Assembly: GCA_021822385.1 (NCBI GenBank)
Contig: JAKARC010000001.1
Coordinates: 1 to 64,000 of the forward strand
Direction of reading: 5' to 3'
Source of the DNA: Pseudomonadota bacterium
GTDB lineage: Bacteria > Pseudomonadota > Gammaproteobacteria > Steroidobacterales > Steroidobacteraceae
Length of the DNA stretch: 64,000 nucleotides
Shown: piece after piece, positions 1 through 64,000 of the stretch
Numbering within the stretch: position 1 is the stretch's first letter
How the letters are laid out: the number at the start of each line of letters is the position of its first letter
The notes under the pieces: generated by a model
The model's input: the letters and a program-made list of their open reading frames with translations, nothing else
Database searches by the model: none
What the model was told of the DNA's origin: nothing
Made by a program: the position numbers and the translations under genes

Positions 1-270
1 AGTTCACCCAACTCGAGCTCGTCGGGACGAAGTGGCACACGAAGCGCGGATGCCTCTTCAGCCATCGTTGCACGTCTGGTTCCTTATACCTTCCGTAGTT
101 GTCCATGACCAAATGGGGTTGAGCCGCGAGGAAAACTCTCGCTCCAAGCGACACCGGAATCTCAACCACTCCTGATGGCGATGGCGCGTGCGGCACTCAC
201 CGACCACCTTTCTGGCCAATATATTGAGCACCGCAAATAGTGTCGTGGTGCCGTTACGTTGGGGGTGAAA
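1..270 (-). pseudogene. IS630-family transposase remnant (frameshifted, runs off left edge)
   Basis: Read on the minus strand, one frame from about position 252 gives GTTTLFAVLN followed by a VVGECRTRHRHQEWLRF stretch, the usual middle of IS630-type DDE transposases. Around position 140 the family signature jumps to another frame: HLVMDNYGRYKEP, then PTSSSWVN at the window edge, which is the second-Asp catalytic region (DNY) and the conserved PTS.SW.N block. A frame change and an in-frame stop in the second frame show the gene is broken. The 3' part with the catalytic Glu lies outside the window. There is no recognisable N-terminal helix-turn-helix part, so the 5' part is lost too. Confidence 0.75.
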
Positions 271-394
271 TGAGGACAGCGAGGAGGGCGGGGAACCGCC
301 GAGCGCTCCACATCGTGCGGGATGGGATCAACAACGGCGATAAACGCGGGCTGGAGTAAGTGGCCATACGCGGGCTGACGACGGATCGCTGGAC

Positions 395-607
395 CGGCGC
401 CGCCACGCGGTGACGGCGCTGTACTGGCACAGGAACGGTTTTGTCGTCGTACACAAGGTGATCGAGAGCCGGGAGAGTTTCATCTGGCCACGGCTGCTCG
501 CGGCTGAAGTGGCGACGCTGACCACCGAGCAGCTCGAGTGGTTGCTCGAGGGATACGATATCTGGAGACAGCCGCATCAGCTGTTGAGATTTTCAGGCGC
601 CGCCTGA
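395..607 (+). pseudogene. IS66 Orf2 (TnpB-type accessory protein) C-terminal remnant
   Basis: The open frame reads ALYWHRNGFVVVHK, then an FIWP block and LTTEQLEWLLEGYDI, matching the C-terminal half of the IS66 accessory protein (family pattern: LYW.RNGF, F.WP, L..L..LL.G.D). The N-terminal half (the M.. K.I.GL.. part) is missing. No start codon with a ribosome site is credible; the first possible one is a GTG at 410. It abuts the IS630 remnant on the other strand, so two unrelated elements have collapsed here. Confidence 0.7.
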
Positions 608-777
608 GGCGCCCCCGCCCCCGCCGATCTCGGCTGCGCAGTGCCGTTCTTGGCGGCATTGTCGCTACCAAGATCCCGCACGACTGAAACGACCGATTCG
701 CTATCCCGGCATGCCTCTCTCTACAAGAACGTGGATGCCGGAGTGTTTACCATCACTCACCGTGGCCGCGCTTGCAC
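608..777. other. Intergenic, nothing recognised
   Basis: Stretch between the IS66 remnant and the stop of the PhzF-like gene. It contains a C/G-rich run near 610-630. No open frame on either strand shows a recognisable family, and no convincing terminator was seen. Confidence 0.4.
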
Positions 778-1563
778 TCAGATCTCCGCGGCGCCCTCGC
801 AGAAGAACACGCACGCACCCTCGAGCTCCACCCGCGGGTCGCGGACGCGGCAGACCATCTCGCCGCCGCGACGCGAGGCCTGATAGGCGCGCAGCTCCGC
901 TTTGCCGAGTCGCTGCGCCCAGAAGGGGGCGAGTGCGCAATGCGCGCTGCCCGTGACCGGATCCTCGGGTACTCCGCGTGCCGGCGTGAAGTAGCGACTG
1001 ACCAGGTCGTACTCGCCCGTCCCCTGAGCGGTCACGATCACCCCTACGCGCTGCAGCTGGCGGATCTGACCCATGTCTGGTTCCAGACTTCTCACCGTCG
1101 CCTCGGTATCGAGCACAACAAGATAATTGTGTGGGCTCACGCGGACCTCGGCGGGCTCGGCGCCCAAGGCCGCGGCGAGACCGGCGGGCACGGGCACCGG
1201 CTCTGTTGGGCACCCCGGAAAATCCATGGCAAAGCCCGCCTCGGTCCGCCGCACGAAGAGCGGCCCGCTGGCCGTCTGGAAGGCGACTGCACCTCGAGCC
1301 GGCTCGAATCGCTCCAGGACGACCGCGGCGCTGGCAAGCGTTGCGTGTCCGCACAGCGGCACTTCGACCGTCGGCGTGAACCAGCGCAGACGATATTCGC
1401 CGTCACCGCCGCTGAGAAAAGCCGTTTCGGACAGATTGTTCTCGGCGGCGATGGCCTGCAGAACCGTATCCGGCGGGAACGTGTCAAACCTCATCACTGC
1501 CGCGGGGTTGCCGCGAAAGCGCCGCGCGGTAAAGGCGTCGAGCCGGAAGATGGGCACTTTCAT
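778..1563 (-). CDS. PhzF family isomerase/epimerase-like protein
   Basis: 261 residues beginning MKVPIFRLDAFT. This is the typical start of the PhzF/YddE family (diaminopimelate-epimerase fold), normally 260-300 residues. The family landmarks are present: FRGNPAAV near residue 17, the catalytic-Glu region NNLSETAF near 45, a VPLCGHATLA block near 75, and EDPVTGSAH near 205, where the phosphate/carboxylate-binding GSA.. loop lies. The members whose chemistry is known isomerise small acids such as trans-2,3-dihydro-3-hydroxyanthranilate, but most genomic copies are of unknown substrate. There is no phenazine operon here, so no pathway can be given. The open frame extends 71 codons upstream, but only the internal ATG gives a family-like start. 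It lies 13 bp after plsC on the same strand and may be its last operon partner. Confidence 0.85.
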   Translation of the reverse strand: MKVPIFRLDAFTARRFRGNPAAVMRFDTFPPDTVLQAIAAENNLSETAFLSGGDGEYRLRWFTPTVEVPLCGHATLASAAVVLERFEPARGAVAFQTASGPLFVRRTEAGFAMDFPGCPTEPVPVPAGLAAALGAEPAEVRVSPHNYLVVLDTEATVRSLEPDMGQIRQLQRVGVIVTAQGTGEYDLVSRYFTPARGVPEDPVTGSAHCALAPFWAQRLGKAELRAYQASRRGGEMVCRVRDPRVELEGACVFFCEGAAEI

Positions 1564-1576
1564 CGCCGCGACCGCG

Positions 1577-2290
1577 TCACGATGAGCCGAGCGCCGCGAC
1601 GGTCGCTTCGATCCAGTCCTGTGCCATGCGATTGACTTCCCGCGGGTCGCGGCCGACGGCGTGAACCGGCGGGCCGATGACGACCCGGATGGTACCGCGC
1701 TTCTTGCGCAGTCCGCGCCGGGGCCAGAAGCGCCCCGCATCATGCGCGACCGGCACGATGAGCTTGCCCGTTTCACTCGCCAGCAGCGCTCCGCTGACTC
1801 CGTAGCGTCGGGTCTGGCCAGGCGGCATGCGCGTGCCCTCTGGAAACACCATGATCCAATCGCCTTCCGCGAGCCGCTCCTTACCCTGTGCGAGGACCTG
1901 GCTCACCGCGGAATGGCCGGACTTGCGATCGATGGCGATGGCGTGCATTTGGCGGATTCCCCACCCGACCGCCGGGATCCAGGTGAGCTCGCGCTTGAGC
2001 ACCCAGACCTGGCGCGGGAACACCAGCGCCATGGCGATCGTCTCCCACGACGAGGAGTGCTTCCAGAGCGCGATGTGATTACCCGGCGGCAGATTCTCCA
2101 GACCTTCGACCCGATAATCGAGACCGCAGGTCCAGCGCAGCATTGCCAGCAACACCCGCGCCCAGACACGCACCAGCGCGAAACGGCGTTCGAACGGCAG
2201 CAGCGAACAGGCGATGACAAAAAAGATCGCGTAGAAAAACGTCCACAGAAACAGAAAGGCGGTGAACAACAACGAGCCGATCAACTGCAT
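1577..2290 (-). CDS. plsC: 1-acyl-sn-glycerol-3-phosphate acyltransferase (PlsC family)
   Basis: About 237 residues from the ATG at 2290; a TTG five codons earlier is also possible. An N-terminal hydrophobic segment (residues about 5-30) anchors it in the inner membrane. The acyltransferase core follows: the motif I histidine lies in WKHSSSWE, so the spacing is H-x4-E rather than the more common H-x4-D, motif III is FPEGTR, and a late IGPPV block is present. It should transfer acyl groups to lysophosphatidic acid, or a related lysolipid, in phospholipid synthesis. In many gammaproteobacteria the order is glyQ-glyS-gmhB-plsC. Here no gmhB lies between glyS and this gene, only 128 bp. The H-x4-E variant occurs in a subset of PlsC paralogues, so the exact acceptor lipid is open. 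Confidence 0.85.
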   Translation of the reverse strand: MQLIGSLLFTAFLFLWTFFYAIFFVIACSLLPFERRFALVRVWARVLLAMLRWTCGLDYRVEGLENLPPGNHIALWKHSSSWETIAMALVFPRQVWVLKRELTWIPAVGWGIRQMHAIAIDRKSGHSAVSQVLAQGKERLAEGDWIMVFPEGTRMPPGQTRRYGVSGALLASETGKLIVPVAHDAGRFWPRRGLRKKRGTIRVVIGPPVHAVGRDPREVNRMAQDWIEATVAALGSS

Positions 2291-2418
2291 GGCGATCTGT
2301 CGCAACAGGGCGTAGAGGGTGACGCGCCGTTCGTGCGCAGCGCGTCCGCCGGTCGTGGTGGCAGATGTCCTGCGCGTAGCCGCCTGCGCGGGCCGAGGTG
2401 ACGCTGCGCGCCCATGCC

Positions 2419-4563
2419 CTACCCCGGCAGCCGCGCGAGGTCTGCGACCCCGGTGAACAGCGCCTGCATCTCCCGCAGAAGCGCGAGCCGGTTCGCGCGC
2501 AGCGCCGGATCCGGGTCCATCACCATGACGGCATCGAAAAAGCCATCAATCGCCGGGCGCAGCCCGGCGAGTTCGGTCAGCGCGCTGGCATAATCGCGCC
2601 GCGCCAGTGCGGTGGCGACCGTCGTCCCGAGGGCACGCATCGCAGCGTACAGATGCCGCTCTGCCGGCACGACGAGCAGCGCCGGGTCGATGGCGACGCG
2701 GGCCGCATCGAGCGATTTCTTCAGAATGTTCGCCACGCGCTTGTTGGCGGCCGTCAAGCTCTGCGCTTCGGGCAACGCCAGAAAGCGGGACAACGCCGCG
2801 AGCCGCGCATCGAAGTCGAGCGGTGAGCGTGGCCGCATGGCGAGCACCGCTTCGAACATTTCCGTGCTCACCGGCGTGGCGCCGTCACGGTACACGTTCA
2901 AATCGCCTTCGAGATATTGGGCCCGCAGCCGCTCGAACACATAATCGTAAACCTCGGCGGCCGCTGCCGGGGTGGTCGGCGCCGGTTTGCCGCTGGCGAT
3001 GGCAATACGCTCGACGTCGGCTTGCGCCAGGCGCACCGCCTGCTCGATCAAACCGGTCAGGTCCAGTTCGAGACGCTTCTCGATGAGGATGCGTACCAGG
3101 CCGATCGCCGCGCGGCGCAGACCGAACGGATCCTTGGTACCGGAGGGTTTGACGCCGATGGTGAAGATACCGGCCAGGGTATCGAGCTTGTCCGCGACCG
3201 CGAGCATCGTGCCGATTCCGGTCAGCGGCAGAGCGTCGCCGGCGGCACGCGGCAGGTAGTGCTCGCGCAGCGCCGCGGCCACTTCGCGATCCTCGCCGTC
3301 GGCGGCCGCGTAGTAACTGCCCATGACGCCTTGCAGCTCGGGGAACTCCCCGACCATGGTGGTGAGCAGATCGCACTTGCACAGCAGTGCCGCCCGCTCG
3401 AGCAGCGGTGCCGGAGCGCCGAGAGCCGTGGCGATCGCAACCGCCAGCGCGCGCACGCGCCGCGCACGGTCGCCGAGGGAGCCCAGCCGGGCTTCGAAGA
3501 TGACGGCGTCAAGCGCTTCGATGCGGCTGGCGAGCGTCGATTTGCGATCCTGATCCCAGAAGAATGCCGCGTCGGCGAGGCGTGGATGGATGACCCGCTC
3601 ATTGCCCTCGATGACTCGCTGCGGCTCGCGGCTCTCGATATTGGCCACCGCGATGAAGCACGGCAGCAATGTACCGGCGGCGCCTTCGACCGGGAAATAT
3701 CGCTGGTGCGCCTCGAGCGTCGAGATCAGGACTTCCCGCGGCAGCTGCAGAAAGCGCGGCTCAAAACGGCCGGCGAGCGCCACCGGCCACTCGACCAGGG
3801 CGGTGACCTCGTCGAGCAGGGCGTCTCTGATCAGCGCGCGGCCGTCCAACGAGGCGGCCACCGCATCCACCTGCTCGCGCACGCGCGCGCGCCGCTTCAT
3901 GAAATCCGCGATGACGAAACCGCGCGTGGCGAGCGTCCGTTCATACGCTCCGGGACTGGCGATCCGCAGCGATTTCGGCGCATGGAAGCGATGACCCCAG
4001 GTCAAGTTGCCGGCGGTCGTTTCGAGCACCTTCGCGGTGAGGACTTCGCGCCCGTACAGCATGACGACCCAGTGCACGGGCCGTACGAACAGCGTGGTGC
4101 CCGCGCCCCAGCGCATGCGCCGCGGAATGGGCAGCGCATCGAGCGCGTCCTGAATGATCCCCGGGAGCAGCTCACGCGCGGTCACGCCTGCTTTCAACCC
4201 GATGTAATACAGGAATTCGCCCCGCGCCTCGGTGTTTCGCTGCAGGTGTTGCACCTCGACGCCGCAGCTGGCTGCGAACGCTAGCGCGGCCCGTGTCGGT
4301 TGGCCGGCGGCGTCGAAAGCGACCGCCACCGGCGGCCCGCGGCGCTCGATCCGCTGCTCGTCCTGACGTGCGGCGAGGCGCCCGATGCGCACCGCCAGTC
4401 GGCGTGGGGTCGCAAAGGAGTGCAGTGCGCCGTGGCGCAGCCCGGCCTTGTTCAAACCTGCGGCGATGCCCGACGCAAAGGCAAGCTCGAGGGTGTGCAG
4501 GGCCTTGGGTGGCAGTTCCTCGCTGCCCACCTCGACGAGAAAGTCGTGCGCTTCGATGCTCAT
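2419..4563 (-). CDS. glyS: Glycyl-tRNA synthetase beta subunit
   Basis: 714 residues, close to the family's usual 690. The N-terminus is the canonical [16 protein letters not shown]. The chain carries the family blocks [10 protein letters not shown] (about 160), the HD-like region [23 protein letters not shown] (read 380-410), [10 protein letters not shown], and [14 protein letters not shown] (about 495). The C-terminal anticodon-binding part ends in [18 protein letters not shown]. With GlyQ it forms the alpha2-beta2 enzyme that charges tRNA-Gly. Its ATG overlaps the glyQ stop codon as ATGA, so the two subunits are translationally coupled. Nothing unusual was seen. Confidence 0.97.
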
Positions 4564-5498
4564 TCGCCGACCCGCCCATCGGTCGGCTGCGCGCTGGCCC
4601 GCCGCAGCATCGGGAAGCCGAGCGCCTTGCGGCTGTCGAGATAGGCGCGTGCCACGGCGCCGGCCAGCGTGCGCACCCGCAGGATGTAGCGTTGCCGCTC
4701 GGTCACCGAGACCGCCCGCCGCGCATCGAGCAGGTTGAATGTGTGCGACGCCTTGAGCACCTGTTCATAGGCTGGCAGAGCCAGGCCGGCCGCCAGCAGT
4801 GCCTGGCAGTCGCGCTCGTAATCCTCGAAATGACGCCGCAACGTCGGCACGTCGGCCTGCTCGAAGTTGTACCGCGATTGCTCCACCTCGTTCTGGTGAA
4901 ACACGTCTCCATAGGTCACGCGTCCCAACGGTCCATCCGCCCAGAGGATCTCAAACAGGCTCGAGACGCCTTGCAGATACATGGCCAGCCGCTCCAGCCC
5001 GTACGTAATCTCGCCGGTGACCGGCCGACAATCCAGGCCGCCAACCTGCTGGAAATAGGTGAACTGCGTGATCTCCATGCCATTCAGCCAGACTTCCCAG
5101 CCGAGCCCCCAGGCCCCGAGGCTGGGGGATTCCCAATCGTCCTCGACGAACCGGATATCGTGTACCAGCGGATCGAGGCCGAGCGCGCGCAGGCTGCCGA
5201 GGTATTGATCGATGAGGTCCGCCGGCGAGGGCTTGATGACCACCTGGAATTGATAGTAGTGCTGCAGCCGGAACGGATTGTCGCCATAGCGACCGTCGGT
5301 CGGCCGGCGCGAAGGCTGCACATAGGCGCCACCCCAGGGCTCAGGTCCGATCGAGCGCAGAAATGTGGCCGCATGGAACGTGCCGGCGCCCATTTCCATG
5401 TCGTAGGGCTGCAGCACGACGCAGCCGCGCGCGGACCAGTAGTGCTGCAAAGCCAAGATCAGATCCTGAAAGGTGCGGGGCGCCGCCAAAGTCTTCAT
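4560..5498 (-). CDS. glyQ: Glycyl-tRNA synthetase alpha subunit
   Basis: 312 residues from the ATG at 5498 ([14 protein letters not shown]), matching the roughly 300-residue family. The open frame continues 27 codons upstream without family likeness. The class II synthetase core is clear: [14 protein letters not shown] near residue 30, [22 protein letters not shown], and [13 protein letters not shown]. It forms the catalytic alpha subunit that makes glycyl-adenylate and aminoacyl-tRNA in the cytoplasm. It is the first gene of glyQ-glyS-plsC and is transcribed away from glnA. A plausible -10 hexamer (TATACT on the minus strand) lies at 5533-5538, about 35 bp before the start. Confidence 0.97.
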
Positions 5499-5613
5499 TC
5501 CCGGGGCCGTGCGTTGCGCAAAACAGCCCGCAAGTATAGCGAAGACCTGGCGCTCGATGCGGCCGCACCAAAACGGCACGAACGCCCCAAATCAGAGCGC
5601 ACTTGCTCCCATG

Positions 5614-5630
5614 CGCACCAATATGGTGCA
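5614..5630. promoter_or_regulatory. NtrC (GlnG) binding site upstream of glnA
   Basis: The sequence GCACCAATATGGTGC (5615-5629) is a perfect dyad and matches the known NtrC consensus TGCACC-N5-GGTGCA in both arms except the outermost base on the left. Its centre lies about 85 bp upstream of the start site predicted from the sigma54 promoter, a normal enhancer position. A weaker GCGCACTTGCTCCC stretch just upstream (about 5597) might be a second, poor half-site. Confidence 0.85.
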
Positions 5631-5681
5631 ATGGGGACGGCGGGTGGCCACCAAGTTGCTGATTCACAAGGAGGATGCGTT

Positions 5682-5697
5682 TGGCACGCCGCCTGCA
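5682..5697 (+). promoter_or_regulatory. Sigma54 (RpoN) promoter of glnA
   Basis: TGGCACG-N4-CTGCA: the invariant GG (5683-5684) and GC (5695-5696) are spaced as in -24/-12 promoters, and TGGCACG is the exact consensus for the -24 element. The -12 element is CTGCA instead of TTGCA. Transcription would begin near 5708, leaving an approximately 85-nt leader before glnA. Confidence 0.85.
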
Positions 5698-5793
5698 CTA
5701 CCCACGTGCTGCGCCAGGCGGTTGACGAGCGGATCAAAGCAGCTCGGCCGGCCCCGATGCGGCGGGCGCAACCCCAATTCCTGCGGAGGCGAT

Positions 5794-7203
5794 ATGACAC
5801 CGAGCGATGTACTGAAACTGATCAAGGAAAAAGACGTCAAGTTTCTGGATCTGAGATTCACCGACACCCGCGGCAAGGAGCAGCACGTGACGATTCCGGC
5901 CCGCCTGGCCGATGAGGACCTGTTTCGCGACGGCAAGATGTTCGACGGGTCCTCCATTGCGGGCTGGAAGGGCATCAACGAATCGGACATGATTCTCATG
6001 CCCGATGCGCACACGGCGGTGATCGATCCGTTCTTTGAGGAGACCACGGTCGATATCCGCTGCGATGTCATCGAGCCGGCCACCATGCAGGGCTATGAGC
6101 GGGATCCGCGCTCGCTCGCCAAGCGTGCCGAGGCGTATCTGAAGTCGACGGGAATTGCAGATACCGCCACGTTCGGACCGGAAAACGAATTCTTCATCTT
6201 CGACAGCGTGCGTTTCGGCAATGAAATGCGCGGCTGCTTCTACTCCATTGATTCGGTGCAGGGGGCCTGGAGTTCCGGCACCGAATTCCCCGAAGGCAAC
6301 TCGGGACACCGCCCGGGCATCAAGGGCGGCTATTTCCCGGTGCCTCCGGTCGATGCCTTTCAGGACATCCGCTCAGCGATGTGTCTGGCGTGTGAGGAGC
6401 TCGGCTTGACGGTCGAAGTCCATCATCACGAAGTGGCTACCGGCGGTCAGGCCGAGATTGGTATCGGCGCCGGCACGCTGGTGCGCAAGGCCGATCAGGT
6501 GCAGCTGCTCAAGTACGCGGTGCTCAACGTCGCGCAGCGTTACGGCAAAACCGCCACTTTCATGCCCAAGCCCCTGGTCGGGGACAATGGCAGCGGGATG
6601 CACGTGCACCAGTCGCTGCAGAAGGAGGGCAAAGCGCTGTTCGCCGGTGACAAATACGGCGGACTGTCGGAGCTGGCGCTGTACTACATCGGCGGCATCA
6701 TCAAGCATGCCCGGGCTCTCAATGCCTTCACCAACGCCGGGACCAACAGTTACAAACGCCTGGTGCCGGGTTTCGAAGCGCCGGTGATGCTGGCGTACTC
6801 GGCGCGCAACCGCTCGGCCTCCATTCGCATTCCGTGGGTGTCGAACCCCAAGGCGCGCCGCATCGAAGTGCGCTTCCCGGACTCGAGTGCGAACCCCTAC
6901 TTCGCCTTCACTGCCATGATGCTGGCGGGCCTCGACGGCATTCAGAACAAGATTCACCCGGGCGATCCGGCCGACAAGGATCTGTACGACCTCGAGCCTG
7001 AGGAAGCGAAACACATTCCAACGGTCTGCCATTCGCTCGACATGGCCCTCGAGCACCTCGACAAGGATCGCGAGTTCCTGACCCGCGGTGGAGTGTTCAC
7101 CAACGACGTGATCGATGCGTATATGGCTCTCAAGATGCAGGAAGTCACCCGGTATCGCATGGCCACGCACCCGGTCGAGCTGGAACTCTATTACAGCTGC
7201 TGA
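5794..7203 (+). CDS. glnA: Glutamine synthetase type I (beta subtype)
   Basis: 469 residues, the standard length for proteobacterial GSI. The ATG at 5794 is preceded by TGCGGAGG, and the protein starts [19 protein letters not shown]. Active-site blocks are present: [17 protein letters not shown] (about 50), [10 protein letters not shown] (metal site), [12 protein letters not shown]-like [26 protein letters not shown], and NRSASIRIP. The adenylylation tyrosine sits in [11 protein letters not shown], so activity should be controlled by GlnE. The enzyme makes glutamine from glutamate, ammonia and ATP. Transcription is very probably NtrC/sigma54-dependent (sites at 5614 and 5682), and the ntrBC genes lie just downstream. 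Confidence 0.98.
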
Positions 7204-7234
7204 CCGGAACGTGTCCGCTCCGTGCTCATCCTGC

Positions 7235-7270
7235 GCCCAGGACTCCCCGGTTCCCGGGGAGTACCTGGGC
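7235..7270 (+). terminator. Strong hairpin after glnA (terminator or attenuator)
   Basis: GCCCAGG-ACTCCCCGG, a TTC loop, then CCGGGGAGT-A-CCTGGGC: a 16-bp stem with a single bulged A, 32 bp after the glnA stop. No T-run follows, so it may reduce rather than abolish read-through into the DUF4124-ntrBC genes, or protect the glnA mRNA end. Confidence 0.7.
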
Positions 7271-7355
7271 CAAGTGCGCCGGCCGGTGTGCGCCGCCGCA
7301 CGGAATGAGGGCGAGCCTTTGTACCGTGGCGCTCGAGGCGATATCCTCATCCGCC

Positions 7356-7928
7356 ATGAGTCTCTCCCGCTTGATCTTCCAGGCCGCCATGGCCGGTGCG
7401 CTGAGCCTGGGACTTGCAGTGGCCCGGGCCGGCGACGGTGGCGCGTCCACGGTATACAAGTGGATCGGGCCCCATGGGGTCATCCATTACAGCGACCATC
7501 CGCACCCGAACGCCATAAAGCTGACCATCAAGGGTGCGCAGACCTATGCGCCGCCTCCGCCCCCCCCCAGCGATCTGAATGCGCCATCCCCGCCGCCCGC
7601 GGCCGCGCGGCCGGCACATACCTACTCGAGCTGCGAGATCGCTTACCCGCACCAGCGGCAGATGCTGATGAACGTGTATCACACCACCGCGGTGGTTCGA
7701 ACCCATCCGGCCCTGTTCCCGGGCAACCGGATCGAACTCTATTTCGATGGCCGCCGCATGCCCGGCCGCGGGCCGGCGTTCTCATTCCCGGTCAATCGCG
7801 GCCAGCATACCGTCTCCGCGGTGATCCTCAGCCGGTTCGGCCAGATCGTGTGCGAGACCTCGACGGTCACCTTCTACGTGCATCAGCCCTCGATCCAGAA
7901 CCCACACAATCCCGTCCATCCCTTCTGA
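7356..7928 (+). CDS. Exported DUF4124-domain protein
   Basis: 190 residues from the ATG at 7356. A signal peptide runs over the first 25 residues (hydrophobic core AAMAGALSLGLAVA, cleavage near ARAGDGG). Next comes the short DUF4124 module STVYKWIGPHGVIHYSDHPH, then a proline-rich linker (PPPPPPSDL). The approximately 100-residue C-terminal beta-rich part has two cysteines (SSCEIAY and IVCETST) that could form a disulfide. DUF4124 proteins are periplasmic and of unknown function, and one is commonly found between glnA and ntrB in related bacteria. The chosen start is the one that puts the signal peptide at the N-terminus. Confidence 0.8.
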   Translation: MSLSRLIFQAAMAGALSLGLAVARAGDGGASTVYKWIGPHGVIHYSDHPHPNAIKLTIKGAQTYAPPPPPPSDLNAPSPPPAAARPAHTYSSCEIAYPHQRQMLMNVYHTTAVVRTHPALFPGNRIELYFDGRRMPGRGPAFSFPVNRGQHTVSAVILSRFGQIVCETSTVTFYVHQPSIQNPHNPVHPF

Positions 7929-7973
7929 CCCGCCCGCAATCGGGCATCGCGCCCGGGGGGCCGGGAGCCGCTC

Positions 7974-9068
7974 GTGCGCGTTGAACCCGGCTCGCCCTCG
8001 GCCCTTGGACACTTCGATCCGGCTGGACTGTTCGATTCGCTCGCGACCGGCATCATCGTCCTCGATGCGCAGCTGTGCGCCATCTATGCGAACGTTGCCG
8101 CGCAGGATCTGCTTGCCTTCAGTCTCAACCAGGTGCGCGGCCGACCATTTCCCGACCTCCTGCACGAGGGGGGCGCGCTGCGCACCCTGCTTTGCCGTGC
8201 TCGTGACAGCGGTGAGGGCATCGCCGACCACGAGCTCAGTGTACGTTCGGCGGTGACCCCGCGCGAGCCCCGTGTCCTCGATGTCACCGTCACACCCGTC
8301 GAAGGTCAAATCACCGGTGATCACCTGCTGCTCGAGCTCGCCGATGCAACCCAACGCCAACGCATCACGCGCGAGAACGATCTGATCGCGCGACTCGATG
8401 GCAGCCGGCTGATGATTCGCCAGCTCGCCCATGAGATCAAAAATCCCCTCGGGGGCTTGCGCGGCGCGGCCCAGCTGCTCGAGCGGGAACTGCCGGGCAC
8501 GGAGCTACGCGAATACACGCGCGTGATCATCGGCGAGGCCGACCGGCTGGCGGCGCTGGTCGATTCCATCGCCGGACCGGCGCGGGCGCCCGACAAGGCG
8601 TCGCTCAATGTGCACGAAATCTGCGAACACGTCTTTCGGCTGCTGCGCGCGGAGGCGCCCGCGGACGTGCGCGTCGAGCGGGACTACGATCCGAGCCTGC
8701 CGGCAGCGATGCTCGATCGCAATCAGATGATCCAGGCGCTGTTGAATGTTGGACGTAATGCGCTGCAGGCACTCTCGGGCCATGGCCGGATCGTGCTGCG
8801 CACGCGCGCGTGCTCGAACGTCAGCATCGGACCGCGCCGTCACCGGCTTGCCGCCAGCATCCAGGTCCAGGACGATGGCCCGGGGGTGCCGCCGGCGCTG
8901 CGGACCAGTCTGTTCTATCCGCTGGTGACGGGCCGGTCCGATGGCACTGGCCTTGGCCTCGCCGTCGCCCAGGAGCTGGTCAGCCGCAATGGCGGGCTCA
9001 TTGAATTTGACAGCGAGCCCGGCCGAACCGTGTTCACCGTGCTGCTGCCGCTCGGAGAAGCCTCATGA
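7974..9068 (+). CDS. glnL: Nitrogen regulation sensor kinase NtrB (GlnL)
   Basis: 364 residues from a GTG start. A PAS domain spans residues about 15-130 (LFDSLATGIIVLDAQ). The phosphorylation box is QLAHEIKNPLGGLRGAAQLL (about 155), with the NtrB-specific NPLGG. The ATP-binding N, G1 and G2 boxes are NVGRNALQAL, QDDGPGVP and GTGLGLAV. It is a soluble kinase that, under PII control, phosphorylates or dephosphorylates NtrC. The stop codon overlaps the ntrC ATG by four bases, so the pair is coupled. An alternative start could lie a few codons downstream. Confidence 0.95.
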   Translation: MRVEPGSPSALGHFDPAGLFDSLATGIIVLDAQLCAIYANVAAQDLLAFSLNQVRGRPFPDLLHEGGALRTLLCRARDSGEGIADHELSVRSAVTPREPRVLDVTVTPVEGQITGDHLLLELADATQRQRITRENDLIARLDGSRLMIRQLAHEIKNPLGGLRGAAQLLERELPGTELREYTRVIIGEADRLAALVDSIAGPARAPDKASLNVHEICEHVFRLLRAEAPADVRVERDYDPSLPAAMLDRNQMIQALLNVGRNALQALSGHGRIVLRTRACSNVSIGPRRHRLAASIQVQDDGPGVPPALRTSLFYPLVTGRSDGTGLGLAVAQELVSRNGGLIEFDSEPGRTVFTVLLPLGEAS

Positions 9069-10489
9069 ACGATGCGCTGCGGGTGTGGATTGTCGATGAC
9101 GATGTCTCGATTCGCTGGGTGTTGGAACGTGCGCTGCGCAATGATGGTCTCACGCCGCGCGCCTTCGATTCGGCCGAACCGGCACTTGCGGCGCTGCAGC
9201 GCGATGTGCCGGATGTGCTCATGACCGACATTCGCATGTCCGGCTGCTCGGGTCTGGACCTGCTGCGGCGGGTGCACGAGGCCCGCCCCCGGCTGCCGGT
9301 GATCGTGATGACGGCGCACTCGGATCTCGGCAGCGCCGTTTCCGCCTACGAGGGCGGCGCATTCGAATATCTGCCCAAACCCTTCGACATCGACCAGGCC
9401 GTGGCGCTGGTGCGGCGTGCCGCGCGAGTCAACCCGCCCGCCGACGACGCCGGGGACGCAACCCCGTCCATTCCGGAGCTGCTCGGCTCCGCCCCGGCGA
9501 TGCAGCAGGTCTTTCGCGGCATCGGGCGCCTGTCGCGCTCGAGCGTGACGGTACTGATCACCGGGGAGTCCGGTACGGGCAAGGAACTGGTGGCGCGCGC
9601 GCTGCACGAGCACAGTCCGCGTGCGGGCAAGCCGTTCATCGCGCTCAATACGGCGGCCATCCCCGGCGAGCTGCTCGAGTCGGAGCTGTTCGGGCACGAA
9701 CGCGGGGCGTTTACCGGCGCCGACACCCGCCGCAGCGGACGCTTCGAACAGGCCGACGGCGGAACCTTGTTTCTTGACGAGATCGGCGACATGTCCACCG
9801 CGCTGCAGACCCGGTTGCTGCGGGTGCTCGCCGAAGGGGAGTTCTATCGTGTCGGCGGCCAGATGCCGATCCAGGTGGACGTACGTGTCATCGCCGCGAC
9901 CCATCAGGACCTGCAGGCACGGGTTACCCAGGGCCTGTTCCGCGAGGATCTCTATCACCGCCTGAATGTCATCCGACTGCCGCTGCCCGCGCTGCGCGAA
10001 CGGCCCGAGGACATTCCCATGCTGCTGCGCCATTACCTGCGTGCCGCGGCGCATGATCTGAGCGTCGAGGTAAAATCGCTCGCGCCGCCGGCCGAACAGG
10101 TGCTCGTGGCCTATCGCTGGCCGGGCAACGTGCGCGAACTGGTGAATTTGTGCCGGCGGCTCACGGTGCTGGCGCCGGGCAGCGAGATCCGTGTCGAGGA
10201 TCTGCCGAAGGAGATCGTCGCAGGCAGCGGGCCGGCGCCGAGCGACTGGCAGCGGCTGCTCGCCGTCTGGGCCGAACGCGCCGCGCGGACCGGCGAGGGC
10301 GCACTGCTCGATCTGGCGTTGCCTGATTTCGAGCGCACGCTGATCCGTGCTGCCCTCAAACAAACACAGGGACACCGTCAGGACGCCGCCAAGCTTCTCG
10401 GTTGGGGTCGTAATACCCTGACCCGAAAGCTCAGGGAGCTGTCACTCGAGGATTTTGCCGCGCAACACACCGGCACGACGGCCCCTTGA
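9065..10489 (+). CDS. glnG: Nitrogen regulation response regulator NtrC (GlnG)
   Basis: 474 residues (family about 470). The receiver domain occupies residues 1-125 with the acceptor Asp in LMTDIRMSG. The AAA+ domain has Walker A GESGTGKE, the sigma54-contact loop ERGAFTGAD and Walker B GGTLFLDEIGDM. A Fis-type helix-turn-helix ends the protein (HRQDAAKLLGWGRNTLTRKL). It activates sigma54 promoters in nitrogen limitation, and the glnA promoter upstream carries a matching site. Confidence 0.97.
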   Translation: MNDALRVWIVDDDVSIRWVLERALRNDGLTPRAFDSAEPALAALQRDVPDVLMTDIRMSGCSGLDLLRRVHEARPRLPVIVMTAHSDLGSAVSAYEGGAFEYLPKPFDIDQAVALVRRAARVNPPADDAGDATPSIPELLGSAPAMQQVFRGIGRLSRSSVTVLITGESGTGKELVARALHEHSPRAGKPFIALNTAAIPGELLESELFGHERGAFTGADTRRSGRFEQADGGTLFLDEIGDMSTALQTRLLRVLAEGEFYRVGGQMPIQVDVRVIAATHQDLQARVTQGLFREDLYHRLNVIRLPLPALRERPEDIPMLLRHYLRAAAHDLSVEVKSLAPPAEQVLVAYRWPGNVRELVNLCRRLTVLAPGSEIRVEDLPKEIVAGSGPAPSDWQRLLAVWAERAARTGEGALLDLALPDFERTLIRAALKQTQGHRQDAAKLLGWGRNTLTRKLRELSLEDFAAQHTGTTAP

Positions 10490-10521
10490 TGTACGCGCGC
10501 GGATGAGCGGCTGTGCCGCAA

Positions 10522-11469
10522 TCAGACGCGCAGCGTACCCGTCAACTCCGCGACGTTGCCGAAGCCGTGCTCGCCCAGATACGCGGCGATGCCGGCATTG
10601 ATGCGCTTGCAGATCATGGGGTCGTAGAAGAGCGCGGTACCGACGCCGATGGCAGTCGCGCCCGCGATCAGGAACTCGACCGCATCGGTGGCGGTGGTGA
10701 TGCCGCCCTGGCCGATGATGGGAATGCCGTGCTTGCGGGCCACTTCGAAGACCTGGTGCACCTTCAGCAGCGCGATGGGCTTGATGGCCGGTCCCGACAG
10801 CCCGCCCTGGATATTGCCGATCACCGGCCGACGGGTGTGCGCATCGATGGCCATGCCCATCACCGTGTTGATGACGGCGAGCGCATCGGTGCCCGCCTCG
10901 ATGCAGCGCCGGGCATTCTCGCGGATGTCGGTCTGGTTCGGCGACAGTTTGGTGATCAGCGGCTTGTCGGTGACACGCCGGCACGCCTCCACCACCTGCG
11001 CCGACATGTGCGGATAGTTGCCGAACGCGACGCCACCCTCCTTGACGTTTGGACATGAAATGTTGATTTCAATGGCATCGATCGGCGACTGATCGAACAG
11101 CCGGGTGATTTCGGCATATTCCTCGACTGTCGAGCCGGATACGTTGGCGATGAAGCGGGTCTCGCTGAAATCGAGTTCCGGCAGAATGTGACGGATGACG
11201 CGCTCGGTGCCGGGATTTTGCAGCCCGATCGCGTTCAGCAGTCCGGCCGGCGTCTCATATACCCGATGGGCGGGATTGCCGAGCCGCGGCGCGAGCGTCG
11301 TCCCCTTCAGAACGATGGCGCCGGCGTCGCGATTGGAGAAGCCCACGATGCGGGTGTATTCCTCGCCAAACCCGACGCAGCCGGAGAGCAGCACGATGGG
11401 GGAGGCAAAGCGCAGGCCGCAGAATTTCAGGCTAAGCACATCGGCGGGCGGGGTCGGTTCCTGGGTCAT
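10522..11469 (-). CDS. pyrD: Dihydroorotate dehydrogenase, class 1B-like
   Basis: 315 residues from ATG 11469. FMN-binding barrel features include LSGCVGFGEEY, the active-site loop NISCPNVKEGGVAFGNYP with cysteine as catalytic base, ITKLSPN, INTVMGMAID, GGLSGPAIKP, and the phosphate site IGQGGITT. Cysteine rather than serine, and the length of about 310, mark the NAD-linked class 1B catalytic subunit, not the membrane class 2 enzyme usual in gammaproteobacteria. Class 1B enzymes known in detail need the iron-sulfur flavoprotein PyrK. No pyrK lies nearby, so the partner is elsewhere or another acceptor is used. It catalyses the fourth step of pyrimidine synthesis. It converges with ntrC. Confidence 0.9.
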   Translation of the reverse strand: MTQEPTPPADVLSLKFCGLRFASPIVLLSGCVGFGEEYTRIVGFSNRDAGAIVLKGTTLAPRLGNPAHRVYETPAGLLNAIGLQNPGTERVIRHILPELDFSETRFIANVSGSTVEEYAEITRLFDQSPIDAIEINISCPNVKEGGVAFGNYPHMSAQVVEACRRVTDKPLITKLSPNQTDIRENARRCIEAGTDALAVINTVMGMAIDAHTRRPVIGNIQGGLSGPAIKPIALLKVHQVFEVARKHGIPIIGQGGITTATDAVEFLIAGATAIGVGTALFYDPMICKRINAGIAAYLGEHGFGNVAELTGTLRV

Positions 11470-11541
11470 GAGGTCTTCATCGATACGAGTGCAACATCGG
11501 GCGTGCCGCTCATTATCGCATCGTCCGGACCGCCCTTGAGG

Positions 11542-11919
11542 TCACTGGCGGTGGATGTGGACCTCGATGCGGCCCTTGGGCCCGATCAGCCAGGAAGCCA
11601 GCCAGCCGGCGACCCACACGATGAGCGCGGCTTGAAAGGCCGTCCAGAAGCCACCGGTGAGGTGAAATCCCGGCAGTATCCAGGCCACCAGCGCCAGCAT
11701 GGCGGTGTTGACGACCAGCAGGAATATGCCCAGGGTGAGGACGGTCAGGGGCAGGGTCAGGAGGATCACGATGGGCCGGACGATCGCGTTGACGACACCC
11801 AGCAATAGACCGGCCAGGATCAGCGTGCCGGCGCTGTCGATATGAATGCCCGGTATCCAGCGCGTGGCCGCCCACAGGCCCAACGCGCTCGCCAGAGCCC
11901 TGAGCACGAAAGCCGTCAA
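11542..11919 (-). CDS. Phage holin family / YvlD-like small membrane protein
   Basis: 125 residues with four predicted membrane segments: about 5-20, 30-50 (LILAGLLLGVVNAIVRPIVI), 55-80 (LTLPLTVLTLGIFLLVVNTAMLAL read in part) and 90-112. The NAIVRPI and LTLPLTVLTLG motifs are diagnostic of the DUF360/phage-holin-4-like superfamily of housekeeping inner-membrane proteins. Despite the family name there is no sign of a prophage. The likely start is a TTG that overlaps the stop codon of the upstream SRPBCC gene by four bases. Function unknown. Confidence 0.8.
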   Translation of the reverse strand: MTAFVLRALASALGLWAATRWIPGIHIDSAGTLILAGLLLGVVNAIVRPIVILLTLPLTVLTLGIFLLVVNTAMLALVAWILPGFHLTGGFWTAFQAALIVWVAGWLASWLIGPKGRIEVHIHRQ

Positions 11920-12368
11920 GGCGCCTCCCCGGTGCGTGCTGAATCGAGCAGGGTGCGCAGCCGAACCAGAGCGGCCTGCCAGCCGTTGCGATGCCGCAGG
12001 TAAGGCAGATCCCAGGCCGGCTCGCCTGGAAATCCGGAGCCGAGCAGCCGCAGGATCGTGCCTGAGCGGGCCGGCTCCAGAATGAAATCATCGACCAGTG
12101 CACTGTCCGTGGGGGGCAGTGTGGCCACCGGAAAATAAATCAGCCGCAACCGCTTGCCCGGCTCGAACACATCGATGCAGGCTTCGATCTCGGTCATCCG
12201 GTCGATGCAGGTGCGAAACAGGCCGCCGGGCCGCGCGCTGATGGTGGCATCGGCTGAGCACCACTGGGCGAGGAGCCTCGGATCGGTGAGCGCCGTCCAG
12301 ACCGGGGCGACACCGGAGCGCAGATCGAGTCGATGAGCATATCCCCGGGTCTTCTCCATGGCCGCCAT
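11916..12368 (-). CDS. SRPBCC (AHSA1/START-like) domain protein
   Basis: 150 residues from the ATG at 12368 (MAAMEKTRGYAH); a second ATG nine bases downstream is equally possible. The pattern is that of the activator-of-Hsp90-like SRPBCC fold: VAPVWTALTDPRLLAQW at the start, GGLFRT, FEPGKRLRLIYFP in the middle, and the C-terminal helix HRNGWQAALVRLRTLL. These helix-grip proteins bind hydrophobic ligands or act as stress cochaperone-like proteins; no specific role can be assigned. It overlaps and probably precedes the small holin-like membrane protein in one operon, and is divergent from the MAPEG gene. Confidence 0.75.
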   Translation of the reverse strand: MAAMEKTRGYAHRLDLRSGVAPVWTALTDPRLLAQWCSADATISARPGGLFRTCIDRMTEIEACIDVFEPGKRLRLIYFPVATLPPTDSALVDDFILEPARSGTILRLLGSGFPGEPAWDLPYLRHRNGWQAALVRLRTLLDSARTGEAP

Positions 12369-12491
12369 TGTGCCACCGACACCGTGAGCCTGCAGATTCC
12401 AGCCGCGCACGGCCGGCGGTGAACCGGCACAATAGCGCTGCGCATACCGCGCGGATGACATCTCGCAACGCGACCGACCGGGGAGAACTGT

Positions 12492-12884
12492 ATGGCGCTG
12501 GTGGATCTGGTCATTGCCTTGGCATTGCTCGAGTTCTTCGCGTTCGCCGCGGCCGTCGGCTGGGCCCGCGGCCGCTATGGGGTCGCTGCTCCGGCGACGA
12601 GCGGTCATGCGATGTTCGAGCGCTATTATCGGGTGCAGATGAATACGCTCGAGCTGCTGATCATGTGGGTGCCGGCGACCTGGATCTTCGCCCGCTACCT
12701 CAGCCCTGCGGTCGCCGCCGTTCTCGGGGCAGTGTACCTGATCGGTCGCGCGGTCTACTTCTTTGCCTACGTGAAGGATCCCGGGACGCGCAGTGTCGGC
12801 TACGCGCTCTCGGCGGGGCCCACCGTGCTGCTGGTGCTCGGCGCGCTGTTCGGCGCGGCGCGCGCCATGTGGCATCACGGCTGA
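12492..12884 (+). CDS. MAPEG family membrane protein
   Basis: 130 residues with four hydrophobic segments (about 3-25, 55-72, 75-95, 105-125). The family signature FERYYRVQMNTLEL (ER..R.Q.NT.E, near residue 42) lies after the first membrane helix, as in eicosanoid/glutathione-metabolism MAPEG proteins. Bacterial members may conjugate glutathione to lipophilic compounds. The ATG at 12492 follows GGGGAGAA-like purine-rich sequence. It stands alone on the plus strand, with gpsA converging 9 bp away. Confidence 0.85.
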   Translation: MALVDLVIALALLEFFAFAAAVGWARGRYGVAAPATSGHAMFERYYRVQMNTLELLIMWVPATWIFARYLSPAVAAVLGAVYLIGRAVYFFAYVKDPGTRSVGYALSAGPTVLLVLGALFGAARAMWHHG

Positions 12885-12893
12885 GGGCGGCAC

Positions 12894-13925
12894 CTATTCC
12901 AGTTCGGACTTGATGGGACGGCTCATCAGCTCGCGCACGGCTTCCCGGGGTGCAACACCGCCGTAGAGCACGCGATGGACGCTCTCGCTGAGCGGCATCT
13001 CCACGCTCAGTCGGCCGGCGAGCTGATGGAGCGCGCGTGCCGCCGGGTAGCCTTCGACGACCTGACCGATTGCCGCGAGCGCCTGCGCGGGGGTATGGCC
13101 GGCGGCAACCTTGAGCCCGAGCTGGCGGTTGCGCGATTGATCGTCGGTGCAGGTGAGCACCAGATCGCCGAGTCCGGCGAGACCCATGAAGGTCTCGCGG
13201 CGCGCGCCGAGCGCCACCCCGAGACGCATCATCTCGGCCAAGCCGCGCGTGATCAGCGCCACGCGTGTGTTGGCACCAAGGCCGAGGCCATCGGCAAGCC
13301 CGGCACCGATCGCCAGTACATTTTTGATGGCGCCGCCGACCTCGACGCCGACGACGTCGCTCGAGGTATAGGCGCGGAAGTTCTCCGCCGAAAGATCCTG
13401 GGCGAGTGCGGCGGCGAAGGTCAGGTCCGCGGACGCGATGGTCATCGCCGTCGGCAACCCAGCGCCCACTTCGCGCGCAAAAGTCGGCCCCGATAGAACC
13501 GCGACCGAGCGCTGCGGCGCGAGCACCTCTCGCGCGACCTGATGGGGAAGCAGGCCGGAGGCGAGCTCGAATCCCTTGGTGGCCCACGCCAGACGCGTGT
13601 CGCCCTCGAGCAGCGGGTGTATCTGCCGCAGGAGATCGCGGAACGCGTGGCTCGGCACGGCGATCAACAGATCGCCCGCGCCCGCCACCGCCGCCGCCAG
13701 ATCAGACTCGATCCGCAGCGTTTCGGGGAAGACGGCCGACGGCAGATAGCGCGCGTTGCGTCGCGACCGCACCATGTCCGCGAGCTGCGCCGGATCGCGA
13801 CCCCAGAGGCGAGTCGGCCGCGCGCAGCGGGCAAACTGGATCGCGAGGGCGGTCCCCCAAGAGCCTGCCCCGAGAACGGCAACCGGTACGTCGCGCACGG
13901 CTGGCCCGGCCGCGTCGCCGGTCAA
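12894..13925 (-). CDS. gpsA: NAD(P)-dependent glycerol-3-phosphate dehydrogenase
   Basis: 343 residues (family about 335). The nucleotide fold starts with VAVLGAGSWGTALA. Other blocks are VPSHAFRDLL, WATKGFE, LSGPTFAREV, the catalytic-lysine region GVEVGGAIKNVLAIGAG, NTRVALITRGLAEM and GLAGLGDLVLTCT. It makes sn-glycerol 3-phosphate for phospholipids. The start is apparently a TTG overlapping the secB stop (TTGA); a GTG nine codons in is an alternative. It is the last gene of rhodanese-grxC-secB-gpsA, the same order as in E. coli. Confidence 0.96.
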   Translation of the reverse strand: MTGDAAGPAVRDVPVAVLGAGSWGTALAIQFARCARPTRLWGRDPAQLADMVRSRRNARYLPSAVFPETLRIESDLAAAVAGAGDLLIAVPSHAFRDLLRQIHPLLEGDTRLAWATKGFELASGLLPHQVAREVLAPQRSVAVLSGPTFAREVGAGLPTAMTIASADLTFAAALAQDLSAENFRAYTSSDVVGVEVGGAIKNVLAIGAGLADGLGLGANTRVALITRGLAEMMRLGVALGARRETFMGLAGLGDLVLTCTDDQSRNRQLGLKVAAGHTPAQALAAIGQVVEGYPAARALHQLAGRLSVEMPLSESVHRVLYGGVAPREAVRELMSRPIKSELE

Positions 13926-14413
13926 TTCGGCTGCGTATTGGCCGGCGTGTCCGCGGAGATCTGATTCGCATTCGCCGCGAACAGCGCATCGAAATTCACC
14001 GGCGGCAGCAGCAACTGCGGGAATCCGCCCTGCGTGATCAGATGGGACACCTGGGCGCGGGCATATGGAAACAGCACACCTGGACAGATGGCGCCAAATG
14101 CACGCTTGGTCTCCTCTTCCGACAGGTTGCGCAGCAGGAAGACGCCGGCCTGCTTGACCTCGACCAGGAACGCCGTCTTCTCGCCCTGCTTGGCCGAAAC
14201 GGTGACCGTGAGCACCACCTCCTGAATCTCAGGGGATAGCGCCGTCACGCCGGTCTGCAGGTCGAGATTGATCTGCGGATTCCAGTTGCCTTCGCCGCGC
14301 GGCCCATCCGGAGCCTCATACGAACAGTCCTTGAGGTAGACGTGCTGCAGGTGCAGCACCGGGCCGGTCGCTGCTTCGGGTGCCGGTGCAATGCCGGCCG
14401 CTTCATTTGCCAT
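13922..14413 (-). CDS. secB: Protein-export chaperone SecB
   Basis: 163 residues. The family landmarks are LHLQHVYLKDCSYEAP near residue 23, VVLTVTVSAK, AFLVEVKQAGVFLL, and the SecA-contact region ICPGVLFPYARAQVSHLITQGGFPQLLLPPVNF read in its blocks (CPGVLFPYAR, GGFPQLLLPP). It keeps preproteins unfolded for SecA in the cytoplasm. The tail is rich in Asn/Gln/Thr (NTQPN end). It starts 3 bp after the grxC stop. Confidence 0.97.
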   Translation of the reverse strand: MANEAAGIAPAPEAATGPVLHLQHVYLKDCSYEAPDGPRGEGNWNPQINLDLQTGVTALSPEIQEVVLTVTVSAKQGEKTAFLVEVKQAGVFLLRNLSEEETKRAFGAICPGVLFPYARAQVSHLITQGGFPQLLLPPVNFDALFAANANQISADTPANTQPN

Positions 14414-14416
14414 GGT

Positions 14417-14683
14417 TCAAACTCCGTTATTCAAAAGTGTCTCGAGACCCCCACGGGCCTCGAGCGCGTACAGATCGTCACAGCCGCCCACATGCCGATC
14501 GCCGATGAAGATTTGCGGCACGGTATGACGGTGGCTGCGCGCGATCATCTCGGCGCGCGCCTGCGGTGACGCATCCACGTCGATTTCCCGCACATCGGCG
14601 CCTTTCGCGCGCAGCAGCCGCCGCGCGCGCTCACAGTAGGGGCACCAGCTCGTGGCATACATGAGAACCTGCGGCGTGCTCAT
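14417..14683 (-). CDS. grxC: Glutaredoxin 3
   Basis: 88 residues from ATG 14683. The dithiol active site is TSWCPYCERA at residue 12, followed by TVPQIFIGDRHVGGCDDL, which contains the cis-proline (TVP) and glutathione-binding GG-DD. Length and motifs fit GrxC. It reduces disulfides with glutathione in the cytoplasm. It overlaps the rhodanese gene by ATGA and precedes secB. The open frame extends upstream through the rhodanese gene in another frame, but that part is not GrxC-like. Confidence 0.95.
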   Translation of the reverse strand: MSTPQVLMYATSWCPYCERARRLLRAKGADVREIDVDASPQARAEMIARSHRHTVPQIFIGDRHVGGCDDLYALEARGGLETLLNNGV

Positions 14684-15123
14684 GCGGCGCTGTCCGCCTG
14701 CTTTTCCATCGGCAGCTGCTCGCTTTGCCAGGCGGCCAAGCCACCGCGCAGCGCCACCGCCTGCGTGAAGCCCTGTTCGCGCAGCTGACGGACCGCGGCC
14801 GAGGCCAGCGAGCCGCTCTTGCAGCACACGATCAGCGGCTTGTTCTGCTGCTTTTTCAGCACGTCAGCGGCTTTCAGAATCTGCGTTCCGTCCATCCGAC
14901 GCGCACCCGGAACGTGGCCGGCCGCGAATTCGTTCGCGGCGCGCAGATCAATGGCGAGCGCACCGCGATTCATCAGCAATATTGCCTCTTGGGGCGAGAC
15001 GGAAGCGGAACTCTCGGCTCGCGCCCGGATCTCGACCACGACCGCGACGAGCGCCACTGCCGCAGTTCCCCAGACCAACAGAGGATGCAGGTGGCTATAT
15101 TGCGCAAGATGATCCGTGAACAC
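14680..15123 (-). CDS. Membrane-anchored rhodanese (YibN-like)
   Basis: 147 residues from a GTG. One N-terminal membrane helix (about 14-32, LLVWGTAAVALVAVVVEI) is followed by a rhodanese domain with AIDLRAANEFAAGHVPGARR and the active-site loop VCCKSGSLASAA, where the second Cys in VCC is at the catalytic position. It would move sulfane sulfur or handle thiols at the inner membrane. The order rhodanese-grxC-secB-gpsA, with four-base overlaps at two of the three junctions, equals yibN-grxC-secB-gpsA of E. coli and supports the assignment. Confidence 0.92.
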   Translation of the reverse strand: MFTDHLAQYSHLHPLLVWGTAAVALVAVVVEIRARAESSASVSPQEAILLMNRGALAIDLRAANEFAAGHVPGARRMDGTQILKAADVLKKQQNKPLIVCCKSGSLASAAVRQLREQGFTQAVALRGGLAAWQSEQLPMEKQADSAA

Positions 15124-15225
15124 AGCAATACCGCACGTAAGATCGGATGGGGATGATATCGGCCGCCAAAAGGTCGCGCATTATAGCGCCCCAATGCAAT
15201 TCGGCATGATTCTTGGCGCGCAGGG

Positions 15226-15342
15226 ATCCGCCAGGGCCGGTCCGCGGCCGTTGCGCCTGCGCTGCCGCTGCCCGCGGCACCCCTCGGGCCGCGGCGGCCG
15301 CGGCCGGTGGATCCCCGATCCGCGGCCCGCCTTGGGCGGGAT
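15226..15342. repeat. GC-rich inverted repeats upstream of the DedA gene
   Basis: GGATCCGCCAGGGCCGG (from 15226) is mirrored imperfectly by GGCCGCGGCCGGTGGATCC (about 15296-15314), and CCCGCC-TTG-GGCGGG (about 15327-15341) is a short perfect hairpin. They lie between the divergent rhodanese and DedA genes and could form structured RNA or simply reflect GC-rich drift. Confidence 0.35.
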
Positions 15343-15374
15343 CCCGCGCATCCCGCCATCACTGTTAAACTGCA

Positions 15375-16022
15375 ATGATGATTGCCTGGATCATCGATTT
15401 CATCCTGCACCTCGACCGCCATCTCGCGGCGCTGCTTGCCGACGTCGGCATTTGGACGTATCCGATCCTGTTCAGCATCATCTTCGCGCAGACCGGGGTC
15501 GTGATCGCGGTGTTCCTGCCCGGCGACTCGCTGCTGTTCGGCATCGGGACGCTCGCGGCCGTGGACAAGACCGGAACGCTGAATGCCCCGCTGGCGTCGC
15601 TCGTGTTGGGTCTGGCGGCGGTCCTCGGTTACGCCGTCAACTATGGCTTCGGCCGCTGGGTCGGACCGCCCGCCTTCAGTGGCCGCTACCGGCTCTTGAA
15701 GGTCGAGTATCTGCGCCGCACGGAGGCTTTTTTCCAGCGCCACGGCGGCAAGGCCGTCGGCCTATCGTGTTTCATTCCCGTCATCCGCACTTGCATGCCC
15801 TTCGTCGCGGGGGTCGGCCGCATGTCGTTCCCGCGCTTCCAGCTGTACAGCCTCGTCGGTGGCTTCGCCTGGGTATTGCTGCTCCTCTGGGGCGGATATT
15901 TCTTTGGCAACGTGCCGCTGGTCAGGCGCAATTTCGGCGTGGTCACGCTCCTGATCATTGCGGTTTCGCTGCTCCCGGTGGCCCTGCCGTTGCTCAAACG
16001 TCGGGCCGCGCCGGCGCCGTAG
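15375..16022 (+). CDS. DedA family (SNARE-associated) membrane protein
   Basis: 215 residues with several hydrophobic segments. The DedA signatures are present: the loop AVFLPGDSLLFGIGTLAA near residue 50 with the conserved acidic re-entrant loop, FFQRHGGKAVGLSCFIPVIRTCMPFVAGVGRM near 115-145 (read as FFQRHGGKA, IPVIRTCMPFVAG), and a C-terminal membrane helix. DedA proteins are undecaprenyl-phosphate or phospholipid carrier flippases/proton-dependent transporters in the inner membrane. Transcribed alone from a GC-rich upstream region; the ATG at 15375 (MMIAWIIDF) is chosen because no earlier in-frame start is credible. Confidence 0.9.
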   Translation: MMIAWIIDFILHLDRHLAALLADVGIWTYPILFSIIFAQTGVVIAVFLPGDSLLFGIGTLAAVDKTGTLNAPLASLVLGLAAVLGYAVNYGFGRWVGPPAFSGRYRLLKVEYLRRTEAFFQRHGGKAVGLSCFIPVIRTCMPFVAGVGRMSFPRFQLYSLVGGFAWVLLLLWGGYFFGNVPLVRRNFGVVTLLIIAVSLLPVALPLLKRRAAPAP

Positions 16023-16047
16023 CGCCGGGGCGCGTCGGCGGCTGGAA

Positions 16048-16227
16048 ATGACGCGGACTCGGATCAAGCTGACTCGCCCCGCAGCACAGCGCCGGCGCGA
16101 CGCCCTGGTGCGCGCCGGGATTGCCCCGAGTGGCTTCGGCCGGAAAAAGCCGGCGCAGCCCCACCGTGATCGCAAGCGCGAGGCCGCACGCGGCGAGGGC
16201 AAGAACAACAGAAGGGACTGGGAGTAG
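16048..16227 (+). CDS. Possible small basic protein
   Basis: 59-codon frame just after the DedA gene: MTRTRIKLTRPAAQRR at the start, an FGRKKPAQPH middle, ending KNNRRDWE. About a third of residues are Arg or Lys. The third codon positions are G/C in roughly four of five codons, as in neighbouring genes, and it begins 25 bp after the DedA stop on the same strand, which argues for coding. I do not recognise the family. Opposing it, the sequence is GC-rich enough for chance frames, and the ribosome site is only GGCGGCTGGAA. Confidence 0.35.
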   Translation: MTRTRIKLTRPAAQRRRDALVRAGIAPSGFGRKKPAQPHRDRKREAARGEGKNNRRDWE

Positions 16228-16266
16228 CGCGCGTCTGCGCCTGCTGCTGGCGGGGCAGCCGGCCCG

Positions 16267-18054
16267 TCATCCGGGCGCGGACCGGCGCGGTGCGAAGACC
16301 TGTGCATGGCGCGAGCCCGATTCGCGTATCCACGCGCGGCGCGGCCTGCGCCGGGCTGCCCGCGCCGGGGCGCGGTCGAGCCAGCCCCCTTTGAATCCGG
16401 CCCGCAGCAGGCCCGTGCGGATGTCGGGATTACGCCGCATGAGCCGCCAGATCAGATGACTGCGCTGATTTTCGATCATGGCGATGATCGGACCCTGGTC
16501 GATGCCGAGGAAGGCGCCGGCGACCCAGCCGCGGCCGGGGACGACGTGGCCCGATTGAGCCAGGCGTGCGTCGGTGAAGCTGGGGTTGAATGAATCGAGG
16601 AAGCCGTAGCGGGTGTAGATCATGTCGCCGTAGCGTCGCAGCAGCGTCTGGGTCGCTTTGGTGACGTAATGGGGGGCGAACATCAGCGAGCCGATCATCG
16701 CGGTTGGTGCGATCGTGCCGTCGTCGACATTGTCCCGGGTGATGCCGCGGGCGGCGTAGCCGTAGAACTGGCGCAGTCGGCCGTGAAAGGGTGCGCGCAC
16801 ATAGCCGGGTCCGTCACAGGCGGTAAAGCCCCAGATGTCGCGGCCATATCCGGCCCAGCCCTTGGGGTTGATGATGGCGTAGCGGCGTTGCACGAGCGTG
16901 GCAATTTTGGCGTTCAGAAAATACGTTTCTCCCTGAGAGCGCATGAACGCGTCGGCAATGCCGCGCAGATCGACCCAAACCGCGGTGTACTGATAACCGA
17001 ACTGCGGTCCGAACGACAGCAGCGTCAGGCCGCCGACGCGGCGCACATCGTGTTTGTCGGTTGAGCTCCAGGCGCTCCAGGCGCTCCTGCGCAGCGGGTG
17101 TGTGGGCGAACCCAGGCCCAGGATGTAAAGAATCGACGCTTCGTTATAGCCGCGCCACTGCCACTTGGAAAAACCACGGCGGGGATACCACGCCATGCTG
17201 ACCAGCCCATTGGCTGCCGGCGCGGCCCAACGCCAATTGACGCGCGCGTACAGGCGATGCGCCAGCTGGCGGATCCGTCGCTCCGTCGGCGTGTCGCGAT
17301 CGAAATATTCCCCCGCGGTCAACACGCCTGCCATCAGCAAGGCGGTATCGATGGTCGACAGCTCGCTGTTGCGATATCTCAGGCCGGTGCGCATGTGCAG
17401 GAAATGGTAGAAGAATCCTTGATAGCCACCGTCGTGCCGCCGGCTCGTACCCTGCGGCAGATGCCACAGGAATGAGAGCACCTTGACAACACGGTGCGCG
17501 GCGGTGCGCCGGGTGACATAGCCGCGATACGCACCGATCACATCCGCGGTGAGTGCGAAACCGACAGCGGCAATGCTCGAGGGGCCATCGTGCGAGGGCC
17601 AATGATCCGGCGCCAATCCCGTGACCGGATCCGTGGTGTTCCAGAAGTAATTGAACGTCCGTCGCTCGATGTCGTGGAACATTCGCCGTGGATGGCGTGC
17701 CAACGCGCGCACGCAACCGCGGGACAGCGGTGCGAGCGGATGCGACGGCGGCCGCAGGGAGGACGCCGGCGGACAGGCGCTCGTGCCGGCGAGACTGTGT
17801 ATGTCGATGCGCGGCGCGCCGATGCTCAGCGGCTTTGGCCGTGCTGCCCGGGTCGCCCGGCGCGTGGCCTGATCGGCCAGCTGCCGTGCCTGCTGCGCCA
17901 GCTGAGTGACCTCGGCCGCAAGCTGTCGAGCTCGAGCCGCCGCCGACGGCGACGCGCGATGTGCACACCCGCCGAGGGCAAAGGCTCCGATCGCGGCAAG
18001 CGCACCGGCCCGAGCTGCCCGGGCAATCCGCTCGCCGTACCGCGCAGGCCTCAT
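16267..18054 (-). CDS. Glycoamylase-like family lipoprotein
   Basis: 595 residues from ATG 18054. The N-terminus is a lipoprotein signal: basic residues, GALAAIGAFA and the lipobox LGGC near residue 30, so the protein is acylated in the envelope. A segment of about 40 residues rich in Ala, Gln and Arg (LAAEVTQLAQQARQLADQ) predicts a helical, perhaps coiled-coil, linker. From about residue 130 the glycoamylase-like (alpha/alpha toroid) domain follows, with RRTFNYFWNTTDP, LSTIDTALLMAGVL, the active-site region WQWRGYNEASILYILGLGSP, and SFGPQFGYQYTAVWVDLRG. Homologues are linked to beta-glucan processing in some bacteria; the substrate here is unknown. It is transcribed alone and divergent from the HemD-like gene. 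Confidence 0.8.
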   Translation of the reverse strand: MRPARYGERIARAARAGALAAIGAFALGGCAHRASPSAAARARQLAAEVTQLAQQARQLADQATRRATRAARPKPLSIGAPRIDIHSLAGTSACPPASSLRPPSHPLAPLSRGCVRALARHPRRMFHDIERRTFNYFWNTTDPVTGLAPDHWPSHDGPSSIAAVGFALTADVIGAYRGYVTRRTAAHRVVKVLSFLWHLPQGTSRRHDGGYQGFFYHFLHMRTGLRYRNSELSTIDTALLMAGVLTAGEYFDRDTPTERRIRQLAHRLYARVNWRWAAPAANGLVSMAWYPRRGFSKWQWRGYNEASILYILGLGSPTHPLRRSAWSAWSSTDKHDVRRVGGLTLLSFGPQFGYQYTAVWVDLRGIADAFMRSQGETYFLNAKIATLVQRRYAIINPKGWAGYGRDIWGFTACDGPGYVRAPFHGRLRQFYGYAARGITRDNVDDGTIAPTAMIGSLMFAPHYVTKATQTLLRRYGDMIYTRYGFLDSFNPSFTDARLAQSGHVVPGRGWVAGAFLGIDQGPIIAMIENQRSHLIWRLMRRNPDIRTGLLRAGFKGGWLDRAPARAARRRPRRAWIRESGSRHAQVFAPRRSAPG

Positions 18055-18187
18055 ATCGCCCTGCGCCGGCTTGCGCGGGATTCGCAGGAACTGACTGACG
18101 TGAGCATCATCCTGCAGGTGCCCGGCGAACATCATCGTCCGAACTCATGGCCGCAGTATACGGGATGACCCCGAGGGGATGAGCCCA

Positions 18188-18241
18188 GGTCGCAGCGCGC
18201 CAGCGCCGGCACGCTGGCCGGGCGCGCGGGGCCTGCGACCC
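18188..18241. repeat. Complex inverted repeat upstream of the HemD-like gene
   Basis: GGTCGCAG (18189-18196) is mirrored by CTGCGACC at the far end, with inner CCAGC/GCTGG and CGCGC/GCGCG pairs. Together they could fold into a branched stem of about 54 nt between two divergent genes. Regulatory meaning unknown. Confidence 0.4.
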
Positions 18242-18272
18242 CGGGGTTGCATCTTGGGTATCATGGATTGCG

Positions 18273-19094
18273 ATGACCCGCCGGCCTCTCATCGGAAGAA
18301 CCATCGCCGTGCCCGAGAGCCGGGAACTCGAAGTGTTTGCCGCGTTGCTCGAACGGCGCGGCGCGCGCGTGCTCCGCTGTCCCCTGGTGGCGATCCGCGA
18401 CGCGCCCGATCCGCAACCGGTGCTGGCGTGGTGCCGCCAATTTGCCGCCGGGGAGTTCGACGACCTGATTCTCCTCACGGGAGAGGGGTTGCGGCGCCTG
18501 CTCGCGTGCATCGAGCGCCACGAGCCTGCATTGCAGAGGCCGTTTCACGCCGCTCTGGCCGTGGTGCGCACCATCACCCGCGGCCCGAAGCCCGCCCAGG
18601 CCTTGCGCGAGGTTGGCGTCAGACCACACCTGGCTGCCGAGATTCCGACCACGGCCGGAGTCATCGCGCTGTTGCGTGCCCACGATCTGCGTGGGCGGCG
18701 CATCGCCGTGCAGCTTTATGGCACCGAAGCGAATCGACCGTTGACCGATTTCCTGCGTGCCGCCGGCGCGCACACCGCGACCGTGGCGCCGTATGTGTAT
18801 GCGGATGCGGCGGATGATCGCGCAGTGCACGCGTGGGTCGCGCAGCTGGTCGCGGGCGGCGTCGATGCGGTCGCATTTACCAGCTCCGCGCAGGTTGAGC
18901 GGTTGGTCGCCCTGACCTCAGCGGCAACGGCTCGAATCGCGTTGCGCGCGACACGGGTTGCGGTAGTGGGCCCGCTGGTGGCGGCGACCCTGCGCCGTTA
19001 TGGGGTCGAACCGTCTCTGATGGCCCCGCTGCCCTTCGCGCTGAAGCCGCTCACCCGGGCATTGGAGCGGGCGCTGGGATCAGCGCAGGGGTGA
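18273..19094 (+). CDS. Uroporphyrinogen-III synthase family protein
   Basis: 273 residues. The HemD fold is suggested by the opening LIGRTIAVPESRELEVFAALLERRGA, the two-domain alternation with GVRPHLAAEIPTTAGVIALL and RRIAVQLYGTEANR in the middle, and VDAVAFTSSAQVERL near residue 200. A late RVAVVGPLVAATLRRYGV block corresponds to the conserved C-terminal GP.T...L...G. The enzyme closes hydroxymethylbilane to uroporphyrinogen III. The gene is not beside hemC or other haem genes, so it may be the main HemD or a regulatory paralogue. The family is poorly conserved, which keeps the function call moderate. Confidence 0.8.
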   Translation: MTRRPLIGRTIAVPESRELEVFAALLERRGARVLRCPLVAIRDAPDPQPVLAWCRQFAAGEFDDLILLTGEGLRRLLACIERHEPALQRPFHAALAVVRTITRGPKPAQALREVGVRPHLAAEIPTTAGVIALLRAHDLRGRRIAVQLYGTEANRPLTDFLRAAGAHTATVAPYVYADAADDRAVHAWVAQLVAGGVDAVAFTSSAQVERLVALTSAATARIALRATRVAVVGPLVAATLRRYGVEPSLMAPLPFALKPLTRALERALGSAQG

Positions 19095-19131
19095 GCGCGC
19101 GCCGCGACGCCCCACCGGAACACGAACCGGA

Positions 19132-19902
19132 TCAGGGACCCGCACCCGAATCGTCCCCGGCCACCACACTCTTGGGACGCACCAGCAGGCGCGCCATCAG
19201 AATACCCGCCTCGAACAGCAGGTACATCGGCACGGCCATGAGAGATTGCGAGAGAGCGTCCGGCGGCGTGATGAATGCCGCGACGATGAACACTCCGAGC
19301 AGCACGTAACCGCGCATCGCGCGCAGCCGCTCCACCGTCACCATGTTCATCGCCACCAGCAGCACCACCGCGACCGGCAGTTCGAACGCCAGGCCGAAGG
19401 CGAAGAACATCACCAACACGAAATCAAGATACTGAGTGATGTCGGTCATCATCGCCACGCCCTTCGGCGTGGTCGAGGCGAAGAAGTGGAAGATCGCCGG
19501 AAACACGGCGAAATACGCGAACGTCATGCCGAGGTAGAACAGAATCACCGAAGACACCAGCAACGGCAGCGCAAATCGCTTCTCGTGCCGGTAGAGCCCG
19601 GGCGCCACGAACGCCCAGATCTGGTAGAGCACGTAGGGCATGGCGGCAAATAGCGCCACAAAAAACGCGAGCTTGAAAGGTGTCGTGAACGGCGCCGCGA
19701 CACCCGTGGCGATCAGACCCCCACCCTTCGGCAGCATCTTCAGCAGCGGGGTCGCAACCAGGGTGAACATGCGGTTGGCGTAGATCGCGCACGGTATGAA
19801 CAGCAGGCCGATGGCCACCAGCGCGCGGATCAACCGCTCGCGCAGCTCGAGCAGGTGCGAGATCAGCGACCCTTCGGCGAGCGAGTCAGGCTCCGGGCTC
19901 AT
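19132..19902 (-). CDS. tatC: Sec-independent protein translocase TatC
   Basis: 256 residues from ATG 19902 ([24 protein letters not shown]). The N-terminal HLLELRERL with its conserved Glu binds twin-arginine signals. Six hydrophobic segments follow, with the family motifs [28 protein letters not shown] and [11 protein letters not shown]. It forms the receptor of the Tat pore with TatB. Its start overlaps the tatB end by 17 bp. The frame extends upstream but only inside tatB. Confidence 0.97.
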
Positions 19903-20209
19903 GCGGTTGCGCAGCGGCGGAGCTTGCGGCGGGTGCAGCGGGTGAATGAACCGACTGCGATTCGCCCGGCGGCGCGGCGGGCGGCGGATCGGCATCCGGG
20001 GTCACGGTCGGCTTGGCCGAGAGGCTCGGGCGGTGACCCTCCAGATCGAGCTCCTCTTCCAGCTGTTCCTGCAACTGCCGCGCCATGGCACGCGCCCGGC
20101 CCACCCAGCGGCCCACCCGGCGCACCACGCCCGGAAGCCGCTCCGGACCCAGCACGATCAAGGCCAGGACGAAGATGACCAGAAGCTCGGAAAAGCTGAA
20201 GTCGAACAT
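19886..20209 (-). CDS. tatB: Sec-independent protein translocase TatB
   Basis: 107 residues. The N-terminal membrane helix [20 protein letters not shown] is followed by the TatB-type [20 protein letters not shown] amphipathic helix and a charged, Pro/Ala-rich tail. The FSELL and GPERLP features distinguish TatB from TatA. It works with TatC as substrate receptor. Confidence 0.95.
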
Positions 20210-20291
20210 GGCGCTTCAGGACAAATGACTACCGTAGGATCCGCGGGCGGCCCATGCAGGCCGTCCGCTCCGATCCCCTGCCCCGCACTGC

Positions 20292-20549
20292 TCAGGCGTT
20301 GCGATCGCCCTTGGAGGCCGGACTGCCGGTCCGGGTCTCGGTAAATTCGGCGTCGGTACTCTCGGAGCGGATCTGTCGGGATGGGCCGGAGGAGCCGGCC
20401 GTTTCATCCTTCTCGCCTTCGTTCATCGCTCTCTTGAAGCCGCGGACCGCATGTCCGAGGTCATCGCCGATGCTGCGCAATTTCTTGCCACCGAAGATGA
20501 TGAGAACAACAACCAGAACGACGAGCAGGGTCTTGAAATCGAAATCCAT
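20292..20549 (-). CDS. tatA: Sec-independent protein translocase TatA
   Basis: 85 residues from ATG 20549. One membrane helix ([19 protein letters not shown]) with the FG hinge is followed by an amphipathic helix ([17 protein letters not shown]) and a polar tail. The start MDFDFKT is unlike the usual MGSFSIWHW; the helix begins directly after two acidic residues. It polymerises to form the Tat pore. First gene of tatABC; 82 bp separate it from tatB. Confidence 0.93.
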
Positions 20550-20658
20550 AAGCTCTGGACTCCGTTGATGCGAACATAAAGAACTCAGGCCGTCATCATA
20601 GGCCAAATAACCGCTTCCGGCCGAGAAAGTTTTCCCGCAGGCGGGTCAGGGGAAATCC

Positions 20659-21111
20659 CTATGTTTCCTGGGCACGGACTTCGAGCCAGAAGGTCACCGG
20701 ACCGTCATTGACCAGCGTCACCTGCATGTGTGCGCCAAACTCTCCGGTCGCGACGGGCGTGTGGCGCGCGCGGGCCCGCTCGAGCAGGTACACGAACAGC
20801 GCCTGCGCCTGATCGGGCGCTGCCGCGGTGCTGAATCCCGGCCGGTTGCCGCGGCGGGTGTCAGCGGCGAGCGTGAACTGTGGCACAAGCAACAGCCCGC
20901 CGCGGGTCTCGCGGAGCGACAGGTTCATCCGACCCTGCTGATCGGCAAAGATGCGGTAACCGAGCAACCGCTCGAGAAGACGGTCGGCTTCGCGGCGCGC
21001 GTCATCGGGCTGCACGCCGATCAAGGCCAGGAGGCCCGGACCGATGGTGCCGAGCACCTGCGACCCGGAACTGACCTCGGCACGTGTTACACGTTGAATG
21101 AGGCCGATCAT
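20659..21111 (-). CDS. dtd: D-aminoacyl-tRNA deacylase
   Basis: 150 residues, the normal size. The cross-subunit Gly-cisPro motif is in [10 protein letters not shown] near residue 137. The Ser-Gln-Phe-Thr block appears here as VPQFTLAAD with Pro at the usual Ser position. The start is [13 protein letters not shown], typical of the family. It removes D-amino acids (and glycine) from tRNAs. It lies 109 bp upstream of tatA on the same strand and after degP. Confidence 0.93.
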
Positions 21112-21134
21112 CGTGCCGTGGCCATCGGCGTTGC

Positions 21135-21172
21135 CGCGCCGGGGCTCGCCGTACGCGGCGAGCCCCGGCGCG
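21135..21172 (-). terminator. Perfect 17-bp hairpin after degP
   Basis: CGCGCCGGGGCTCGCCG, loop TACG, then the exact reverse complement. It starts 4 bp beyond the degP stop codon on the transcribed strand. No T-run follows, but the stem is strong enough to end or process the transcript before dtd. Confidence 0.7.
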
Positions 21173-21176
21173 CAGA

Positions 21177-22652
21177 CTATTGCGCCTGCACGGGGACGAA
21201 CGTGGTGACATCCCCGTTCTTGATCAGCAATGCGACGTCACCGTCCTTGGCGTGATTCACGATCGCGTTGAGCTGGTTCGGGGTCGAGACGCTCTGGCCA
21301 TTGGCGGACAGGACGATATCACCGGGCTGAATGCCGGCGTCAAGCGCCGGGCCGCTCACCCCTTCGACCTCGAGGCCACCGTGCACCTGGTCCTGCTGCT
21401 GCTCCTGCGCGGTCAGGGGGCGCACGACCAGACCCAGCCGCCCGCCGAGCCGGCCCGAGCGATCATTGGTCGCGAGCAGGCCGTTCGTGCCCATGGCGCC
21501 GAGTTTGGCGGTGAGCACGTGCTCGGCGTGATTGCGCCAGACCGTCAGGTGAACCACGGTGCCAGGCAACAGGCTCGCCACGCGCACCGGCAGATCCGTC
21601 ATGCGCTCGATCTTGTGGCCGTCCAGCGCCAGGATCACATCGCCGCTCTTGATGCCGGCAGCCTGCGCCGGACTGCCCGGATTGACGCGCGTCACCAGTG
21701 CTCCTTCGGGCCGCGGCAGACCGAAGGCGTTCGCCGTGACCTGATTGACCGGCTGGATGAGGATGCCGAGCTCGCCGCGCTCGACGTGACCGGAGGCGAT
21801 CAGCTGGTCGGCGACATGCATCGCCACGTTGATCGGGATCGAAAACGACAGGCCCATGTACCCGCCGGAACGGCTATAGATCTCCGAGTTGATGCCCACC
21901 ACCTGGCCCTGCATGTTGATGAGCGGCCCGCCGGAGTTGCCAGGATTGATCGGCACGTCGGTCTGGATGAACGGGACATAGTCGAACTTGTTGGCGTTCG
22001 GCAGCACACGCCCGAGGGCGCTGACGATGCCCGCCGTGGCGGTGTAGTCGAATCCGAACGGCATGCCGATCGCGAGCACCCACTGACCGACCCGCAGCGA
22101 CTTGGAGTTGCCGAGCGTCACCGTCGGCAGATTATGAGCCGGTATCTTGATGACCGCGATATCCGAGATCTTGTCCATGCCGATGACTTTGGCCGGATAC
22201 TCGCGCCGGTCGTGCAGCTCGACGGTGATCTTGCTCGCGCCCGCGACCACGTGCGCGTTGGTGACGATCAGGCCGTCGGGACGGATGATGAAGCCGGAGC
22301 CGAGGCCCTCCACCGGCTCGGGGTGCTGATAGGGAAGACTGCGGAAAAACGGCGCAAACGGACTGTTCGGGCCGAAGGGATTGCCCTGCGGCTGCTGCAT
22401 GCTCGAGCCGGATGGCTTCTCGACGACCTTGATGGCCACGACCGCCGGGGCATAGCGCTTGATGAGCGTGGAGAAGTCCGGCAGCTCGACCGCAACGCCG
22501 CCGCGCGGATTGGCGGAGGTCAGAGCTTCCGGCGGCGGATTCGCCGCCTGTGCGGTGCGCGTGCTGTAGATCGCGGCGAGCGGGGCGGCACCGATCAGCA
22601 CGCCGAGCGCGACCGCGGCCAGCGGGTTACGAAACACTTTCCTCATGGTCAT
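21177..22652 (-). CDS. degP: Periplasmic serine protease/chaperone DegP (MucD) type
   Basis: 491 residues (ATG at 22652; a second at 22646). The signal peptide occupies about 1-36 (cleavage after TAQA). The trypsin-like domain has its triad in TNAHVV (His), SDIAVIKI (Asp) and NPGNSGGPL (Ser). Two PDZ domains follow, around 285-375 ([20 protein letters not shown]) and 395-490 ([16 protein letters not shown]). A Gln/Pro/Gly-rich LA-loop-like stretch (residues 83-105) lies before the protease core. It degrades or refolds damaged envelope proteins. A palindrome lies 68 bp upstream. Confidence 0.95.
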
Positions 22653-22719
22653 ATCAGCCTCTGCAAAACCGGTTGTCTGTGAATACCATTGCGGGACGCC
22701 TGCCAGGATACGGTCATAA

Positions 22720-22738
22720 TCTTAAGTGACCCTTAAGA
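22720..22738. promoter_or_regulatory. Perfect dyad upstream of degP
   Basis: TCTTAAG-TGACC-CTTAAGA, with 7-bp arms. It sits between the stop of the MBL-hydrolase gene and the degP start, in a short AT-richer patch that also holds the only plausible degP promoter sequence. This is the place expected for an operator of an envelope-stress regulator; the cognate protein is unknown. Confidence 0.5.
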
Positions 22739-22775
22739 CCCCGGCGGGAAATCCGCGCCGCAATCCTCGAATCCC

Positions 22776-23747
22776 TCATCGGGCCCGGGTGTCGAGCCAG
22801 TGCATAAGGCCCTGGGTGTTCAGCTCGATATCCCCCCAGAGCAACTCGCGCAGTCGCGTCCGCTCAACCGGACAGCCGTGTGCCTCGGCCTGCGCCTGCC
22901 ACAGCGTCCACAGGGCCTCGCGAATGCACTCCGCGCGATCCGCGGCCGCGGCTGCGGAGCGCGCAATACGCTCAAGATCGCGGATCTGGCGCAGCAGCGA
23001 CGCGCCGAGCCGTGGCACATCCGTGACACGGCTGTAATGCATCAAGTATACGGCCTCGGGCCTGAGCGCGAGCAGACGCTCGACCGAAGCGCACAGCTGG
23101 TCCGGGTCGAACTGGGTGGGCGTGGTGGTCGGCACGATGAACGCGCCGGCGGCGCTGTCGAGTTCCCGGTACGAGATGCCGAAGGTATCCCCGGTGAACA
23201 CGCACCGATGCACCGGATCGAAGAACGCTTGATGGTGCAGCGCGTGACCGGGAGTGTGCAGGACTTCGACGGTCCGGCCGCCAAGACTCAGCCGTTCGCC
23301 GTCCCGGGTGACATGCACGCGCTCGGCGGCGATGGGCTCGATCCGGCCATACAGGCGCTCGAAGCGTTCCGTGCCGTAGACCGCGCGGGCACCGGCGATC
23401 AGCCGGGCCGGATCGATCATGTGCGGTGCGGCGCGCGGGTGCACGACGCACAGCGCATTCGGCAGGGCACGCATGAGCCGACCGGCGCCCCCGGCATGAT
23501 CCAGATGAACGTGAGTGAGCAGAACATACTCAACCGCTTCCGGGGCAATGCCGAGTGCGCGCAGCCCGGCCAGCAGAAACGGAACGGAGTCGTTGGTGCC
23601 GACATCGACGAAGGCCGCGCGCGCGCCCGCGTGCAGCACGTGCGCAGCAGCGTGCCCCGGGTAGAGGTATTCGGCATCGATCGCCGTCACGGCCTCGGCA
23701 TGGCGCACCAGCCGGGGCGTGGGCAGGGTGTTTACGCTGTCGATCAT
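22776..23747 (-). CDS. Metallo-beta-lactamase fold hydrolase
   Basis: 323 residues. The metal-binding signature LLTHVHLDHAGG lies near residue 80, later ligands are in HTPGHALHH (about 165) and FTGDTFG (about 185), and HYSRVTD (about 240) probably supplies the last His. The roughly 80-residue C-terminal helical part (DLERIARSAAAAADRAE) resembles a MBLAC2/BLACT-like extension. The specific substrate cannot be read from sequence. It may be a thioesterase- or glyoxalase-like hydrolase. It precedes degP on the same strand by 123 bp. Confidence 0.8.
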   Translation of the reverse strand: MIDSVNTLPTPRLVRHAEAVTAIDAEYLYPGHAAAHVLHAGARAAFVDVGTNDSVPFLLAGLRALGIAPEAVEYVLLTHVHLDHAGGAGRLMRALPNALCVVHPRAAPHMIDPARLIAGARAVYGTERFERLYGRIEPIAAERVHVTRDGERLSLGGRTVEVLHTPGHALHHQAFFDPVHRCVFTGDTFGISYRELDSAAGAFIVPTTTPTQFDPDQLCASVERLLALRPEAVYLMHYSRVTDVPRLGASLLRQIRDLERIARSAAAAADRAECIREALWTLWQAQAEAHGCPVERTRLRELLWGDIELNTQGLMHWLDTRAR

Positions 23748-23782
23748 GCGGCAATGGTAACGGCTTGAGCTAGCATAGGCTC

Positions 23783-25732
23783 ATGGGATTCCAAAGGGTG
23801 AACGGTCCGGCGCACCTGGCGCCTGCTTTGCTTGCGGCGTGTGTCCTAGCGGGCGCGCCGGCGTGCGGCGCTTCCGGCCTCGGTGCACACCGTGCAGTGC
23901 TGCGCTCGAGCGACGTGCCGGCGCTCGCGCCGCGCATCCTGCGCCGTCTGGCGCAAGCGCAGCGCTGGCGCGGTGCGCGCTTTCTCGGCTGGCTGCCCGA
24001 TGGTGCGATGTTGGTCGAAGCCCACGAGGGCCGCCGGCACGCCCTCGAGCGCGTGAGCGCAGCGCAGCGTCCGCCGGTCCGACTGGCCGCCCTGAGCGGT
24101 GGGGTGCTCGGGGCCGTCACTCCGCGCGTCGGCACCCGGCTCTTGTACGCACAGCGATCCGCGCGCGGGCCGCAGTGGTACGTTGTCGGTCCCCAGGGGC
24201 GCAGTCATGTCCTGAACGGCAGCGCGCCCGTGCTGGGTCGGCCGATATGGTCGAGCCACGGCCGACGCATCGCCTTTCTCGGGCTGACCCCGGACGCAGA
24301 TCGTGAGGCGGTCTACGTGACGGACGCGGCGGGTGCCGGCCTGCCGCGGCTGATGATCGGCGGTCTGGCGGGCCGCTGGCGTCTGCTCGATTGGTCCTCC
24401 AATGGACGGCGAGTCCTCCTGAAGTACGATGCCGGGCCAGACGATGAGTCGCTCTATATCGGCCGCCTCGCCGATGGCGCGCTCAGGCACTTGCCTCTCC
24501 CGAGCGCCCGCCTCGGTGCGGCGCGCTTCGCGCCGGGTGGCGCCGCAGTCGATTTCATCTCGGATCAGGACGGGGATTACGCACGGCTGCTGCGCTGGAA
24601 TGAAGACACGGGCCGCGTGCGCGCCCTGTCGGCCCCAGCGGCATGGAGCGTGGATCAGTTCGCGGCCAGTCCCAACGGCCGCTATATCGCCTATACGCTC
24701 GATGATGACGGACGCAGCCTTCTGCACGTGATCAATCGGCGGCTGCAACTCGATGTCGCCGTGCCGTGGGCGCACGAGGGCGTTATCGAGAACCTGCAGT
24801 TTGATGCCGGCCGGCGCCTGGGCTTTACGTTCGAGTCGGGTTCTCGACCCCCGGCAGCCTACGTATACGCTGCGGGCAGCGGACGGATCCGCCGCTGGAC
24901 CGACGGGCAGCCGGGTCCGCTGGACACCGCGGCGCCAGCTCGTGTGCGGCTCGTCCACTACCCGACGTGGGATCGGGTCGATGGCCATTGGCGGCGGCTC
25001 TCCGCGTACGTCTATCTGCCGCCGGGGCCTGGGCCGGCGCCGGTGCTGGTGCTGCTGCATGCCGGTGTGGCCGGTCAGTTCCGGCCCCGCTGGCGTCCCT
25101 TTCTGCAATTCGTGGCCAACGATCTGGGCTACGTCGTGATCGCGCCGAACGTGCGCGGTTCCGGCGGATACGGCCGCGCCTTCCGTGCCCTCGCCGACGG
25201 CGTCCAGCGCACCGACGCGTTGCGCGATATCGGCGCGTTGATGGTCTGGATCGGGCTGCAGCCGGGGTTCGACGCGCATCGGATCGTAGTGATGGGGCGC
25301 GGCTATGGCGGATGGTTGGCTGTGAATGCGCTGGCCTTGTTTGAACGACATCTGCTCGGCGCCATCGACATCGACGGCATTGCCAACCTCGCCGCCTACG
25401 TCGCCCACGCCCCCGAGTCCCAGCGGCAGTTTCGTCGGGCGCGCTTCGGTAATGCGCGCGATCCGCAAACAGCCGAATTCCTGCGGCGGATTTCGCCGGT
25501 GGGCAACGTGCAGCGCATCATCGCGCCGGTGCTGATCCTGCAGGGACTCGCCGGCGGGGGTGAGCGCGCGGCTGCGGCGCGCCAGATGGCCTATCTGCTG
25601 CGTTTCTACGGCGATCACGTGGAGTTGTTGACGGCCGCCAATGCGCGCCGAGGGTGCACACCGAGGGCGGATCGACAGGCCTATCGCGCCGCGATCGCCC
25701 AGTTCCTGCTCGCGTTGAAGACGGAGAAGTGA
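23783..25732 (+). CDS. S9 peptidase-fold protein lacking the catalytic triad
   Basis: 649 residues with a signal peptide (AALLAACVLAGAPACG region; the Cys in PACG could be a lipobox). A beta-propeller-like region, about 60-390, carries repeats such as IWSSHGRRIAFLG and ASPNGRYIAYTLDD. It is followed by an alpha/beta-hydrolase domain with S9 layout: NVRGSGGYGRAF and DIGALMVWI. Where active enzymes have GWSYGG, this one has GRGYGG, so the nucleophile is Gly at about residue 507. The usual Asp loop (G..D) reads LQGLAGGGERAA, and the GHGF/GHAF histidine region reads TAANARRGC. All three catalytic residues therefore appear lost while the frame is intact, suggesting a non-enzymatic exported protein. 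The gene has no operon partner: the next gene converges from the other strand. Confidence 0.75.
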   Translation: MGFQRVNGPAHLAPALLAACVLAGAPACGASGLGAHRAVLRSSDVPALAPRILRRLAQAQRWRGARFLGWLPDGAMLVEAHEGRRHALERVSAAQRPPVRLAALSGGVLGAVTPRVGTRLLYAQRSARGPQWYVVGPQGRSHVLNGSAPVLGRPIWSSHGRRIAFLGLTPDADREAVYVTDAAGAGLPRLMIGGLAGRWRLLDWSSNGRRVLLKYDAGPDDESLYIGRLADGALRHLPLPSARLGAARFAPGGAAVDFISDQDGDYARLLRWNEDTGRVRALSAPAAWSVDQFAASPNGRYIAYTLDDDGRSLLHVINRRLQLDVAVPWAHEGVIENLQFDAGRRLGFTFESGSRPPAAYVYAAGSGRIRRWTDGQPGPLDTAAPARVRLVHYPTWDRVDGHWRRLSAYVYLPPGPGPAPVLVLLHAGVAGQFRPRWRPFLQFVANDLGYVVIAPNVRGSGGYGRAFRALADGVQRTDALRDIGALMVWIGLQPGFDAHRIVVMGRGYGGWLAVNALALFERHLLGAIDIDGIANLAAYVAHAPESQRQFRRARFGNARDPQTAEFLRRISPVGNVQRIIAPVLILQGLAGGGERAAAARQMAYLLRFYGDHVELLTAANARRGCTPRADRQAYRAAIAQFLLALKTEK

Positions 25733-25784
25733 CGCGCGGCGGCCCCGGAGCGCTGATCTGGGCACTTCGGTACGATCTCGAGCT

Positions 25785-27119
25785 TCAGCCTGACTGAGTC
25801 GTTGCGAACGTCACGGTCACCGCGAGCCCGTGGCCGTCTTCGCCTTCGCCCAGCGCGATTTGCGCCGCATGAGCGTCAGCGATCGCCTTGACGATGGCAA
25901 GACCCAGACCGCTGCCGGGGACCTCGGTGCCGGGGCGGCGATAGAAACGGTCGAATACCCGCGCGCGCTCTTCGGGCGGGATGCCCGGACCGGTATCGGT
26001 CACCCTCAGTCTTACGGTGTGTTCGGGTACGGCGGCATCGATCACGGAGACATCCACCCGGCCGCCGGCAGGGGTATACCGCACGGCGTTGTCGACGAGA
26101 TTGCGGATCAGCGTCGCGATCGAGTCGGTGTCGCCTTGGATGAAGGCCGACTGGGCCTCCGCGATGCCAAGGTCTATCCCCTGCGCGTCGGCGAAGGGGA
26201 CCAGCTCCGCCACCACCTCGCGCACCAACTCGTCGAGGGCGATGCGCGTTGATGTCGGCGCGGCTCGCGGCTCCTGTCGCTTGAGCGAAAGCATCTGCTC
26301 GACCAGACGGATCGAGCGCTGTACGCCGGCAGAAAGCCTTTGCATCGCCTCGGTACGCTCCTCGTCGCTGCGCGCACGCTCGAGTGCACCGAGTTGTAGA
26401 TGCAACGCGGTAAGCGGCGTGCGCAACTCGTGGGCCGCGTCGGCGATGAACGCATGCTCACGCTCGAGCGCCCCGGTCAGGCGCCCGAGCAGGTCGTTCA
26501 ACGCCTCGACCAGGGGCTGCACCTCCTCGGGCAGCCCCGCGCGCGGGAGTGCTTCCAGCGCTTCCAGGCGGCGCGTCTTGACCGCGGCGGCAAGCCGCTG
26601 CAACGGCTCGAGCGCATGGCCGACCGCGAACCACACCAGCAGGCCGAGGATGGGTACGGCGAGTGCGAACGGCACGAGCGCCTTGACCGCCAGATCGATC
26701 GCCTGTTGCCGGCGCACCCGCATGGGCTGTGCGACCTGGATCACGCGGGTCGGCGAGGCGACCCCGTAGACGCGCCAGCTCCCCGCGGGTGTCTTCACCG
26801 TGGAGAAACCCAGTGCGGTCAGGTTGGGCAGCGCGGTGTGCACCGGCGAGCGATAGATCAGCTGGCCATAAATCGTCCACACCCGGATCACGAAGCCATA
26901 CGCCAAGGCGCGCGACGGAATGGATGAGGGCAGCGGCCACAGGTACTCCACCGGCAGGTCGCGCAACACGAGCGCCGTCTGTTCCAGGTGATAGTCGAAG
27001 AAGCCATCCGCCTGCTTCAGCGCATTGCGATACACGACGACGCCGCCGCACAGACCCACCACGGCGATGCCGCCGAGCAGCCACGCGAGCAGGCGTGCGC
27101 GCAGTGATCGGATGGTCAT
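25785..27119 (-). CDS. Two-component sensor kinase, QseC/PmrB type
   Basis: 444 residues. Two membrane helices (about 10-30 and 150-170) flank a periplasmic sensor of about 120 residues containing LRDLPVEYLWPLPS. A HAMP-like linker, then the H-box AHELRTPLTALHLQL, N-box NLVDNAVRYTPAGG, G1 VTDTGPGIP, F-box FDRFYRRPG and G2 GSGLGLAIVKA. The start overlaps the regulator stop by four bases, so the pair is one operon. The stimulus is not evident; QseC/PmrB-like kinases often sense envelope or metal stress. Confidence 0.92.
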   Translation of the reverse strand: MTIRSLRARLLAWLLGGIAVVGLCGGVVVYRNALKQADGFFDYHLEQTALVLRDLPVEYLWPLPSSIPSRALAYGFVIRVWTIYGQLIYRSPVHTALPNLTALGFSTVKTPAGSWRVYGVASPTRVIQVAQPMRVRRQQAIDLAVKALVPFALAVPILGLLVWFAVGHALEPLQRLAAAVKTRRLEALEALPRAGLPEEVQPLVEALNDLLGRLTGALEREHAFIADAAHELRTPLTALHLQLGALERARSDEERTEAMQRLSAGVQRSIRLVEQMLSLKRQEPRAAPTSTRIALDELVREVVAELVPFADAQGIDLGIAEAQSAFIQGDTDSIATLIRNLVDNAVRYTPAGGRVDVSVIDAAVPEHTVRLRVTDTGPGIPPEERARVFDRFYRRPGTEVPGSGLGLAIVKAIADAHAAQIALGEGEDGHGLAVTVTFATTQSG

Positions 27120-27790
27120 GCCGGCCGCACCCGGTAACCGACGCCGCGCACCGTGAGAATGAAATCGGCCCCGAGCTTGCGGCGCAAGCCGTGCACGTGG
27201 ACTTCCACGGCGTTGCTGTCGATCTCCTCTCCCCAGCCGTACAGCCGCTCCTCGATCCGGGCGCGCGAGAGGATGGTGCCGGGACGTTCCATCAGCAGCT
27301 GCAGCAGCGCGAACTCCTTCGGCGAGAGCGGAATCTCCTCCGTGCCCCGCCGCACGCGGTGGGTGGCGGGGTTCAGGAGCACACCCAGATGCTCGATTTC
27401 CGGAGTTGAGTGTCCGGATTTCCGCCGCAGCAGCGCACGAATGCGGGCGGCAAGCTCGTCGAGATCGAAAGGTTTGACCAGATAGTCGTCGGCACCGGCA
27501 TCCAATCCCCGCACCCGGTCGCAGACGGCATCGCGCGCGGTGAGAATGATCACCGGCAGGCCGTTGCCCCGCGTGCGCAGGCCGATCAGGACATCGAGGC
27601 CGGCTTTGCGCGGCAGGCCAAGGTCAAGCAGCAGCAGGTCGTAGGATTCATCGGTGAGCACCCGCTCGGCGATCTGACCATCGTGCACCCAGTCGACCGT
27701 GAACCCTTCGCGCCGCAGTCCGGCTCGGATCGCCTCGCCGATCATGGCGTCATCTTCCACCAGCAGCAGCCTCACCGCACCGGACCCCAT
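27116..27790 (-). CDS. OmpR-family response regulator, QseB/PmrA type
   Basis: 224 residues from ATG 27790 (MGSGAVRLLLVEDDAMIG). The receiver has acidic pocket EDD, acceptor Asp in LLLLDLGLP, Thr in ILTARD and Lys in DYLVKPFD. The winged-helix DNA-binding domain ends with EEIDSNAVEVHVHGLRRKLG and TVRGVGYRV. It is the partner of the overlapping kinase gene. The reading frame upstream of the ATG is not family-like. The divergent rsmG gene starts 69 bp away, with an inverted repeat between them. Confidence 0.94.
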   Translation of the reverse strand: MGSGAVRLLLVEDDAMIGEAIRAGLRREGFTVDWVHDGQIAERVLTDESYDLLLLDLGLPRKAGLDVLIGLRTRGNGLPVIILTARDAVCDRVRGLDAGADDYLVKPFDLDELAARIRALLRRKSGHSTPEIEHLGVLLNPATHRVRRGTEEIPLSPKEFALLQLLMERPGTILSRARIEERLYGWGEEIDSNAVEVHVHGLRRKLGADFILTVRGVGYRVRPA

Positions 27791-27809
27791 CGCGCGTAAA
27801 TTTCCACTG

Positions 27810-27831
27810 TGTGGCGGGCGCGTCTGCCACA
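27810..27831. promoter_or_regulatory. Inverted repeat between the response regulator and rsmG
   Basis: TGTGGC-N10-GCCACA in the 69-bp divergent intergenic region, overlapping where either promoter must lie. It is a candidate operator for the neighbouring response regulator or another dimeric factor. Confidence 0.4.
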
Positions 27832-27859
27832 ATCAGCATGACCCGAGGCCTGTCGACCC

Positions 27860-28522
27860 ATGAACTCCTCGCAACCGACGCAGGCGGCGACCGCCGTTCC
27901 CGGCAGTCCAGCCGCGCTGATCCACGGCGCCGCGGCGCTTGGCGTCGCCCTGACGGAACACGACGCCGAACGCCTGCTGCATCTGCTCGATGAGTTGGCG
28001 CGATGGAATCACCGCTTCAACCTGACGGCCATCGCCCATCGGGACGAGATGGTAACGCATCATCTACTCGATAGCCTGGCCGTGCATCGTTATCTGCACG
28101 GCGTGCGCATCGCCGATGTCGGAACCGGCGCGGGCTTTCCGGGGCTGCCACTCGCCCTGGCCAATCCGGATCGGCGTTTCACCCTGATTGATGCGAATGG
28201 GAAGAAGATCCGCTTCGTCGGGCATGCGGCGCATGCGCTCGGATTGATGAATGTCGAGACGCTGCAGGGGCGCGTCGAAGCACTGCGACCGCAGATCCCG
28301 TTCGATACGGTTGTTGCGCGCGCCTTCGCCGCGCTGCCGGCGCTGGCCGCCGCCGTTGCCCCACTGTGCGGTCCCGACACCCATGTCCTCGCCCTGAAGG
28401 GCAAGTGGCCGCAGGCGGAAATCGATGCACTGCCGCCGCTCTGGCAGGTCGAATCGTTCCCGCTCGCCGTGCCCGGCCTGGCCGAGAGCCGCTGCCTGAT
28501 CGTGCTGCGCGCCCGCAACTAA
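27860..28522 (+). CDS. rsmG: 16S rRNA (guanine-527-N7)-methyltransferase
   Basis: 220 residues. The RsmG hallmarks are LARWNHRFNLTAI near residue 47, HHLLDSLAVHRY, the SAM-binding IADVGTGAGFPGLPLAL near 88, LIDANGKKIRFV, and VVARAFAALP. It methylates G527 in the 530 loop of 16S rRNA; loss confers low-level streptomycin resistance in studied bacteria. The gene normally heads rsmG-parA-parB-atp in gammaproteobacteria. Here two amino-acid metabolism genes intervene. Confidence 0.95.
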   Translation: MNSSQPTQAATAVPGSPAALIHGAAALGVALTEHDAERLLHLLDELARWNHRFNLTAIAHRDEMVTHHLLDSLAVHRYLHGVRIADVGTGAGFPGLPLALANPDRRFTLIDANGKKIRFVGHAAHALGLMNVETLQGRVEALRPQIPFDTVVARAFAALPALAAAVAPLCGPDTHVLALKGKWPQAEIDALPPLWQVESFPLAVPGLAESRCLIVLRARN

Positions 28523-29001
28523 CCGTGCGCGGCGGTGCCGAGGGGTAGCGCCGTGGTCTCCTTGATGACCGAGAGCGCGATAAAGGAGTGCACCGACTGC
28601 ACGCCCGGAAAGCGCGACAGGTGATCGAGGAAGAAGGCCTCGTACGCCTTGATGTCACGGCAGGCGATGCGGAGCAGAAAGTCCGTCTCACCCATCAGGG
28701 TATAACACTCAAGAATCTCCGGATGGCGGCGCACCGCCTGCTCGAATTTGAGCAAGGCATCCCGGCCATGACCGGCAAGCTTGACCTGCGAGAATACCAG
28801 TACGTTCAGACCCACCTTCTCCCGATCGAGCAGCGCCACCCGCTTGCGGATGACCCCGGCGCTCTCCAGGCGGCTCATGCGCCGCCAGCATGTCGACGGT
28901 GTGATGCCCAGACGCTCGGCAGCCTCCGCGGCGGACAAATTGCCGTGCTCCTGCACGAGCTCAAGGATACGGACGTCCCCGCGGTCAAGATCGGTTTGCA
29001 T
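28519..29001 (-). CDS. Lrp/AsnC family transcriptional regulator
   Basis: 160 residues. N-terminal helix-turn-helix: DRGDVRILELVQEHGNLSAAE then LGITPSTCWRRMSRLESAGVI, followed by the RAM ligand-binding domain (LECYTLMGETDFLLRIACRD). This is close to the Lrp/BkdR group. It is divergent from the leucine-type dehydrogenase gene, and a local regulator of that gene is the natural inference. The 3' end overlaps the rsmG 3' end by four bases. Confidence 0.92.
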   Translation of the reverse strand: MQTDLDRGDVRILELVQEHGNLSAAEAAERLGITPSTCWRRMSRLESAGVIRKRVALLDREKVGLNVLVFSQVKLAGHGRDALLKFEQAVRRHPEILECYTLMGETDFLLRIACRDIKAYEAFFLDHLSRFPGVQSVHSFIALSVIKETTALPLGTAAHG

Positions 29002-29052
29002 GAAATATCCCGTTTTTAGAGGTGTTCATGCAACAAATAATTCATGAGATCA
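28999..29052. promoter_or_regulatory. AT-rich regulatory patch between the Lrp gene and the dehydrogenase gene
   Basis: This stretch is strongly AT-rich against the GC-rich surroundings and contains two direct TTCATG copies (29025 and 29041) plus a TGCATGAAAT at its left edge. Lrp-family sites are degenerate AT-rich dyads, so this is the likely site for the adjacent regulator. It also holds the likely promoters of both genes. Confidence 0.45.
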
Positions 29053-29147
29053 GGGCCCAGAGCAAGCTTTGTGACGCGGCGTGCAGCCCAAGAGCGTAAG
29101 GTGGGCGCGGCTGGGTGCGCCAGCCCGGTTCTTTGGGAGCTGAAACC

Positions 29148-30263
29148 ATGGATCTATTCACGCTGCCTGATTTCGACGGCCACGAGCAGGTGGTCTTCGG
29201 ACACGACACCGCGAGTGGCCTGTGCGCGCTGATCGCGATTCATTCCACCGCACTCGGGCCGGCGGCGGGAGGCTGCCGGATGTGGACGTATCGCTCGACC
29301 GACGAGGCGCTGACGGATGCGCTGCGTCTCTCGCGCGGCATGAGCTACAAGAATGCAATGGCCGAGCTCGGGCTTGGCGGTGGCAAGGCGGTGATTCTCG
29401 CCGACGCGCGACGGCGCAAGACGCCCGAGCTGTTCGCCGCGTTCGGTCGGTTGGTCGACTCGCTTGGGGGCCGGTATATCACGGCCGAGGACGTCGGCAC
29501 GACCACGGCAGACATGGAACAGGTCGCGCGTCAGACCGCCTTCGTCAGTGGTCTGAAGCGCGCTGCGGGCCACGTCGGTGGCGATCCCGGGCCGAAGACG
29601 GCGCTCGGGGTGTTTCTCGGCATTCAGGCCGCGGTACGCTTCCAGCTTGACCGTGATCTCGAAGGTGTGACCGTCGCGGTCCAGGGTCTCGGCGGCGTGG
29701 GCCGACCGCTGTGCCGAATGCTGGTCGATGCGGGTGCCCGGCTGAAAATCGCCGATGCGCGCTCGGATGTGACGGCGCAGGTGCGTGAGGAGCTGCGTGC
29801 GGTGGTCGTGCCGGCCGATACCATCGCGGCCGAGGAAGCCGAGGTCTTCGCGCCGTGCGCGCTGGGGGCCGTGCTCAACGAGTGGTCCATTCCACGGTTG
29901 CGGGTCCGTATCGTGGCCGGAGCGGCCAATAATCAGTTGGCCCGCGAGGCCGACGGACATGCACTGCGGGCGGCAGGGATCCTCTATGCGCCCGACTATG
30001 TCATCAATGCCGGCGGCATCATCAACGTCGCGCACGAGTACCGCGGTGTAACGGGCGAAGCCGAGGTTCGCGCCGATATCGAGAAGATTCCCGTGCGTCT
30101 CACCGAGATCTTCGAGCGTGCCGCCAACGAAGGCGTCCCGACCAGCGTCGTGGCCGATCGCATGGCGCGCGAGCGCTTGCGCCGGGGTGGCGCCACGGGC
30201 GGCCGGCAGGGCATTGGCGTTGCCCCGACCCGAGAGCCGGTGCGCGCCGCAGCGCACGAATAG
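29148..30263 (+). CDS. Leucine/phenylalanine/valine-type amino acid dehydrogenase
   Basis: 371 residues from the ATG at 29148, preceded by GGGAGC. The substrate domain carries GPAAGGCRMWTY and the catalytic-lysine motif GLGGGKAVI (residues about 70-80), then YITAEDVGTT. The Rossmann domain shows VAVQGLGGVGRPLCRML, and NNQLA plus DYVINAGGIINVAHEY follow. The family oxidatively deaminates branched-chain or aromatic amino acids with NAD. Leucine dehydrogenase is most likely from length and motifs. The divergent Lrp gene is probably its regulator. Such dehydrogenases are more common in Firmicutes and some gamma- and deltaproteobacteria than in enterics. Confidence 0.88.
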   Translation: MDLFTLPDFDGHEQVVFGHDTASGLCALIAIHSTALGPAAGGCRMWTYRSTDEALTDALRLSRGMSYKNAMAELGLGGGKAVILADARRRKTPELFAAFGRLVDSLGGRYITAEDVGTTTADMEQVARQTAFVSGLKRAAGHVGGDPGPKTALGVFLGIQAAVRFQLDRDLEGVTVAVQGLGGVGRPLCRMLVDAGARLKIADARSDVTAQVREELRAVVVPADTIAAEEAEVFAPCALGAVLNEWSIPRLRVRIVAGAANNQLAREADGHALRAAGILYAPDYVINAGGIINVAHEYRGVTGEAEVRADIEKIPVRLTEIFERAANEGVPTSVVADRMARERLRRGGATGGRQGIGVAPTREPVRAAAHE

Positions 30264-30321
30264 ACGCCGTTGCCCTTCTCGTGAGGGCCGTGGGACGGTG
30301 GTGAAGTACACTCTCGTCCCC

Positions 30322-31128
30322 ATGAAGCGTGTCATCGCGATCGCCAATCAAAAAGGTGGCGTCGGCAAGACCACCACGGCAGTCAATCTGGCTGCCTCGC
30401 TGGCGGCCACCCGGCGGCGTGTGCTGCTGCTTGATGTGGATCCTCAGGGCAATGCCACCATGGGTAGCGGCATCGACAAGTCGCAGCTCGAGCGCAGCGC
30501 CTGTGAGGTGCTGCTCGATGAAGCCGGGCTCAGTGCTGCGGTGTGCAGGGTCGAGCCGGGCGGCTACGCCTTACTGCCCGCGAATCAGGACCTTACCGCG
30601 GCAGAGGTCGGTCTGCTCGCGCTGCCGGCCGGCCGGGAGAATCGCCTGCGGCGAGCGCTCGAGCCGGTGCGGGAATCCTACGATGTCATTCTTATAGATT
30701 GTCCGCCGGCGCTCAATATGCTCACGGTCAATGCTCTGGTGGCTGCCGACAGCGTGCTGATTCCAATGCAGTGCGAGTATTACGCCTTGGAGGGGCTTTC
30801 GGCGTTGCTCGGGACCATCGAGCAGTTGCGCGCCACGGCCAATGCGACGCTCGAGATCGAGGGGATCCTGCGCACCATGTTCGACCCGCGCAATAATCTG
30901 GCCAATGAAGTGAGCGCCCAGCTGCTCATGCACTTCGGTGACAAGGTCTTTCGTACCGTCATTCCACGCAATATCCGCTTGGCCGAAGCCCCCTCCTTTG
31001 GTCGGCCAGTGCTCCTGCATGACAAGGATTCGCGGGGTGCGCTGGCGTATCTCGCCCTGGCCGGTGAGATGATTCGTCGCGGTGAAGCCGAGCCGGACGT
31101 TGCGGTCGATACCGGCGCAGCATCATGA
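30322..31128 (+). CDS. parA: Chromosome partitioning ATPase ParA (Soj)
   Basis: 268 residues from ATG 30322. The deviant Walker A is NQKGGVGKTTTAVNLA. Other motifs are LLLDVDPQGNATMGSGI, the Walker B ILIDCPPALNML, and TMFDPRNNLANEVSAQL, which is diagnostic of chromosomal ParA. It dynamically segregates the origin with ParB-parS. Its stop overlaps the parB start by ATGA. The usual neighbour rsmG is 1.8 kb upstream. Confidence 0.96.
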   Translation: MKRVIAIANQKGGVGKTTTAVNLAASLAATRRRVLLLDVDPQGNATMGSGIDKSQLERSACEVLLDEAGLSAAVCRVEPGGYALLPANQDLTAAEVGLLALPAGRENRLRRALEPVRESYDVILIDCPPALNMLTVNALVAADSVLIPMQCEYYALEGLSALLGTIEQLRATANATLEIEGILRTMFDPRNNLANEVSAQLLMHFGDKVFRTVIPRNIRLAEAPSFGRPVLLHDKDSRGALAYLALAGEMIRRGEAEPDVAVDTGAAS

Positions 31129-32033
31129 CTCAAAAGAAACCGCCATTGGGCCGCGGCCTTGCCGATCTGCTCGGCGCGGGTGGTCGAACGACGCCCGCCG
31201 GCGCCGCTGCGCCCAATGAGGCTCACCAGGCCGAGGGCGAAGCGTTGCGGCGGTTGCCGCTCGCGGCACTGCAGCGCGGTAAGTATCAGCCGCGCACCGA
31301 TGTGCAGCCGCAGTCGCTGGAGGAGCTGGCGGACTCGATCAAGGCGCAGGGCGTCATCCAGCCCATCGTCGTACGGCCGCTCCCGACCAACGGCTCCGAG
31401 CCTGCGCGCTACGAGATCATTGCCGGCGAGCGTCGCTGGCGTGCGGCGCAGATTGCAGGCCTCGCCGACATCCCCGCGATCGTGCGGCGCATTCCCGACG
31501 AGGCGGCCATCGCGGTCGCGCTCATCGAGAACATTCAGCGGGAGAACCTGAATCCTCTGGAAGAAGCCCGGGCGCTGCAGCGGCTGATCAGCGAATTCCA
31601 GCTCACGCATGCGCAGGCGGCCGCCGCGGTCGGCCGCTCGCGGGCCGGGGTGAGCAATCTTTTGCGCCTGCTCGAGCTGCCGGCCGAAGTGTGCGCGCTT
31701 ATCGAGCAGCGCCGGCTGGAGATGGGGCATGCGCGAGCGCTGCTCGGGTTGAGCGAACGCGCCGCGCAGCAGCGCGCAGCCGCCGAAGTTGTGGCGCGGG
31801 GACTGTCGGTGCGCGAAACCGAGGCGCTGGTGCGCCGCATGCAGCACGCGCCGGCGGCACCGCGCGTGACCGCGACGGCGCCGGACCCCGATGTCGATCA
31901 TCTGCGCCGCCAGCTCGCCGAGAAGCTCGGCGCTCGGGTCGAGATCCGGCACGCGCGCGGCGGCAAGGGCGCGCTCGTGATCTCTTACAATAGCCTCGAT
32001 GAGCTCGATGGCATTCTAGCGCATATCCGGTGA
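31125..32033 (+). CDS. parB: Chromosome partitioning protein ParB (Spo0J)
   Basis: 302 residues. Start PPLGRGLADLLG; N-terminal CTPase motifs YEIIAGERRWRAA and VALIENIQRENLNPLEEA; helix-turn-helix TQAQAAAAVGRSRAGVSNLLRLL (here LTHAQAAAAVGRSRAGV); C-terminal dimer region GKGALVISYNSLDELDGIL. It is a CTP-dependent clamp loaded at parS. No parS-like palindrome was seen inside the window. Confidence 0.96.
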   Translation: MTQKKPPLGRGLADLLGAGGRTTPAGAAAPNEAHQAEGEALRRLPLAALQRGKYQPRTDVQPQSLEELADSIKAQGVIQPIVVRPLPTNGSEPARYEIIAGERRWRAAQIAGLADIPAIVRRIPDEAAIAVALIENIQRENLNPLEEARALQRLISEFQLTHAQAAAAVGRSRAGVSNLLRLLELPAEVCALIEQRRLEMGHARALLGLSERAAQQRAAAEVVARGLSVRETEALVRRMQHAPAAPRVTATAPDPDVDHLRRQLAEKLGARVEIRHARGGKGALVISYNSLDELDGILAHIR

Positions 32034-32076
32034 GCCGGGCGCGCCGCGCACGGGCGCCGTCGCTGCGCGCCCCGGC
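32034..32076 (+). terminator. GC-rich hairpin after parB
   Basis: Starts at the base after the parB stop: GCCGGG pairs with CCCGGC, extended by CGCGC/GCGCG with one bulged C, followed by CTGATTT. It probably separates parAB from atp transcription. Confidence 0.5.
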
Positions 32077-32120
32077 CTGATTTCACCCGAATTTACCCGA
32101 TCCGGAACACTCCAATTGAG

Positions 32121-32149
32121 TGGACTCGCCGGTGCGCGGTCAATATAAT
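32121..32149 (+). promoter_or_regulatory. Sigma70 promoter of the atp operon
   Basis: TGGACT (32121-32126), 17 bp, then a perfect TATAAT (32144-32149). Transcription would start near 32156, about 85 nt before atpI. A small dyad CACTC-CAATT-GAGTG overlaps the -35 element. Confidence 0.75.
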
Positions 32150-32233
32150 CGCGCGGCTTTTCAGGTCCGCCGCGGGTGCAGGCGTCGGTGAGCGGCTCTC
32201 CGCTCTGACGCGACCCGAAAGACCCGCGAGTGA

Positions 32234-33886
<1,653 letters not shown>

Positions 33887-33932
33887 GCCCGACGTGCGTG
33901 CCTGACAACGCGCTGCGCAGGAGGAGGCGACC

Positions 33933-34403
33933 GTGCATATCAATCTGACGCTCATCATCCAGATGCTGGCGTTCGCCGCGCTCATCTGGTTTACGATGAA
34001 ATTCGTGTGGCCGATGATTCTCGGCCCAATGCAGGAGCGCGAGCGGCGGATTGCACAAGGTCTGGCCGCGGCCGACCAAGGCGAAGAGGAGCTGAAGCAG
34101 GCGCGTGCCGGCGGCGAGGCGATCCTGCGCGAGGCGCGTGAGCGTGCCGGCGTCATCCTCGATCAGGCGCAACACAGCGCCAATGAGATCATCGAACGCG
34201 CCCGTGTCAGCGCGACGCAGGAAGGCCAGCGCCTGGTGATGGCGGCACAGCAGCAGATCGAACTCGAGGCCGCCCGCGCCCGCGAGCAGCTGCGCCGACA
34301 GGTCGGTGAGATCGCGGTTGCAGCCGCCGCGAAGCTGCTCGAGCGCGAGATCGATCCGCGTGCGCACGAGGCGCTGCTCGAAGAATTCGCCGCGCAGATC
34401 TGA
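33933..34403 (+). CDS. atpF: ATP synthase Fo subunit b
   Basis: 156 residues from a GTG preceded by AGGAGGCGACC. N-terminal membrane helix INLTLIIQMLAFAALIWFTM, then KFVWPMILGPMQERERRIA and a long helical stalk ending in LLEREIDPRAHEALLEEF. Forms the peripheral stalk. Confidence 0.96.
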   Translation: MHINLTLIIQMLAFAALIWFTMKFVWPMILGPMQERERRIAQGLAAADQGEEELKQARAGGEAILREARERAGVILDQAQHSANEIIERARVSATQEGQRLVMAAQQQIELEAARAREQLRRQVGEIAVAAAAKLLEREIDPRAHEALLEEFAAQI

Positions 34404-34415
34404 GCGGGACACGTC

Positions 34416-34943
34416 ATGGCCGACAAACACACCATCGCAAGACCCTATGCCAAGGCGGCCGTTGGTGCCGCCGGCGGCCGGCTTGCACAGTGGTCCGAAG
34501 CGTTGCACCGTGCAGCCGCGGCGTGTGGCGATGCACAGCTCGCTGCGCTGCTGCACGACCCACGCGTCTCGAGCACGCAGCTCGCCGAGCTGGTGTTGGC
34601 GCTTGCCGGACCGGACGTGGCGCCGGCTGAGAATCTTGTCCGCCTGCTCGCCGAGAACCACAGGCTCGACTGCCTGGCGGAAGTATCCGCACGCTTCGAT
34701 GAACTGAAAGCCGAGGCCGAAGGCTCCATCGAGGTGACGGTGACCACGGCCTGTGTGCTCACCGCGGCGCAGCGCGACATGCTTGCCGCGGCGCTCGAGC
34801 GGCGGCTGCGGCGTACCGTGCGCTTGCACTGCATGCACGACCCGGCGCTGCTCGGCGGAGCGAGCGTGCGGGCGGGTGATCTGGTCATCGACGGCTCGTT
34901 GCGCGGCAGGCTTGAGCGCATCGCCCGTCAGTTGACCGCATAA
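34416..34943 (+). CDS. atpH: ATP synthase F1 subunit delta
   Basis: 175 residues. The start [14 protein letters not shown] matches the conserved ARPYAKA motif (OSCP family). [18 protein letters not shown] in the middle, and a C-terminal [23 protein letters not shown]. It links F1 to the b stalk. Confidence 0.96.
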
Positions 34944-34966
34944 GCTATTTTCCGGGAAACACTGTT

Positions 34967-36508
<1,542 letters not shown>

Positions 36509-36518
36509 GGGCGGGCTG

Positions 36519-38833
<2,315 letters not shown>

Positions 38834-38842
38834 GGAGCGCCC

Positions 38843-39271
38843 ATGGCCGAACGGAACACCATTCAGGTCGACATCGTCAGCGCTGAGGGGGAGATCTTCT
38901 CGGGCGCGGCGACGATGGTGTTCGCGCCGGCCTCCCAGGGTGACATTGGCGTCGCACCCCGGCACGCGCCGTTGCTGTCAATGCTGAAGCCCGGCGAGGT
39001 GAGGGTGCAGACACCTGGCGGGGAGGAGCATTTCTTCTTCGTCGGCGGTGGGGCAATCGAAGTGCAGCCGCAGCGCGTGACGGTGTTGGCTGATACGGCG
39101 TTACGGGCTGAAGATATCGATGAGGCCGCCGCGCTTGCGGCCAAGCAGAGGGCCGAGGAGGCGCTGAAAGAGCGCCCGGGACTGATCACGCACGCGCAAG
39201 CGCTGACGGAGCTTGCCCGCGCGACCGCACAGCTGAAAGTTCTCGCGCGTCTGCGCAAGGTTCGCGGCTGA
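38843..39271 (+). CDS. atpC: ATP synthase F1 subunit epsilon
   Basis: 142 residues. Beta-sandwich signature QVDIVSAEGEIFSGAATMVFAP and APRHAPLLSMLKPGEVRV; C-terminal helical hairpin ALAAKQRAEEALKER. It regulates and couples F1. Last gene of the atp operon, 39 bp before glmU. Confidence 0.96.
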   Translation: MAERNTIQVDIVSAEGEIFSGAATMVFAPASQGDIGVAPRHAPLLSMLKPGEVRVQTPGGEEHFFFVGGGAIEVQPQRVTVLADTALRAEDIDEAAALAAKQRAEEALKERPGLITHAQALTELARATAQLKVLARLRKVRG

Positions 39272-39310
39272 CCGCGCCCCGGGATGGCGCACGTCATCAT
39301 AATGCCCCGC

Positions 39311-40708
39311 ATGAACACGCCGGCGTCCAGCCACCCACAGGGTCTTGCGGTGATCATTCTCGCAGCCGGCGAGGGCAAGCGCATGAAGTCGCGCCTGCCC
39401 AAGGTGCTGCAGCCGCTCGCCGGCCGCCCACTCCTTGCCCATGTCATCGAAACGGCTCGCAGCCTCTCGCCGCGGCGCATCCTGGTCGTCTACGGGCACG
39501 GGGGCGAACAGGTCCGTTGCGCATTCCCGCCGGACGGCCTTGGCTGGGTCCTGCAGGCGCAGCGATTGGGGACGGGTCATGCCGTACAGCAAGCCGTACC
39601 GCAAGTGCCGGACGATGAGATCGTGCTGGTGCTCTACGGAGATGTGCCTTTGCTCGCCGCCGCAACGCTCGAGCGTCTGATTCGGGCTGTCGGCTCGGGC
39701 GGGCTGGCCGTGCTCACGATGGTTCCGGCGGATCCGAACGGATATGGCCGCATCGTGCGCGACGCGGCCGGCAGCGTTGTTCGCAATGTCGAGCAGAAGG
39801 ATGCGGCGCCGCAAGAGCTCGCCATTCGGGAATGCAACACCGGCGTGCTGGCGGCGCCCGCGCGCCGGCTCAAGGAATGGCTGGCGCAGCTGCGCAACGA
39901 CAACGCACAAGGCGAGTATTATCTCACCGATGTCATCGGGCTGGCGGCGGCGCACGGTGCAGTCGTCACCGCCGTTGAGATCGCTGATCCCATCGACGCC
40001 CAGGGCGTCAACGATAAGATACAACTGGCCGCGGTCGAGGCGGTCTGGCGGCGCAGAGCCGCCGAGAGGTTGATGGCCGATGGCGTGACGGTCGCGGATC
40101 CGGCTCGGATCGATGTGCGTGGCCGCGTGACCCATGGCACCGATGTCTTCATTGACGTCAACGTCGTTCTGGAGGGAACCGTTACGCTGGGCGACCGGGT
40201 GCGCATCGGTCCGGGCTGCCTCATCCGTGACTGCGTCATCGGCGACGATACTGAGATCTTCCCGTTCTGCGTGCTTGACGGGGCGCGGATCGGTGCCTCG
40301 GCCCACATTGGCCCGTTTGCGCGCCTGCGGCCGACGGCCACCCTGGCCGACGGGGTGCATATCGGCAATTTCGTCGAAGTGAAGAATTCCTCGCTCGGTG
40401 AGGCGTCGAAAGCCAATCATCTTTCTTATGTCGGCGACGCGGAAATTGGCGCGCGAGTCAACATTGGCGCAGGCACGATCATTGCCAATTACGATGGTGC
40501 GAACAAGCACCGTACGGTCATTCGTGACGATGCACACACGGGCTCCAACAGTGTGCTGGTCGCGCCGATCACGGTCGGCGAGGGGGCGACAATCGCCGCC
40601 GGCTCCACGGTGACCGCAGAAGTTCCGGCCGGCAAGCTCACCATCGCCCGCGCCCGCCAGACCACGATCGACGGGTGGTCCCGGCCGGTCAAGCGAACAA
40701 AGACCTGA
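39311..40708 (+). CDS. glmU: Bifunctional GlcNAc-1-P uridyltransferase / glucosamine-1-P acetyltransferase
   Basis: 465 residues from the ATG at 39311; an ATG at 39284 would add nine residues. The uridyltransferase domain shows VIILAAGEGKRMKSRLPKVL, RLGTGHAVQQA, LYGDVPLL and NTGVLAA. The acetyltransferase left-handed beta-helix (from about 260) shows hexapeptide repeats, FVEVKNSSLGEASKANHLSY, and GTIIANYDGANKHRT. It makes UDP-GlcNAc for peptidoglycan and LPS. It follows atpC and precedes glmS. Confidence 0.97.
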   Translation: MNTPASSHPQGLAVIILAAGEGKRMKSRLPKVLQPLAGRPLLAHVIETARSLSPRRILVVYGHGGEQVRCAFPPDGLGWVLQAQRLGTGHAVQQAVPQVPDDEIVLVLYGDVPLLAAATLERLIRAVGSGGLAVLTMVPADPNGYGRIVRDAAGSVVRNVEQKDAAPQELAIRECNTGVLAAPARRLKEWLAQLRNDNAQGEYYLTDVIGLAAAHGAVVTAVEIADPIDAQGVNDKIQLAAVEAVWRRRAAERLMADGVTVADPARIDVRGRVTHGTDVFIDVNVVLEGTVTLGDRVRIGPGCLIRDCVIGDDTEIFPFCVLDGARIGASAHIGPFARLRPTATLADGVHIGNFVEVKNSSLGEASKANHLSYVGDAEIGARVNIGAGTIIANYDGANKHRTVIRDDAHTGSNSVLVAPITVGEGATIAAGSTVTAEVPAGKLTIARARQTTIDGWSRPVKRTKT

Positions 40709-41242
40709 CCGGCCGCGCAGGCTTTCGGTGCGCGCCGCCGCGCCTGCCTCAGCGCGCCTACCCCCCGGAGCCCGGGTGCCGGAGATTCAGGGTCGGCTTG
40801 TACCCCTCGCGGGCGGATTCGGACGGTCTCAATAGACCTCGGCGCACGTGCGAGCGGCTCGCTTGGTGCAGCACCGCGGGTTGCTCGGCGAACGGCTTCG
40901 GCCCGCGCCGACGCTGCGACCCGAGATCGACCCACGGTAAAGTACAAGCTGAAGTTGCCTGAGTGGTGGCGCACGGCCGCCGACCCCAGTGTGGCTGAGC
41001 ACGCGATCGAGTGTCTGCAGGAGCGCTTTGGCGCCGCAGCGCTCGCCGGATGACGACCGCAGCCGGGGGCGCGGCGGGTCTTGGGTTGTCTCCGGCGCTC
41101 GGGGTCTGAGTGGGGCGTCGTGCCTGCCCCCCGGGGCGGTGCGCCGGATGCGCACAGCCTCACGTTCCACCGCATCGCGCCTCGCCCCGCGAGTCGGGAT
41201 TCAGGCAAACTGCGTCCCCCCATCGGTCTAGAGCAGTCCAGA
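40709..41242. other. 534-bp gap between glmU and glmS
   Basis: No gene is supported here. The GC-rich frames on both strands are unconvincing. A 37-codon stretch ending at 41053 (reading KLPEWWRTAADPSVAEHA near its start) has no start codon and no family I know. In pseudomonads a DeoR-type regulator gene sits at this place; none is recognisable. A leader or promoter for glmS must lie in the last part (near 41200). Confidence 0.5.
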
Positions 41243-43075
<1,833 letters not shown>

Positions 43076-43097
43076 GGCGGTGGTAGGAAGAGACAAA

Positions 43098-43180
43098 TGT
43101 GCAACTGAATTAGAGTCGTTACCCCGAAATAAAGTCGTTTCCTGAGAATTCAACATAAATTTCCCGAAAGGCAGTCGTGC
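43098..43180 (+). mobile_element. Candidate Tn7-like transposon end at attTn7
   Basis: Starting 23 bp after the last base of the glmS stop, the sequence changes to an AT-rich patch that opens with TGTG, as Tn7 ends do. It contains a tandem motif AGAGTCGTTACC (43112) and AAAGTCGTTTCC (43131), with a third, partial copy CAGTCGTGCC at 43173. The spacing of about 19-20 bp (and twice that) is what TnsB-binding repeats show. Tn7 itself inserts about 25 bp past glmS, with its right end proximal. The five bases before TGTG (ACAAA) would be the target duplication. The opposite end was not found. Confidence 0.5.
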
Positions 43181-43764
43181 CGCGCGGCGGGCGCTTCAAC
43201 ATCGACTGCTTCGGATGGCCATTCGGTGGGCGATGGGTAGATTTCGCACACGACGAGGGGGACCACGGTTGGTCCCAGCACTGCCGCGCGCGCCGGACGA
43301 CCACGGTTATACCGCTCTACCGCCATTTCTCGCGAAAGCCTTGCCCTTGACCGCCCGTTGCGGCGGTCGGCGGTAAATGGGCATTCAATTTTGACCCGCA
43401 CATGAGCGCGCCAGCTCGTGGAGTCAAAGGCGTGCAATGCCGGTCGGTGTTCAACGTACACGCCCGTGCGTCCACGACGGCGATGATCGAAGAGCGAATC
43501 GAGAAATCGAGGCGTGGCGGCGCTACGCACAAACCGGATCGGTTGCGCGAATGGCTCGACACGCCGGTCCATCTCTACAGTTCGCGGATACTGACGTTTG
43601 ACCTCCTCGCCGCTCGGATTGCGGGCGCGTTGTCCGATCGACGCCCCCGACCACGTGCGCAAACGCGTGCGGCACGTGCGAGCTGCGCAGCAGCGCTTCG
43701 TTGCCACTCGGAGTACCGACGCTGTCGGCATGTGCCGTTGGAAAGCTTGTGCCCGTTCACCCAT
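43150..43764 (-). pseudogene. Possible TnsA-like endonuclease remnant
   Basis: An open minus-strand frame. Its central part reads NPSGEEVKRQYPRTVEMDRR then VEPFAQPIRF, and later FLDSLFDHRRRGRTGVYVEHRP. This recalls the TnsA-like pattern (R..PS.. ..YP..KM.R ... V..F..QP ... D.L....GR...VEVKP), but about 25 residues appear missing after MDRRV. The usual catalytic Lys of the VEVKP motif is not there (VEHRP). No ribosome site or credible start. Codon use is poor and all frames hold stops nearby. Assignment rests on weak similarity plus position beside the candidate transposon end; it could be an unrelated chance frame. Confidence 0.25.
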
Positions 43765-44094
43765 GACGCCACGGCAAAGGCCATCAGATCAGCCTTCGCC
43801 GGGTCCGAGGAGACGCGTAGAAACATGGCGCGTGGTCAACGCAGCGAACTCGTGCGCCTGAGGAAGCGCTACTTCGGCTGGCGATCTCGTCGGCAGACCC
43901 GGGGGGCGAGTATTCTCCGAGCACAGCCTACGAGACGGGCACGGGAGTACCCCGGAACCTGTGCGCTGCGGTCGCGAAGTCGCGAGAACTGCCGAATTAG
44001 AATACGCATGGGCCGCCTCGTCGGCGTCATCACCACGGTCGCTGTCATAGGCTGTGGCGATCCGTAACGCAACGGCATCGTATATCACCAACAT
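43765..44094. other. No gene recognised (probable decayed DNA)
   Basis: Neither strand holds a frame with a recognisable family. Short Arg-rich frames exist on both strands, but their composition looks like shadows of GC-rich DNA. AACTGCCGAATTAGAATACG near 43986 resembles the transposon-end text AACTGAATTAGAGTCG and may be a chance match. Confidence 0.4.
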
Positions 44095-44214
44095 TCAGCG
44101 TGCACAGGCCATACGCTGGATCAGCGCATGGCAGGTCGGGCACAACTTCAATTGAGGGTCGACAGAGTATCCAGCCGTGCCCCGATTCCGCACAACTGCC
44201 CGCACCGCTAGAGT
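44095..44214 (-). pseudogene. HNH endonuclease C-terminal remnant
   Basis: The minus-strand frame between two stops reads GTAGYSVDPQLKLCPTCHAL followed by IQRM. This resembles the end of HNH nucleases (pattern Y.VDP..DL.P.CPNCHA..HR) with the zinc-binding CxxCH. The upstream HNH core is absent, so this is a fragment. Confidence 0.4.
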
Positions 44215-44372
44215 TCAATAATTCATACCTGCGGCGCCGGTCACGGCGGAACTGCCCCGCAATTATCCCCGGATGCCGCGCGATTCGAGGCCATGAGCCA
44301 ACCGTTCGCGTGCGGACACGGTAAAATACGCACGGCCCGCCCAGTGCGGTGGCCGGTCCCAGAGGAGCATCG

Positions 44373-45257
44373 ATGATGGCTGACACGCCCGAATACGTAC
44401 CGCCGAAGGTCTGGACATGGAACAAGCCGAACGGTGGCCGCTTCGCGAACATCAACCGCCCGATCGCCGGCGCCACGCACGACAAGGAGCTGCCCGTCGG
44501 ACGCCACCCGTTGCAGCTTTACTCGCAAGGCACGCCGAACGGCGTGAAAGTCACGGTGATGCTGGAAGAACTGCTGGCACTCGGCCATCGCGGCGCCGAG
44601 TACGATGCGTGGCTGGTTCGTATCGGTGAAGGCGAGCAGTTCGGCAGTGGCTTCGTGGCGGTCAATCCAAACTCCAAGATCCCGGCGCTGGTCGATCGCA
44701 GCGGACCGGAGCCGATCCGCGTGTTCGAATCGGGCTCGATTCTGGTGTATCTAGCGGAGAAGTTTGGTGCTTTTCTGCCCACCGCGCGGGCCGCGCGCGC
44801 CGAGTGTCTGTCGTGGCTGTTCTGGCAGATGGGCAGCGCACCTTACCTCGGTGGCGGCTTCGGTCATTTTTATGCCTACGCGCCCGTCAAGATCGAGTAC
44901 GCCATCGATCGCTTCGCCATGGAAGTGAAGCGCCAGCTCGATGTGCTCGACCGCCGGCTGGCCGACAATCGCTACGTCGCAGGCGATGACTACACCATCG
45001 CCGACATTGCCATTTTCCCCTGGTACGGCGGGTTGGCCAAGGGGTGGTCCTATGGGTCTGCTGCAGAGTTTCTGAGTGTACAGGAATACAAGCACGTGCA
45101 GCGATGGGCGGACATGCTGCTCGAGCGGCCCGCGGTACGCCGCGGCCGCATGGTCAATCGGACCTCCGGTGAGCTTTCAAGCCAGTTGCATGAGCGGCAC
45201 GACGCGAGCGATTTCGACACCAGAACGGCCGACAAGTTGCCGGCCTCGAGCCGCTGA
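44373..45257 (+). CDS. yghU: Glutathione S-transferase, YghU/Ure2-like
   Basis: 294 residues from ATG 44373, with AGAGGAG 5 bp upstream; a second ATG follows at once. YghU features are PPKVWTWNKPNGGRFANINRP at the start, the thioredoxin-fold part LQLYSQGTPNGVKVTVMLEE and NPNSKIPALVD, and FESGSILVYLAEKFG. The helical part has GSAPYLGGGFGHFYAYAP, QLDVLDRRLADNRYVAGDDY and IADIAIFPWY. The enzyme binds two glutathiones and has disulfide-reductase activity in E. coli. A TAAAAT hexamer at 44323 could be its -10. It is the only intact gene in 3 kb of decayed DNA, so it may be cargo of the element at glmS. Confidence 0.92.
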   Translation: MMADTPEYVPPKVWTWNKPNGGRFANINRPIAGATHDKELPVGRHPLQLYSQGTPNGVKVTVMLEELLALGHRGAEYDAWLVRIGEGEQFGSGFVAVNPNSKIPALVDRSGPEPIRVFESGSILVYLAEKFGAFLPTARAARAECLSWLFWQMGSAPYLGGGFGHFYAYAPVKIEYAIDRFAMEVKRQLDVLDRRLADNRYVAGDDYTIADIAIFPWYGGLAKGWSYGSAAEFLSVQEYKHVQRWADMLLERPAVRRGRMVNRTSGELSSQLHERHDASDFDTRTADKLPASSR

Positions 45258-45468
45258 TCGCGCCGCCGCAGTCTGCGGGATGGCCGCATGCACTGCGGCC
45301 GGAGTGCAGGTGTGCGTGCGGCACGGTGGAGCGAGTCAATTACAAGCCAATCGACGGGAATGCGCGGCCAACAGGTCGCCTGGAGCGAGCTCACGCATCT
45401 ATCTAATTCCTCCTGTGCGCCCACGGTCCGTATGAGTGCGGCTGCACCGAGTGTCGCCGGTCACGACC
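45258..45468. other. No gene recognised
   Basis: Sequence between the yghU stop and the Crp-type remnant. No frame longer than chance with family likeness on either strand. Confidence 0.4.
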
Positions 45469-45768
45469 TCACTTCGCTGCACTGCGCGATTGCTTGCGCA
45501 CGTGTTCCGCACCCTCGCGCTGCCGCCCCGCGTTACTCCTTACGGCCGGATCCAGGCTATTGCACCGTGGGCAACACTCGCAGCCAAGCGCTTCGAGTCG
45601 CTGCGGGTCGAGGACGGCGATGCGTCCCGGCGCGGGTGACGCCGAGCTTCCGTGGCATTCCGGCCGCTTCGGTCACCCCTTCGCGGCGTATCTCCAGCAT
45701 GTTTGCCACGCGTTTCTGGGTCATGGTCAGCTGATGCGGCGACGACCCGTCGGTAGACAGCGACAATT
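45469..45768 (-). pseudogene. Crp/Fnr family regulator pseudogene (C-terminal part)
   Basis: Minus strand: one frame reads LTMTQKRVANMLEIRREGVT then EAAGMPRKLGVTRAG, which matches the winged helix of cyanobacterial/alpha-type Crp-Fnr proteins (pattern LTQE..A.MLGVRR.GVT.AAG.LQ..GLI.Y). A one-base shift then gives IAVLDPQRLEALGCECC, the conserved tail (I.VLDR..LE...CECY) in another frame. The cyclic-nucleotide-binding N-terminus is not recoverable upstream of 45768. A frameshifted, truncated gene. Confidence 0.65.
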
Positions 45769-46137
45769 GCAGACCGCAGGTGCTGCCCGGTCAGCCGAAA
45801 TGCGTATCCTGCGCCGCGCTAACTCTTGGGAACCGCGCGAAATCGTGCCGAGCGGCCTCGCCCCCACATCAAGATCTGGAAACCGAAGTACGCATTCAGC
45901 ACGGAGCCGCGAAACGCCGGTTGTTCTTGCCGCCGCGATCGCGAGCTTGGGCTCACAGAGCCCAGTTGCGGTTCCCCGCGAGCGGCGATAGACCCGCGTT
46001 GCGGCACCACTGCATGCGCGGAATCACGTCCGGGACGTTCCGTCCGCTCAGATCAAGAACTCCCTACACGCCGCATACGTTACTCCCCGCATCGCCGCGC
46101 GTGCGCAGCGCGTAGTGTACCGGTATCAGTTGGACGT
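45769..46137. other. No intact gene; probable decayed upstream part
   Basis: Would contain the N-terminal part of the Crp-type gene if it were intact, but frames are broken by stops. No family is recognisable on either strand. The last 100 bp must hold the promoter of the LOV-domain gene. Confidence 0.4.
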
Positions 46138-46158
46138 GATCTGTCGGTAGCACAGATC
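46138..46158. promoter_or_regulatory. Perfect dyad just upstream of the LOV-GGDEF-EAL gene
   Basis: GATCTGT-CGGTAGC-ACAGATC with 7-bp arms; wobble pairs could lengthen it as RNA. It ends 2 bp before GGAGAG and 24 bp before the ATG at 46182. This position allows repressor binding or control of translation. A 19-codon frame (ATG 46171) also starts between the dyad and the gene. Confidence 0.5.
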
Positions 46159-46181
46159 GTGGAGAGTCTCATGCGGCGACC

Positions 46182-49100
46182 ATGGCTGGTGCGGCGCCGG
46201 CCTTGGCCGGGGCCGGAGCTTCGAGCGTGAATCCCGGGCAAGGCGCCTGCACGAGCACCGTGCCGGCCGACGCAGCGGTTCTGACGGTGCTCGGAGAAAC
46301 ACCGAGCGCGGTGTGGCTCAAGGCACTGCTGTCGGCCGTTCCCGTTGCGGCGGCCATTGCCGATGAAACGTTGTGCGTGCTGGCGCTGAACCCGGCCTTC
46401 GGCGCGACGCTTGATCGATCCGACGACGCTATCGTGGGGGCCCGCATGGACGACCTGCTGGGTCTCGAGCGGGAATGGGCCGCACACGCGCGAGCACCCG
46501 AGCCGGGCGGCACTCGTGAATTTACGGCACGAGTGTCCCGCGTGGACGGTACAGCCGCTGACCTGATCGTGACCGTTGCGTGTCTCGAGGTGCTGACCGA
46601 GCGTTCACTGCATCTCGTGACGCTGCGGCCACAGTCTGTGATGCCCCCCGATGCGGCTCCAGGAACGGCGGAGCCGCAGTGTGACGCGCCGATCCGTTCC
46701 CGGACTCTGTTGGATCTCGCTGGAAGGCCACAACCCTTCCTGATCGTCGAGGGGGATCTGGTCCATGGCGCCGAGCCGAGCCGGCAGCTCGAGCGGGTCG
46801 CTGCCGTGATCCGCGCTCAGCGACCCGCGAGCATTCGTCACACCTACATCGTATCGATTCCGTTCGAGCTGCTGTCTGACCCGCATCGGGCACAGAGATT
46901 GGTCGATACCTGCCGAGCGCTTGCGGATCCGCTGCGCGCTCATGTCATTCTCATGCTCGACGCCGTCGCGAAGGACATCGGTCCGGCGCGGCTGGCGCTT
47001 GCACTCGATGTCCTGCGGTCTCTCGCCTTCAGATTGGCGCTTGCGCTCGACTCGCCCGATGCGCTGCCGCCGGCGCTCGAGCATCTGGGGATCGGATTGC
47101 TGGCCGTGCCTGCGGCACGATTGACCGACAGCTACCGCTGCGACGCCGAGCGGCTGCGCGTCCGATGCCGACAGCTGCGCGATGCGGCTATCGCGCTGCT
47201 CAGCCGCAATTGCGCGGCCCAGGCCGATGCTGAATGCGCACGCCGGGTGCCCGTGGACCTCATCAGCTATGTCGCCGATCCGCGCCAGTTGCCCCGCTCG
47301 CGGCTGTTTGCATTGTCCGGTGTCGCAGGACCGGCGGACCGGATTCCCTCGCTGCCCCATACGGCGGTCATCGAAGCGACCGACAGCGGCATCGTGTACG
47401 TCGATGCGACCGATCCCGATCTACCCATCGTGCGCGTCAATCCGACGTTTCTGCGGCTGACCGGCTATGCCGAGCACGAGGTGCTCGGACGGAATTGCCG
47501 GTTTCTACAGGGTGAGGATACCGACCCGGCGTCCGTGGCCGTGATTGGCGCGGCACTGCGCACCGGCCAGCCGGTACGCTGCGAGCTGCTCAACTACCGC
47601 AAAGACGGCACGCCATTCTGGAATCAGATCGCCATTTCGCCGGTACGCGACGGCGATGGGCGCATCATCGCCTTCGCCGGCACGCTGACCGACGTGACCG
47701 AGCGACGCGAAGCCCAGGAGGCTCAGGATCATTTCGCGCAGATGCTGGAGGGCATCGCCGACACCGTTCCAGGCTTCGTCTATCAGATCCGCCAGCGCGA
47801 TGGGATGCCGGTCGAATTCACCTACCTTGGCCGGTCGGCCGCCGCGCTGCTCGGCTGCGATACGGGTGCCTCGCTCAAACCCGAAACACTGTTGGGGCTG
47901 ATCCTGCCGCAGGACCGCGAGCGGCTCGAGCACCGCTGGCGGCAGGCGCGACAGGCCCTCGATACTCTCGATCTGGAATTCGCCATTCAGCGTCCCGACG
48001 GCGAGCGGCGCTGGCTGCGCTCGCGTCTGCGACCCACGCAGCGCGCCAATGGCGATGTTCTTTGGAACGGCGTGACTCTCGATGTCACGCCCGAAAAGGC
48101 CGCCCAGGACGAATTGACCTACGTCCGCGAGCACGATCTGCTCACGCACCTGCCCAATGCCACCGCTTTTCACGTGCAACTCTCTGAACAGCTTGCAACG
48201 GACCGCGCGCACGGCCGGCGTACGGCGCTGTACATGGTCGATTTCGTGCGTTTCCACGAGATCAACGACACCTATGGCATGGCCACCGGCAATGCAATTC
48301 TCACGATGATCGCCACGCGGTTGCAGCAAGCGTTTCCAAGCGGAAGTCGTTGCTACCGACTGCAGGCCGACCAGTTCGCAGTTCTCGGCAACGCCGTGCC
48401 GAGCGAGGAGCAGGCCCGGCAAATTGCCGCGTCAGCCGCGTCCCTGCTGTCGGCTCCCTTCAATCTCCCCGGCGGGGTCATCAATCTGCCGGCACGCATC
48501 GGTCTGTGCGTTGATGCGCGTGACGGAGAGTTGCAAGCCGGTGCCGAGGGAGCGCTCGAACTTGCGCAGCGCGCCGATATCGCCCTGCATGCCGCCAAGC
48601 GAGCGGCCCGCCCCGGCATCAGCCTCTACAACACCGACATCGACGACCGGCTGCGCACCCACGTCATCGTCAAGCAGTCGCTGCGCGGTGCAATCGAGCG
48701 ACGGGAGTTCGAGCTGCACTACCAGCCGATCGTGAACATCAAGACTGGACACATCCTCGCCGCCGAAGCGCTGGTGCGCTGGAATCATCCCCTGCTCGGC
48801 ATGCAGACTCCGGACAGCTTTATTCCCATTGCCGAGGAGTCCGGGCTGATCGGTCCTCTCGGCGAATGGATCCTCCACGATGCGCTGCGCGCCGCGGCGC
48901 TGTGTCGCACGCGCCGCCAGCCGCCGCTGCGGATCGCGGTCAACGTCTCGGGCGTGCAGATCTCCGATCCAACATTCGTCCGCAGCGTCGAGGCGGCCTT
49001 GGCGCACAGTAGCATCGATCCGCACCTGCTCGAATTCGAGCTGACGGAAACCTTCCTGATCGAGCATTGCACGGAGACCTCGCAAGCGCTTGCGGCGCTG

Positions 49101-49427
49101 CGTGCGCTCGGGGTGCGCATTGCCATCGATGACTTCGGCGCCGGCTACTCCTCTTTTCACTATCTGCGCCATCTGCCGGTGGACAGTCTGAAGGTCGATC
49201 GCAGCTTCATTCGCGACCTCAAGCCGCAGGCCGACGGAGACATCAGCATCCTCAAGGCCATGGTGGCGATGGCACAGAGCCTTGGTGTCGAGCTGGTGAT
49301 CGAAGGCGTCGAAACGCCCTATCAGCGTGATGTCCTGACGAGCATCGGCTGCGAGATCGCCCAGGGCTACCTGTTCAGCAGGCCTGGGCCGCTAGCGACA
49401 TTGCTGAGCAGGCTCGGCGAACCCTAA
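46182..49427 (+). CDS. LOV-PAS-GGDEF-EAL protein: candidate blue-light c-di-GMP phosphodiesterase
   Basis: 1081 residues, no membrane segment. Residues about 45-150 look PAS-like. About 175-345 resemble an EAL barrel without catalytic residues (FELLSDPHRAQRLVD, VILMLDAVAKDIGP, AFRLALALDS). About 395-510 is a LOV domain with the intact flavin-adduct motif GRNCRFLQGEDTD (Cys 439), ELLNYRKDGTPFWN and ISPVRDGDGRI. A second PAS covers about 525-640. The GGDEF domain (from about 650) is degenerate: the signature reads QADQF, so no cyclase activity is expected. The EAL domain keeps EALVRW (862), ELTETF and IDDFGAGYS (983), so it should hydrolyse c-di-GMP. It heads a cluster with a kinase and two regulators. 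Confidence 0.92.
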   Translation: MAGAAPALAGAGASSVNPGQGACTSTVPADAAVLTVLGETPSAVWLKALLSAVPVAAAIADETLCVLALNPAFGATLDRSDDAIVGARMDDLLGLEREWAAHARAPEPGGTREFTARVSRVDGTAADLIVTVACLEVLTERSLHLVTLRPQSVMPPDAAPGTAEPQCDAPIRSRTLLDLAGRPQPFLIVEGDLVHGAEPSRQLERVAAVIRAQRPASIRHTYIVSIPFELLSDPHRAQRLVDTCRALADPLRAHVILMLDAVAKDIGPARLALALDVLRSLAFRLALALDSPDALPPALEHLGIGLLAVPAARLTDSYRCDAERLRVRCRQLRDAAIALLSRNCAAQADAECARRVPVDLISYVADPRQLPRSRLFALSGVAGPADRIPSLPHTAVIEATDSGIVYVDATDPDLPIVRVNPTFLRLTGYAEHEVLGRNCRFLQGEDTDPASVAVIGAALRTGQPVRCELLNYRKDGTPFWNQIAISPVRDGDGRIIAFAGTLTDVTERREAQEAQDHFAQMLEGIADTVPGFVYQIRQRDGMPVEFTYLGRSAAALLGCDTGASLKPETLLGLILPQDRERLEHRWRQARQALDTLDLEFAIQRPDGERRWLRSRLRPTQRANGDVLWNGVTLDVTPEKAAQDELTYVREHDLLTHLPNATAFHVQLSEQLATDRAHGRRTALYMVDFVRFHEINDTYGMATGNAILTMIATRLQQAFPSGSRCYRLQADQFAVLGNAVPSEEQARQIAASAASLLSAPFNLPGGVINLPARIGLCVDARDGELQAGAEGALELAQRADIALHAAKRAARPGISLYNTDIDDRLRTHVIVKQSLRGAIERREFELHYQPIVNIKTGHILAAEALVRWNHPLLGMQTPDSFIPIAEESGLIGPLGEWILHDALRAAALCRTRRQPPLRIAVNVSGVQISDPTFVRSVEAALAHSSIDPHLLEFELTETFLIEHCTETSQALAALRALGVRIAIDDFGAGYSSFHYLRHLPVDSLKVDRSFIRDLKPQADGDISILKAMVAMAQSLGVELVIEGVETPYQRDVLTSIGCEIAQGYLFSRPGPLATLLSRLGEP

Positions 49428-49555
49428 CCATCCGGGTCCGGCGCGTCCCCCAGACCGCGGCGCTGATCGCCCGACTCCGCGCGGGGGTGCCGCGTTGACC
49501 GGCACTCGCCCGCGCGCTAAAGTGCTTCGGCGTTGCTCCAAATGGCATCTCGACG

Positions 49556-51634
49556 GTGCCTTTGGACCGCGGGAGAACAACGCTGCTCGAACGTAGTCCA
49601 GCGAAGCGGACGCCGCCGAAGCGGGCACGCCCCCATGGTGGGCGAAGGCTCAACTGGGTTCTTGCGGCAATCAACAATGCACACCGCGCGGTGCTGCGCG
49701 CCTCCAGCGAGGAGGCGTTGTATAAGACTGTTTGCGAGGCACTGACCACAGCCACGCCTTTCGTCCTGGCAACCGTCAGCATTGCCGAGGCGCCTCCCGC
49801 CCGCAGCCTTCGCGTCATCGCCGCAGCCGGCGCGGCGATTGGCTACATCGACGAGCTCATCATGACCTGGGACGAGGGACCTCATGGCAACGGGCCTGCC
49901 GGCCGCGCGTGGCGATTCGGCGAGATGCAGTTCAACGACGATCTTGCGTCCGATGAACGCTTCGGCCCCTGGCGGGAACGCGCCGCCGCCTATGGCCTGC
50001 GTTCCTCGTTCGTGCTGCCGCTATCGTTGCCCGGCGGAGCGATCGCGGCGCTGCTCAGCGTCTATTCGTCGCGCAAGCGGGCCGTCGACACCGAGCAGCT
50101 GCAGCACTTCAAACTGCTCGGCGATGACCTCGGCGTGTGCATCGAGGTGCTGCGCAGCCGCGCCGCACTGCAGGCCGCGCTCGAGCACCGCGAGCGGCAG
50201 GACCGCGAGCTCGCGATCCTGCACCGCGCATTCGAGAACAGCGTCGCAGCGGTCATGATAATGGACGCAGACAGCCGCATCGAGGTGGTCAACGGGTCGT
50301 TTGAAGCGCTGTTCGGTTATCGCAGCGCGGAAGTCGTGGGGCGCGATCCAGCGCTGCTTGCCTCCGGCCGACACGGCGCGGAATATTTTCGCGCCATGCG
50401 GCGCGCGCTGAGCACGCGCGGCTCCTGGTCGGGGGACATCGTCAATCGTGGCCGCGATGGTCGTGAGATCGTCTGTTGGTTGAGTATCGCGGCGGTACGT
50501 GATTCCGGCGAGCGTATTACGCATTACATCGGCAGCTTCCGCGATATCACCGACCAAACCCGCGTCACGGAAGCTTTGTGGCGCGAGCAGGACTTCGCCA
50601 GCGCGATCATGGAAAGCATGCCCGGTATCGTCTATTTCTTCGACCGTGCCGGACGCTTTCGTCGCTGGAACCGCAATTTTCTCCAGGTGAGCGGCTACAG
50701 CGCCGAGGAGCTCGCGCACCTGCATCCGCTCGATCTCGTTGCGCCCGAACACAGGTCATTGCTGCGGGAGCGGATCGAGGCCGTGTTCGCACACGGTCAG
50801 GATGTGGTTGAAGCGTCGTTTTTGACAAAATCCGGTCGCGCCATTCCATACTTGTTTACCGGTCAGCGCCTGCATTACGCCGGCGAGGACTTCCTGATCG
50901 GCGTCGGCATCGACATCAGTCAGCGCAGAGCGGCCGAACAGGCGCTCGACAGCCAGATCGACCGACTGCACTGTCTGTCGCGCCAGGTGCTCGAGATCCA
51001 GGAGACCGAACGTAACGCGCTCGGGCGTGAGCTGCATGATTCCGTGGCCCAGGATATCGGCGCGGTGAGTCTGAATCTAACCATTTTGCGTCGCCTGCTG
51101 CCCGATCCGGCAGACGTGGCGCTCACGCAGCGGCTCGATGACTCGCAATCGTTGCTCGAGGATGCCGCACGGCGATTGCGCGATGTCATGGTCGAGCTGC
51201 GCCCGCCCGGTCTCGACGAGTTCGGGCTCCTCGCGGCCCTCGGCGAACATGCCCGGCGGGTCGCGCGCCGCAATGGCTTTCGGCTCACGATCGAGGGCGC
51301 CGAGCCCGAGCCGCCGTTCGCGCCGACGGTGGCGATCGCGTTGTTCCGGATTGTGCAGGAAGCGCTCAACAATTGCGCCAAGCACGCCCGCGCCACCGCA
51401 GTGCACATCAGTCTCGATGCGACGGGCGATCCGATACGCCTTGAGGTTGGCGATGACGGCGTCGGCTTCGATCCGGCGCTCCGGACCGCCCGCGGCACGG
51501 GCGGCATGGGGCTGCTGACCATGACCGAGCGCGCCGAGTCGATCGGTGGGCGCTGCATCATCGTGAGCACCCCCGGCGGCGGCACGCGGGTGCAGGTGAG
51601 CATTCCGCGGCTGGGGCCGGTTGCGCCGGGCTGA
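49556..51634 (+). CDS. GAF-PAS-PAS sensor histidine kinase, NarX-type
   Basis: 692 residues from a GTG. GAF domain about 35-200 (DEGPHGNGPAGRAWRFGE, SSFVLPLSLPGGAIAALLSV). Two PAS domains, about 220-345 (FENSVAAVMIMDADSRIEV) and 355-470 (MESMPGIVYFFDRAGRFRRW). The HisKA_3 box is RNALGRELHDSVAQDIGAV with the phospho-His, and the ATPase has FRIVQEALNNCAKHA, VGDDGVGFDP and GTGGMGLLTM. No transmembrane helix, so a cytosolic sensor; GAF domains can bind haem or small ligands, but no such residue is evident. It is followed 4 bp later by its NarL-type regulator. The first 30 residues are Arg-rich and may not be translated. Confidence 0.9.
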   Translation: MPLDRGRTTLLERSPAKRTPPKRARPHGGRRLNWVLAAINNAHRAVLRASSEEALYKTVCEALTTATPFVLATVSIAEAPPARSLRVIAAAGAAIGYIDELIMTWDEGPHGNGPAGRAWRFGEMQFNDDLASDERFGPWRERAAAYGLRSSFVLPLSLPGGAIAALLSVYSSRKRAVDTEQLQHFKLLGDDLGVCIEVLRSRAALQAALEHRERQDRELAILHRAFENSVAAVMIMDADSRIEVVNGSFEALFGYRSAEVVGRDPALLASGRHGAEYFRAMRRALSTRGSWSGDIVNRGRDGREIVCWLSIAAVRDSGERITHYIGSFRDITDQTRVTEALWREQDFASAIMESMPGIVYFFDRAGRFRRWNRNFLQVSGYSAEELAHLHPLDLVAPEHRSLLRERIEAVFAHGQDVVEASFLTKSGRAIPYLFTGQRLHYAGEDFLIGVGIDISQRRAAEQALDSQIDRLHCLSRQVLEIQETERNALGRELHDSVAQDIGAVSLNLTILRRLLPDPADVALTQRLDDSQSLLEDAARRLRDVMVELRPPGLDEFGLLAALGEHARRVARRNGFRLTIEGAEPEPPFAPTVAIALFRIVQEALNNCAKHARATAVHISLDATGDPIRLEVGDDGVGFDPALRTARGTGGMGLLTMTERAESIGGRCIIVSTPGGGTRVQVSIPRLGPVAPG

Positions 51635-51638
51635 GCCG

Positions 51639-52289
51639 ATGCCCTCACCACGCATCCGCGTCTTCATTGCCGATGACCACGCGCTGGTACGCGATGGCAT
51701 CGTGGCGATCCTCGGCTCCGCCCCGGACATCGAGGTCATCGGCACGGCTGCGGACGGTCGCCGGGCGGTGGAGCAGATCATTGCTCTGGCTCCTGACGTG
51801 GCGATCATCGATCTGTCCATGCCGGAGCTCGATGGCATCAGCGCGACCCGCCAGATCATTGCCGCGCACCCCAGGACCGCAGTGGTGATTCTCTCGATGC
51901 ATTCCTCGGCTGAGCATGTATTTCAGGCGATCGAGGCCGGCGCCCGCAGCTATTTGCTCAAGGAGAGCGCGGGGCGGGAGATCGCCGAGACGGTCCGGGT
52001 GGTTCACCTCGGACGGCGCCACCTCGGCGGGCGGATCGCCGAGATCCTCGCCGAAGGCATCAGCAGCCGCCGCGGGGCGAGCCCCATCGACAGCCTGAGC
52101 AACCGTGAGCGCGAGATCCTCAAGCTCGTGAGCGACGGACTCTCGAGCGCCGAGATCGGCCGACGCCTGCGGCTGTCCCCCAAGACCGTCGATACCTACC
52201 GCAGCCGGCTGATGCAGAAGTTGCGGGTCACGGATCTCGCCGGACTGGTGAAGTTCGCCATCCTGCACGGATTGACTTCGTTGGAATAA
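51639..52289 (+). CDS. NarL/FixJ-family response regulator
   Basis: 216 residues from ATG 51639 (MPSPRIRVFIADDHAL). Receiver: acidic pocket ADDH, Asp in VAIIDLSMPELDG, Thr/Ser in ILSMHS and Lys in YLLKESAG. LuxR-type helix-turn-helix: LSNREREILKLVSDGLSSAE then RLRLSPKTVDTYRSRLMQKL. The gene follows the NarX-type kinase by 4 bp, so it is its natural partner. Targets unknown. Confidence 0.95.
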   Translation: MPSPRIRVFIADDHALVRDGIVAILGSAPDIEVIGTAADGRRAVEQIIALAPDVAIIDLSMPELDGISATRQIIAAHPRTAVVILSMHSSAEHVFQAIEAGARSYLLKESAGREIAETVRVVHLGRRHLGGRIAEILAEGISSRRGASPIDSLSNREREILKLVSDGLSSAEIGRRLRLSPKTVDTYRSRLMQKLRVTDLAGLVKFAILHGLTSLE

Positions 52290-52330
52290 CCCGGCTGTTG
52301 AGAATTCCCTACAGACCGGCGCGAACCGCC

Positions 52331-52795
52331 ATGTTGGACTGTGCTCTGGCGAGCCGCGCGGGTTGCTTTTCGATGGTGAAGTCCCACCCAGAGGGTCCGG
52401 TGCCCGGCAACGGCGCGGTGGTTCGCATTCTGGTCGTGGAAGACCACGCGCCGACCGGCACCGCCGTGGCGGCACTGCTGCACGCCACCTTCGAGGCAAT
52501 CGTGGTCCAGGTCGTGCGCGATGCCGAGAGCGCACTGACATCGATGGCCGCGACCCCCGCGCACGTCGTGATCATGGATATCGCCCTGCCCGACATGAAT
52601 GGCATAGAGGCCACGCGACACCTGCGCGAGCTTGCCCCGACCGTGCCGGTGATCATTCACTCGCGCAGCGATTCCAGTGTGTACCGCACGAAGGCGGCAC
52701 AAGCCGGCGCGCGCGCGTTCGTCAGTAAACGGCGTACCGCGCAGGAGCTCGTTCCCGCGGTGCGCAGTGTTCTCGGCGGTCGGCTCGACCGCTAA
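52331..52795 (+). CDS. Stand-alone receiver domain protein
   Basis: 154 residues from ATG 52331; an ATG at 52373 or a TTG at 52298 is possible. Only a receiver domain is present: VRILVVEDHAPTGTAVAALL, the phospho-Asp in HVVIMDIALPDMNGIEATRH, Ser in IIHSRSDS and Lys in FVSKRRTAQE. There is no output domain, so it would act as a phosphate sink or by protein contact. It is downstream of the NarX/NarL-type pair on the same strand (41 bp to the assigned start) and is probably in the same operon. Confidence 0.85.
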   Translation: MLDCALASRAGCFSMVKSHPEGPVPGNGAVVRILVVEDHAPTGTAVAALLHATFEAIVVQVVRDAESALTSMAATPAHVVIMDIALPDMNGIEATRHLRELAPTVPVIIHSRSDSSVYRTKAAQAGARAFVSKRRTAQELVPAVRSVLGGRLDR

Positions 52796-52798
52796 CAT

Positions 52799-53044
52799 CT
52801 AGAGGTGCAACGTCCAGCCGCGGGGCTGAAGTTCGTAGCCGAAGCGGATCTCGACGCGACGTGCCCCGCAGCGCGAACAGCGAAAGCGCGCCAATCTCGG
52901 CGCCAGCAGCGTCTCCCAACCCATCAGGCGAGCCAGCGCATCAGCCCGTACATCGCGTTGATGGCCGCATGCTCCGCAGCGCAACTCGACGTGCGCATCG
53001 CGGTGGTCGGACAACCGGGTCGAGGGAGTCAGCGGCAAGGCCAT
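52799..53044 (-). CDS. Small zinc-ribbon protein
   Basis: 81 residues from ATG 53044. Two CxxC pairs: VELRCGACGHQRDV (about 20) and FRCSRCGARRVEIRF (about 55), the usual spacing of a zinc ribbon, with the middle helix ADALARLMGWETLL between. Similar tiny proteins of unknown function occur widely in alpha- and gammaproteobacteria. It converges with the stand-alone receiver gene, 3 bp apart. Confidence 0.65.
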   Translation of the reverse strand: MALPLTPSTRLSDHRDAHVELRCGACGHQRDVRADALARLMGWETLLAPRLARFRCSRCGARRVEIRFGYELQPRGWTLHL

Positions 53045-53209
53045 GCCGGAAGCTTCCCTCGCCCGCGCGGATCCTGTCCATGCAGGGCGGTGGGCCATCG
53101 CGACCTGGACGAGGTAACCGTTTGATGAACCAGGAGTTTCGGCGTCGCTCGCAACGGCAGTGGGCCTGCCGGCATGTTCGCCCGGCCGGCAAACGGCTAC
53201 AGTGCCCAA

Positions 53210-53893
53210 ATGTGTGGTCGCTACATCCTGGCGCAGCAGGCGAAATTCGAGCAGGCCGTGCGGCTCGGCCGAGTGCGCTGGGAATTCGCGGTCCGCTACA
53301 ACGTCGCCCCTTCGCAGCCCGTACCTGTCGTTCGCATGGTCGATGGCACGCATGAGGGGGTGATGCTGCGCTGGGGCTTGATCCCGTATTTTGCCCGCGG
53401 TGTACCGCCCAAGTATGCAACCCTCAATGCCAGGATGGAGACCCTCGCGAGCGGTGCCGCATGGCGCGGCGCCTGGATGCGTGGCCAGCGGTGCGTTCAG
53501 CTCGCCGCGGGTTTCTACGAATGGCGCCTGGAGACTTCCGGGAAGCGGCGGCCGTACTTCATCCATCTCACCGATGAGCCGGTTTTCGGGTTCGCGAGCA
53601 TCTGGGATCGCAGCATCCGCGCCGATGGCGTTACGGTCGAAAGCTGCGCGCTGATCACGCTACCGGCCAACGCGCTGCTGCGCGATATTCACAACGTCGG
53701 GTCTCATCCCGGGCGCATGCCGGCCGTGCTCACCCCGGGTCAGTTCGCTGCATGGCTCGACGGCACGCGCACCGAGGCCTACGCGCTCCTCACCGCCTAT
53801 CCGGCGCAGCGCATGCGCGCATATCCGGTCGGACTGCGTGTGAATAGTCCCGCGAACGAGGGGCCGGACCTCATCGAGCCCGTCGAGGAATGA
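53210..53893 (+). CDS. SOS response-associated protein, YedK/HMCES family
   Basis: 227 residues from ATG 53210, so that Cys 2 is exposed after Met removal (MCGRYILAQQ). SRAP features: YNVAPSQPVPVVR, MLRWGLIPYFA, ATLNARMETLASG, GFYEWR, and the catalytic His region SHPGRMPAVL. YedK/HMCES proteins form a covalent thiazolidine bond with abasic sites in single-stranded DNA. No LexA box was seen upstream. Confidence 0.95.
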   Translation: MCGRYILAQQAKFEQAVRLGRVRWEFAVRYNVAPSQPVPVVRMVDGTHEGVMLRWGLIPYFARGVPPKYATLNARMETLASGAAWRGAWMRGQRCVQLAAGFYEWRLETSGKRRPYFIHLTDEPVFGFASIWDRSIRADGVTVESCALITLPANALLRDIHNVGSHPGRMPAVLTPGQFAAWLDGTRTEAYALLTAYPAQRMRAYPVGLRVNSPANEGPDLIEPVEE

Positions 53894-53926
53894 GCGATCG
53901 GCATCCCCGAGGGCTGAACTCGACGC

Positions 53927-54127
53927 TCAGGTAAGGATGTCGGTGCGACGCACAGCACCACCGGCTACAACGGTGGCGGGCATCTCGCGTGCGCCGGCCG
54001 CGGGTTCCGTCATCTGCGGATTCACCGGAGTTTTATTGTGCAGGTGAACATTGATCAAGACGAAGATGATCGACCCGAGGCTCGCCAGACCCAGAGCGAC
54101 TGCAAAGAATATTTGTATGAAGACCAT
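53927..54127 (-). CDS. Small single-pass membrane protein
   Basis: 66 residues from the ATG at 54127, with a good ribosome site (TCTGGAGCAACG). One membrane helix (about 3-27, QIFFAVALGLASLGSIIFVL) is followed by a polar tail with many Ala, Pro and Thr. The helix and the ribosome site make it likely real. Family unknown. It is alone, between the YedK-type gene and the DPP4 gene. Confidence 0.5.
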   Translation of the reverse strand: MVFIQIFFAVALGLASLGSIIFVLINVHLHNKTPVNPQMTEPAAGAREMPATVVAGGAVRRTDILT

Positions 54128-54359
54128 CGTTGCTCCAGACGCCGCAGTCTTTTTTGGATGTATCGAGCAATAGCATATGTTCGATGAACCTCACCTTAAC
54201 GTTACGCACGGCGTTTGTCCCATAAGGGGGTGGTGAGGGTGGGTAAGCGTATGATTTACCGCCATTTAACAACCACGGTACACGGATTTCAGCAGTCCCG
54301 GTGAAACTCCGTTGACGCGTGCCGCCGCCGGCCCGATGGCCGCGCGCCGCGCACGCACC
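54128..54359. other. Intergenic, nothing recognised
   Basis: AT-richer stretch with AACGTT at 54197 and a G-run AAGGGGGTGGTGAGGG near 54222. It must contain the promoter of the small membrane protein (minus strand). No other signal is clear. Confidence 0.4.
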
Positions 54360-56564
54360 TCACCGCAGGTGCCGCTCCCAGAAGTGCGCCATGGCGGTAA
54401 ACAGATCGGTCCGCGCGGTCGGCCCTGAGATACCGTGCGTTTTATTGGGGAAGATCAGCAATCGGTAGGGCCTGTTCCAGTGAATCAGCGCGTGCACCAA
54501 TTGCACGGTGTTCTGCCAATGCACATTATTGTCGTCGGTTCCCGCCACGATCAGCAACGGCCGCTCGAGGTGTTGTGCAGCCGCCACGACTGAACTGGCG
54601 GCATAGCTCGCCGGGTGCTGCTGCGGCGTGCCCATGTAACGCTCGGTATAGATCGTGTCGTAGTCCTGCCACCGAGTGACCGGCGCTACGGCAATACCGG
54701 CGCGCCACACAGCCGGTGCATGCGTCAACGCGAAGGCGGTCATGTAGCCGCCGAAGCTCCAACCCCAGATGCCGATGCGCCGCGGGTTGACCCAGGCGTG
54801 GCGTTTGAGCCAGTGCACCGCTGCGAGCTGATCCTGCAGCGCGAGCCCGCCGAAGCGAAACTTCACCCGCGTCTGCGCCCGGTGACTGAAGTAGGTCGCG
54901 GCGCGATTGTCGGTGGCGAACATCACGAAGCCGCGCTGCGCCATGCGTTGGCTGAACAGGAAGAATGCGCCGCGCCAGACGTCGCGCACACTCGGCGGCA
55001 CGTCCGGTCCTCCGTATTGATACATGATGACCGGATAGCGCTTATGCGGGTCGAAATGCGGTGGCAGAGTGATACGGGCGTACAGTCGAGTGTGTCCGCT
55101 TGCCGATGGAATGGTGATGAAGTGCGGTTTCTGCAACCGAAACGGCAAGCGCGCCGCCCGTTGGATGAGGGTGCGCCGGCCGTTGCGCAGATTGACCAGA
55201 GTGAATGCGGGCGGGGTCACGACATTGGAGTAGGTGTCGAGAAATGCGCGTCCGCCCGGGCCCATGTCGATGACGTGTGTGCCGGGGCGCCTGGTAACCG
55301 GTACGGCCTTGCCGCCGTACAGTGACACTCGATACAGCTCCGTGTCGAGTGGACCGTGGCGGTAGCGGCTGAAATACACCACACCCTTGCGTTCATTGAC
55401 GCCGTCCAGGGCGAGGACATTGTAATTTCCGCGCGTCAGCCGGCGTATCAGCCGGCCATTGCGCGTGTAGAGATAAAGATGTGTCCAGCCATCCTGCGCC
55501 CCGCTCCAGATGAATTGCCCGGTGCGCAGAAAATACGGGCTTGCGCCGACACCCACCCAGGCAGGGTCGGTTTGCCGCGCCAGTCTGCGGACACGGCCGG
55601 TTCTTGGATCCGCGCTCAGCAGTTCGAGCCGTGTCTGGGCGCGATTGAGCACCTCACCGAAGACGCGCGTGCCGTCTCGTAGCCACCCGAAGCGCGCAAG
55701 ATAGGTGTCCGGCGTTCCTGCCATCGCCATCCACACCACTCTCCCGGTTGCAACCGTGAGCACGCCCAACCGTACGATTGGGTTCGCCGTGCCGGCGGTC
55801 GGATACTTCTGCGCGTAGATGCGCGGGCGATTGTGCAGATAGTTGACGATGGGAAAGGTCCGTACCGGGCGCTCGTCGAACTGCAGGAACGCGATGCGCC
55901 GGCTGTCGGGTGACCATGCGTAACCCGAGCGCAGGCCGAGTTCCTCTCTGTATACCCAGTCGAGCTCACCGTCGAGAACTTCGCTGCGCCGCGCCGCCAC
56001 TCGGTGGACGGTCCCACCGTGCACTGCACTGTAATAGAGCACTCCGTCGGCAACGTAGCTGATCCATTTCTGGTTGGGCGAGAGCTGAGGATCGCGTTTG
56101 TCGCCGGGCTGGTGCGTGATCTGCGTGATCGCACGTGTGGCGAGGTCGTACAGATAGATCTGCCCATGGCTGACGAACGTGAGCGCATTGCTCTCGGGCG
56201 ACCAGTGATAGCTGTCGACGCCGTAGCGCGTGACGCGATTGCGCTTGATTGCGTTCTTTATCGTCCAGGGTGGTGCCGCCGCCCCCGCGAGCCGATGGCT
56301 CGAGAGCAGTAGAGCGGCCTTGCCGCTCGCCACGTCGAGCCGATAGAGATTCGCGCGTCCGGACGGCGCGTGCCGCAGAAAATAGGTGAGATATCGCCCG
56401 TCGGGACTCCATTGCACCTGTGTCGGGTGATATCCGCTCGGGCCCGGACGCGCACAGATCTGCGCAATCGAGTAGCCGGTGGCGTACGTGAACTTCGCGC
56501 CGTGTGCCAGGGCCGGTGCCGCACCCGCCGAGAGGACGATCGTCAGGATGACTCGGTAATTCAC
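54360..56564 (-). CDS. Dipeptidyl-peptidase IV-like S9 peptidase
   Basis: 734 residues from a GTG at 56564. A signal peptide covers the first 20 residues (VILTIVLSAGAAPALAHG). The eight-bladed propeller (about 25-470) contains the DPP4-type glutamate motif DWVYREEL and WSPDSRRIAFLQFDE. The hydrolase domain has the nucleophile in IWGWSFGGYMTAFAL, Asp in GTDDNNVHWQNT and His in FPNKTHGI. It is a periplasmic exopeptidase that removes X-Pro or X-Ala dipeptides, based on the family. Intact triad, unlike the S9-like protein at 23783. Confidence 0.93.
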   Translation of the reverse strand: MNYRVILTIVLSAGAAPALAHGAKFTYATGYSIAQICARPGPSGYHPTQVQWSPDGRYLTYFLRHAPSGRANLYRLDVASGKAALLLSSHRLAGAAAPPWTIKNAIKRNRVTRYGVDSYHWSPESNALTFVSHGQIYLYDLATRAITQITHQPGDKRDPQLSPNQKWISYVADGVLYYSAVHGGTVHRVAARRSEVLDGELDWVYREELGLRSGYAWSPDSRRIAFLQFDERPVRTFPIVNYLHNRPRIYAQKYPTAGTANPIVRLGVLTVATGRVVWMAMAGTPDTYLARFGWLRDGTRVFGEVLNRAQTRLELLSADPRTGRVRRLARQTDPAWVGVGASPYFLRTGQFIWSGAQDGWTHLYLYTRNGRLIRRLTRGNYNVLALDGVNERKGVVYFSRYRHGPLDTELYRVSLYGGKAVPVTRRPGTHVIDMGPGGRAFLDTYSNVVTPPAFTLVNLRNGRRTLIQRAARLPFRLQKPHFITIPSASGHTRLYARITLPPHFDPHKRYPVIMYQYGGPDVPPSVRDVWRGAFFLFSQRMAQRGFVMFATDNRAATYFSHRAQTRVKFRFGGLALQDQLAAVHWLKRHAWVNPRRIGIWGWSFGGYMTAFALTHAPAVWRAGIAVAPVTRWQDYDTIYTERYMGTPQQHPASYAASSVVAAAQHLERPLLIVAGTDDNNVHWQNTVQLVHALIHWNRPYRLLIFPNKTHGISGPTARTDLFTAMAHFWERHLR

Positions 56565-56778
56565 AAGCGTTACTCTCTCGAGCGGAACGCGCCGCTGCCG
56601 CCGGATTATAGGCGCGCAGGCGGGGTGTGCCGTGCTGCCTGCGACCGGCCGTTCTGACCGGGCGCTGATCGGTGCAGCGGTCCTGACGAATGCACGCGCT
56701 ATGGCACGGCAGCGCCGCACGCGGAATGCGCAGCTGACACGGACAGCACCGGTTCCGGGCGTCCCGACCGCAATTGGC

Positions 56779-57525
56779 TCAGGCGAGCAGAACTCCGCCG
56801 TTGATCGCAACGGTCTGTCCGGTGAGGAACGCATTGGCGATGACCATCAACACCACCTGCGCGACCTCATCGGGCGTGCCGAGCCGTCCCACCGGAATGT
56901 GTCGGAATGCTTCCGTGCGGCGCAGCGGCTCGGCCATGTCGGTGTCGATCGGACCCGGGGCAACGGCGTTCACCGTGATGCCCGCGCTCGCGAGGCGGGC
57001 CGCATAGCCGCGCGTCAGTCCTTCGAGTCCGGCTTTGGCCGCATTGTAATGCACCCCGACTACGCCGGCGCCGCGCGCGGCCGCGGAGGAGATGTTGACG
57101 ATCCGGCCCCAGCCCCGTGCCCGCATGGCCGGCAGTGTCGCCTGGATGCACAGAAACGCAGATTTGAGATTGACGCTGATGCTGTGATCGAAGTCTGCTT
57201 CATCGAGCGCATCGATTTCGCGCACCGTGGCGATACCGGCGTTGTTTACGAGAATGTCGGGCGGGGCCAGCTCGCGGGCCACCCGTTCCACCATGGCGAG
57301 CACCGCCTGCCGCTGAGAGACGTCAGCAGCGATCACGATTGCCCGCCGCCCACCGGACCGTATTGCGGCCGCCACGGCCTGCGCGCGCTCCACGTGCTGG
57401 TGACAGTTTACGGCAACATCGGCGCCTGCATCGGCAAGGGCCTGAGCAATGGCCCGGCCAATGCCGCGCGAGGCGCCGGTGACGAGGGCAACGCGTCCGC
57501 TGAGATCAACGCCGAAATGTCCCAT
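56779..57525 (-). CDS. SDR family oxidoreductase (FabG-like)
   Basis: 248 residues, classical SDR. Cofactor loop VTGASRGIGRAIAQAL, NNAG at about 93, catalytic Ser in IVNISSAAARGAG and the YxxxK motif HYNAAKAGLEG, GPIDTDM, and C-terminal LTGQTVAINGG. These features fit a NADP-type 3-oxoacyl-ACP reductase-like enzyme, but no fatty-acid genes are nearby and the substrate is unknown. It lies 48 bp downstream of the RibD-type reductase on the same strand. Confidence 0.9.
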   Translation of the reverse strand: MGHFGVDLSGRVALVTGASRGIGRAIAQALADAGADVAVNCHQHVERAQAVAAAIRSGGRRAIVIAADVSQRQAVLAMVERVARELAPPDILVNNAGIATVREIDALDEADFDHSISVNLKSAFLCIQATLPAMRARGWGRIVNISSAAARGAGVVGVHYNAAKAGLEGLTRGYAARLASAGITVNAVAPGPIDTDMAEPLRRTEAFRHIPVGRLGTPDEVAQVVLMVIANAFLTGQTVAINGGVLLA

Positions 57526-57573
57526 GAGCCCTCCAGTTCACCCTGCGCCGTGACGGTAGGCCGCAGTTGCGGA

Positions 57574-58278
57574 TTATGCGCTGGTCGCATGATGCAGCCG
57601 ATACTGCAACCATACAGCACCGGATTCCAGCACCTCGCTGCGCGCAAGGGTCATTGCCGCGATCGGTGCGCGCACGTCGGCTTCGCTGCCGGAGGAATCG
57701 AAGAAGCTCGGCGCACCCTGGGCCCCGTCAACCGCCGGACACAACGCGATGCTCACTTCATCGATCAGGCCTGCGCGCAAGAATGCCCCATTCGTGACCC
57801 CGCCGCCCTCGAGCAGCAGCCGCTCCACGCCGAGCTCGCGGTTGAGGAATTCGAGCACGTACTGCAGATCGAGCGTCCGCTCGCCGGCAAAGAAATAGGA
57901 AACACCGTCGCGGCGCAATCCGGCGAGGTGTCCATCCGCGACCTGCTCGGTCAGCGCGACGACGATCGGATCACCGCCGATGTCGGCGCGGCCCCAGGCA
58001 ATCTTTCCGTGCGCATCGAGCACGACACCATAGGCGCCGACATCCCGCCGCACGATCCAGGGTTCCCGGGGAAAGACCTGCCGGGGCGCATCATCGTAAT
58101 CGGCACGCCTGGCGAACTCCTGGCCAGTCACGCGGCCGATGAGCCAGGCATTGCCGCCCAGACGCTCGTGGAGACTTTCAAAGAGGGTGCCCCCGTCACT
58201 CGTGCGTGGGCGCCAGCGGCTGTGCAGAATCCGTCCGTCGATACTGGCAACCATGTGGCAGATCACGTAGGGTTTCAT
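57574..58278 (-). CDS. RibD C-terminal-domain reductase
   Basis: 234 residues from ATG 58278 (MKPYVICHMVASIDGRI). The dihydrofolate-reductase-like RibD_C fold is marked by SIDGRI near residue 12, LIGRVTGQEF, GVERLLLEGGGVTNGAFLRAGLIDEVS (blocks LLLEGGG and GLIDEVS). There is no deaminase domain, so it is not the full riboflavin enzyme but a stand-alone reductase of unknown substrate. Upstream frame is not family-like. Followed by the SDR gene. Confidence 0.88.
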   Translation of the reverse strand: MKPYVICHMVASIDGRILHSRWRPRTSDGGTLFESLHERLGGNAWLIGRVTGQEFARRADYDDAPRQVFPREPWIVRRDVGAYGVVLDAHGKIAWGRADIGGDPIVVALTEQVADGHLAGLRRDGVSYFFAGERTLDLQYVLEFLNRELGVERLLLEGGGVTNGAFLRAGLIDEVSIALCPAVDGAQGAPSFFDSSGSEADVRAPIAAMTLARSEVLESGAVWLQYRLHHATSA

Positions 58279-58466
58279 CAACGTACGCCTCTTGCGTCCG
58301 GTTCGGACTTGATTCGCGCGGGGATTATATCGAGTACGGGCGTGTGGCCGAAATTCTCGCGGTGGCTCACTGCAGTATCCTGCGCCCGCTGCACGCATCA
58401 TCGCTGATACGGACCCTTGTGCCCGGCATTCGGCCGCCCGCGCTTCAGGGGCCCGCACGACTGTGA

Positions 58467-59087
58467 TCAGACCTCGATCAGTCCGTCCGACAGTTCGTTC
58501 GACTGGTCCGGGTCCGGCGGAAAGTGTTCCGCCATCGCTTTGCCGCAGGCGTTGATCGCCTCTACGAAGCCGTCCGCGATTCGGCCCTGACGCACCCGGC
58601 TCACGAACAGCTCGATGATCGCCTGCCAGTGCGCCTCGCCCAGTTTCTCATGAATGCCCCGATCGGCCACGATTTCAACATAGCGCTCGGCGAGGGAAAC
58701 GAACAGCAGCACCCCGCAATGGTGGCGCGTGACGTGTATGCCCTGCTGGTAGAACTGCGCCTTGGCAAAGCGACTCGCGCGCTCGTGTTTCACTCGTGCG
58801 GGCACCAGTTTCAGATGCAGTCCGGGCGCAAAGAGAAGCACCGTCGCAAGCACGATGAAGCTGGCGAGCTGCAGTTGGTAGAGGAGCATCCAATGCACAT
58901 GCAGGCCAGACACAGATGCTGCGCCCGGCAGGAGCAGCGCAATCATTGCTGCCCACAGCAGCGGAACGAAGACGTAATGGTCGCTGGCACGGGCCACCAC
59001 CGCAACGAACTCGCCGCTCGTTTCCTTCTCCGCGGCATGAATCGCCGCTGTGATCCGGGCCTTGTCCGCCGTGGAGAAGCGAGTCAC
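58467..59087 (-). CDS. TPM-domain membrane protein
   Basis: 206 residues from a GTG start. N-terminal ITAAIHAAEKETSGEFVAVV is the start of the TPM (phosphatase-like) domain, interrupted by two hydrophobic helices at about 40-90. The rest of the fold follows (RHHCGVLLFVSLAERYVEIV ADRGIHEKL split), ending with an acidic tail. It resembles the integral-membrane YgcG/DUF2154-type partners seen beside LemA. It starts 3 bp after the YgcG-like gene stops. Confidence 0.8.
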   Translation of the reverse strand: MTRFSTADKARITAAIHAAEKETSGEFVAVVARASDHYVFVPLLWAAMIALLLPGAASVSGLHVHWMLLYQLQLASFIVLATVLLFAPGLHLKLVPARVKHERASRFAKAQFYQQGIHVTRHHCGVLLFVSLAERYVEIVADRGIHEKLGEAHWQAIIELFVSRVRQGRIADGFVEAINACGKAMAEHFPPDPDQSNELSDGLIEV

Positions 59088-59090
59088 GCG

Positions 59091-59939
59091 CTACCAGCTC
59101 CCGGCGGCGCCGCCGCCCCCGAATGATCCGCCGCCGCCGGCGAACCCGCCGAATCCGCCACCGCCGAATCCGCCCGCGCCAAAGCCGCTGCCCATGCCGC
59201 TGCCCAACATCCCGAGCGCCAGCCACCCGAGCCAGCCACTGCCCACGCCGCCGCCCCCGTAACCGGGCGATCCTCTGCGGCGGGCGGACAGTGCGCGCAG
59301 GAAGGGCGAGAGCGCGAAAAACAGAACGAACAGCATGAGCAGACCGGTTCCGTTGCGTTCCTGGACCTGTCGATGCGGCACGGCTGCAGCCTTGTTTCCG
59401 AGCACGGACAGGATGGCATCGGCGCCGGCGACGATGCCCGTGGCGTAGGCGCCTTTGCGAAAGTCCGGGACGATCACGTTGTGAATGATGAGGAAGCTTT
59501 GTGCATCGGTCAAAGTGCCCTCGAGCCCGTAGCCGACATCGATGCGCACTTGTTTTTCCCCGGCATCGACGATCAGCAGCACCCCATTATTCTTCCCCTT
59601 CTGCCCGATGCCCCAGTGTCGGCCCAGCTGGTAACCGTAATAATCGATCGGATAGCCATTGAGCGTCGGCAGCGTCACCACCACGAGCTGATTGCCGGTC
59701 CTGCGGGCATAGGCGGCAAGACGTCGCGACAGCGTGGAAAATATCCGGGGCGGCAGCAGATGCGCCGTATCCACCACGGGTCCTGTGAGCTGCGGAAACG
59801 GCGGCATCCCCAGATCGAGCGCGTTCTGTGCCGCCTGGGCGCGCACGGCCGCCAATGCGAGCACAACGACTAGAACGATCCGCAGCCACGGGACCGGCAC
59901 GGCGCGAGATCCGATCGGGCTCACATGTCGTGCGTGCAT
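59091..59939 (-). CDS. TPM-domain protein, YgcG-like
   Basis: 282 residues from ATG 59939; a GTG one codon earlier is possible. Signal peptide about 18-37 (IVLVVVLALAAVRAQA). The TPM domain (about 50-175) has GPVVDTAHLLPPRIFS, NQLVVVTLPTLNGYPIDYYG, NNGVLLIVDAGEKQVRIDVGYGLEG. A membrane helix follows (LLMLFVLFFALSPFL), then a long Gly-rich tail with GGGGFGG repeats ending GGAAGSW. The order lemA-TPM-TPM is common; the proteins act at the envelope with unknown chemistry. Confidence 0.88.
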   Translation of the reverse strand: MHARHVSPIGSRAVPVPWLRIVLVVVLALAAVRAQAAQNALDLGMPPFPQLTGPVVDTAHLLPPRIFSTLSRRLAAYARRTGNQLVVVTLPTLNGYPIDYYGYQLGRHWGIGQKGKNNGVLLIVDAGEKQVRIDVGYGLEGTLTDAQSFLIIHNVIVPDFRKGAYATGIVAGADAILSVLGNKAAAVPHRQVQERNGTGLLMLFVLFFALSPFLRALSARRRGSPGYGGGGVGSGWLGWLALGMLGSGMGSGFGAGGFGGGGFGGFAGGGGSFGGGGAAGSW

Positions 59940-59990
59940 CACGGTGTCGGCAACGTCAATGCGGCAGGTTCAGCGGCATCCTGCGATTGT

Positions 59991-60596
59991 CTAGAAATGA
60001 ACCTTGGGAACCTTCTCGGCCTGTGCCGAGATCGTGAAGTTCTGTATGGGCTTGTAGTTGCTGTAGAACAGCGATCGATACCACCTTCCGGGAATAGTGG
60101 TGAGTTCGGTGTCATACTGCTGCACGGCCAGAATGTAGTCGCGGCGCGCTACGGCAATCCGGTTTTCGGTCCCCTCGAGCTGGGCCTGAAGCACGAGGAA
60201 ATTCTGATCGGCCTTGAGGTTCGGATAGTTCTCCGTGACCGAAATGAGGCGCGAGAGCGCCCCACCCAGTGTGTTCTCGTTCCGCTCGAATTCGTGGAAT
60301 TCCCTCGGATTCGTCAGAATATCGGCTGGCACTCGCGTTGCCGTGACTCTGGAGCGCGCAGCGGTGACCGCTTCGAGGACCGAGGCCTCGTGGTGCGCAT
60401 ATCCCTTGACGGTTGCGACGAGGTTTGGAATCAGATCGGTGCGGCGTTGGTATTCATTCAGTACCTGACTCCACGCGGCATTGACCTGCTGCTTGTCCGC
60501 GGGAATCTTGTTGATTCCACAGCCACTCAAGAGCAGCGCCACACCCCCGATGGCCAGCCAGCGGACAGGGCGCAGATAACGACGAGACTCGGACAT
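59991..60596 (-). CDS. lemA: LemA family lipoprotein-like protein
   Basis: 201 residues from ATG 60596, with the ribosome site TAGGAGG. N-terminal lipobox LLLSGCGINKIP near residue 25. The LemA core follows: VNAAWSQVLNEYQRRTDLIP NLVATVKGYA (split), VLEAVTAARSRV, ENYPNLKADQNFL, and NRIAVARRDYILAVQQYDTEL. It lies 51 bp upstream of the two TPM genes and probably leads the operon. Function of LemA is not established. Confidence 0.94.
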   Translation of the reverse strand: MSESRRYLRPVRWLAIGGVALLLSGCGINKIPADKQQVNAAWSQVLNEYQRRTDLIPNLVATVKGYAHHEASVLEAVTAARSRVTATRVPADILTNPREFHEFERNENTLGGALSRLISVTENYPNLKADQNFLVLQAQLEGTENRIAVARRDYILAVQQYDTELTTIPGRWYRSLFYSNYKPIQNFTISAQAEKVPKVHF

Positions 60597-60735
60597 CGAC
60601 AGCCTCCTACCTGATCTCGAGCGGACGAGCGACAATCATATCACTATCCTGTCCTTTAGCTTGGCCGCGTAGGACGGGACGGTTGGCGCCGCGGTCTGAT
60701 GTGCCTGAAAGCCTTCCCGCCCCAGGCCACGGCCG

Positions 60736-60765
60736 TTCGACGGGCACAACACCGGCTGCTAGTAT
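60736..60765 (+). promoter_or_regulatory. Possible sigma70 promoter of the S9 peptidase gene
   Basis: TTCGAC (60736), 18 bp, TAGTAT (60760), giving a start near 60772 and about 30 nt to the ATG at 60802. Moderate match. Confidence 0.4.
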
Positions 60766-60801
60766 TTTGCGTGTATGACCGGTATTGCCGGGGAGATCGT
60801 C

Positions 60802-62949
60802 ATGAAATCGCAGCGCCTCAGGTGGCTAACGGTTCTTTTCGTTTTCGTACTCGCCGCCGCCCTGAGCGGACCGCGCAGCGCGGCCGCCGCGCCCGCGGTG
60901 CGCGGACCGCTGGCAACGCGCATCGACGAGATCATGCATCGCCTGCGTGACGTGCACCGCTTCGGTGCCGTCGCGGTCGCTCCGGATGGACGCGCCATTG
61001 CCTGGACGGAAACTCTGACGCACACGGCTGCGGGGACGGCAGGCGCGCACCCGTCTGCAACCGGCAATCCGGGCGAGCGGCTCGAGCTTGCCGCCATCAA
61101 CGGCACGCATGTGCGCGCCGTGAGAATTGCGCACGCACGCAGCCGGTGCCGATTCAGCAGTCTTGCCTGGTCGCCGAACAGCAAGGTTCTGGCGTTTCTG
61201 TCGAACTGCAACTCCGGTCATGGAGATTCCGGTCAGCTCGATGTCTATGAAGTTGGCGCGCATGCCCTGCGGGCCCGGCGCATCACTCATCTGCACGGCT
61301 TCGTCCACCAGTTGAGCTGGGTGCCGGGTGGTGCAATGCTGAGCTTTCTTTACGTCAAGGGTGATCTGCATCCCATCGCCGCGGTATCGGCGACCAGGCC
61401 CCAGGTCGGAGTGATCGGCCGCACCGGCGTCGAGCACCAGCAGCTGGCGGTGGTGCCCGCGGCCGGCGGTCGGGTGAGCCTCATCACGCCGCATCCGGTG
61501 TTTGTCTACGAATATGACTGGTCGCCATCGGGCAATCGCGTCGTTTATGTTGGCGCTCCGCCGCCGGGGCGGGACAACTGGTGGGTGGCCAAGCTCTACG
61601 TCCAGCGCTATGGCGGCCGCGCGCGGGTGGTGCTCGACCCGGGAACGGTCAGCGGCTCGCTGCACGGCCTGCAAATTGCGCTGCCGCGGTGGTCGCCGCA
61701 CGGCGCGCGCATCGCTTTCATTGGCGGACTGATGAGCGATCAGGGGGCGACCGGTGGCGACATCTACGTCATGTCGGCAAAAGGCGGGCAACCGGTCAAT
61801 GTCACCCCGGGCATTGGTATCACGCCATCGTGGCTGACCTGGACGGGCGACGAGGACATGCTGGTTTCCTCCTTTGCGGGCGGCTCCACCCGCCTGTCGC
61901 TGTTCACGCTGCGCGGCTCCGCTCCGGCAATCCAGCACGCGCTGTTTACCGTGGCAGCCAGCGTATGGAGTGGCACTTTCGCCTCAGCCGTGTCTGTTTC
62001 CGCGGACCACCGTGTGCTTGCCTTCATCGCGAGCACCTTCGACAGCCCGCCCGAAATCGACACGGTGCTGCTCAGGACTGATGCCGCCGCTCAGCCGGTC
62101 GGCGTGCTCGAGCGGGCGCATGCGATCACGCACGTGAACACGGATGTGCGGCCGATGTGGGGCAAGGCGGTATCCGTCCACTGGCGCAATGACGGCTTCA
62201 AAGTCCAGGGCTGGCTGTTGTTGCCGGCGCACTATGATCCGAACCGGCATTATCCGCTGATCGTCTATGTGCACGGCGGTCCGAGCTGGGCGACGCGCCC
62301 GGACTGGCCCGAGGACGGCTACGACGCCGCTCCGTTCGCGGCCATGGGGTATTTCGTCTTCATGCCGAATCCGCGCGGCAGCTTCGGGGAGGGCGAGCGC
62401 TTCGCCCAGGCCATTCGTCGCAACATGGGCTATGGCGATTTGAGCGACATCCTCGCCGGCATCGATCGTGTCGAGGCGAAATATCCGATCAACGCCGCGG
62501 AGCTCGGCTTGACCGGCTGGAGCTACGGGGGGTTCATGTCGATGTTTGCCCCGACGCAGACGCACCGTTTCAAGGCCGCCGTCGCCGCTGCCGGCCTGTC
62601 CGATTGGAAAAGCTATTACGGGGAGAACTCCATCGATAAATGGATGATCCCGTTTTTCGGCGCCTCCGTGTACCAGGATCCGCAAGTCTACGCCAAGAGC
62701 TCGGCGATCAACTACATCCGCAATGACAAGACGCCGACCCTGGTCGTGGTGGGCCAATACGACGGCGAATGCCCCGCGCCGCAATCGTTCGAATTCTGGC
62801 ACGCACTGCGCGCCATGCACGTGCCAACCGAACTCGTGGTGTATGCAGGCGAGGGGCACGCCTTTCACAAGACGAAGGATCTGCGCAACGTGCTCGAGCG
62901 TGCACTCAGGTGGTTTGCCAAGTACCTGCACAAGCAGCCCTTGGCTTGA
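60802..62949 (+). CDS. S9 family serine peptidase (acylaminoacyl-peptidase-like)
   Basis: 715 residues from ATG 60802, with GGGGAG upstream. Signal peptide (LTVLFVFVLAAALSG, cleavage near SAAAA). Propeller part (about 45-430) with LAWSPNSKVLAFL and YDWSPSGNRVVYVG. Hydrolase domain: YVHGGPSWATRPDW, FMPNPRGSFGEGE, the nucleophile in TGWSYGGFMSMF, Asp in VGQYDGECP and His in YAGEGHAFHK. Complete triad. Exported S9C-type peptidase. Divergent from the LemA gene. Confidence 0.93.
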   Translation: MKSQRLRWLTVLFVFVLAAALSGPRSAAAAPAVRGPLATRIDEIMHRLRDVHRFGAVAVAPDGRAIAWTETLTHTAAGTAGAHPSATGNPGERLELAAINGTHVRAVRIAHARSRCRFSSLAWSPNSKVLAFLSNCNSGHGDSGQLDVYEVGAHALRARRITHLHGFVHQLSWVPGGAMLSFLYVKGDLHPIAAVSATRPQVGVIGRTGVEHQQLAVVPAAGGRVSLITPHPVFVYEYDWSPSGNRVVYVGAPPPGRDNWWVAKLYVQRYGGRARVVLDPGTVSGSLHGLQIALPRWSPHGARIAFIGGLMSDQGATGGDIYVMSAKGGQPVNVTPGIGITPSWLTWTGDEDMLVSSFAGGSTRLSLFTLRGSAPAIQHALFTVAASVWSGTFASAVSVSADHRVLAFIASTFDSPPEIDTVLLRTDAAAQPVGVLERAHAITHVNTDVRPMWGKAVSVHWRNDGFKVQGWLLLPAHYDPNRHYPLIVYVHGGPSWATRPDWPEDGYDAAPFAAMGYFVFMPNPRGSFGEGERFAQAIRRNMGYGDLSDILAGIDRVEAKYPINAAELGLTGWSYGGFMSMFAPTQTHRFKAAVAAAGLSDWKSYYGENSIDKWMIPFFGASVYQDPQVYAKSSAINYIRNDKTPTLVVVGQYDGECPAPQSFEFWHALRAMHVPTELVVYAGEGHAFHKTKDLRNVLERALRWFAKYLHKQPLA

Positions 62950-63216
62950 CTCGATCCCGTCCCGGTAGCGCGCCGGCATCCGTTCTGGCGCAGGCGGCTC
63001 TCGCGCCGCACCGCACGGTGATTCGTATATCCCACGATGGGTGGGCAAGCAAAAACGCCTTATGCTGAGGATGGATGGTCACCGTAGTAGTGATTGCGGC
63101 CCTGACGGCAAGCGCCAGCACGTTTGCGCGCGGCCGCCCGGTGCCGAAGGCCGATTGCCGCTGAGGTATCCGCCATCGCAATGGCAAAAGCGCCCCATTG
63201 ACTGCAGGACAGCCCC

Positions 63217-63558
63217 ATGCTCATGACCGACAAACTCACGGAAGTCGACGCCCTGATGCGGTCGCTGCGCCAGGAGTATCCGCAGGAACTCGCGGCGTTT
63301 CTGAATTTCATGCAGAAGGCCGAGGCCGGTCCGGCGCTCGATCTGCGTGTCAAGGAACTCATCAACGTCGCTCTTTCGGTTGCCGCGCAATGTGAGTGGT
63401 GCATTGCGCTGCATGTCAAACACGCCGTGACCGCCGGCGCGCGCCGCGAGGAAATCGTCAGCGCCGGCTTCATGGCCGTCATCATGCACGGCGGACCTGC
63501 GTTGATGTACCTGAATCCGCTGTTGCAGGCGGTCGAGGAATTCGCGCCGGCGGCATGA
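63217..63558 (+). CDS. Carboxymuconolactone decarboxylase / AhpD-like protein
   Basis: 113 residues (ATG at 63217; an ATG two codons later is possible). The AhpD-type signature is VALSVAAQCEWCIALHVKHA near residue 50, with CxxC followed by His, and AGARREEIVSAGFMAVIMHGG. Such proteins are small thiol peroxidases/decarboxylase-like, with the CxxC as redox centre; the real substrate is unclear. It precedes the disulfide-reductase gene by 184 bp on the same strand. Confidence 0.88.
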   Translation: MLMTDKLTEVDALMRSLRQEYPQELAAFLNFMQKAEAGPALDLRVKELINVALSVAAQCEWCIALHVKHAVTAGARREEIVSAGFMAVIMHGGPALMYLNPLLQAVEEFAPAA

Positions 63559-63742
63559 TGGGGCCGGTGGCGCCATGCGCCACACGGCGCTCTCGAGGCA
63601 TCGCGCGAGGCACGGTGAGCGCATCGCCACAGGGTCGTCGTTGTCGCGCGGCGCGCGGGAATTGAGCGGGTCGCGCGTGCCGATGCGGACGTCAATTCCT
63701 ACCTTCGCCCGTGCTGCGACTTTTGACTAATCGAGGTGCGCG

Positions 63743-64000
63743 ATGAATCACGACGATTTCACTTCCGTCGATCATGTTCCGGCGGCCGTCGACGTGCTCG
63801 TTCTGGGGGCCGGCGGTGCAGGTTATCCGGCGGCGTTCTTCCTCGATCGCGCCGGTCTCGCCGTCGCGATGGTCGATCCCATCGGTAATCTCGGCGGAGA
63901 TTGTCTGGCCGAAGGCTGCGTGCCGTCCAAGGCGGTGCGCGAGGCGGCGCTGGTGCGCGGGTTGAGCGCCAACTGCGCCCATTTCGGCTTGCAGGGCGGC
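63743..64000 (+). CDS. Pyridine nucleotide-disulfide oxidoreductase, N-terminal part (runs off right edge)
   Basis: Starts at ATG 63743 after a GAGGTGCG site. The first 86 residues give the FAD dinucleotide fold VDVLVLGAGGAGYPAAFF and the redox-active cysteines in GGDCLAEGCVPSKAV (Cys-x4-Cys). This fits dihydrolipoamide dehydrogenase- or mercuric-reductase-like enzymes; the subgroup cannot be told from this fragment. The neighbour AhpD-like gene could be functionally linked. Confidence 0.85.
   Translation, partial: MNHDDFTSVDHVPAAVDVLVLGAGGAGYPAAFFLDRAGLAVAMVDPIGNLGGDCLAEGCVPSKAVREAALVRGLSANCAHFGLQGG

Follow-up and report, generated by a model that had tools for sequence, protein, structure and literature searches.

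The stretch of DNA analysed here, referred to as the window (bases 1–64000 of contig C67, 64,000 bp in all, from a draft genome of 2.6 Mb in 90 contigs that is 85% complete), very probably contains at 43098–43184 the decayed right end of a Tn7-type element inserted at attTn7, from a family which in related genomes has shown cargo only and stacks in tandem. It is this family that is new, having Tn7-type ends, being cargo-only as far as seen and being stacked at attTn7 without a linked helper. The window copy itself is a relic only. Surveys of Tn7-like transposons that are based on tns genes leave cargo-only elements at the same site uncounted. The ends alone reveal tandem elements with transporter, STAND-NTPase and DUF5615 genes, apparently passing between species, and they raise the question of where the transposase and the reader of glmS come from in trans.

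The right end downstream of glmS

The features identified at the 3′ end of glmS and directly beyond it were the following:

41243–43075, + strand: glmS (SIS and GATase Pfam matches; C-terminus NLAKSVTVE)
43093–43097, + strand: ACAAA, a candidate 5-bp target duplication (by position only)
43098–43184, + strand: Tn7-type right end (model R1, 38.8 bits, E 4.2e-11; aligned with six right ends)
43112–43123, + strand: predicted TnsB-like site 1, AGAGTCGTTACC (27.3 bits, window-free matrix)
43131–43142, + strand: predicted TnsB-like site, AAAGTCGTTTCC (32.7 bits, window-free matrix)
43145–43184, + strand: internal right-end stretch opening with AATTCAACATAAAT (MAFFT; common to the right ends of G064 and G051)

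The initial annotation had proposed a Tn7-like end here from a switch to AT-rich DNA opening with TGTG after the glmS stop, from tandem AGTCGTT(A/T)CC motifs, from the agreement with the insertion point of Tn7 and from the LAKSVTVE C-terminus of GlmS as the region recognised by TnsD, and each of these observations was confirmed. The TGTG lies at 43098, with 22 nt between it and the stop codon, and begins a patch of 38% GC (43098–43165). Equal AT-richness at that length was found at only one other place in the 64 kb, 28982–29055. The GlmS protein ends in NLAKSVTVE, and the last 36 coding bases of the gene are the counterpart of the TnsD-binding part of attTn7, described as a 36-bp site (PMC2918618). 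Tn7 is described in the same paper as inserting about 20 bp after the glmS stop with 5-bp duplications; the centre of ACAAA in the window is 20 nt past the stop.

The motif, in the form (A/G)AGTCGTT(A/T)CC, is present in two copies with cores at 43112 and 43131 (AGTCGTTACC at 43114 and AGTCGTTTCC at 43133), giving a spacing of 19 bp. When scored with a matrix from which the window's own sites had been left out, these two sites were the highest in the window (32.7 and 27.3 bits), followed by a third at 13.1 bits, and none of 100 simulated 64-kb sequences (first-order Markov) contained a site above 17.1 bits. A looser and weaker test, in which at most 2 mismatches to the 12-mer AAAGTCGTTNCC were allowed, gave 15 occurrences against 7.8 expected. 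A possible third copy of the site at 43173 is weak. These sites and those of the relatives are putative TnsB-binding sites.

Recognition of the end as such was supported by R1, a right-end model built from 11 ends of other genomes with the window excluded from training. It matched the window at 43097–43182 with the score listed above, the next match in the window having 7.3 bits (E 0.29), and at E 1e-4 the window end was its sole match in the window's own genome (E 1.7e-9). The right end comprises the TGT terminus, the two TnsB-like sites and the conserved internal stretch, and it aligns with the right ends of G064 (blastn, 74% over 120 bp) and G051, lacking two of their four sites. The site at 43131–43142 is best read as site 4 of a four-site right end, since the motif found after site 4 in relatives comes next to it in the alignment. 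In the R1 alignment it takes the place of site 2 instead, and sites 3 and 4 appear in decayed form; either alignment would make the window copy a worn right end.

Further downstream, two features were identified:

44373–45257, + strand: intact YghU-like glutathione S-transferase gene (GST_N and GST_C Pfam matches)
45560–45790, − strand: degraded remnant similar to a CRP-family regulator (56% over 43 aa by tblastn, E 3e-9)

An intact YghU gene and decayed fragments downstream had been taken as further signs of an old or deleted Tn7-family element. The 3 kb past the end indeed hold an intact glutathione S-transferase gene, for which we assume the name YghU from that first reading, and apparently non-coding remains; a role of the gene as cargo is possible. 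Neither this gene nor the window's other downstream proteins gave a tblastn match (E 1e-15) in the DNA retrieved downstream of glmS from 16 other genomes (1–20 kb each), so no empty site is available for direct comparison. The CRP-like fragment resembles a gene carried in the glmS-array DNA of G054 and also on a G058 contig with a tandem junction. Its HTH_Crp_2 match is below the family cut-off (E 0.005, against 4.6e-15 for the G054 gene), and the fragment carries little weight as evidence because the domain is common.

The matching inverted end that the initial annotation anticipated was not found in the window's own genome, at 85% completeness (best match to the left-end model R2, E 0.26, unconvincing), nor in the window with search filters off, and accordingly no second copy of ACAAA was found; of the 25 R2 left-end matches obtained overall, 6 are training ends. 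The tns genes that it also anticipated were likewise not seen with the window end. TniQ and Mu-transpos_C matches in the own genome occur only on contig C66 and rve matches only on C69 and C83, which leaves no tns gene near 43098, and a search of this genome for TnsA-like proteins gave no match. The window copy, with two sites and without a detected left end or tns genes, is therefore a relic, and it is presumably dead. In the description of an old or deleted Tn7 element it is the word deleted that needs changing, no tns gene having been found in the elements of this lineage; the copy is probably better described as what remains of an element that had Tn7-type ends and only cargo between them. 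Such an element, a member of a family that is cargo-only as far as seen and stacks in tandem, would have inserted about 20 bp past glmS with its right end towards the gene and then decayed until two TnsB-like sites were left.

Distribution and anatomy of the ends in other genomes

To survey the site, 24 genomes of the same genus were searched with the glmS 3′ region, 16 of which had readable DNA past the gene. A right end of the window type follows glmS in five (G003, G006, G007, G013, G021) and none was seen in the other 11, which shows that the sequence is not ordinary intergenic DNA common to all relatives. The ends of G007, G013 and G021 were read by eye and are absent from the R1 matches, possibly lying outside the set drawn. 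Nearly all of the genomes are multi-contig drafts, and the named ones from the pattern scan described below are metagenome bins.

In 396 genomes of the order, R1 gave 21 matches in 16 genomes, 16 of the matches lying directly downstream of glmS. The model had been trained on eight of the 21, seven of which are at glmS. Among the 13 non-training matches, nine (the window included) have glmS directly upstream, two (L198, L201) abut an inverted left end and two (L209, L210) have neither beside them. One more match, in G565, came from 369 genomes of the class. When a collection comprising 84,980 genomes was scanned for the two-site pattern, 74 stretches were obtained, 13 of which hold glmS, and in all 13 the array lies directly past the glmS stop. 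The exact pattern starts 42–83 nt beyond the end of the glmS match in 12 of these; in the thirteenth (L062) it is found 3.2 kb on, with a two-site end at the usual place. No glmS was present within the DNA fetched for the other 61 stretches. A single Prevotella MAG accounts for 32 of the 74, which seem to be unrelated. Viral contigs gave one stretch with the pattern.

The distance from the glmS stop to the TGT is 21–25 nt in 21 of 22 genomes, as measured by a script that takes the TGT nearest the first site (the TGT is lost in G064), and the bases in between vary. Right ends in relatives consist of TGTGCGnCCGAATT followed by up to four sites, one per 20 bp, and left ends have sites at 65-bp steps; this asymmetry is seen in the relatives, the window having two right sites. 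Tn7-like ends are reported to be recognised as arrays of inverted TnsB sites, with three sites on the left and four on the right and a median of 12 bp from the boundary to the outermost predicted site (PMC8649781). Target duplications were checked in six elements with both ends assigned; G007, G003 and the second element of G054 are further candidates. An exact 5-bp duplication was present in two (ATTGC in G070, ATTAA in G058), with agreement at 4 of 5 bases in G054 and 3 of 5 in G057; in G375 an offset match appears only when the boundary is shifted by one base, and G053 yielded no clear duplication.

Elements occur in tandem in G070, G375 and G054, where a left end is followed directly by the next right end, and right-end arrays away from glmS abut inverted left ends. 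Insertion adjacent to an existing Tn7-like element, giving several left and right ends, has been described (PMC8649781). The target would be read as in Tn7, and each new element would land beside glmS because it is the end of that gene that is read.

Elements with both ends and no tns match were found in G070, G057, G058, G054 and G375. They are about 3–16 kb in size with cargo genes. Between its two ends, the G057 element carries amino acid permeases, that of G058 a DUF5615 protein and that of G070 a STAND NTPase. At locus L087, type I restriction genes lie beside a right end, the left end not being seen there. The cargo of surveyed Tn7-like elements is reported to be enriched in defence genes (PMC8649781).

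Two further observations were made at the borders of these elements. In G007 (L038), the DNA just before a second right end near 16550 nearly repeats the flank next to glmS, CTTTAGATACGGACATT, over more bases than a 5-bp duplication explains. In G058 (L215, about 219–230), 12 bases similar to the terminus of a left end, TTCATGCCCACA, were seen between glmS and the right end and are perhaps the scar of an earlier element.

tns genes and the search for a helper

A homologous end next to tns genes, as looked for in the initial annotation, was found in G565, a distant genome of the same class, where R1 places a right end between glmS and tnsA/tnsB-like genes. The TnsA-like protein has two Pfam domains and 37% identity to the TnsA of an Acidiphilium MAG. 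The TnsB-like protein, cut by the contig end and without a Pfam match, rests on a tblastn match to the Acidiphilium TnsB (32% identity over part of its length). The position of this end beside such genes shows that ends of this kind belong to a Tn7-type element.

Within the order itself, no tns gene was found beside ends of this type. A tblastn search with 24 Tns/Tni proteins gave no match in 85 loci that contain such ends or lie next to them (683 kb, partly overlapping, with about 517,000 distinct 31-mers), and as a control the Tns/Tni proteins matched in all nine tns-bearing loci. No TnsD was over the cut-off in the 396 genomes of the order, which gave three weak partial matches; the Acidiphilium TnsD scored 245 bits as a control. 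TniQ of other kinds was present in 15 of 58 genomes of the genus. It was matched in half of the 12 that have R1 ends (G000, G050, G051, G053, G055, G058) and gave no match in the rest (G003, G006, G054, G057, G064, G070). In G006, TnsABC occurs at a contig edge, and in G003, G054, G057 and G070 no TniQ, TnsB-like C-terminal domain or true TnsA was found, the TnsA-family match of G003 looking like a Res subunit. Five TnsA-family matches in all fell in long ORFs of 919–1098 aa (G003, G011 twice, G056, G060). Four of these (not G011:C443) were rejected as TnsA, since their sequences look like those of restriction-enzyme (Res) subunits and three of the four have a methyltransferase-like neighbour.

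The search was also made in the other direction, from helper genes to ends. None of 17 loci examined, 16 of which carry tns/tni genes, contained a site array of this type (three single sites of 11.6–16.2 bits were present), and neither did 18 short TniQ loci of 2.2–3.5 kb each, a length at which distant ends would be missed. The right end of G003 had no match among 72,556 plasmids.

Two candidate sources were rejected since their end repeats differ. The first, considered as the source of the window end, is the window genome's own Tn7-like TnsB(part)–TnsC–TniQ(799 aa) operon at a contig edge (G000:C66; L002 15755–20000), near which no such array occurs. Its tandem repeats, of the CATAAAGTGATATTTCC type, adjoin a putative gene for ribonucleotide reductase, presumably nrdJ, and versions of the operon with TnsA and TnsB are found in G051 and G053. 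The same genomes contain in these elements a Tn7-like operon, with other end repeats and an insertion beside the putative nrdJ gene. The second, considered as helper, is the tnsABCD element directly after glmS in the Acidiphilium MAG (L172 3565–13584), which has an ORF without Pfam match at the TnsE position and, at its right end, GACAAAAAAGTTTG repeats spaced by about 21 bp.

In comparison with Tn7 at attTn7 of E. coli (PMC2918618, PMC8649781) and with tnsABCD elements (L172 and partly G565), the elements of this lineage share the site after glmS, a right end that faces the gene, the TGT terminus, right-end sites in tandem, left-end sites that are spread out and, in two of the six elements checked, exact 5-bp duplications. 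They differ in that no tns gene was found in or beside them, in that several are stacked at one site and, relative to L172, in their site sequence AAAGTCGTTWCC. Like MITEs and further non-autonomous transposons that are mobilised in trans (as described in PMC10969869), they keep their ends, no transposase was found in them and a helper would be needed; unlike those transposons, they are about 3–16 kb with cargo and lie at one site rather than scattered. Judging from its methods, the survey in PMC8649781 starts around tnsB and would therefore miss tns-free elements. Our search of the literature, a weak one in that most subscription journals were outside its scope, found no report of natural tns-free Tn7-type elements at glmS. 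The transposon Tn5468 of Acidithiobacillus is reportedly the subject of published work.

Movement of the elements and alternative readings

The first elements of G054 and G058, with lengths of 3192 and 3193 bp, align over 3184 bp at 99.2% identity, while the glmS genes of these genomes are 82.3% identical over 1469 bp and no similarity is present in the 1200 bp beyond the left end. The element seems to have passed recently between species, and the contrast between 99.2% and 82% identity suggests movement after the loss of tns. As the genomes are drafts, assembly error is possible. G050 and G051 represent a weaker second case, being 97.6% identical over 3046 bp with glmS at 82.8%, as the shared stretch is without a known left boundary.

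A TnsABC plus TnsD-type helper acting in trans would have moved these elements. We tentatively suggest, at somewhat less than even likelihood, that the spot past glmS is a cargo-stacking locus to which tns-free elements are still delivered by a helper outside the array and not seen in the sampled genomes, perhaps a TnsABC on a plasmid together with a selector that reads glmS and has escaped recognition.

The main rival to mobilisation in trans is recombination between arrays, in which DNA uptake and homologous exchange in glmS-array neighbourhoods would account for the spread between species and Tn7-type transposition would have built the arrays only long ago. We consider this somewhat unlikely. 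It would fit with the finding of no helper with these ends, and also with the G054/G058 alignment, outside which fall the outermost 10 bp of the right end, with further differences in the bases next to them. The exact duplication ATTAA around the G058 element speaks against it, as does the fact that the similarity of G054 and G058 stops at the left-end boundary. For the G054/G058 element, with both ends, no transposase found and this sign of recent movement, we infer transposition rather than recombination.

Less likely still is that the window copy derives from an autonomous Tn7-like transposon whose tns genes were deleted later, and that the elements of the relatives are immobile deletion relics. 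The Acidiphilium element and G565, with tnsA next to the right end, and the worn ends in the window and several relatives would be in keeping with such an origin. It is opposed by the tns-free elements with both ends in G070, G057, G058, G054 and G375, by the nearly identical element in genomes with 82% identical glmS and by the absence of any tns gene seen next to such an end in the order.

That the repeats are instead a glmS terminator or regulator-binding array, as their AT-rich position directly after glmS might suggest, is highly improbable and was rejected, being contradicted by their distribution (not seen in 11 of the 16 readable genomes of the genus), by the arrays away from glmS that abut inverted left ends and by the fixed distance with variable intervening bases.

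A number of other arrangements were observed around glmS in the same genus. The G013 bin contains two different glmS contigs (L040, L041) with a right end of this type after each, representing a second copy or contamination. In G022 (L039 14498–16314), a second glmS-like gene in two pieces, 45–51% identical, occurs about 14 kb downstream of glmS. In G017 (L042), a different start, TTTGCCAATATGAGCTGATACACC, follows glmS and is preceded by the same GAAAGAGACAAT flank, possibly representing another element type at attTn7.
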